A stretch of 32,483 nt of DNA from Symploca sp. SIO2E6 (GCA_010672425.1 JAAHGR010000032.1:1-32483), one strand, 5' to 3'. Numbered from the stretch's first letter, positions 1 to 32,483 are shown. Made by a program: numbers and translations. Notes: generated by a model from the letters alone, not told the origin.

Positions 1-1
1 T

Positions 2-54
2 CGGTTGAGACACTTCACACCAGAGGTTGACTCTGGTGTGAAGTGTCTCAACCG
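2..54. repeat. Perfect 24-bp inverted repeat (hairpin)
   Basis: Two exact 24-bp arms starting CGGTTGAGACACTTC are separated by a 5-base loop (GTTGA). There is no T-run after either arm, so a classical intrinsic terminator is not supported. It may be an interspersed palindrome or a processed RNA hairpin from the gene to the left. The rest of the gap up to 176 shows nothing recognisable beyond probable promoter sequence for the next gene. Confidence 0.8.
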
Positions 55-176
55 TAGCGACTTCAGGTACGTCACTATTGAGTGTTGTTGCCTTATATTG
101 GTTTATTCTATCTAGCTACTGCTAGTCTGGATAAGTTATTATTTCATCCAATCCTTAATCTCCTAAATTTGCTGCT

Positions 177-1964
177 ATGACTGTAATTCATAATTTTTCA
201 GTTGGGCGTCAATCCTCCACCCGTACTGTGGGACGCAATTACCAATCTGTGGTTGTGATGTTGATCATCAGCATCTTTTTACTGGGGGGTATTGCCTCTC
301 GTTTAGCTTATTTACAACTAGTTGAAGGGGAACGCAACAAGGAACTCGCAGAAAATAACCGCATTCGTCTCATTCCCAAACCCCCCGTGCGAGGTAATAT
401 TTTTGACCGCAAGGGGAGAATTTTAGCTAGTACTCGGCTATCTCGCTCAGTGTTTGTTTGGCCTAAGACCTTGGAAAAGGAAAAATGGCCGGAAACTTTC
501 AAACGCCTCTCAGAAATTTTGAATATCCCAGAAGGAGATATTGAAAAACGCTTGCAAAATGCTGGCAACAGTCCTGTTTCCCGTATCCGCATTGCCCGCA
601 ACATCAGTCCTGGGCAAATTACAGCACTGGCTGAGTACAGCAATCAATTAGAAGGGGTTGAGGTGGATGTTGAAACAGTACGGGAGTACCCTAATGGTGA
701 TCTAGGAGCTCACGTTTTGGGTTATACTGGCGAGATCAATGAAGAAGAACTCGCAGATCGTCGAGATGAAGGTTATCGTCCCGGTGACGTCATTGGTCAA
801 ATGGGGGTCGAGGAGTCTTTTCAGGAGATGCTCAGGGGAGAATGGGGTGGACAACAAGTTGAGGTCGATGGTGCAGATCAGGTAGTCAAGGTTTTGGGTA
901 AGAAAAATGCCAAGCCTGGTAAAGATGTCAAGCTCACTTTAGATATAGATGTGCAAAAAGCAGCTGAGGCAGCTTTAGGTTATCAAAAAGGTGCGATCGT
1001 AGCAATAGATCCCAACAATGGGGCAGTATTGGCGATGGTTAGTCGTCCCACTTTTGACCCCAATATTTTCTCAACGCGCATTACCCAAGAAACCTGGACT
1101 AAGCTGCAAGGGAGAGGTAATCCCTTTGTCAACCGTGCGATACGCGGCTTTCCTCCAGCAAGCACCTTCAAGATAGTTACCGCAGCAGCAGGCATGGAAA
1201 CTGGCAAATATCCTCCCGATGTTGTCTTGCCGACTTTTGCTTATTTGCGTGTTGGTGGCACTGCTTTTGGTGAGTGGAACAAAGCAGGTTTTGGTCCCTT
1301 GGGATATGTGAGGGCCTTGGCAATGAGTAGTAATACCTTTCATGGACAAATTGGTAAAGGTATAGGAGGAGAAAAACTGATCGAATGGTCTCGTAAATTT
1401 GGTTTTGGTCAGAAAACTGGTATTGAGTTAAATGAAGAATCCTCTGGTTTAATTGCAGATGATACCTGGAAGCAGAAGAGATTCAATTGGGAATGGACTG
1501 TCGGTGATACTGTTAATATGTCCATCGGTCAGGGATTTACCCAAGCAACACCCCTACAAGTAGCGATGATGTTTGCAGTTCCTGCTAATGGGGGTTATAA
1601 GATTACACCTCACCTACTGCTTGATGATCGAAGTCCAGACCAATGGCGAAAGTCAATGAATCTCCAGCCAGCAACCCTGGAGAAGTTGCGGCAGGGATTG
1701 CGAGCAGTGGTTACTAGTGGTACGGGAAAAAATTTAAATGTGCCCCATTTACCTCCAGTAGCTGGTAAAAGTGGCACTGCCGAGGCTCCTCCTGGTAAAC
1801 CTCATGCTTGGTTTGGAGGCTATGCACCGGCTGATAAGCCTGAAATTGTGGTTGTTGCCTTTGCTGAACATTCCGGCGGCGGTGGGGGTAGTACCGCCGG
1901 ACCTATGGTGCGTCAGGTGCTAGAGGGTTACTTTAAAGCCAAGTCTGCTGCATCTCAGAAATAA
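177..1964 (+). CDS. mrdA: Penicillin-binding protein 2 (peptidoglycan D,D-transpeptidase)
   Basis: Class B penicillin-binding protein that cross-links peptidoglycan during cell elongation, anchored in the inner membrane with its catalytic domain in the periplasm. A single N-terminal membrane segment lies at about residues 25-45, followed by the PBP dimerisation domain. The transpeptidase domain has all three active-site motifs: STFK (Ser329), SSN (384-386) and KSGTAEA near residue 535. The 595 aa length fits the family. The ATG at 177 places the short basic tail before the membrane anchor, as expected. The RodA partner is not in the window. FtsI is the main alternative, but the N-terminal PPVRGNIFDRKGR region and overall layout are PBP2-like. 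Confidence 0.93.
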   Translation: MTVIHNFSVGRQSSTRTVGRNYQSVVVMLIISIFLLGGIASRLAYLQLVEGERNKELAENNRIRLIPKPPVRGNIFDRKGRILASTRLSRSVFVWPKTLEKEKWPETFKRLSEILNIPEGDIEKRLQNAGNSPVSRIRIARNISPGQITALAEYSNQLEGVEVDVETVREYPNGDLGAHVLGYTGEINEEELADRRDEGYRPGDVIGQMGVEESFQEMLRGEWGGQQVEVDGADQVVKVLGKKNAKPGKDVKLTLDIDVQKAAEAALGYQKGAIVAIDPNNGAVLAMVSRPTFDPNIFSTRITQETWTKLQGRGNPFVNRAIRGFPPASTFKIVTAAAGMETGKYPPDVVLPTFAYLRVGGTAFGEWNKAGFGPLGYVRALAMSSNTFHGQIGKGIGGEKLIEWSRKFGFGQKTGIELNEESSGLIADDTWKQKRFNWEWTVGDTVNMSIGQGFTQATPLQVAMMFAVPANGGYKITPHLLLDDRSPDQWRKSMNLQPATLEKLRQGLRAVVTSGTGKNLNVPHLPPVAGKSGTAEAPPGKPHAWFGGYAPADKPEIVVVAFAEHSGGGGGSTAGPMVRQVLEGYFKAKSAASQK

Positions 1965-2030
1965 GCTAAATACGGAAAACCGAATTTTGCGCAAGTTCGG
2001 TACTACACTACAATGTAACTAGAAGCAGCA

Positions 2031-2051
2031 ATACAACCACATCGGTTGTAT
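2031..2051 (+). promoter_or_regulatory. Short hairpin upstream of the DUF1825 gene
   Basis: ATACAACC and GGTTGTAT form a perfect 8-bp inverted repeat around ACATC. It ends two bases before a purine-rich ribosome-binding site (AAGGGGAG) that sets the ATG at 2062. The position suits a leader hairpin or an operator. No regulator can be named. Confidence 0.35.
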
Positions 2052-2061
2052 AAGGGGAGCA

Positions 2062-2385
2062 ATGGGTTTTTTTGATTCAGAGATAGTCCAACAAGAGGCA
2101 AAGCAGCTGTTTGAAGATTATCATTCCTTAATGCAATTGGGAGGCAGCTACGGTAAATTTGACCGAGAGGGTAAAAAGATGTTCATCGAGCAGATGGAAT
2201 CGATGATGGATCGCTATCGTATTTTTATGAAGCGTTTCGAGTTATCCGATGACTTTATGGCTCAGATGACGGTGGAGCAGCTCAATACACAGCTTGGTCA
2301 ATTTGGCATCACATCTCAGCAAATGTTCGACCAAATGGAAAAAACTCTCGAACGAATGAAGTCAGAATTGGAAAAGCAGTCTTGA
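2062..2385 (+). CDS. DUF1825 family protein
   Basis: This is a small, acidic, all-helical soluble protein (107 aa) of the cyanobacterial DUF1825 family, recognised from its N-terminus (MGFFDSEIVQQEAKQLFEDY) and length. The family is conserved across cyanobacteria but has no firm biochemical function that I know of. There is no signal peptide or membrane segment, and the Met-rich central helix (QMESMMDRYRIFMKRFELS) may form a dimer interface. The start is supported by AAGGGGAG just upstream. It lies 97 bp behind mrdA on the same strand and could be co-transcribed or have its own promoter. Confidence 0.85.
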   Translation: MGFFDSEIVQQEAKQLFEDYHSLMQLGGSYGKFDREGKKMFIEQMESMMDRYRIFMKRFELSDDFMAQMTVEQLNTQLGQFGITSQQMFDQMEKTLERMKSELEKQS

Positions 2386-2413
2386 AATTGAGAATAGGGA
2401 ATTGGGAACAGAA

Positions 2414-2476
2414 TTGGACTTAAGTCCAACTACTGCTCATTACTCATTACTCATTACTCATTACTCATTACTCATT
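2414..2476 (+). repeat. CTCATTA heptamer array with palindromic leader
   Basis: The palindrome TTGGACTTAAGTCCAA (2414-2429) leads through ACTACTGCTC into about six tandem copies of CTCATTA. A near-identical leader sits before the array at 13184, so leader and array behave as one module. Confidence 0.85.
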
Positions 2477-2517
2477 TTTAGCCGTGCCGAGCTAGTACAG
2501 CGCAGCGAAAATAAGAT

Positions 2518-4074
2518 ATGGTAAATACAACCACAGATATAGTAGTGATTGGCAGTGGTGTTGGGGGACTCCCCTGCGGGGCATTGTTAGCTCGTTATGG
2601 TTATGACGTTGTCGTGTGCGAAAGCCATAGCATTCCCGGCGGTGCGGCTCATAGTTTTTCCCGTCAAGGATTTATCTTTGATTCTGGTCCATCTCTGTTT
2701 TCTGGTCTCTCCTCTCGTCCCTCCCCCAACCCGATGGCTCATGTACTGGATGCCTTGGGGGAAGATGTACCCTGGCTGAATTACGATACTTGGGGATGTG
2801 CTATTCCTGAAGGAACCTTTCTCACTCAGGTTGGTGCAGATCAATTTGTGGAAGTATTGAGGGAATTGGGGTCTTCCTCAGCAGTGCAGGAATGGCGGCG
2901 ACTACAGAAAATGATGGCTCCTTTAGGAAAAGCCGCAGTTGCTCTACCACCAGTGGAATTACGGAACGACTGGCAGGTGGTGTTTTCTGCGGCGAGATAT
3001 TTAGGGGCGATGTTACCCCATTTACCTCTGGTATCTACCTTGACTAAGCCTTATGCCGAGGTGATACAATCTACCGTCTGTGATCCCTTAATCTGCAATT
3101 GGTTAGATTTGTTGTGCTTTTTGCTATCAGGGTTACCCGCCAGTGGTACTCTGACAGCTGAAATTGCCTTTATGTTTGCCGATTGGTATCGCCCTGGAGT
3201 GCAGCTCGATTTTCCTCAAGGGGGTACTGGAGCCTTAGTCAATGCTCTGGTTAGGGGTCTACACAAGTTTGGCGGAGAATTGTGCCTGAATGCTCATGCG
3301 AGCCAGATTATTATTGAAAGCGATCGCGCTGTAGGGGTTATCCTCAAAACAGGTGAAGTGATTCGAGCTAAACGAGCAGTAATCTCCAACGCTTCTATCT
3401 GGGATACTCTGAAACTCTTGCCTCTTGATCATCAAACTTCCCCAGTTGTCAAGCGGCTACACCGGGAACGACAAAATATCTTCCCTTGCCCTAGCTTTAT
3501 GCACCTCCACCTAGGTATTGATGGCACTGATCTCCCTGCCGATTTACCCTGCCACTTCATCGTTGTTAATGATTGGGACTTAGGGATTGACGCACCGCAA
3601 AACGTGATTCTCGTCTCCATTCCCTCAATTCTTGACCCCTGTCTTGCTCCTACTGGTCAACAGGTGATTCACGCCTACACTCCCGCCAACGAACCCTTCA
3701 GCCTCTGGGCAAACTTAGACCGTACATCACAAAAGTATGAACAGCTTAAGCAGCAACGTTCTCAACCTCTTTGGCAAGCCATCGAACGCTATATTCCCGA
3801 TGTGAGGTCTCGCTGCGAGGTTACCTTAGTAGGAACACCTCTCACCCATGCTCGATTTTTGCGACGGTATCAAGGAAGCTATGGACCAGCGATTGCTGCT
3901 GGCAAGGAAATGTTTCCTAGTCCCAGTACTCCAGTACCAGGGTTATATTGCTGCGGTGATTCCACCTTCCCCGGCATTGGGTTACCCGCTGTAGCCGCTA
4001 GTGCCTTAGTTACTGCCAATTCTTTCGCTTCGTTGTCTCAACACCAGGCACTTCTAGAAGCGGTTTTAGGCTAG
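2518..4074 (+). CDS. FAD-dependent oxidoreductase of the phytoene desaturase / carotenoid isomerase family
   Basis: The N-terminus carries a dinucleotide-binding Rossmann motif (VVIGSGVGGLPCGALLARYG) followed by an acidic residue ending the second strand (VVVCES) and the family-typical IPGGAAHSF. The C-terminus has the flavin-binding signature GLYCCGDSTFPGIGLPAVAA. Length (518 aa) and layout match the CrtI/CrtISO/CrtD and retinol-saturase-like group, which oxidise or isomerise polyenes such as carotenoids. The substrate cannot be told from sequence, and no carotenoid gene lies nearby, so no symbol is given. The ATG at 2518 directly precedes the Rossmann strand. No convincing ribosome-binding site is visible. 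The STRR array sits 42 bp upstream. Confidence 0.85.
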   Translation: MVNTTTDIVVIGSGVGGLPCGALLARYGYDVVVCESHSIPGGAAHSFSRQGFIFDSGPSLFSGLSSRPSPNPMAHVLDALGEDVPWLNYDTWGCAIPEGTFLTQVGADQFVEVLRELGSSSAVQEWRRLQKMMAPLGKAAVALPPVELRNDWQVVFSAARYLGAMLPHLPLVSTLTKPYAEVIQSTVCDPLICNWLDLLCFLLSGLPASGTLTAEIAFMFADWYRPGVQLDFPQGGTGALVNALVRGLHKFGGELCLNAHASQIIIESDRAVGVILKTGEVIRAKRAVISNASIWDTLKLLPLDHQTSPVVKRLHRERQNIFPCPSFMHLHLGIDGTDLPADLPCHFIVVNDWDLGIDAPQNVILVSIPSILDPCLAPTGQQVIHAYTPANEPFSLWANLDRTSQKYEQLKQQRSQPLWQAIERYIPDVRSRCEVTLVGTPLTHARFLRRYQGSYGPAIAAGKEMFPSPSTPVPGLYCCGDSTFPGIGLPAVAASALVTANSFASLSQHQALLEAVLG

Positions 4075-4113
4075 AAACCGGGTTTCTCGTGGGGACAACA
4101 ACTCTCATCATTT
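4073..4113. repeat. Half-copy of palindromic interspersed element
   Basis: AGAAACCGGGTTTCT is a palindrome followed by CGTGGGGACAAC. It matches one end of the element found inside the GT39 gene (25739-25804) and the kinase gene (31875-31938). Its first two bases overlap the end of the flavoprotein gene, including part of its stop codon, and it may act as a 3' hairpin. Confidence 0.6.
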
Positions 4114-4160
4114 AAAACGACCCTATGGCAAAATCCAGAAAGCAAACGAACAGTAGATGT

Positions 4161-4314
4161 GGTTTGTTGTTGGTTGTTGGTTGTTGGTTGTTGGTTATTT
4201 GTTGTTTGTTGTTGGTTGTTTGTTGTTGGTTGTTTGTTGTTGGTTGTTGGTTATTTGTTGTTTGTTGTTTGTTGTTGGTTGTTTGTTGTTGGTTGTTGGT
4301 TGTTGGTTGTTTGT
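4161..4314. repeat. TTGTTGG/TTGTTTG heptamer array
   Basis: About 22 tandem heptamers mix TTGTTGG, TTGTTTG and TTATTTG. The unit contains no stop codon in any frame of either strand, so the overlapping ORFs in the track (4112-4457) are artefacts of the repeat. Confidence 0.95.
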
Positions 4315-4325
4315 CATTGGTCATA

Positions 4326-4455
4326 ATATCAAATCCGGCTAAACACTTATCCTATCCTTCTACCTTACAACCTTCTTTCTTCCCTTGGAGCCTTCTGCCT
4401 TCTGCCTTGGAGCCTTATTGCCACCGAAGTGTAACTATTCCACCGGATTTGATAT
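4326..4455. mobile_element. 130-bp MITE-like element, copy A
   Basis: It is bounded by a perfect 13-bp terminal inverted repeat (ATATCAAATCCGG / CCGGATTTGATAT), with TA at each outer edge. The interior contains TTCTTTCTTCCC and GGAGCCTTATTGCCACC. It carries no coding capacity. A second 130-bp copy lies at 21439-21568 in opposite orientation with clear similarity across the interior. It is sandwiched between two unrelated heptamer arrays. Confidence 0.75.
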
Positions 4456-4560
4456 AACTCATAACTCATAACTCATAACTCATAACTCATAACTCATAAC
4501 TCATAACTCATAACTCATAACTCATAACTCATAACTCATAACTCATAACTCATAACTCAT
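4455..4560. repeat. ACTCATA heptamer array
   Basis: About 15 near-perfect tandem copies of the 7-mer AACTCAT begin exactly at the edge of MITE-like copy A. The remaining 74 bp to the Uma2 gene show no clear motif apart from probable promoter sequence. Confidence 0.95.
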
Positions 4561-4634
4561 CACTTATTCTCCCAAGCCCGACAATAGTGCTAGGATACTA
4601 CTAGTCAAGCGCTCAGCCCTTTCCACTTTCGACT

Positions 4635-5573
4635 ATGGTTGCACAGCTTCAGACCCTCTCTATTACCTGGCAAAAGCTGCCGGATAGTTTCCAACTGCCA
4701 GATGACCCTGTGGATAACATTAACCAACCTGCGATCGCTGCAGCCCTGACCGATAGTTTGCATCAGGCCAATCGCCTCCCCGACAGTGCCATCACCATCA
4801 CCAACTACGGCGTTTGTGCTACCGTCAACGGCCAACTAGTAGTCAAAGCCCCTGACTGGGCTTACGTGGCCAAAACTTGGGCACCAATAGCTGAACTGCA
4901 ACGTAGTTTCACTCCTCATTTAGAGGGAGAAGTACCGGCAATTGTCATGGAATTTCTCTCGGAAACTGAGGGTGAAGAGTATTCACCAAAATCCACCTAT
5001 CCCCCTGGCAAATGGTTCTTTTACGAAAGTATCCTGCAAGTTCCCTACTATGCGATCTTTGACCCTGTTTCTGGGGATCTAGCAGTCTACCGTCTTGATG
5101 CTACAGGCTGTTATCAAACTCAGATTATGGAAGAAAACGGCTTGTATTGGATTGAGTCGATGAATCTGTTCTTAGGAGTGTGGCAGGGGAAACGGGAAAC
5201 GCGAAGGGGTTACTGGTTGCGATGGTGGGATGCTGAGGAAAATTTGTTATTGTGGGGAACAGAGCAGTCAGCACGAGAACGACAACGAGCTGAGCAAGAG
5301 TCCTTACGAGCTGAGCAAGAGTCCTTACGAGCTGAGCAAGAGCGCTCACGAGCTGAGCAAGAGCGCTCACGAGCTGAGCAAGAGCGCTCACGAGCTGAGC
5401 AAGCCGAGCAATTTCTGGTAACAGAGCATCAACAATTAGAACAAGAGCGTTTGCGAGCTCAGCTTGCTCAACAAGCATGGGAGCAGGAGCACAAGAAACG
5501 CTTGAAATTATTAGAGCAATTGCAACAGTTAGGGTTTGACTTAGAGCAACTGCAATCTGAAGATAGGGAATAG
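4635..5573 (+). CDS. Uma2 family (DUF820) PD-(D/E)XK endonuclease-like protein with coiled-coil tail
   Basis: Residues 1-210 are a Uma2/DUF820 fold, common and multicopy in cyanobacteria. Candidate catalytic residues are visible in order: Asp74 in KAPDWAYV, Glu106 in IVMEFLSE and Lys126 in the GKWFFYE helix, followed by VPYYAIFDP. These suggest metal-dependent nuclease chemistry, but the biological target of the family is unknown. The C-terminal third is a highly charged coiled coil of 7-residue repeats (RAEQESL, then RAEQERS), built from 21-bp DNA repeats, then a Q/E/L-rich helix. The repeat number probably varies between strains. It stands alone between two STRR blocks. Confidence 0.85.
   Translation: MVAQLQTLSITWQKLPDSFQLPDDPVDNINQPAIAAALTDSLHQANRLPDSAITITNYGVCATVNGQLVVKAPDWAYVAKTWAPIAELQRSFTPHLEGEVPAIVMEFLSETEGEEYSPKSTYPPGKWFFYESILQVPYYAIFDPVSGDLAVYRLDATGCYQTQIMEENGLYWIESMNLFLGVWQGKRETRRGYWLRWWDAEENLLLWGTEQSARERQRAEQESLRAEQESLRAEQERSRAEQERSRAEQERSRAEQAEQFLVTEHQQLEQERLRAQLAQQAWEQEHKKRLKLLEQLQQLGFDLEQLQSEDRE
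5286..5405 (+). repeat. 21-bp in-frame tandem repeat coding for coiled-coil heptads
   Basis: About six tandem units of CGAGCTGAGCAAGAG plus TCCTTA or CGCTCA encode RAEQESL / RAEQERS. The 21-bp period keeps both the reading frame and the heptad register of a coiled coil. Confidence 0.9.
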
Positions 5574-5693
5574 GGAGTTGGGAATTGGGAATTGGGAATA
5601 AAATTGTTTTTTGTTTGAATGCAATAATTCGCCGTTAGGGGCTCATTACTTATTACTTATTACTTATTACTTATTACTCATTACTCATTACTT
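5564..5693. repeat. GGGAATT and CTTATTA/CTCATTA heptamer arrays
   Basis: A GGGAATT-type array overlaps the last codons of the Uma2 gene. It is followed by the motif AATTCGCCGTTAGGGGCT and then about seven TTACTTA/TTACTCA heptamers that stop 4 bp before the ruvA ATG. The 18-base motif recurs inverted at about 7878, again beside an array. Confidence 0.9.
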
Positions 5694-5697
5694 CAAA

Positions 5698-6330
5698 ATG
5701 ATTAGCTATCTCAAGGGGACAGTAGCAAACATCAATAAAAATTCTGGCAATCGGGTTACTCTGATTCTAGAAGTTAACCAAATTGGCTATGAGTTACAAA
5801 TTCCTCGGCGTCTGTTACAGGAGTTGCCAACTGCTTCGGAAGAAGTGGTGCAGATTTTCTCTCATCTGCAAATTCGGGAAGAGCAACAGGTACTATATGG
5901 CTTTGCTTCAGCAGCGGAACGGGATTTGTTTCGTCAGTTAATTAGTGTCAGTGGTATCGGTACTCAATTAGCGATCGCACTGATTGATACCCTAGGATTA
6001 CCAACTTTAGTGCAAGCCATTGTTACAGGTAATATCCGCACCTTATCCAAAACTCCCGGTGTTGGTAGTAAAACAGCTGAACGCATTGCCTTAGAATTGA
6101 AAACCAAGCTGGCTGAATGGCGTCAGGTAGCTGAGGTAGAAACAACAGCTGCCTCAACTATGCCAGCAACTGCACTGCAAGAAGATGTGGAGATTACTTT
6201 ACTGGCTCTAGGATATGAAAACAATGAAATTGCTCAGGCACTAAACGCCATCAGTCAAGATCCTGTAGTGATGAAGAGTACTAATGTTGAAGATTGGATT
6301 AGAAGTGCGATCTCTTGGTTGAGCCAATAA
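5698..6330 (+). CDS. ruvA: Holliday junction branch migration protein RuvA
   Basis: RuvA forms tetramers that hold the Holliday junction while RuvB pumps DNA. The N-terminal OB-fold starts MISYLKGTV. The two helix-hairpin-helix motifs are visible (LISVSGIGTQLAIAL and TPGVGSKTAERIALELK), and the C-terminal RuvB-binding domain carries ALLALGY-type sequence (LLALGYENNEI). The 210 aa length matches the family. The ORF-track start at 5611 reads through the CTTATTA array (LLITYYLLLITHY), so the ATG at 5698 was chosen. There is no Shine-Dalgarno sequence between array and start. RuvB is not in the window. Confidence 0.95.
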   Translation: MISYLKGTVANINKNSGNRVTLILEVNQIGYELQIPRRLLQELPTASEEVVQIFSHLQIREEQQVLYGFASAAERDLFRQLISVSGIGTQLAIALIDTLGLPTLVQAIVTGNIRTLSKTPGVGSKTAERIALELKTKLAEWRQVAEVETTAASTMPATALQEDVEITLLALGYENNEIAQALNAISQDPVVMKSTNVEDWIRSAISWLSQ

Positions 6331-6471
6331 TTAGGTGTTAGGTGTTAGGTGTTAGGTGTTAGGTGCTTATACTGAGATCTCACCTACTACCTATGCAAAC
6401 TTTGATAGCAACAAATCACCAACAACAAACAACCAACAACAAACAACCAACAACCAACAACTAACAACCAA
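6331..6471. repeat. TTAGGTG array (5 perfect copies) and AACAACC/AACAAAC array
   Basis: Five exact TTAGGTG copies start immediately after the ruvA stop codon (6331-6365). A second array of AACAACC/AACAAAC units (about 6416-6471) reaches to within 5 bp of the sbcD start. About 50 bp of unique sequence lies between. Confidence 0.92.
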
Positions 6472-6475
6472 TCCC

Positions 6476-7702
6476 ATGATTAAAATCCTGCACTTATCTG
6501 ATATCCATATGGGTAGTGGTTTTCCCCACGGTCAGATTAACCCAACTAATGGTTTAAATACACGATTAGAAGATTTTGTCAATACCCTGTCTAAATGTAT
6601 TGACCGCGCCATCTCAGAACCTGTGGATTTGGTAATCTTTGGCGGTGATGCCTTTCCCGATGCTACACCAGCACCCTATGTGCAACAAGCTTTTGCCGGA
6701 CAGTTTCGCCGTCTTGTGGATGCAGATATTCCTACGGTTCTGTTAGTAGGGAATCATGACCTGCATTCCCAAGGTAATGGGGGGGCTAGTTTATGTATTT
6801 ATCGTACCTTAGGAGTACCCGGATTTATTGTAGGCGATCGCATTGAAACTCACCAGATCCAAACCCGCAATGGTTCAGTGCAGGTGATTACTCTTCCCTG
6901 GCTAACTCATTCTACTCTACTAACTCGACCAGAAACCGAAGGTCTGGCACTAGCGGAAGTTAATGAGTTACTCATCTCACGGCTTAACCCAGTATTAGAA
7001 GGAGAAATCCGCCGATTAGATCCCCAAGTGCCAACTATTCTCCTAGCTCATCTCATGGCAGATAAAGCTACCTTTGGAGCAGAACGTTTTCTAGCCGTAG
7101 GTAAGGGTTTTACCATTCCTCTTTCCCTACTAACACGACCCTGTTTTGATTATGTAGCATTAGGTCACGTCCACAAGCACCAGAATCTCAATAAGTCTAA
7201 TGATCCCCCTGTAATTTACCCAGGCAGTATCGAACGGGTAGATTTTAGTGAGGAAAAGGAAGACAAGGGTTATGTGTTGCTGGAGTTGGCAAAAGGTCAT
7301 GCTAAGTGGGAATTTTGTCCTTTGTCGGTGCGCTATTTCTGTACAATTGAAGTAAATCTTGCCGAGGCGGCTGAACCCCAGAAGGATTTACTCGAAGCCA
7401 TCAAAAAACATCAGATTAAAGATGCTGTGGTGCGGCTAATTTACAAATTACGTTCCGAGCAGTTAGACTTAATTGATAATGGGGCAGTACATCAGGCGTT
7501 AGCCGAAGCTCACAACTATACAATTCGTCCAGAATTAATCAGTCAGTTAGCACGTCCTCGTTTGCCAGAACTCGGTGTTGGTAGTAGTATCGACCCGATG
7601 GAGGCGCTGAAAACTTATTTAGACAATCGAGAAGATCTCAGAGATATTTCCGCTGACATGATGGATGCAGCGCAATGCCTCCTGGCGGGGAAGGATGAGT
7701 GA
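6476..7702 (+). CDS. sbcD: SbcD/Mre11-type DNA repair exonuclease (metallophosphoesterase)
   Basis: SbcD pairs with the SbcC ATPase to cut hairpins and protein-blocked DNA ends. The calcineurin-like metal-binding motifs are present in order: LHLSDIHMG (residues 5-13), FGGDAF, LLVGNHDLH, LLAHLMAD and ALGHVHKHQ. The 408 aa length fits SbcD, and the C-terminal capping region is present. The ORF-track start at 6356 runs through the AACAACC array (PTTNNQQQTTNN), so the ATG at 6476, directly before IKILHLSD, is preferred. No sbcC gene lies next to it. A more distant single-protein Mre11-like phosphoesterase is possible. Confidence 0.9.
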   Translation: MIKILHLSDIHMGSGFPHGQINPTNGLNTRLEDFVNTLSKCIDRAISEPVDLVIFGGDAFPDATPAPYVQQAFAGQFRRLVDADIPTVLLVGNHDLHSQGNGGASLCIYRTLGVPGFIVGDRIETHQIQTRNGSVQVITLPWLTHSTLLTRPETEGLALAEVNELLISRLNPVLEGEIRRLDPQVPTILLAHLMADKATFGAERFLAVGKGFTIPLSLLTRPCFDYVALGHVHKHQNLNKSNDPPVIYPGSIERVDFSEEKEDKGYVLLELAKGHAKWEFCPLSVRYFCTIEVNLAEAAEPQKDLLEAIKKHQIKDAVVRLIYKLRSEQLDLIDNGAVHQALAEAHNYTIRPELISQLARPRLPELGVGSSIDPMEALKTYLDNREDLRDISADMMDAAQCLLAGKDE

Positions 7703-7808
7703 TACCAAATCCGGTTTACATAGGCTGATTACCCATATCAACCAAATCCACTTATATCAAAGGCTTGGGCAAATTGTGATCTTGTACTTTTAAAAGCGGA
7801 TTTGGTAT
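7702..7808. mobile_element. 107-bp MITE-like element with related terminal repeats (copy C)
   Basis: The 12-bp perfect terminal inverted repeat ATACCAAATCCG / CGGATTTGGTAT resembles the ends of the 130-bp elements at 4326 and 21439. The interior is different (contains AACCAAATCCACTTATATC). Its left edge coincides with the last base of the sbcD TGA stop. Confidence 0.6.
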
Positions 7809-7814
7809 GATAAG

Positions 7815-7931
7815 TGACTAGAGAGATTTTAGATTTTAGATTTTAGATTTTAGATTGAAGAATTAAAATGGTCACAAGCCCCTAACGGCGAATTTCCAAT
7901 TACCAATTCCCAATTACCAATTCCCAATTCC
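7815..7931. repeat. AGATTTT array with leader, and CCAATTA/CCCAATT array
   Basis: Four exact AGATTTT copies (7824-7851) sit between GTGACTAGAG and AGATTGAAGAA. The same leader, copy number and trailer recur at 20704-20746. It is followed by AGCCCCTAACGGCGAATT (inverse of the motif at 5627) and CCAATTA/CCCAATT units that end just after the TetR gene stop. Confidence 0.88.
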
Positions 7932-7939
7932 CTTATTTC

Positions 7940-8548
7940 TTAAGAGGAGCCCACGAGCACATTAACTAGACCATCAATGAACCGATCGCATTCCATCGGC
8001 ACAACTTCCCTACCATGTAAAATCTCTTGGGAAATGATATAATGCATAATGCTACCAGAAAACATCCTGGCTAAAACTTCCGGATCAGCAGCTTTAGAAT
8101 CGGGGTGATGGGCAAACAGATAACTCAGCTTCTCTAGAATAGGTTTCTGAACATTTTTAATAAATGTCTGAGCTAAATCAGGAAATTGTTCGGATTCTCC
8201 AATAACTAAACGAATTAAGGTAAACTTCGGTTGCTTATCGGAAAAATCATTCAGCAAAATACTGGCAAGATATTTCAAACTGTCCCGCAGGGGTGTCTGC
8301 AACAATAGACTTTCTTCTAAAACCGCCATCGGCTTATCCTGGGTAAACTGATTGATCAGAGCCTTAAACAAACCTGCCTTATCCTGAAAATAGTTGTAGA
8401 GTGTTGGCTTAGAAACCCTAGCCGCTGCCGCAATCCGATCCATAGTGGCGGCTGCGTATCCATAAGTCGCAAAGACTTGCAGTGCTCCAGCTAAAATTCG
8501 CTCAGCTTTATTGGTTACGTTGTCGATTGACTTCTTTTTACTTTCCAT
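7940..8548 (-). CDS. TetR/AcrR family transcriptional regulator
   Basis: A 202 aa one-component repressor. Residues about 13-60 form the TetR DNA-binding domain ([20 protein letters not shown]...[21 protein letters not shown]), followed by an all-helical ligand-binding and dimer domain with no close functional match I can name. It is divergent from and upstream of the devB-devC-devA exporter genes, an arrangement often seen for efflux regulators, so the exporter is the probable target. The effector is unknown. ATG at 8548 gives a normal family length; TTTTACTTTCCAT shows an A/G-rich stretch upstream on the coding strand. Confidence 0.9.
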
Positions 8549-8797
8549 CTAATTTACTGCCTTGATCTGTCCTCTAATCTGAAAATAGACACGGGGACGC
8601 GGGGACGCGGAGAAAGTAATTTTTATGCATCGCTGGTGTCCAAAGCGATCGCAACAGAATCAGGCACGTCTATCTTGATATAACCTTTTCTGGAGTATGG
8701 TCAAAAAATTAGGTCTTTCTCAATTACTATATATGCGCCAAAGATTTCCCATTATATAAAATAGTAGAAAGTTAGTATAAAGTCAACCCCTTTTTTT
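8549..8797. other. Non-coding gap upstream of the TetR gene
   Basis: It contains a short run of GGGGACGC repeats near 8592 and one HIP1-like AAGCGATCGCAA. It should hold the TetR promoter. A 20-codon ORF at 8697 (VKKLGLSQLL) has a TGGAG ahead of it but too little content to call. Otherwise nothing recognisable. Confidence 0.5.
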
Positions 8798-9275
8798 GTA
8801 GGGGCGGGTTTAGAGATATCTTATCGCAATCGACGATAAGCATCATACAAAACCCGTCCTTTCGATAACCTTGCCGATTGATGGAATGAATCGGGGGTGG
8901 ATATCAGAAAATTCGACAAGAATCAAATAATCCCGTACATTCGTAGGAGCGGGTTGAGAGATATCTTATCGCAATCGACGATAAGCATCATACAAAACCC
9001 GCCCTTTCGATAACCTTGCCGATTGATGGAATGAATCGGGGGTGGATATCAGAAAATTCGATAATAAGCCCAAAAAGTCCGTACATTCGTAGGGGCGGGT
9101 TTAGAGATATCTTATCGCAATTGACGATAAGCATCATACAAAACCCGCCCTCTCGATAACCTTGCCGATTGATGGAATTAACTGGGGGTGGATATCAGAA
9201 AATTCGATAATAAGCCCAAAAAGTACGTACATTCGTAGGGGCGGGTTTAGAGATATTTTATCGCAATCGACGATA

Positions 9276-9401
9276 CAGCAGTTTGCTCTGCTATGCGGTA
9301 CAGTTTTGATCCCCCTAAATCCCCCTTAATAAGGGGGACTTTTGGAAGAAATAAGGGGGACTTTTGGAAGAGTGTACTTCATTACAGCGCAAAGCGCTGT
9401 A
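9276..9401. mobile_element. MITE-like insertion 1 in the fourth 146-bp unit, TA duplication
   Basis: Comparison with intact units shows CGACGATA joined directly to AGCATCATA. Here 126 bp intervene, and TA is present on both sides. The ends are imperfect inverted repeats (CAGCAGTTTGCTCTGCTATG versus CAGCGCTTTGCGCTGTAATG read inwards from the right). The interior has GATCCCCCTAAATCCCCCTT and two AAGGGGGACTTTTGGAAGA copies. It has no coding capacity. Confidence 0.75.
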
Positions 9402-9410
9402 AGCATCATA

Positions 9411-9508
9411 AGCTGTTGCGTTAAATTGTATATTTCGGACGGGCGAGACGCCCATCCCACCAGAAACTGATGATTTCTGTTTATTCAACTTAGCTGCGTA
9501 GCAGCTTA
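9411..9508. mobile_element. MITE-like insertion 2 in the fourth 146-bp unit, TA duplication
   Basis: Intact units read AGCATCATACAAAACC. Here 98 bp split AGCATCATA from CAAAACC, with TA on both sides. The ends match inwards over about 10 bp (AGCTGTTGCG / AGCTGCTACG). The interior includes GGACGGGCGAGACGCCCATC, itself a small palindrome. Confidence 0.7.
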
Positions 9509-9576
9509 CAAAACCTGCCCTTTCGATAACCACGCGGTTACCAAAACCTTCCCCAAACCTTAACTACTCGCATTCC

Positions 9577-9642
9577 AAATCCCCGACTTCTTCTATCGGT
9601 TTGTCGAGCTAATTACAGGTTCAACCGAGAAGTCGGGGATTT
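9577..9642. repeat. Long hairpin with AGAAGTCGGGGATTT arms
   Basis: The 15-bp perfect arms AAATCCCCGACTTCT / AGAAGTCGGGGATTT enclose a smaller TCGGTTT / AACCGA stem. A T-run follows the right arm, so it could end transcription on the plus strand. The same CCCGACTTCTT core recurs in the palindrome at 16425, marking an interspersed repeat family. Confidence 0.7.
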
Positions 9643-9685
9643 TTGGGTGGGTTTTACCAGCCTGACTTGACATTACCATTATCCC

Positions 9686-9725
9686 TTACTAAACTTTATA
9701 GTAAATCTACTGAACAGTTTAGTAA
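9686..9725 (+). promoter_or_regulatory. Candidate TetR operator/promoter of devBCA
   Basis: TTACTA-7-TAGTAA (9686-9704) is a 19-bp inverted repeat, and the same half-site returns as GTTTAGTAA at 9717-9725. It lies 36 bp before the devB start. Size and symmetry suit a TetR-family operator, but binding is inferred only. Confidence 0.35.
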
Positions 9726-9760
9726 TTATATTAGGATTTCTCAATCTTTAGGGGGATGTG

Positions 9761-10951
9761 ATGCAAGACGCTGTTTACAACAAAAGTTTTACCCTACAGT
9801 CTGGGGCACGACAATGGTTAGCGATCGCGATCATTGCCCTGTTAGGTGTAGGAGGAGCAGCGGTTTATTGGAAATTGCGATCGCAAGCTGCCGTAACTCC
9901 CGAATCTCCTGCAATTGCTTTACCTGAGATCAAAACCGTAACTGCTTTAGGACATTTAGAGCCAGACGGCGAGGTGATTTACCTCACTGCTCCTACTTCT
10001 GGCCAAGAGAGCCGGATCGAGCAACTGTTAGTACAGGAAGGGGATGCAGTGCAAGCTGGGCAGGTAATTGCCATCTTGGATAGCCGCGATCGGCTGCAAG
10101 CCAGCTATGACCAAGCTCAGCGAGATATCGAAGTTGCCCGTGCCCGACTCGCCCAAGTAGAAGCTGGGGCTAAAGCAGGGGAGATCGCTACCCAACAAGC
10201 CGAAATTGCTCGTTTAGAGGCTGATCAACAAGCTCGAATTGCCTCTCAACAAGCTATCATTGAGCGATTGCAGGCGGAAGTTCAAAATGCCGAAGTCGAA
10301 TATCAGCGCTACGACTATCTCTATCAGGAAGGAGCAATCTCAGCTTCTAATCGCGATGCTAGACAGCTTACCCTGCAAACCACCCAGCGGAATTTACAAC
10401 AAGCCCAGGCAGACCTAACCCGATTGCAATCTACCCGCTCACCAGAACTTGCCAAAGCCCAAGCTACCTTATCGAGCATCACCGATGTGCGAACTGTGGA
10501 TATACAAGTTTTGCAAGCGGAACTCAATCGAGCGATCGCGGCAGCAGATCAAGCAAAAGCGACCCTAGAACAAGCTTTTGTCCGCTCACCGCAAGACGGC
10601 ATCATTATGGATGTCCATACCCAAGCTGGGGAAGTGATTGCGACAGAAGGCATTGTCGAAATTGGTCAAACTGACCAGATGGTAGCGATTGCTGAAGTAT
10701 ACGAAAGTGACGTGCAAAAAGTCAAGCCTGGTCAGGCGGCACGGATCTTTAGCAGTGCCCTACCCGATGAACTGCGCGGCACTGTCGCCTGGGTAGATCT
10801 CAAAGTGCAGAGACAAACAGTAATAAACACCGACCCTAGCGAAAATATTGACGCCAAAGTTGTCGAAGTGCGAGTTCAACTAGACCCACAATCAAGTCAA
10901 GCCGCTGCTAAATTTACTAACTTACAGGTTGAGGTGGAGATTGGGAATTGA
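9761..10951 (+). CDS. devB: DevB-type membrane fusion protein of an ABC exporter (HlyD family)
   Basis: This is the periplasmic adaptor that links an inner-membrane ABC exporter (DevCA) to a TolC-like outer-membrane channel. One membrane segment lies at about residues 19-38 (WLAIAIIALLGVGGAAVYW). It is followed by split lipoyl/barrel-sandwich halves (IEQLLVQEGDAVQAGQVIAILDS and later RSPQDGIIMDVHTQAGEVI) around a long Ala/Gln/Glu-rich coiled coil with ARLAQVEAGAKAGEIA, as in DevB proteins. The ATG at 9761 is preferred over the GTG at 9758 because TAGGGGG lies five bases ahead of it. It heads devB-devC-devA. In Anabaena-type cyanobacteria DevBCA exports heterocyst glycolipids, and paralogues in other strains serve other envelope or stress roles, so the cargo here is open. 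Confidence 0.9.
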   Translation: MQDAVYNKSFTLQSGARQWLAIAIIALLGVGGAAVYWKLRSQAAVTPESPAIALPEIKTVTALGHLEPDGEVIYLTAPTSGQESRIEQLLVQEGDAVQAGQVIAILDSRDRLQASYDQAQRDIEVARARLAQVEAGAKAGEIATQQAEIARLEADQQARIASQQAIIERLQAEVQNAEVEYQRYDYLYQEGAISASNRDARQLTLQTTQRNLQQAQADLTRLQSTRSPELAKAQATLSSITDVRTVDIQVLQAELNRAIAAADQAKATLEQAFVRSPQDGIIMDVHTQAGEVIATEGIVEIGQTDQMVAIAEVYESDVQKVKPGQAARIFSSALPDELRGTVAWVDLKVQRQTVINTDPSENIDAKVVEVRVQLDPQSSQAAAKFTNLQVEVEIGN

Positions 10952-11180
10952 GAATTGTTGTTTGTTGTTGGTCGTTTGTTGTTTGTTGTTGGTCGTTTGT
11001 TGTTTGTTGTTTGTTGTTTGTTGTTTGGGAATTGGCAATGGAGAATTGGTGAGTGTAAATATCTCCTTGTCTTCCTTGTTTTCCTTGTCTTCCTTGTCTT
11101 CCTTGTCTTCCCATCTCCCTATCTCCCTATCTCCCTATCTCCGCGTCCCCGCGTCCCCGCGTCCTCGCGTCCCCTTAAGT
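10947..11180. repeat. Composite STRR mosaic between devB and devC
   Basis: In order it holds TTGTTTG/TTGGTCG heptamers, GGGAATTGGCAATGG, TCCTTGTCT nonamers, ATCTCCCT units and GCGTCCCC units. The same order of modules occurs inside the GT39 gene (25093-25350), so this is a copied composite, not independent growth of repeats. It overlaps the last codons of devB. Confidence 0.9.
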
Positions 11181-11198
11181 AAGTGATTCAACTAGATT

Positions 11199-12374
11199 AT
11201 GATACATTGGTTGCACTCCCTAAAACGACGTACACCCCTTGGCTGGTTGCAGTTGAGCCGCCATAAAGGACGGTTGCTGGTGGCTCTATCTGGTATCGCT
11301 TTTGCTGATGTGTTGATGTTCTTGCAGATTGGGTTTCAAGAATCCCTCTACGAGAGTAATACCACAATTCGGGCTACTCTCGATACCGACATTGTCTTGG
11401 TGAGTCCCAAAGCCAAAAACACCCAAAATTTATCGACTTTTGCCCGTCGTCGCCTCTATCAAGCCAAAGATATTCCCGGTGTTGCGACTGCCCATCCCCT
11501 CTACTCCAGCATCATCACCTGGAAAAATCCTGAAACTCGACAGGATGCTGCTTTACAAATTATTGGCTTTGACCCCGATTATCCGGCTTTTAATTTGCCA
11601 GAGATGAATCAACAACTCGACAAGATTAAATTACCCTATGTGGTGCTGTTCGATCGCACCGCTAGGGGTAACTATCAACAGACTATTACCCAAATTGAAA
11701 ATCAACAATGGGTGAGTACTGAGGTGGAAAAGCGTACTATTACCGTGCGGGGTCTTTTCTCCCTAGGAGCCTCCTTTGGTACCGATGGACTACTAGTAAC
11801 TAGTCATCAAAATTTTCTGCTGTTGTTTCCTCGGCGAGATGCAGGTAGTGTTAGTTTAGGTTTGATTGATGTCGAATCCGGTTACGACTCTCAACAGGTA
11901 GCCCAAGCATTACAACAGTATTTACCCAACGATGTCGAAGCTATGACTATTGCCGATTTTATTGAAGACGAGCAACAATATTGGCGCACGGAAAGTCCGA
12001 TTGGCTTCATTTTCGGCTTTGGGACAACGATGGCTTTTGTCGTGGGGGTAGTGATTGTCTATCAGGTGCTTTCTACAGATGTGAATGCCCACCTCAAGGA
12101 ATATGCCACCTTTAAAGCCATGGGTTATCGCCATAGCTATTTACTCAGCATTATCATTGAAGAAAGCATCATTATGGCTTTGCTCGGTTTTATTCCTGGA
12201 TTGCTCTTACCCATAGGACTATATCATATAGCGGCTAAGGCAACATCACTCCCAATTTATATGACTCTAACACGAGCCATTACTGTACTGATGCTAACGA
12301 TTATCATGTGTCTATTATCCGGTGCGATCGCTACCCGAAGACTCCAGTCTGCCGATCCTGCCGATATGTTTTAA
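11199..12374 (+). CDS. devC: DevC-type ABC exporter permease
   Basis: This FtsX/MacB-like inner-membrane permease works with DevB and DevA. The N-terminus MIHWLHSLKRRTPLGWLQLS is the DevC hallmark, followed by a first membrane helix, a large periplasmic domain (about residues 45-265) and three C-terminal helices (FGFGTTMAFVVGVVIVYQVL, YLLSIIIEESIIMALLGFIPG and AITVLMLTIIMCLLS). The 391 aa length is typical. It lies 247 bp after devB, the gap being filled by an STRR mosaic, and 87 bp before devA. It is on the same strand and probably the same transcript. Confidence 0.92.
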   Translation: MIHWLHSLKRRTPLGWLQLSRHKGRLLVALSGIAFADVLMFLQIGFQESLYESNTTIRATLDTDIVLVSPKAKNTQNLSTFARRRLYQAKDIPGVATAHPLYSSIITWKNPETRQDAALQIIGFDPDYPAFNLPEMNQQLDKIKLPYVVLFDRTARGNYQQTITQIENQQWVSTEVEKRTITVRGLFSLGASFGTDGLLVTSHQNFLLLFPRRDAGSVSLGLIDVESGYDSQQVAQALQQYLPNDVEAMTIADFIEDEQQYWRTESPIGFIFGFGTTMAFVVGVVIVYQVLSTDVNAHLKEYATFKAMGYRHSYLLSIIIEESIIMALLGFIPGLLLPIGLYHIAAKATSLPIYMTLTRAITVLMLTIIMCLLSGAIATRRLQSADPADMF

Positions 12375-12377
12375 AAT

Positions 12378-12457
12378 AATTGTTATTTGTTATTTGTTAT
12401 TTGTTGTTGGTTGTTGGTTGTTGGTGATTTTTTGTTATTACTTATTACTTATTACTT
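12378..12457. repeat. TTATTTG/TTGTTGG and TTACTTA heptamer arrays
   Basis: Heptamers fill the devC-devA gap: GTTATTTGTTATTTG, then TTGTTGG units, then TTACTTATTACTTA. The array ends 4 bp before the chosen devA ATG. Confidence 0.9.
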
Positions 12458-12461
12458 AATA

Positions 12462-13160
12462 ATGACATCTGTAATTACTATCCAAGGTCTGAATCATTTC
12501 TTTGGTCAAGGTGAGCAACAAAAGCAAGTTTTGTTCAATATTGAACTTAAGATAAAGGCTGGCGAAATTGTGTTGATGACTGGTCCCTCTGGCTCGGGTA
12601 AAACCACATTACTGACCTTGATTGGTGGGCTCCGTTTAGTTCAGTCCGGTAGTTTACGATTTCTGGGTGAAGAACTCTGCAAGGCAACCCAGGCAAGGTT
12701 AGTACAGGTTCGCCGTCAGGCAGGTTATATCTTTCAAGCTCACAACTTACACGAAAGTCTAACTGCACAGCAAAATGTCCGCATGGGTTTGGAAATGCAT
12801 CCCCAATATTCAGTCGAAAAAATGAATAAGATGGCAGCTGAAATGTTAGCATTAGTAGGCTTAGACCATCGCCTCAATCACTATCCAGACCAATTATCCG
12901 GTGGACAGAAGCAGCGGGTTGCGATCGCTCGCGCCCTCGTCAGCCGTCCTAAACTCCTCCTGGCAGACGAACCTACAGCTGCCCTTGACAGCAAAACCGG
13001 ACGAGATGTGGTAAGCTTGATGCAATACCTAGCTCAAGAACAAGGTTGCACTATTTTGTTGGTAACCCACGACAGCCGGATTTTAGACATTGCCGATCGC
13101 ATCATCCACATGGAAGATGGTGTTTTGAAGAGTGATATGATTCCGGCACATCAACCATAG
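12462..13160 (+). CDS. devA: DevA-type ABC exporter ATP-binding protein
   Basis: This is the cytoplasmic ATPase that powers the DevBC exporter. Walker A is GPSGSGKTT (residues 41-49). The Q-loop lies in YIFQAHNLHESLTA, the ABC signature is LSGGQKQR, Walker B is LLLADEPTAALD, and the H-loop is in LLVTHDSRI. At 232 aa it fits the LolD/MacB-like DevA family. The ORF-track start at 12387 is an extension through STRR sequence (LLLLITYYL), so the ATG at 12462 is used. Confidence 0.94.
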   Translation: MTSVITIQGLNHFFGQGEQQKQVLFNIELKIKAGEIVLMTGPSGSGKTTLLTLIGGLRLVQSGSLRFLGEELCKATQARLVQVRRQAGYIFQAHNLHESLTAQQNVRMGLEMHPQYSVEKMNKMAAEMLALVGLDHRLNHYPDQLSGGQKQRVAIARALVSRPKLLLADEPTAALDSKTGRDVVSLMQYLAQEQGCTILLVTHDSRILDIADRIIHMEDGVLKSDMIPAHQP

Positions 13161-13183
13161 TATCAAGTTCGGTCATTTTCTTT

Positions 13184-13304
13184 TTGGACTGAAGTCCTAC
13201 TACTGCTCGTTACTTATTACTCATTACTCATTACTTATTACTCATTACTCATTACTCATTACTCATTACTTATTACTCATTACTTATTACTCATTACTCA
13301 TTAC
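13184..13304. repeat. CTCATTA/CTTATTA heptamer array with palindromic leader
   Basis: The leader TTGGACTGAAGTCCTACTACTGCTC closely matches the one at 2414. About thirteen TTACTCA/TTACTTA heptamers follow, and the last one abuts the ATG of the AAA ATPase gene with no spacer. Confidence 0.92.
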
Positions 13305-15407
13305 ATGAGATTCGATGCTCTGCTCTCAGCTTTACAAAGACTAGATAAATTACTAGAACAAGCAGTAATAAAAGCTCAAGCTGTCTACGGTTCAGAAGCT
13401 GCAACTGATCTTTATCGAGGTCTTCGTATCGATCGCGATGAAGTTCAGCGAGTCCTAGAGCGACAGCCAGGAATTCCTTTGTTTGCTGTAAATACGGAAT
13501 CGGCTCAGGTTAATAATACACCTTTAGACTGGTTACAAAGAACTTTCGGTTTGTCTAATTTTGATTTAGATATAATTCTCGTTGCTCTAGCTCCAGAGAT
13601 TGATTTAGGTTACGAGCGTTTGTATGCTTATCTTCAGGATGATGTCACTCGTAAGCTACCTAGTGTTGATTTAGCCTTAAATTTATTATCTCCCTCTGCT
13701 GAAGCTAAGCTATTACAGCGCTCCCATTTTGCTCCCGATGCACCTTTAATTAAACATGATTTACTTCACTTAATTCCTGACCCCCATCAGGTTAAGCCAC
13801 CCCTATTGTCCCATTATCTGAAGCTCGACGAGCAGGTTATCCATTTTCTGTTACAACAGCAGTCCCTTGAACCCCATTTGGTATCATGGTGTCAATTAGT
13901 AGCTCATCCTGCTGTTGCAGACAACTTACCTCTTCGGGATGACCTCAAGCAGATACTTCCTAAGTTAGCCAATCAAGCTCAAAAGACCAACCAGCCTCTA
14001 TTTCTGTATTTCTCTGGTTTGTATCCTACTGAAAAAATTCAGGTTGCAATTACTCTAGCAGCTCAACTTAACAGGGGATTATTGATTGCGGATTTAGCCC
14101 AAGCTTTAGCAGTTAAGGAGGATTTCCACCAACTGCTGAAATTGTTGTTCCGTGAAGCCAGTTTTCACAATGCTATCCTCTATCTAGACAATTTGGAAGC
14201 ACTACAGACCAAAGAGCAACATCTGTTATCTAAAAGCTTACTCGCCAGACTCGCCGAGGCGAAAGGTGTGGTAATCTTATCGGGAATACAGTCCTGGATG
14301 GCAACTTTGACAGAGATCAACGGTGTGATTACTGTCGCTTTTCCGATCCCAGATTTTGCCCAGCGGCGTGTTTACTGGCAGGCTAATTTATCAACCAAAG
14401 ACATTACCTTAAGCGATCGCGACTTAGATACCCTCGCCAATCGTTTCCGTTTAAGTTCAGCTCAAATAGCTGCTGCAGTTACCAATGCTTGCCATCTAGC
14501 TTGGTGGTCTGCTGCTGCCGAAGGTGATGAGTTACCCTTGAATAATCGGATTAAGCCAACCCTCAATGATCTATTAGTAGCAGCTCGCGACCAATCTGGC
14601 AATAATCTAACTCAATTAGCCCGCCAAGTTAAGTCTAAGTATAGTTGGGAAGATATTGTCTTACCAACAGATCAACTCGCTCAGCTTAAAGAAATTTGCA
14701 ATCAAGCCAAGTATCGTCATATTGTTTATGAGAAATGGGGCTTTAACCGCAAGTTATCCATAGGAAAAGGGTTAAATGTACTATTCTCTGGGCCACCAGG
14801 CACAGGTAAGACTATGGCAGCGGAAGTAATTGGCCATGAACTACAACTTGAGTTATATAAGATTGATTTATCCCAGGTTGTCAGTAAGTATATTGGCGAG
14901 ACCGAGAAAAATCTCAATCGTATTTTTACCGCAGCACAAACAGCTAACGCCATCCTGCTGTTTGATGAAGCAGATGCTTTATTCGGCAAACGTTCTGAAG
15001 TTCGAGATGCTCATGACCGCTACGCTAATATTGAAGTTGGCTATTTATTACAGAAAATGGAAGAATATGAGGGTATCTCAATTTTAACAACGAACTTGCG
15101 CCAAAATTTGGACGAGGCATTCGTGCGGAGGTTAGCATTTACAGTTCACTTCCCCTCACCCGATGAGGCAAGTCGTCGCCGTATTTGGGCTGGCATTTGG
15201 CCGTCAGAAATGCCCTTGTCAGCAGAGGTCGATCTAGATCTTTTAGCACGGCAGTTTAAACTGAGTGGAGGGAATATTAAAAATATCGCCTTAGCAGCAG
15301 CTTTCCTAGCAGCTGAAACTGGTAGTTCTGTGACCATGTCCCATATACTACAGGGAACTAAGCGGGAGTATCAGAAAATGGGTAAGGTATGGGATGATAC
15401 AATTTAG
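13305..15407 (+). CDS. AAA+ ATPase (Afp15/VCP-like) with degenerate N-terminal half
   Basis: A 700 aa cytoplasmic AAA+ protein. The N-terminal region (about 1-180, with LSNFDLDIILVALAPEIDLGYERLYAYLQDD) resembles the winged-helix-like domain of the cyanobacterial/eCIS-type AAA ATPases. The middle (about 200-430) is a degenerate AAA module without Walker motifs. The C-terminal module is complete: Walker A SGPPGTGKT (about 494-502), Walker B LLFDEADALFGKR, sensor 1 TTNLRQNLDEAF and arginine-finger region RRLAF. Related proteins occur in contractile injection loci, but no sheath, tube or baseplate gene is nearby, so its partner is unknown. ATG at 13305 directly follows the STRR array. It ends at the next array. 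Confidence 0.85.
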   Translation: MRFDALLSALQRLDKLLEQAVIKAQAVYGSEAATDLYRGLRIDRDEVQRVLERQPGIPLFAVNTESAQVNNTPLDWLQRTFGLSNFDLDIILVALAPEIDLGYERLYAYLQDDVTRKLPSVDLALNLLSPSAEAKLLQRSHFAPDAPLIKHDLLHLIPDPHQVKPPLLSHYLKLDEQVIHFLLQQQSLEPHLVSWCQLVAHPAVADNLPLRDDLKQILPKLANQAQKTNQPLFLYFSGLYPTEKIQVAITLAAQLNRGLLIADLAQALAVKEDFHQLLKLLFREASFHNAILYLDNLEALQTKEQHLLSKSLLARLAEAKGVVILSGIQSWMATLTEINGVITVAFPIPDFAQRRVYWQANLSTKDITLSDRDLDTLANRFRLSSAQIAAAVTNACHLAWWSAAAEGDELPLNNRIKPTLNDLLVAARDQSGNNLTQLARQVKSKYSWEDIVLPTDQLAQLKEICNQAKYRHIVYEKWGFNRKLSIGKGLNVLFSGPPGTGKTMAAEVIGHELQLELYKIDLSQVVSKYIGETEKNLNRIFTAAQTANAILLFDEADALFGKRSEVRDAHDRYANIEVGYLLQKMEEYEGISILTTNLRQNLDEAFVRRLAFTVHFPSPDEASRRRIWAGIWPSEMPLSAEVDLDLLARQFKLSGGNIKNIALAAAFLAAETGSSVTMSHILQGTKREYQKMGKVWDDTI

Positions 15408-15676
15408 TTATTTGTTGTTTGTTGTTTGTTATTTGTTGTTTGTTGTTTGTTGTTTGTTATTTGTTGTTTGTTGTTTGTTGTTTGTTGTTTGTTGTTTGTT
15501 GTTTGTTGTTTGTTGTTTGTTATTTGTTGTTTGTTGTTTGTTGTTTGTTGTTTGTTATTTGTTGTTTGTTGTTTGCCAATTCGCAATTATACATTCTCAA
15601 TTCTCAATTCTCAATTCTCCATTCTCCATTCCCCATTCCCCATTCCCCATTCCCCATTCCCCATTCCCCATTCCTT
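15408..15676. repeat. TTTGTTG array followed by TCTCAAT / CCCCATT arrays
   Basis: About 23 copies of TTTGTTG with occasional TTATTTG (15408-15575) are followed by CTCAATT units and CCCCATT units up to the rsmD start. All six frames of the first array are open, producing the spurious LLFVVCC ORFs in the track. Confidence 0.95.
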
Positions 15677-16219
15677 GTGAGAATTTACGGTAACCGGCAA
15701 CTGAAAACTGTACCAGGACAAGCAATTCGCCCTACATCGGCGCTAGTGCGGGAAGCGGTATTTAATATCTGGCAAGGTGATATAACTAATTGCCGATGGC
15801 TGGATTTGTGTGCTGGTAACGGTTCCATGGGAGCCGAAGCCATGTGTCGAGGAGCATCTTTGGTAGTAGGAATTGAAAAATGGGCTAAAGCCTGTGCTGT
15901 AATTCAACAAAATTGGCAGCAGGTTGCCCAGCCTAACCAAGATTTTCGGGTGATACGGGGAGATGTGGTGAGGCAGTTAAAATTTCTTGCCGGTGAGCAG
16001 TTTGACCGCATCTACTTTGATCCCCCCTATGCCAGTAAATTGTACCAGCCAGTGTTAGAAGCGATCGCTCATTATCAGCTACTTGATAAAAGGGGTGAAT
16101 TAGCAGTGGAACATAGTCCAAATAAAGATCAATCTCCACCCTACTCCACTCTCGAAATTTGCCGCCAGAAAGTCTATGGCAAGACTGCATTAACCTTCTA
16201 TCGGCTCCAGCATTCCTAG
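15677..16219 (+). CDS. rsmD: 16S rRNA (guanine(966)-N(2))-methyltransferase RsmD
   Basis: SAM-dependent enzyme that methylates G966 of 16S rRNA. The N-terminus VRIYGNRQLKT with RPTSALVREAVFNIW is diagnostic for RsmD. The SAM-binding motif is LDLCAGNGSMGAEAMCRGA, and the amino-methyltransferase catalytic motif is DPPY in IYFDPPYASK. The 180 aa length is normal. I use the GTG at 15677 because everything upstream in frame (SPFPIPHSPF) is repeat-derived, and RsmD proteins usually begin at this Arg-Ile-Tyr. No ribosome-binding site separates it from the CCCCATT array. Confidence 0.93.
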   Translation: MRIYGNRQLKTVPGQAIRPTSALVREAVFNIWQGDITNCRWLDLCAGNGSMGAEAMCRGASLVVGIEKWAKACAVIQQNWQQVAQPNQDFRVIRGDVVRQLKFLAGEQFDRIYFDPPYASKLYQPVLEAIAHYQLLDKRGELAVEHSPNKDQSPPYSTLEICRQKVYGKTALTFYRLQHS

Positions 16220-16228
16220 GACATCAGT

Positions 16229-16265
16229 CCAGAAACTGGGTTTCTTGGGAAAATGCTGATGTTTT
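16229..16265. repeat. Half-copy of palindromic interspersed element
   Basis: AGAAACTGGGTTTCT followed by TGGGAAAATGCTGATGTTT matches, in reverse complement, the other end of the element embedded in the GT39 gene (CTTGGGGAAAAATGCCGAT). It complements the half at 4073. Confidence 0.6.
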
Positions 16266-16294
16266 ATGGTATTATTATTTCATATCAATGGTGA

Positions 16295-16441
16295 CTACAC
16301 TTCTTCTTCAACCCTGACAACGGGAGAAATTTGTCCCAAGGCTTTTCCTGATATTGCTATTTCAGTACAACGCTTATTAGATTGAGAGACGGTTAAAGGT
16401 CTTGAGTATTCAGAGACCTGCTGTCGAGATGCCCGACTTCT
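16295..16441 (-). pseudogene. Possible coding remnant, no start codon
   Basis: A 48-codon open frame ends at TAG and reads in protein-like fashion (VSEYSRPLTVSQSNKR, then AISGKALGQISPVVRV and EEEV at the end). It has no ATG, GTG or TTG start and is cut at its 5' side by a stop inside the 16425 palindrome. I do not recognise the family. It may be the tail of a lost gene or chance. The remainder of the 450-bp gap before acpP contains CTCATTCTAAAT repeats near 16545 and the acpP promoter region. Confidence 0.2.
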
Positions 16442-16461
16442 TCAAGAAGTCGGGCATCTCG
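16425..16461. repeat. 37-bp near-perfect palindrome
   Basis: CGAGATGCCCGACTTCTT and its exact complement flank a single central C, giving an 18-bp stem. There is no adjacent T-run. The core CCCGACTTCTT is shared with the hairpin at 9577. Confidence 0.85.
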
Positions 16462-16673
16462 AAGTATCCCACAATAATCCAAAGCTCAAGGGGTGACAAC
16501 AAGGCGTGCAAAGGAGACGGGGTGTAGGGTGTGGATTGATCCACTCATTCTAAATCCACTCATTCTAAATTCACTCATTCTCAACGCTCCCTCTTTCAGA
16601 TAAGATGGAAAATGCAAAAGAGCCAGGTAAAACTGCTAACACAGTCTTAGTAATCAGGTTGAGGAATATTTTT

Positions 16674-16922
16674 ATGAACCAAGAGATTTTCGATAAAGTT
16701 AAGAACATAGTTAAAGACCAACTGGACGCTAAAGAAGAAGAGATAACCCCTGAAGCCAACTTTGCCAGCGATCTCAACGCCGATTCCCTGGATACAGTGG
16801 AACTGGTAATGGCTCTAGAAGAAGAGTTCGATATCGAAATTCCTGACGAAGCAGCTGAACAAATTACCACCGTTGGAGCTGCTGTAGATCACATTGCGAA
16901 AAAATTAGAAACTCCGGCTTAA
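16674..16922 (+). CDS. acpP: Acyl carrier protein
   Basis: This 82 aa acidic carrier holds growing acyl chains on 4'-phosphopantetheine. The attachment site is Ser38 in [19 protein letters not shown], and the whole four-helix fold is present. The ORF-track start at 16605 adds a basic leader unlike ACPs. The ATG at 16674 has TTGAGGA upstream and gives the normal N-terminus. It is followed 62 bp later by fabF and then by transketolase, a gene order shared by many cyanobacteria. Confidence 0.97.
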
Positions 16923-16984
16923 AGATCTAATGTCATCGGTAGTTGGAGCATTATGGGTGTGTAAGCCCTGTTTTACTAGGCATC

Positions 16985-18253
16985 ATGACTAACTTTGAAC
17001 ACAAGCGCGTCGTTGTTACAGGCCTCGGCGCGATCACACCGCTAGGAAATACCCTGGCTGACTATTGGGAAGGGTTGTTGGATGGACGCAATGGAATTGC
17101 GGAAATTAGTTTATTTGACCCTTCCCAGCACGATTGCCGTATTGCTGGTGAGGTAAAAGGCTACGACCCCCAGGATGATATGACACGTAAGGAGGCAAGG
17201 CGTATGGATCGCTTTGCCCAATTTGGGGTTTCTGCCAGCAAGCAGGCTTTAGTGGATGGACAGTTTGTGATCAATGAACTGAACGCCCAACAGGTAGGTG
17301 TAATCATTGGTACGGGCATCGGTGGTCTTAAGGTCTTAGAAGACCAGCAAGCAATTTACTTGAAAAATGGACCTTCTAAGTGTAGTCCGTTTATGATTCC
17401 GATGATGATTGCCAATATGGCAGCGGGTCATACGGCAATTCATACCGGTGCAAAGGGACCTAATAGTTGTACCGTAACTGCCTGTGCTGCTGGTTCCCAT
17501 GCTATAGGGGACGCCTTTCGCTTAGTACAGCGAGGCTACGCCCAAGCAATGATTTGTGGTGGAACTGAAGCTGCGGTTACTCCTTTGTCTGTTGCTGGTT
17601 TTGCAGCGGCACGAGCTTTGTCTACCCGTAATGACAGCCCTGAAACGGCTTGTCGTCCCTTTGATAAAGACCGCGATGGCTTTGTTATGGGGGAAGGCTC
17701 TGGTATTTTGCTAATCGAAGAACTCGGACATGCTCTGAGTCGTGGAGCCCGGATTTATGCTGAAATTGTGGGCTACGGCATGACCTGTGATGCCTATCAC
17801 ATGACTTCACCAGTACCAGGAGGAGAAGGTGCAGCTAGAGCTATCCAACTAGCAATGAAGGATGCCGGTTTGTCTAGTGAACAGGTGAGCTATATTAATG
17901 CCCACGGTACTAGTACTCCAGCCAACGATTCTACGGAAACAGCTGCCATCAAAAAAGTTTTGGGTGAACATGCTTACCAAGTGGCAGTTAGTTCAACTAA
18001 ATCAATGACAGGTCATTTGTTGGGTGGCTCAGGAGGTATTGAAGCTGTGGCTACAGTAATGGCTGTAGCCAATGACCAGATCCCTCCGACGATTAACTTG
18101 CAAAATCCAGACCCTAATTGTGACTTAAATTACGTACCAAACAAGAGTCGTAAGCACACGGTAGAAGTGGCTCTATCCAATTCTTTTGGATTCGGTGGCC
18201 ATAATGTTACTCTAGCGTTCAGGAAATATAGGGAAGAAGGGACTGCCAAATAA
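16985..18253 (+). CDS. fabF: Beta-ketoacyl-ACP synthase II
   Basis: This enzyme condenses malonyl-ACP with acyl-ACP in fatty-acid elongation in the cytoplasm. The thiolase-fold catalytic triad is visible: Cys167 in TACAAGSH, His307 in [11 protein letters not shown] and His344 in [10 protein letters not shown]. The glycine-rich C-terminal [10 protein letters not shown] is intact. The 422 aa length is normal once the start is set at ATG 16985 (AGGC ahead); the ORF-track start at 16943 adds a non-conserved leader. Its ACP partner is encoded just upstream. Confidence 0.97.
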
Positions 18254-18264
18254 AAAAAACTCAT

Positions 18265-18476
18265 TGTTGGGGGAGTGTGGGGAGTGTGGGGAGACAAGGG
18301 AGACAAGGGAGACAAGGGAGACAAGGGAGACAAGGGAGGAATTCCCAATTCCCGATTCCCAATTCCCAATTCCCAATTCCCAATTCCCAATTCCCGATTC
18401 CCAATTCCCAATTCCCAATTCCCAATTCCCGATTCCCAATTCCCAATTCCCAATTCCCAATTCCCAATTCCCAATT
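18265..18476. repeat. GGGAGACAA nonamer and CCCAATT heptamer arrays
   Basis: Six GGGAGACAA-type nonamers (about 18290-18340) run into about 19 CCCAATT/CCCGATT heptamers. The CCCAATT unit has no stop in any frame of either strand, which explains the overlapping ORFs. About 130 bp of unique sequence, with the transketolase promoter, follows. Confidence 0.95.
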
Positions 18477-18608
18477 CCAATCTTGCCCATCGATCCCTGT
18501 AATGGGATGATGGGTATATAACTTTTGGGCAACCGAGAGCCATCGAGTTCTAATTCAAACAAAATCTAACTTTAAACCTTAGTTCACCAGAGTCATTCAA
18601 GAGAAATT

Positions 18609-20627
18609 ATGGCCGTTGCAACCCAATCTCTCGAAGAAGTTTGCATTAATTCAATCCGCTTTCTAGCAATTGACGCTGTAGAAAAAGCAAAGTCTGGTCA
18701 TCCAGGGCTGCCAATGGGAGCTGCTCCGATGGCATTTGTGCTTTGGGATCGCTTCATGCGGTTCAACCCGAAAAATCCTAGCTGGTTCAACCGCGATCGC
18801 TTTGTTTTGTCCGCAGGTCATGGTTGTATGTTACAGTATGCTCTGCTCCATTTGACAGGCTACGACAGTGTCACCATTGATGACCTCAAGCAATTCCGGC
18901 AGTGGGGTTCCAAGACTCCAGGACACCCAGAAAACTTCGAGACTAAAGGGGTGGAAGTTACCACCGGTCCTTTGGGACAAGGAATTGCCAACGGTGTTGG
19001 GCTAGCTATAGCAGAAGCTCACCTAGCCGCCAAGTTCAATAAGCCAGACTGCAAACTTGTAGACCATTACACCTATGTCATCCTCGGTGATGGTTGTAAT
19101 ATGGAAGGCGTCTCTGGCGAAGCTTGCTCCCTCGCAGGTCACTTAGGCTTGGGTAAGTTAATAGCTCTATATGATGATAACCATATCTCCATTGATGGTC
19201 ACACGGATATTTCCTTCACTGAAGATGTAGGCAAGCGCTTTGAAGCCTACGGCTGGCACGTCATTACTGTAGATAATCCCAATCTCGACGAAGATACCAA
19301 GCTTGATGCAGTTCATGCTGCCATCGAAGAAGCCAAGAAGGTTACGGACAAACCCTCGATGATCAAAGTCCGCACCATTATTGGCTACGGTTCCCCCAAT
19401 AAAAGGGATACCCACGGTGTTCATGGTGCTGCTCTCGGTGGAGACGAAGTGACAGCAACTCGTAAAGAGTTAGGTTGGGAATATGAACCCTTCGTAGTAC
19501 CAGAAGATGCTCTCAACCACTTCCGTAAGGCAGTTGAGCGGGGGGCAAGCTATGAAGCTGAATGGAATCAGACTTTAGCTGAATATAAAACCAAGTATCC
19601 CGAAGAAGCAGCTGAATTTGAGCGGTTTACCAGTGATACCCTGCCGGAAGGATGGGAGAAAGTACTGCCTACTTACACCCCTGAAGATAAAGGAGTTGCC
19701 ACTCGTAAGCATTCCCAGACAACCCTCAATGCTCTAGCCCCGGTTTTACCAGAACTCATTGGTGGTTCCGCTGACTTAGCTCCTTCTAACCTTACCTTAT
19801 TAAACATCTCTGGGGATTTCCAGAAGGGACAGTACGAAAACCGCAACCTCCGCTTCGGGGTACGGGAACATGGTATGGGAGCAATTTCCAACGGTATTGC
19901 TCTGCATACCTCTGGTTTAATTAGCTACTGTGCCACTTTCTTGGTCTTTGCTGACTACATGCGGGCAGCAATTCGCCTCTCAGCTCTTGCAGAAGCCGGT
20001 GTCATCTACGTTATGACTCACGATTCCATCGCTCTTGGTGAAGACGGTCCCACCCACCAACCAGTCGAAACCATTCCTTCCCTCCGGGCAATCCCTAACC
20101 TAATAGTGATGCGTCCCGCCGATGGCAATGAAACCTCTGGTGCTTATAAAGTAGCGATTGAAAACCGCAAGCGCCCAACTCTGCTAGCACTAACACGGCA
20201 AGGTGTACCTAACTTAGCAGGTAGTTCCATCGAAGGAGTAACCAAGGGTGCTTATATCCTGGCTGATAGTGATGGTACTCCTGAGATTATCTTGATTGGT
20301 ACTGGCTCTGAAGTGCAACTCTGTGTCCAGGCAGCAGAAAAATTGACTGCTGAAGGCAAGAAAGTTCGGGTTGTTTCCATGCCAAGTTGGGAATTGTTTG
20401 ATGAGCAGGATGAAGCTTATCGGGAATCAGTATTACCCAAAGCTGTTACCAAACGGCTCGCAGTAGAAGCTGCCTCTAGCTTCGGCTGGTATCGCTACTT
20501 AGGCTCTGAAGGTGAGATGATCAGCATTGAGCGTTTTGGTGTATCTTCTCCCGGTGGTATCGCGATGGAGAAGTTCGGCTATACAGTTGATAATGTACTA
20601 GCTAAGGCCAAGGCTTTGTTGGGATAA
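18609..20627 (+). CDS. tkt: Transketolase
   Basis: Thiamine-diphosphate enzyme that moves two-carbon ketol units between sugar phosphates in the Calvin cycle and pentose phosphate pathway. The N-terminal domain has [15 protein letters not shown] and the TPP/metal motif [13 protein letters not shown]...DDNHISIDG. The pyrimidine-binding region has [19 protein letters not shown] and the [14 protein letters not shown] loop, and the C-terminal domain is complete. At 672 aa it is full length. It lies third after acpP-fabF but is separated by 355 bp with repeats, so it may have its own promoter. A strong terminator follows. Confidence 0.97.
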
Positions 20628-20660
20628 GGTTAGTGCGTTGAGCACTTCTCCAAGTTTCAT

Positions 20661-20699
20661 TGTAGGGGTACAGCAATGCTGTACCCCTACAGTTTTTTT
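20661..20699 (+). terminator. Rho-independent terminator after transketolase
   Basis: A perfect 14-bp stem (TGTAGGGGTACAGC / GCTGTACCCCTACA) with an AAT loop is followed by GTTTTTTT. It closes the acpP-fabF-tkt side before the minus-strand genes. Confidence 0.93.
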
Positions 20700-20703
20700 C
20701 TAA

Positions 20704-20746
20704 TGACCAGAGAGATTTTAGATTTTAGATTTTAGATTTTAGATCG
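20704..20746. repeat. AGATTTT array with conserved leader and trailer
   Basis: TGACCAGAG, four exact AGATTTT units (20713-20740) and AGATCGAAGAA repeat the module at 7815, with the same copy number and only C/T differences in the flanks. Confidence 0.88.
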
Positions 20747-20756
20747 AAGAAGAAAA

Positions 20757-21401
20757 TTAATCTGGTAGGGATGCAATTGCTAGTCGGCTCAGATGCTTAA
20801 ATATGGACAATACTTCATAGAGCTGATTTTCTCCAGGATCACGAGTTCGAAATCCTTTTGAGAGAGCATATCGTGGTTTTCCTTCTTTGAGCAATTTGAC
20901 AAAAACGAATGTTCCTCCAGTAGTAATCATACCATAACTGAGTTGTTGTCGATGGGGATTGCTCAGCATATAAGCTAGTAATTGAGGTAGTCCAGCTTCT
21001 GTAGAATAGGTGAGCCTCTTTGATTCAATCACCATCACCCAAAATCGCTCTTTCAAGACCAAGGCATCAACCTTACCTTTGATCACAATTCCTTCATCTG
21101 CTGTCACTAATTCCACTGACTCCTCTGCTCTAATATAAAATGGCTCCAGAAAAAATCCACCAACAAAGAGAATCGGATCTAGTACTGCCATCCTGACTAC
21201 ATCTTCGAGTAGAGGTGGATATTCCAGCAGGTTAATAAAGCCAGCCTGCACTCGGTCTAACAGCTGTTGCTCAAAGTTACTGATCTCCGGTAAATCCTCT
21301 TGCCACTCTGGGAAAAAATCTCTGTCTGTGACTAATTCAATCCCAAAGTTATCTATTAAGTAGCGCAAATCTATTGCTTGTGCTTGCAGAGTTTGTACCA
21401 T
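20757..21401 (-). CDS. PD-(D/E)XK nuclease-like protein (type I restriction R-subunit N-domain-like)
   Basis: A 214 aa soluble protein. Asp112 in KGKVDALVL and the ESK triplet (126-128) in WVMVIESKRLTYSTEAGLPQLLAYML form a clear D-(X)n-ExK nuclease core, as in the cyanobacterial proteins often annotated as restriction endonuclease subunit R or HsdR_N-like. No helicase, specificity or methylase gene lies nearby, so a working restriction system is not supported. The ATG at 21401 is preferred to the track start at 21476, because the extension would be coded partly by the MITE-like element. Confidence 0.75.
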   Translation of the reverse strand: MVQTLQAQAIDLRYLIDNFGIELVTDRDFFPEWQEDLPEISNFEQQLLDRVQAGFINLLEYPPLLEDVVRMAVLDPILFVGGFFLEPFYIRAEESVELVTADEGIVIKGKVDALVLKERFWVMVIESKRLTYSTEAGLPQLLAYMLSNPHRQQLSYGMITTGGTFVFVKLLKEGKPRYALSKGFRTRDPGENQLYEVLSIFKHLSRLAIASLPD

Positions 21402-21438
21402 TTGAGTCCTGCAGAGTGTCAATCTAGAATAGATAATT

Positions 21439-21568
21439 ATATCATGTCCGGTTGAATACTTAAACTTTGGTGGCAATAAGGCTCCGAGGCAGGAGGCTCC
21501 GAGGCAGGAGGGAAGAAAGAAAGTTGCAAGGTATTCGGGAATTATAAGTAATTATCCGGACTTGATAT
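21439..21568. mobile_element. 130-bp MITE-like element, copy B (inverse of copy A)
   Basis: The terminal inverted repeats are ATATCATGTCCGG / CCGGACTTGATAT (12 of 13). In reverse complement the interior shares CTTTCTTCCCT and GGAGCCTTATTGCCACC with copy A at 4326, and total length is identical. An internal GGCTCCGAGGCAGGA is duplicated. It sits 37 bp upstream of the nuclease-like gene and may affect its expression. The next 130 bp to 21701 show no clear feature. Confidence 0.75.
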
Positions 21569-21701
21569 TACCTCTAATGTACCCTATATCAAGATGGTGT
21601 GCCAACCTATTTTGTATAAATTACTAATGAATACAGGATGCTTTATTTATGATGCATAGTGCAAGATCTCAGTCTCAAGCTTATTACTTATTCAGCAGAC
21701 C

Positions 21702-23018
21702 TTAACTATTCCGATAAACTACTCCACAAATTGCTGACAACAACACCCAACTTAGGGAATTAACTCGCAAATCAAATAGGGTGACATCTACTAAATTAAA
21801 GAGAGTACAACAGCCAAAAGCGAGCAGATAGGTGAAAAGTATTAACTGATCTTGATACTTTTGATTACTAGCAGAAGTTGACCAAACTCTCAACAACTGT
21901 ACTCCCTTAACCATAATCCAACCAATTAAACTACACAAGAGCAACACTGCTGGGATACCGGTTTCAGCAGCCAACATGAGCAGTAAATTGTGGGGATGAC
22001 CGAGCCAAATACCCATTTTGGCTTCGTACAAAGGTGTAAAATTACGCAATCCCCAACCCAGCCAGGGGCGTTCCTGAGTCATGGATAAGGTAAACTGCCA
22101 TTGGGTAGTTCGGAGTAGTGCTATGGGTCGATCAGGATGCAATTGATCTGAAAGTCGCGCCCAAAAATAAGCCGGAATTAGCTGACGCAACCATTGACGT
22201 CCTAAAAATTCAGCACCAAAAGATGCCCAGAGAATACTACCAGCTGCCGTCGCTAGACTAACTACCAACCAATGCCAACCTAGGTACAGAGCAAAAGCCA
22301 GACAAGCTACAAAAGCGATACCCCAAGCATTACGAGAACTAGTTAGTACCAAAGCGATCGCATTACCAATTACTAATACCGTCAAAAACCAGAGCATCCA
22401 ATCTGGGGACTTACGAGAACCTAGTCGCCAAGCTTGAAACCTCTCTATCCACAGTCCTAAACCCAAAATCAAGACCATTTGGAGATAAGCTGCTAGGATA
22501 TTAGCATAGATAAATACTGAAGCCATACGACCAGGAGGATTGCCGTTGGCTTCTAATACCCAACCAAACAAAGCTGGCCATTGTTCTGGATAAGACCAAC
22601 CCAGAAACATTTGCCCAAAGCCAAGAATTACGACTAGTACCGAAGGTATAACTAGAATCCAGGCTAACCGCCGCAGTTGTCCAGGTGTTTGAATTAAGAC
22701 GTTATAGGTAGCTAATCCCACGAAGAAGGGGGGCAAATTTGCCAAACCCAGGAAAGCTTCAGTGGGAATCCAAGCAAAGCAAGAACTAATAATTAGCCAG
22801 AGGCTGAGGATTGCCAGTCCCCAATTAAGGGGACGGCGAATAATGGTGCGGTACTCTTGCCGCCAAATATCGATTAATGCCAAAGCTATTCCCACTGCTG
22901 CTAAGATAGGAAACCAGGGAAAGATTATAAATGCCAGCTGAAACCATTCCCAAGCTCTCTGCAAGCGAGGTTCAGGATGCTGACTATCAGTAGAGGAAAT
23001 AGGAAATGGGAAATTCAA
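21702..23018 (-). CDS. O-antigen ligase/polymerase-like membrane protein (Wzy_C family)
   Basis: A 438 aa polytopic inner-membrane protein with about ten hydrophobic helices. The conserved loop near residues 300-345 (MTQERPWLGWGLRNF, then GHPHNLLLMLAAETGIPAVL) is typical of the O-antigen ligase/Wzy_C superfamily, which joins or polymerises lipid-linked glycans on the periplasmic side. The actual glycan is unknown. The track start is a TTG whose upstream sequence merges with a CCCAATT array, and no ribosome-binding site is clear, so the first 15 residues are uncertain. IctB-type relatives are a less likely alternative. Confidence 0.8.
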   Translation of the reverse strand: MNFPFPISSTDSQHPEPRLQRAWEWFQLAFIIFPWFPILAAVGIALALIDIWRQEYRTIIRRPLNWGLAILSLWLIISSCFAWIPTEAFLGLANLPPFFVGLATYNVLIQTPGQLRRLAWILVIPSVLVVILGFGQMFLGWSYPEQWPALFGWVLEANGNPPGRMASVFIYANILAAYLQMVLILGLGLWIERFQAWRLGSRKSPDWMLWFLTVLVIGNAIALVLTSSRNAWGIAFVACLAFALYLGWHWLVVSLATAAGSILWASFGAEFLGRQWLRQLIPAYFWARLSDQLHPDRPIALLRTTQWQFTLSMTQERPWLGWGLRNFTPLYEAKMGIWLGHPHNLLLMLAAETGIPAVLLLCSLIGWIMVKGVQLLRVWSTSASNQKYQDQLILFTYLLAFGCCTLFNLVDVTLFDLRVNSLSWVLLSAICGVVYRNS

Positions 23019-23023
23019 TTGAG

Positions 23024-23181
23024 ATTGAGGGAATTGGGAATTGGGAATTGGGAATTGGGAATTGGGAATTGGTAACAGGCAACAGAGAGTAAGGGAAAGG
23101 AAAAGGTTTTTTTACTTATTACTTATTACTTATTACTTATTACTTATTACTCATTACTCATTACTCATTACTCATTACTTA
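23024..23181. repeat. GGGAATT and CTTATTA/CTCATTA heptamer arrays
   Basis: Six GGGAATT units lie next to the O-antigen-ligase-like gene start. After about 40 bp, ten ACTTATT/ACTCATT units run up to the stop of the YaaW-like gene. Confidence 0.92.
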
Positions 23182-24024
23182 TTAAACCGGCTCCCAACAA
23201 TCGGCACGAGTCAGACGAATTTGTGCTAGGGCAAAAATTGTGGGGATAATACGACCATAATTAGTAGCGATCGCTCGCCAGCCCAAATCAACGAAGAAAT
23301 AACCCCACATTATGGAACTAAAACAGGCAAATACGGTACGGGTAGCAGCATAACGAGCCGCATTCAGCGTCATTCCCTGTCTGGCGGTTTGTAGTGCCAA
23401 GTAGTTCTGAAACTGTGCCGCTGCAACAGCACCACCTCGGGTGAGGGTTTGTTTGGCAACTTGATATTTAGCAAAATGAATAGCAAACTGATAGGCTATT
23501 TTTTGCAGTAGTATTGGTTTAATGATCGAACTAATGGCTAAAGCACTACCACCTTTGAGGAGCATTTCTACTGGGTTGTGCTGAATCTGTACAGGCAGCG
23601 GTTCCGAGAATTTCGATTTAGCAAGCGATCGCTGCACCTGTAATGTCAGAGATTGCTGTTCTGATGCGGGTAATTTTTTCCAGGCTTGACCGAGCAAGTG
23701 GAGGAAGATTTCTGCCTCAATATCAGTAGTCATCAGCTGTTGGGAGTAGGGAATCTTCAGGTAACGACAAACCTGAATTAGTGCTTGTCGGTAGGTAATT
23801 TCCCTACTTCTACCCTTGAGTACAGTTATCCCATCTGCTGCCAAAAAGCGAAATCGCTCCTCTAGAGTATCCAACCACGCTTCACGGTTTTGGCTTTGGA
23901 TGGCAATCAAGTCATTGCTGTAAAGGTAATCTAACGGATTAAACTTGCGGCGGAACAGAATTACCGTCAGCTGTTGTAATTCCTCTTCTGTAGCTAAATC
24001 TAAAGCAGTTCTTAGCTCATCCAA
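23182..24024 (-). CDS. YaaW-like (UPF0174 family) protein
   Basis: A 280 aa protein. The helical region around residues 85-130 (LHLLGQAWKKLPASEQQSL) and the C-terminal IIPTIFALAQIRLTR match the pattern of E. coli YaaW and relatives, whose function is unknown. A Gly/Ala-rich amphipathic or membrane-associated region lies near 170-215. The start is TTG at 24024, supported by a strong GGAGGAG eight bases upstream, and no ATG is nearby. The family assignment is from memory of sequence pattern and is moderate. Confidence 0.65.
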   Translation of the reverse strand: MDELRTALDLATEEELQQLTVILFRRKFNPLDYLYSNDLIAIQSQNREAWLDTLEERFRFLAADGITVLKGRSREITYRQALIQVCRYLKIPYSQQLMTTDIEAEIFLHLLGQAWKKLPASEQQSLTLQVQRSLAKSKFSEPLPVQIQHNPVEMLLKGGSALAISSIIKPILLQKIAYQFAIHFAKYQVAKQTLTRGGAVAAAQFQNYLALQTARQGMTLNAARYAATRTVFACFSSIMWGYFFVDLGWRAIATNYGRIIPTIFALAQIRLTRADCWEPV

Positions 24025-24277
24025 TGTTTTGCTCCTCCAGCACCAGATTCAGTATCGTTCACTATTCTACTCTAGGACTTTTTAATAGGGAGTAAGGAAT
24101 GGGGAGATGGGGGAGCTGAGGAATAGTAATACAATTGTTCTTGTCTTTGGAGCTTTCTGTATATAGAGTTTTTTTATTTACACACACTATATATAGTACT
24201 TGACAAAATGCACTAACTTATTATGGGTTCAATAAGGAGAACTTACCACAAAGACACAAAGAGCACAAAGACTGTCT

Positions 24278-24382
24278 CTAATAATTTAGTGGCTTAAAGA
24301 CAAGGAAGATGGGGAAACCTTTGGCTTCACAAATAGCTCTGGCTTCTTCACGAGCCGCTTCCACTTCATCCTCTCTCAATTC
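24278..24382 (-). pseudogene. Possible 3' fragment of an unknown coding sequence
   Basis: Directly after the GT39 stop codon, in the same frame, 34 codons read as a plausible protein end (EDEVEAAREEARAICEAKGF, then PIFLVFKPLNY and TAG). It has no start codon of its own and begins in a CTCAATT repeat. I do not recognise it. It could be the tail of a gene whose front was lost at the repeat. The rest of the 24025-24277 gap holds CACACACTATATATAG and AAAGACACAAAGAGCACAAAG but no gene. Confidence 0.25.
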
Positions 24383-26251
24383 TCAATTCTTAGGATAAGC
24401 CTTAAGCATTTTACCAGTTTGATAGACATGAAACACTTCTGTAACTGCTCCTCCCCGTCGAATAGGCACTGTGGCAATTTCCTGGAAACTGCTAAAGTAA
24501 GGCCGATAGGAATCCGTTAGTTCCAAGAGTTCATGAAAACGCTCTAGGGTAACATATAGCCCTGCTTTTCCTAGCCATTGTTCTGGTTCAGACCAAAAAG
24601 CAAAACCTCGTACATCTTCACCAAAGCAAGTAATTGGTGTAGTAGTAATCGGACTCAGTGCCATACCTACCATGCCACCTAGGTAAAAGCCATTGGTGAA
24701 GACAAAGCCAGAATCCTGCAAAGCCTGGTTGAGGATAGGGGATTCCTGAAAACCACGCCGCAGTTGCATAATATCGATCAATTCTGTCGAAGGGTCATTT
24801 TTAACTGGTAAGAATCCTCCTAGTAGAGCATATTGACCCGACTTTTGCAATGTACCGGTGGTTACATGTAAGAGTACCAAGAGGATACAGCTGCCCAAAA
24901 ATAGTGCTGAACCTTGCAACCAGCGTCGTACCCAACGCCGAGATTGCTGCTGCCAGCCAAGAGCCTTGTATCCTAGTAACAAAGTTAACCCCCAAAATCC
25001 CGGCATTGACCAAGTTGGTAAAATTGGTTGGGCTCCTCCTAGAAGAGTAAATCCGATTGTTAGGGGTAGGGATACCCATAAAATCAACAATTGCTTGGTT
25101 GTTTGTTGTTGGTTGTTGGTTGTTTGTTGTTGGTTGTTGGTTGTTGGTTGTTGGTTATTGGTTGTTTGTTGTTTGTTGTTGGTTGTTGGTTGTTGGTTAT
25201 TGGTTGTTTGTTGTTTGTTGTTTGGGAATTGAGAGTTGGCAATATCTCCCTTATCCTCCTTGTCCTCCTTGTTTCCCTTGTCTTCCATCTCCGCGTCCCC
25301 ACGTCCCCGCGTCCCCGCGTCTCCCCATCTCCCCATCTCCCATAAAGCTCGCCAACTTACCCACCACAAAGGTAATCCCATGGTTGGAAACAAATAACCT
25401 ATCCCAGCTAGAAAAGTAACTGCTAGCCCTAGCAAATCATAGCTACTTTTGGTTTCCTCTGACCCTGGTTGAAAGCGCAAGGATAATTGAAAGCGGAAAG
25501 ATACCCAATCATGCTGCATATTCCAAAACCAAATGGGAAAGAGGGTGAGGAGAAATAAGCCTAACCCTAACCATGCCCAAGGGGAGAGTAAGGCACAGCG
25601 ATGCTGAGGACTGGTTAAACAAAAACCTAGTAGTCCCAAACCTAAAATAAAGCCATGATATTTAGCCAAACAAGCCAAGCCGACTAAAACACTCAGGATG
25701 GCTAAGCGATAACTGGGTTGGTAGGAAATAAACTGGTTTTCTCGTGAGGATGACAAGGAAATATCGGCATTTTTCCCCAAGCAACCTGGTTGCTGTCCGA
25801 AAAACTCGTAAGCTGCCAAACAGAAACTAGCCGACCAGAAAAACATCAGAGGAGAGTCTGGTAAGCTGAGAACACCAAAGCCAACCTGAAAAATGGGAAT
25901 GATGGTAGCGATCGCTAAAGTTAGTCTAGCAGCTTTCACACCAAAGAGTTGTGCACTAGTCAGATAGAGGAGAAATAAACTACCGGTATACAAAATCAAG
26001 GTTGCCAGACGGATCGTGAATTGAGAGACAACTCCTGTTACCCAAGGACCAAAGCCAGTCGTGAGAGCTACCAATACTGGATGATCAAAATAACTCCAAT
26101 CCAAATGCAGGCTGTAGAGGTAGTAGTAGGTCTCATCAATGCCTGGATAGAGACAAAAAGCAATGATGCTGCGAAATAGTAGTCCCCCAAGCAGTAACCA
26201 AAGTACTAACTGATTAGCTGGATCAGCCAACCATTTTTGAACCGTCTGCAT
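24383..26251 (-). CDS. GT39-type (ArnT/PMT-like) membrane glycosyltransferase with two repeat-derived insertions
   Basis: A 622 aa polytopic protein of the dolichyl/undecaprenyl-phosphate sugar transferase superfamily. The catalytic acidic pair is in the first periplasmic loop (PGIDETYYY, Asp39-Glu40), followed by DWSYFDHPVLVAL and repeated membrane helices. Substrate and acceptor are unknown. Residues about 150-171 (CLGKNADISLSSSRENQF) come from a palindromic interspersed element, and residues about 301-386 come from an STRR mosaic (KEDKEDKGD, then QQTTNN repeats). Both lie in inter-helix loops and keep the frame. The ATG at 26251 (GGGCAAAGG upstream) is preferred over the track start at 26365, whose extension is coded by a repeat element. 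Confidence 0.85.
   Translation of the reverse strand: MQTVQKWLADPANQLVLWLLLGGLLFRSIIAFCLYPGIDETYYYLYSLHLDWSYFDHPVLVALTTGFGPWVTGVVSQFTIRLATLILYTGSLFLLYLTSAQLFGVKAARLTLAIATIIPIFQVGFGVLSLPDSPLMFFWSASFCLAAYEFFGQQPGCLGKNADISLSSSRENQFISYQPSYRLAILSVLVGLACLAKYHGFILGLGLLGFCLTSPQHRCALLSPWAWLGLGLFLLTLFPIWFWNMQHDWVSFRFQLSLRFQPGSEETKSSYDLLGLAVTFLAGIGYLFPTMGLPLWWVSWRALWEMGRWGDAGTRGRGDAEMEDKGNKEDKEDKGDIANSQFPNNKQQTTNNQQPTTNNKQQTTNNQQPTTNNQQQTTNNQQQTTKQLLILWVSLPLTIGFTLLGGAQPILPTWSMPGFWGLTLLLGYKALGWQQQSRRWVRRWLQGSALFLGSCILLVLLHVTTGTLQKSGQYALLGGFLPVKNDPSTELIDIMQLRRGFQESPILNQALQDSGFVFTNGFYLGGMVGMALSPITTTPITCFGEDVRGFAFWSEPEQWLGKAGLYVTLERFHELLELTDSYRPYFSSFQEIATVPIRRGGAVTEVFHVYQTGKMLKAYPKN
25093..25350. repeat. 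Composite STRR mosaic inside the GT39 coding sequence
   Basis: TTGTTGG/TTGTTTG heptamers, GGGAATTGAGAGTTGGCAAT, CTCCTTGTC units, CGCGTCCC units and ATCTCCCC units occur in the same order as in the devB-devC gap. It translates in frame to about 86 low-complexity residues. Confidence 0.92.
25739..25804. repeat. Palindromic interspersed element inside the GT39 coding sequence
   Basis: Ends AAACTGGTTTTCT and CAACCTGGTTGCT flank CGTGAGGATGACAAGG and ATATCGGCATTTTTCCCC. It aligns along its length with 31875-31938 in the kinase gene and is translated in the same frame there. Confidence 0.75.
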
Positions 26252-26292
26252 GAAATTACCTTTGCCCTTGATCAAAATGTGTACTAATAGAT

Positions 26293-26385
26293 ATATAGCG
26301 TTTCTCATACTTGTGAGGTTTTGGGAATTGGGAATGGGGAATTGGGAATAGGAGATGTACCTCACGGATACAAGAACTGCTATAT
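26293..26385. mobile_element. 93-bp element with 27-bp imperfect terminal inverted repeats
   Basis: ATATAGCGTTTCTCATACTT on the left matches the reverse complement of the right end (ATATAGCAGTTCTTGTATCC); both arms end GTGAGGT, 20 of 27 identical. The middle is a short GGGAATT heptamer run. It lies directly upstream of the GT39 start. Confidence 0.6.
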
Positions 26386-26408
26386 TGCAATTTAATTAAA
26401 ATTGTTGA

Positions 26409-27527
26409 TTACCCAGAACTATTTCTGAGGAAAACTAACCCACTATACAACTGAAATGCCGGGTCCCAAGGTGTTTGTTCCCAGCGAGACAGGTTAATGT
26501 AAGACGGTAGATGTCCCAACATATCTGGGTAGTCGATTGCAGTATTCGCAAAAGTAGTAAAATCAGACCAGATTGGGAGTTCAGGTAATTTACGATTGAG
26601 GAAATCCAGTAAACTGTTCCATTTGCTTCTCGTAGTTCCTTGCCCAAGAGCAGGTTCTGGTGACCCCTTGAGTTGGGAGTTGGACTGTAGTGAACTAAGA
26701 GCAATTCCCTGCTGAAATTGATAATGGCGATCGCATAAGCGAATAATACTGTTTCTAGAGGGCAAATGTAAGTCACAAAACTGTGCATAGTCCAGGGTTT
26801 TGGTTTTCCGCTGTAATTTGCGGCGCACATCCATCTCCACAACTTCTTCAAACAGCGGCAGTAGTCCTTCTACTCTTTGAGAGATTTCGGACCAATGGAA
26901 AGTCAGGGAACCCAACTGTTCTTGGGGATTACGGCAAAAAATAGTAGCTCCTTCGTAACTGATTTCGGAAAAATAATTGAGGCTAAAAACATTAATTTTC
27001 CGAATATCTGCTAGAGCCACACTAAAACAAGGAATCTCGGCTTGGCGTAAGGACGAAGCATAAAATTCCAGTTCCCCCACCAGTCCTGTACGGTAAAGAC
27101 GCCAACCCCTACTAGGCAGTTGCAAGCGAGCACTATAAGGATCTAGCTGCATAATCCTAGCTAATTTTTGAGCAGCTGTCTGTTTTACTTCTGTAGGAAC
27201 AGCTTCTAGGATAAATACCCCTAGTTCCTGGCTGTCGGGAGTAGCAGTTGCCTGAGCAAGAGCCTGCTGACGTTGTTGTTGTTCTAGTGATAGCAAGCGC
27301 TCTAATCCCTGACGCGCCTGGGACATAATCTTAGGATTAGTGGTACTTTTGAGTAATTGTCGGTAGTTATCTTCTGCTGCTTCCAGCTTACTAGTTTCCT
27401 CATATAAGCGTCCCAGATAGAGCCTAACCCAAGGGTTATCTGGCTCCTGTTTCAGCAGCTGTTTGAGTAATCGAGCAGCTGTTTTATACTCCTTACGCTT
27501 CAAAGCATCGGCAACTTCGTTAATCAT
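26409..27527 (-). CDS. TPR-repeat protein, cyanobacterial, function unknown
   Basis: A 372 aa soluble protein. Residues about 1-85 form two tetratricopeptide repeats (ALKRKEYKTAARLLKQLLKQ, PWVRLYLGRLYEETSKLEAAEDNY), suggesting protein-protein contact. The remaining region has an ILEAV...KQTAAQKLARIM segment and a C-terminal part rich in aromatic residues without a family I can name. The ATG at 27527 sits at the very edge of a 400-bp STRR block with no ribosome-binding site. It lies downstream of rsmE on the same strand. Confidence 0.8.
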   Translation of the reverse strand: MINEVADALKRKEYKTAARLLKQLLKQEPDNPWVRLYLGRLYEETSKLEAAEDNYRQLLKSTTNPKIMSQARQGLERLLSLEQQQRQQALAQATATPDSQELGVFILEAVPTEVKQTAAQKLARIMQLDPYSARLQLPSRGWRLYRTGLVGELEFYASSLRQAEIPCFSVALADIRKINVFSLNYFSEISYEGATIFCRNPQEQLGSLTFHWSEISQRVEGLLPLFEEVVEMDVRRKLQRKTKTLDYAQFCDLHLPSRNSIIRLCDRHYQFQQGIALSSLQSNSQLKGSPEPALGQGTTRSKWNSLLDFLNRKLPELPIWSDFTTFANTAIDYPDMLGHLPSYINLSRWEQTPWDPAFQLYSGLVFLRNSSG

Positions 27528-27936
27528 TGTTGTTTGTTATTGGTTGTTTGTTGTTGGTTATTGGTTGTTTGTTGTTGGTTATTTGTTGTTTGTTGTTGGT
27601 TATTTGTTGTTTGTTGTTGGTTATTTGTTGTTTGTTGTTGGTTATTTGTTGTTTGTTGTTGGTTATTTGTTGTTTGTTGTTTGTTGTTTGTCGTTTGTTG
27701 TTTGTTGTTTGTCGTTTGTCGTTTGTTGTTTGTCGTTTGTCGTTTGTCGTTTGTTGTTTGTTGTTGGTTATTAATTATTACTCATTACTCATTACTCATT
27801 ACTCATTACTCATTACTTATTACTTATTACTTATTACTCATTACTCATTACTCATTACTCATTACTCCTTACTCCTTACTCCTTACTCATTACTCATTAC
27901 TCATTACTCCTTACTCCTTACTCATTACTCATTACT
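27528..27936. repeat. Large STRR block with 21-bp higher-order repeat
   Basis: TTGTTGG/TTGTTTG/TTATTTG heptamers (27528-27770) include five exact 21-bp units GGTTATTTGTTGTTTGTTGTT starting at 27577, 27598, 27619, 27640 and 27661. TTTGTCG variants follow, then about 22 ACTCATT/ACTTATT/ACTCCTT units, the last ones inside the 3' end of rsmE. Confidence 0.95.
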
Positions 27937-28680
27937 CCCAGCAACTAAAGACATGGCAACAATCGGAGCAGTAACGGCTCGCAGAATGAGATTTCCTAAA
28001 GACACAGGTTGGAATCCCGCTGCCGTGGCTTGCTCTACTTCGGTAACTGTCCAACCACCTTCTGGTCCGGTAGCTACTACTACTGATGGGAGTTGATGGT
28101 TGTGAGGTTGAACAGTTTCCCATAGTAATTCCCGATTTAATAAACAATTTAGGAGATGAGGAGCGTCACTGCGAGCTACACAAATATAACGATGAGCGTT
28201 TGGGTTGTTAGTCAGTTGAATACCCGTGGTAAAATTAACTGGCTCCAGAACTGTTGGTACAACCTGACGTTCCGATTGCTCTGCCGCTTCCTGAGTGAGC
28301 CGTCGCCAACGTTGAATTTTTTGGTGGCTGGGATTGAGTAGAGTGCGATCGCTCTTCACTGGTATAATAGTAGTTGCACCTAACTCCGTTGCCTGAGACA
28401 CCACCTGCTCAAATCCACTGCCTTTTGGCATAGCCACCATCAAAGTCACCTCTAAGGGCAACTCATTCTCAACACAGAGAGATTCAATAATTTTAGCTTG
28501 GGTTAGACTCTCTGTTAACTCACACAGCCACCAGCTTCCTTGTCCATCCATCGCAATAAAGCTCTCACCACTACCTAGTCGCAATACTCGCACCAGGTAG
28601 TGCTGTTGTACATCAGTTAGGGATATCTGACTGTTTTGTTGTTGTGCTGGTGTAATCACCAATCTTTGTAGCTTAGCCAA
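27925..28680 (-). CDS. rsmE: 16S rRNA (uracil(1498)-N(3))-methyltransferase RsmE
   Basis: SPOUT-class SAM methyltransferase that modifies U1498 of 16S rRNA. It has an N-terminal PUA-like domain (QHYLVRVLRLGSGESF), KGSGFEQVVSQATELG, EQSERQ, and the trefoil-knot motifs VVATGPEGGWTVTE and SLGNLILRAVTAPI. The 251 aa length is normal. The start is a TTG at 28680 next to a CACCTAA repeat, chosen because LQRLVITP matches the family N-terminus. The final residues (SNE) and the TAA stop are encoded by an ACTCATT array unit, so the original C-terminus may have differed by a few residues. Confidence 0.93.
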   Translation of the reverse strand: MAKLQRLVITPAQQQNSQISLTDVQQHYLVRVLRLGSGESFIAMDGQGSWWLCELTESLTQAKIIESLCVENELPLEVTLMVAMPKGSGFEQVVSQATELGATTIIPVKSDRTLLNPSHQKIQRWRRLTQEAAEQSERQVVPTVLEPVNFTTGIQLTNNPNAHRYICVARSDAPHLLNCLLNRELLWETVQPHNHQLPSVVVATGPEGGWTVTEVEQATAAGFQPVSLGNLILRAVTAPIVAMSLVAGSNE

Positions 28681-28733
28681 GTTAGGTGTTAGGTTTCAGG
28701 GTGGTAGTGGCGTGACACAGCTAAATGGAATAA

Positions 28734-28811
28734 GTAGGTTGGGTGAAGCGGTAGCGTAACCCAACATTGGAGCAGGTTTCGTTGGGTTTCACTCCGTTTC
28801 ACCCAACCTAC
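28734..28811. repeat. GTAGGTTGGGTGAA inverted repeat
   Basis: Perfect 14-bp arms (GTAGGTTGGGTGAA / TTCACCCAACCTAC) enclose a second pair (CCCAAC / GTTGGG). This is the GTAGGTTGGGT-type interspersed repeat often seen between cyanobacterial genes. It lies between the kinase-SUMF1 gene and rsmE. Confidence 0.8.
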
Positions 28812-28873
28812 ATTTTTTGGTGTACTACGCCAGTAGGTGTTAGGTAGGATCTTATCTATTGATAATCACGATA

Positions 28874-30856
28874 TTACGATACCTTGACGCAAACAACTCG
28901 AAAACCGACGTTGAGGTTCCGGAATCCGGGTTCATAGTAGACGCGATAGGCACTTCGACAGTTCTTGGGTTGGTCGTGCCAAGACCCCCCCCGCAGCACA
29001 CGAGAACGGTTATCACTCTCATTTTCGGCTACCCAGGCACTCCCATCCATTGGTGCTCCATTATAGTTGTCATGCCAACGATCCTCACACCATTCCCAGA
29101 CATTCCCATGCATATTCGATAAGCCAAAAGCGTTGGGTACTCGAAAACTGCCCACGGTGATCGTTTTGTGTCGATACTCTCCGGTGGGGGCTGAGCCGTA
29201 GGTATAATTACCGTTGTAGTTAACTACATTAGTGGTAATTGTTTTGCCCAAGTGGAAAGGGGTTGTTGTGCCAGCACGACAGGCATATTCCCATTGAGCT
29301 TCGCTGGGTAGCCGGTAGGTATGTCCGGTTTCTCGGGAGAGTCGAGCACAGAACTCCTGAACATCATACCACGATACCCGCTCTACTGGTAAATTATCAC
29401 CTTTGAAGTTAGAGGGATCAGCATTTAAATTGCGATTAACTTTATCTAAGGTGGCTACGGCTTTCCACTGTGCCTGAGTGATGGCAAATTTACCCACATA
29501 GAAAGGCTTGATGCTTACTGGGTGTAGAGGACTTTCCTGACGACCTCTTCCCTCCTCAGTATCTGAGGAACCCATGATCAAGGAACCACCAGGAATTGCT
29601 ACCATTTCCAGTCGGATACCCGGGCCTAAGTCTTCGGTAAAGGATTTGGCTTGGCGACGTTTGCGACTATTTTCTTTTCCTTGGGAGTCTAGGGTTACTA
29701 GCTCAAAATCAAAGTCTTGAAGTTTCTTTCCGGAAGGAGGAGGAGGTAAATCTTTCCAGTTTATAGTTTGGGAGTAGGTGAGGGCATGATGGACAATTAC
29801 TCCTCCCACTAACCCAGCAACACCCAAACCAGCCACCCCAATAAATTGTCTTCTGTTCCATCTACTTCCAAGACTTGTAAATTGTCCTATTTCTGTTTTT
29901 AACAATGTACCAAGACTTGTAGACTGTCCTATTTCTGTTTTGGAGGATGTACGATCATTAAGTATTTGCTTAATTTCTGCCAATCGTTGTAAAATTTCCT
30001 GAGTATCCGCCGGACGTTGATTCGCTGAATGGCTCATCAACTTATCGATAAAATCGGCCAATTGAGGCAAAAGATTAGGAGTACAATAGCGCCAGTTTAA
30101 CTTATTATTTTGGGCATCGTAAATTGTGGGATCAGTCGGTTGCTTACCTGTCAGCAAAAAGACAAAAGTACGTCCTAAAGCAAAGAAATCTGACTGCGGT
30201 ACTGCATGATTGTTAAGTTGTTCTGGGGATGTGTAACCAAACGAAGCGATCGCTGTTACTTGTCCAGCTGGTTGTTTTTCCAAGTAGGTAGGAGTAATTG
30301 CTCTGGCAGAACCAAAATCAATTAACACTAACTGTCCATCTGATCTGAGGATAATATTCGACGGCTTAATATCCCGGTGGAAAAACTGTTGCTGATGCAC
30401 AACCTGTAGAATTTCTGCCAACTGCTGGAGCCATTTTAGAGCTAAGTCCTGATCAATCGGCTCATTCTGCCGCTGTTGCTGATATTCCTCCAAATCCAAA
30501 CCTTCAATCTGTTCCATCACCAGGCAATGTAAGGGTTGCTTGCTCTTTCTGGCAAAGTAGGTAAAGTATTCGTATCCCTGAGGAATACCCGGATGATGTA
30601 GCTGCTGAAGAACTCGCGCCTCTTGTTGAAATAATTCAATAGCTCTAGGTTCATCTTGCTTAATCAGAACTTTGAGTACTTTAGGTTTACTATCTTGACT
30701 CACTTCATAAGTTTTACCAAACCCCCCTTTCCGACTGAGTAACCGATTTACCCGATATCGTCCTATCAGCAGTAATTCTGAACCACAGGCTTGACAGAAG
30801 AGGACATGATCGGGATTTTCCGGATAGGGACAGTTGGGATTAATACAGAGACTCAT
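28874..30856 (-). CDS. Ser/Thr protein kinase fused to SUMF1/FGE-type C-type-lectin-fold domain
   Basis: The N-terminal Cys cluster (Cys4, 9, 21, 24) resembles a zinc ribbon. The Hanks-type kinase domain spans about 33-300, with glycine loop SRKGGFGKTY, Lys62, HRDIKPSN (160-167), DFG (180-182) and SPEQ. A single membrane helix near 335-360 (FIGVAGLGVAGLVGGVIVHH) separates it from a SUMF1/FGE-like domain (IPGGSLIMGS, RLPSEAQWEYACRAG, GNVWEWCEDRW, VLRGGSW) placed outside the membrane. The paired Cys of true formylglycine-generating enzymes is not kept after RGGSW (only NCRSAYR), so a binding role is more likely than sulfatase activation. The C-terminal 34 codons look like a DGR variable region. 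It is a tandem paralogue of the next gene. Confidence 0.9.
   Translation of the reverse strand: MSLCINPNCPYPENPDHVLFCQACGSELLLIGRYRVNRLLSRKGGFGKTYEVSQDSKPKVLKVLIKQDEPRAIELFQQEARVLQQLHHPGIPQGYEYFTYFARKSKQPLHCLVMEQIEGLDLEEYQQQRQNEPIDQDLALKWLQQLAEILQVVHQQQFFHRDIKPSNIILRSDGQLVLIDFGSARAITPTYLEKQPAGQVTAIASFGYTSPEQLNNHAVPQSDFFALGRTFVFLLTGKQPTDPTIYDAQNNKLNWRYCTPNLLPQLADFIDKLMSHSANQRPADTQEILQRLAEIKQILNDRTSSKTEIGQSTSLGTLLKTEIGQFTSLGSRWNRRQFIGVAGLGVAGLVGGVIVHHALTYSQTINWKDLPPPPSGKKLQDFDFELVTLDSQGKENSRKRRQAKSFTEDLGPGIRLEMVAIPGGSLIMGSSDTEEGRGRQESPLHPVSIKPFYVGKFAITQAQWKAVATLDKVNRNLNADPSNFKGDNLPVERVSWYDVQEFCARLSRETGHTYRLPSEAQWEYACRAGTTTPFHLGKTITTNVVNYNGNYTYGSAPTGEYRHKTITVGSFRVPNAFGLSNMHGNVWEWCEDRWHDNYNGAPMDGSAWVAENESDNRSRVLRGGSWHDQPKNCRSAYRVYYEPGFRNLNVGFRVVCVKVS
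28892..28993 (-). other. Candidate DGR-type variable region (VR1)
   Basis: 34 codons from RGGSW to GFRVV. Against the paralogue (30994-31095, equal length, no indels) all of positions 6-8, 10-11, 16, 18-21 and 26-28 differ, while the framework RGGSW, CRS, Pro and GFRVV is shared. No template repeat or reverse transcriptase is in the window. Confidence 0.4.
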
Positions 30857-30950
30857 TGGAATTTAGAATTGATAATGGGGAATTGGGAATTGGGAATTGT
30901 TTACCCATCTCCACGGTTTGTCGGCTAAGGGATTTTAAAGGCATAAGTAC

Positions 30951-30980
30951 CTACCACCTAACACCTAACACCTAACACCT
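30951..30980. repeat. TTAGGTG array at the 3' end of the second kinase-SUMF1 gene
   Basis: About four ACACCTA units (TTAGGTG on the minus strand) overlap the end of the coding sequence and supply its last residues (VLGVRC) and TAG stop. Confidence 0.9.
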
Positions 30981-32478
30981 CATTCCTAAGACAGACAACC
31001 CGAAAACCAATACCTTTATCCTTGAAAAATGGTGCGTCGCCGTGGCGGAAGGTACTACGACAGTCCCAGGGATTGTAAAACCAGGAACCCCCGCGTACTA
31101 TGCGACAAGGATTATTCTGATCATCTTTTAACCAAGCACTACCATCTTTGGGAGCTCCATAGTAATTGTTATGCCAATGATCCTCACACCATTCCCAGAC
31201 ATTACCATGCATGTCATATAAGCCAAAAGCATTGGCTACTTGAAAACTCCCTACTGGGGTAGTTTTTCTTCGATCCTCTCCCCTGAGACCAGAACCGTAG
31301 GTATAGTCATTATGGTAGTTAGCCAAATCAGTGTTAATCGTCTCCCCAAAGTGGAATGGGGTTGTTGTGCCAGCGCGACAGGCATATTCCCATTGAGCCT
31401 CACTAGGTAATCGGTAGGTACGTCCGGTTTTTCTGGAGAGTCTGGCACAGAATTCTTGAGCATCAAACCACGATACCCGCTCTACTGGTAAATTATCACC
31501 TTTGAAGTTAGAGGGATCAGCATTTAAAGAGCGACTAACTTTGCGTAAGGCGGCTACGGCTTTCCACTGTGCCTGAGTAATCGTAAATTTCCCCAAATAG
31601 AAGGGTTTGACAGTTACTGAGTGCTGGGGAATTTCCTCAGCAACTCGTCTCTTCTCCCTATCTGGGGAACCCATCATAAAAGTACCACCAGGGATTGCCA
31701 CCATCTCCAGCAGGATTCCCTTACCCAAGTCTTCGGTAAAGAAATTTGCTTGGCAGAGATTGCGACTATTTTCCTTACCCTGGGAGTCTACGGTGACTAC
31801 TTCAAAGTTAAAGGATTGGAGTTTGATATCCCCGGGTTGAGGCGAATTAGAAAACCAGTCAGCGATTCTCACCAATGGGGTTTTTCGTGAAGAAGACAAC
31901 GACTTATCAGCCTTTCCCCCAAAGAAACCTGCTTTCTTCACTGATGCTTGAGCAGAATTTCCCTCACTTCCACTCTTCCTGAGCAGTGGTGGCGGATTGA
32001 CTATCCGGTCAATCTCTGCCAACCGTTGTAAAATTACCTGAGTATTCGCCGGACGTTGACTGGCAACACGCATCATCAACTCATCGATAAAGTCTGCCAA
32101 TTCCGGTACAATATCAAGACAATGAGAGCGCCAGTTTAACTGATCATTGAGAGGGTCATAAATTGCTGCATCGTTTGGTTGCTTACCCGTCAGCAGAAAA
32201 ACAAAGGTGCGTCCTAAAGCAAAGAAATCTGACTGGGGTACTGCTCGATAGTTAAACTGCTCTGGGGGTGTGTAGCCAAAGGAAGCAACCCCGGTAACTT
32301 GTCCTTTTACTTGTTTAAGCTGATAAGTAGCAGTCATTTCCCTAACTGAACCAAAATCAATCAAAACCAACTGTCCATCTGTCCTGAGGATAATATTCGA
32401 TGGCTTAATATCGCGGTGGGAAGAGTTCTGCTGTGGCACAACGTGCAGAATTTCTGATATCGGAAGATCACACCTCAT
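30958..32478 (-). CDS. Ser/Thr kinase-SUMF1 paralogue lacking a recognisable N-lobe (edge of window)
   Basis: Similarity to the neighbouring kinase starts only at SEILHVVPQQ, just before the catalytic loop HRDIKPSN (21-28) and DFG (41-43). The zinc-ribbon, glycine loop and ATP-binding lysine are missing. Upstream residues (MRCDLPI) are unlike kinases and lead into a CATAACTC heptamer at the window edge. The SUMF1 domain is complete (IPGGTFMMGS, RLPSEAQWEYACRAG, GNVWEWCEDHW, IVRGGSW). There is no membrane helix; the linker contains a translated interspersed element (GGKADKSLSSSR). The frame is open at the edge, so the gene may continue, but what is visible suggests a kinase-dead or truncated protein. 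The C-terminus and stop come from TTAGGTG repeats. Confidence 0.75.
   Translation of the reverse strand: MRCDLPISEILHVVPQQNSSHRDIKPSNIILRTDGQLVLIDFGSVREMTATYQLKQVKGQVTGVASFGYTPPEQFNYRAVPQSDFFALGRTFVFLLTGKQPNDAAIYDPLNDQLNWRSHCLDIVPELADFIDELMMRVASQRPANTQVILQRLAEIDRIVNPPPLLRKSGSEGNSAQASVKKAGFFGGKADKSLSSSRKTPLVRIADWFSNSPQPGDIKLQSFNFEVVTVDSQGKENSRNLCQANFFTEDLGKGILLEMVAIPGGTFMMGSPDREKRRVAEEIPQHSVTVKPFYLGKFTITQAQWKAVAALRKVSRSLNADPSNFKGDNLPVERVSWFDAQEFCARLSRKTGRTYRLPSEAQWEYACRAGTTTPFHFGETINTDLANYHNDYTYGSGLRGEDRRKTTPVGSFQVANAFGLYDMHGNVWEWCEDHWHNNYYGAPKDGSAWLKDDQNNPCRIVRGGSWFYNPWDCRSTFRHGDAPFFKDKGIGFRVVCLRNEVLGVRC
30994..31095 (-). other. Candidate DGR-type variable region (VR2)
   Basis: 34 codons from RGGSW to GFRVV, the same length as VR1. 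The variable clusters read FYN, WD, F, HGDA and DKG here versus HDQ, KN, Y, VYYE and NLN in VR1. Confidence 0.4.
31875..31938. repeat. Palindromic interspersed element inside the kinase-SUMF1 coding sequence
   Basis: TTTTTCGTGAAGAAGACAAC and CAGCCTTTCCCCCAAAG align with the element at 25739-25804 in the GT39 gene with one small indel. It encodes about residues 181-202, in the linker between kinase and SUMF1 domains. Confidence 0.7.
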
Positions 32479-32483
32479 AACTC

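What the first reader, a model, noticed from the sequence alone, without database searches (positions are those of the whole stretch)
28874..32478. Tandem kinase-SUMF1 paralogues with C-termini that look like DGR variable regions
Seen: two adjacent genes share a kinase-SUMF1 design. Over the last 34 codons of the fold (28892-28993 and 30994-31095, both 102 bp, no indels) the framework residues RGGSW, P, CRS, R, P, F and GFRVV are the same, while every residue in the clusters 6-8, 10-11, 16, 18-21 and 26-28 differs. Most codons in those clusters end in C or T, as expected from AAC/AAT template codons changed at adenines. Known: SUMF1/FGE C-type-lectin-fold domains ending RGGSW...GFRV are classic targets of diversity-generating retroelements, and cyanobacterial DGRs have been reported to target regulatory proteins. 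Inference: these are DGR targets, or descendants of targets, giving a kinase a changeable sensor domain. The reverse transcriptase and template repeat would lie outside the window or elsewhere in the genome.
Basis: partly seen in the sequence, partly recalled or inferred. Interest (0 to 1): 0.85.

Follow-up and report, generated by a model that had tools for sequence, protein, structure and literature searches.

The report
Retired hypermutation targets: frozen kinase sensors
Two neighbouring cyanobacterial kinase genes carry a sensor tip of the kind that a mutation machine (a diversity-generating retroelement) rewrites in related bacteria, but here the docking site for that machine is gone and the only machine remnant found in the genome is broken, so the tips look frozen: a known family, with an informative relic.

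Summary
Both genes encode a Ser/Thr kinase plus an FGE/C-type-lectin domain, and the last 34 codons are that domain's least conserved part (50% identical residues against 72%). Gene B is cut by the contig end.

Live DGR targets: not supported. A and B differ by ordinary drift: 41% of shared codons differ silently, 47% of changed codons keep their third base, 18 of 40 mismatches fall at template-A columns. Real DGR target pairs give 1%, 96% and 46 of 54. Both genes lack the IMH-plus-pyrimidine-tract acceptor that follows all 12 DGR variable regions checked. No cyanobacterial DGR reverse transcriptase or template repeat is in the assembly.

Descendants of targets: supported by inference. A and B fall in one clade with contig C589's kinase-FGE gene, which keeps its acceptor tract and is followed by a DGR avd gene broken after codon 67 by a dispersed repeat, where the contig ends. 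Eight of 18 FGE paralogues keep acceptor tracts; two groups show eroded adenine-directed variation.

Kinase-FGE DGR targets and RT-less relics are published for cyanobacteria (PMC7517822): a new member of a known kind.

The parts
28874..30856 (-). Gene A: 660-aa protein, 4-Cys prefix + Hanks-type Ser/Thr kinase + C-terminal FGE/C-type-lectin domain
   Evidence: Pfam Pkinase 2e-32 (aa 43-290), FGE-sulfatase 4.9e-53 (aa 417-655); NF045510 4Cys_prefix_kin above cut-off; PADLOC PD-T4-6 models 2e-125 over aa 1-322
28892..28993 (-). A: 34-codon segment homologous to cyanobacterial DGR variable regions (RGGSW...GFRVV)
   Evidence: lines up with verified DGR VR/TR pairs
30958..32481 (-). Gene B: 5'-truncated (contig end) kinase + FGE domain, at least 507 aa
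   Evidence: window is the whole contig C684
30994..31095 (-). B: 34-codon segment homologous to DGR variable regions
28826..28891 (-). Sequence after A's GFRVV where DGR targets carry IMH + polypyrimidine tract; absent here (pyrimidine fraction 0.50)
30928..30993 (-). Sequence after B's GFRVV: GTGTTAGGT repeats instead of IMH + polypyrimidine tract (pyrimidine fraction 0.50)
28760..28830 (-). Copy of the dispersed TGTAGGTTGGGT repeat behind gene A; the same repeat interrupts avd on contig C589 (extent of this copy approximate)
   Evidence: window 28801-28823 matches the C589 tail; sequence

Best explanation
A and B are Hanks-type Ser/Thr kinases with a C-terminal FGE-type C-type-lectin module that probably works as the ligand sensor. 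They are remote paralogues of the target gene of a cyanobacterial-clade diversity-generating retroelement that this Symploca lineage once had. Shown: the architecture, the clade with the cassette's target, the lack of the acceptor behind A and B, the broken avd at C589, and the absence of RT and TR from the assembly. Inferred: the variable codons of their ancestor were once rewritten from an adenine-rich template; A and B lost the acceptor to repeat sequence; the cassette was disabled by insertion of a dispersed repeat into avd; the sensor tips now change only by ordinary mutation and act as fixed, divergent ligand specificities.
For: FGE domain resembles PvdO (1.5e-40) and the DGR variable protein TvpA (2y3c, 2e-20). 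Tree of the FGE domain without the variable segment: A, B, the C589 target and eight further own or congener genes form a clade of 11 (97/89), although its inner order is open. C589: kinase-FGE gene, pyrimidine tract 0.81, then avd 63% identical to Fischerella Avd over 67 codons, then a dispersed repeat and contig end. Eight of 18 own FGE paralogues keep a pyrimidine tract of at least 0.75 (background 0.8%). Paralogue groups 1 and 2 keep the third base in 66% and 78% of changed codons against 46% and 42% in the rest of the domain. The inferred template finds only FGE genes (best 91, 89, 85% identity) and short chance matches, no separate TR. A-B lacks every signature of recent rewriting.
Against: That A and B themselves were ever rewritten is inferred from kinship; no template-like pattern survives in them. 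Loops of FGE domains vary anyway, so the raised divergence alone (p=0.016) is weak evidence. The assembly is a 97%-complete draft in 1437 contigs, and contig C589 ends just after the interrupted avd, so RT and TR could sit in an unassembled piece. Groups 1 and 2 were formed by eye after seeing the sequences, and the inferred template was drawn from the same paralogues it was searched against.
Confidence: 0.72

Rival explanations
1. A and B never were DGR targets. They belong to the large FGE/C-type-lectin family, whose ligand loops diverge by ordinary mutation and selection; DGRs recruited other members of the same family.
For: A-B differences look like drift: silent differences 0.41, third-base retention 0.47, 18/40 mismatches at A columns, similar to A or B against most other own paralogues. 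No acceptor behind either gene. The segment is variable in FGE proteins generally.
Against: They sit in one supported clade with the C589 cassette target and with acceptor-bearing paralogues (L018, L026, L112, L114), so loss of the acceptor after descent needs fewer steps.
Confidence: 0.21
2. A and B are live targets, diversified in trans by a DGR whose RT and template are missing from this draft assembly or lie on an unbinned plasmid.
For: Remote and trans-diversified targets are reported (PMC10907252, PMC7517822). Contig C589 ends at avd, so the rest of that cassette is unseen; sampled contigs go down to 1.8 kb, so a shorter RT piece could be missing.
Against: No acceptor sequence behind A or B; 7 of 17 shared codons differ silently although retrohoming would copy the template's third bases into both (1% in true pairs). 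No RT in 21 other genomes of the family searched, both congeners included. Avd at C589 is broken.
Confidence: 0.07

Closest known systems
Cyanobacterial DGR variable proteins and their remote paralogues, Vallota-Eastman et al. 2020 (PMC7517822)
   Same: Serine/threonine kinase fused to a C-terminal C-type-lectin module with a hypervariable C-terminal segment; dispersed paralogues in filamentous cyanobacteria; a relic without nearby RT (Nostoc all3226) already described
   Different: Here no RT or TR is found and A and B show neither the adenine signature nor the acceptor; an avd remnant interrupted by a dispersed repeat in Symploca was not found in the papers searched
DGR targets of Thiohalocapsa PB-PSB1 (Dore et al. 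2024, PMC10907252)
   Same: FGE/C-type-lectin targets, remote targets, MITE-like elements degrading DGR components
   Different: There most incomplete loci are still diversified in nature; here no working machinery is found
Formylglycine-generating enzyme SUMF1 / PvdO family (Pfam PF03781)
   Same: Same fold and framework residues
   Different: The first of the two copper-binding cysteines of true FGE (as in L149, GGSFLCHSSYC) is replaced by D in A and Y in B, so formylglycine activity is unlikely (role of the cysteines from general knowledge)
PD-T4-6 defence kinases (PADLOC)
   Same: Kinase half of A scores 2e-125 over aa 1-322
   Different: The match covers the kinase part only; a defence role of A or B is untested

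Membership tests
Active diversity-generating retroelement target (for A and B) | DGR-type reverse transcriptase in the genome | tested here: not met
   Own RTs are group II introns and fragments plus two UG4-type RTs; best match to Fischerella DGR RT 31%, against 65-73% in DGR-bearing cyanobacteria. Draft assembly, so absence is not final
Active diversity-generating retroelement target (for A and B) | Template repeat matching the variable region | tested here: not met
   Searches with both segments and with two inferred templates find FGE genes and weak short or partial matches, no near-exact separate copy; the same kind of repeat was found in the DGR-positive controls
Active diversity-generating retroelement target (for A and B) | Differences confined to template adenines | tested here: not met
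   A-B 18/40 at A columns against 46/54 in DGR target pairs and 152/156 in VR-TR pairs; third-base and silent-change tests agree
Active diversity-generating retroelement target (for A and B) | Acceptor (IMH and following element) directly 3' of the variable region | tested here: not met
   Pyrimidine fraction 0.50 behind both; 0.71-0.90 behind 12 DGR VRs, 0.33-0.44 behind 9 TRs
Active diversity-generating retroelement target (for A and B) | Accessory gene avd | tested here: inconclusive
   One avd remnant on contig C589, interrupted after codon 67 by a dispersed repeat and contig end
Active diversity-generating retroelement target (for A and B) | Population-level variation at the variable codons | not testable with these tools
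   No reads held
Cyanobacterial DGR-VP family incl. remote paralogues (PMC7517822) | C-terminal FGE/C-type-lectin module with the VR framework at the 3' end | tested here: met
Cyanobacterial DGR-VP family incl. remote paralogues (PMC7517822) | VR at least 50% identical in DNA to a DGR target VR of the genome (that paper's cut for 'remote VP') | tested here: met
   A 33/99 and B 36/99 mismatches to the C589 VR; the cut is lax: A also reaches it against the distant paralogue L025 (48/99 mismatches)
Cyanobacterial DGR-VP family incl. remote paralogues (PMC7517822) | Common descent with a cassette target | tested here: met
   Clade 97/89 with the C589 target and relatives; inner branching unresolved
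Formylglycine-generating enzyme | Both copper-binding cysteines | tested here: not met
   Only the second cysteine (NC/DC before RS) is present in A and B

The most novel reading that the evidence does not exclude
Cyanobacterial DGR acceptors end in a long polypyrimidine tract in place of the phage-type hairpin, and this tract is a sequence fossil by which former targets can be recognised after RT and template are lost. By that mark a DGR in Symploca stocked the genome with a set of kinase-FGE sensors and then died, leaving frozen specificities such as A and B.
Probability: 0.4. Interest if true: 0.5.

Novelty: new member of a known kind. Interest (0 to 1): 0.38.

Why it matters
It shows how to tell a live DGR target from a retired one with a single genome: silent-site and third-base tests plus the acceptor tract. 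It also gives a case where a retroelement seems to have been used to make a repertoire of kinase sensors that was then kept without the machine. The published idea that favourable variants become fixed once DGR parts are removed (PMC7517822) could be tested in Symploca with long reads.

Tried and rejected
Two ~340-360-aa RTs (C950, C1025) looked like DGR candidates by length; they are UG4-type (PADLOC 3e-117 and 2e-119) with GLSLGCPLSP/GISLGCPLSP instead of the DGR motif LPIGNLTSQ. RT hits at 30-33% in four family genomes have GIPQGAVISP and are not DGR RTs. Short FGE pieces on C1339, C747 and C795 were checked as possible template repeats: two are truncated gene remnants and one is cut by its contig end. 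A match to the second inferred template on C1028 (73% over part of it) was fetched; no FGE reading frame of 120 aa or more lies there, and it was not followed further. No structure was predicted; the fold is clear from sequence.

Full report
What was checked. The window is the whole of contig C684 in a draft genome of 8.96 Mb in 1437 contigs, 97% complete. Gene A (28874-30856, minus strand) is complete: 4-Cys prefix, kinase, FGE domain. Gene B (30958-32481, minus strand) runs off the contig and lacks the N-terminal part of the kinase. The segment is the least conserved part of the FGE domain: DNA identity 0.58-0.64 against 0.70-0.90 in the other windows of the domain.

Positive controls. On the Fischerella NIES-4106 plasmid named in PMC7517822, the target gene, avd, RT and template repeat were located. 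Eleven further DGR-RT loci came from other cyanobacteria of the order and were fetched with more flank; most show a recognisable variable region, template or both. Over 11 VR-TR comparisons, 152 of 156 mismatches are at template adenines. Target pairs at one locus differ silently in 1% of shared codons and keep the third base in 96% of changed codons.

A and B fail these tests. Silent differences 0.41, third base kept 0.47 (8 of 17), 18 of 40 mismatches at template-A columns; Fisher p = 1.6e-5 (third base) and 4.8e-5 (A columns) against the controls.

Acceptor. Every DGR variable region examined is followed by an IMH-like stretch (mostly AGGACTCTT, where the template has AGTACTCTT or AGCACTCTT) and then a pyrimidine-rich tract: fraction 0.71-0.90 in 12 VRs, 0.33-0.44 behind 9 templates. 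Behind A and B it is 0.50. Eight of 18 FGE paralogues in the same genome reach 0.75, against 0.8% of background windows. In phage BPP-1 the element behind the VR is a hairpin required for efficient homing (PMC3240598). A pyrimidine tract was not mentioned in the DGR papers searched, but the library is partial.

Machinery. No reverse transcriptase of the cyanobacterial DGR clade is in this genome or in 21 other genomes of its family, while DGR-bearing cyanobacteria give 65-73% identity in the same search. Template searches found FGE genes and weak short or partial matches only. But contig C589 carries a kinase-FGE gene with variable segment and acceptor tract, followed by avd, 63% identical to Fischerella Avd over its first 67 codons, then a dispersed repeat with copies on several contigs including one behind gene A, then the contig end. 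Both congeners lack avd in the same search, while four DGR-bearing control genomes have it. MITE-like decay of DGR parts is known (PMC10907252).

Descent. In a tree of the FGE domain without the variable segment, A, B, the C589 target and eight related genes form a clade (97/89); the order inside is open. Group 1 and group 2 paralogues still show eroded DGR signatures: L021 (the C589 target) differs from an inferred template mostly at adenines, and the template search matched it at 91%. That template was drawn from these same genes, so this is suggestive, not independent.

Stability. Where likely orthologues between species could be recognised, the segment is conserved: 0.97 and 0.91 in two pairs of another genus of the family (rest of the domain 0.92 and 0.90), and 0.97 against 0.79 for the rest of the domain in L015/L173. 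These are other genes, not A or B, whose orthologues could not be identified. Other pairs of related genes in the genus have segments of 0.44-0.65 with the rest at 0.78-0.84, as expected of former targets or of fast loops.

Mechanism. The kinase half is of the Hanks type; [quoted passage not shown] That binding at the variable face controls the kinase is the proposal of PMC7517822 and remains untested here.

Judgement. Best reading, 0.72: retired descendants of DGR targets, working as fixed kinase sensors. Never targeted: 0.21. Still targeted in trans: 0.07. The architecture and RT-less relics are published, so the novelty lies in the Symploca cassette relic and the acceptor tract as a marker.

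Noticed in passing
G000 contig C589: L213 3176-3636 (record 10176-10635): Relic DGR cassette: kinase-FGE target, pyrimidine tract, avd broken after codon 67 by a dispersed TGTAGGTTGGGT repeat at the contig end.
   Followed up: yes
L039, L047, L048, L051, L052, L054, L059, L060, downstream of the variable regions: A long polypyrimidine tract (CCCTTT...CTCTTTTGCCCTTT) follows cyanobacterial DGR variable regions but not templates; similar tracts stand behind some FGE genes of other phyla (L133, L134, L138).
   Followed up: partly
L009 1282-2301 and L010 535-1611: Two UG4-type (DRT-class) reverse transcriptases in the same genome.
   Followed up: partly
L191 3047-3470: Kinase-FGE pseudogene with most of its middle deleted: about 75 N-terminal residues, then the FGE C-terminus in another frame.
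   Followed up: partly
window 29360-29490 and 31460-31590 (approximate): A stretch of the FGE domain where A and B are 88-90% identical in DNA with only two silent differences per 34 codons, against up to 10-11 elsewhere: possible gene conversion.
   Followed up: no
window 28700-32483 against L188 and L189: The rsmE neighbour is conserved in both Symploca congeners but the A-B pair is absent beside it, so the pair arrived or stayed only here.
   Followed up: partly
L133: Uncultured Acidobacteria contig that looks like a DGR locus: an N-rich template-like repeat (RGGSWNNNSNNCRSANRNRNHPGNRNNNIGLRI) and two matching FGE variable regions.
   Followed up: no
window 4125-4457, 15419-15620, 18212-18500, 27460-27900: Many runs of short tandem repeats (TTTGTTGTTGG-like, GGGAATTGGGAATT-like) between genes, read through by spurious ORFs.
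   Followed up: no
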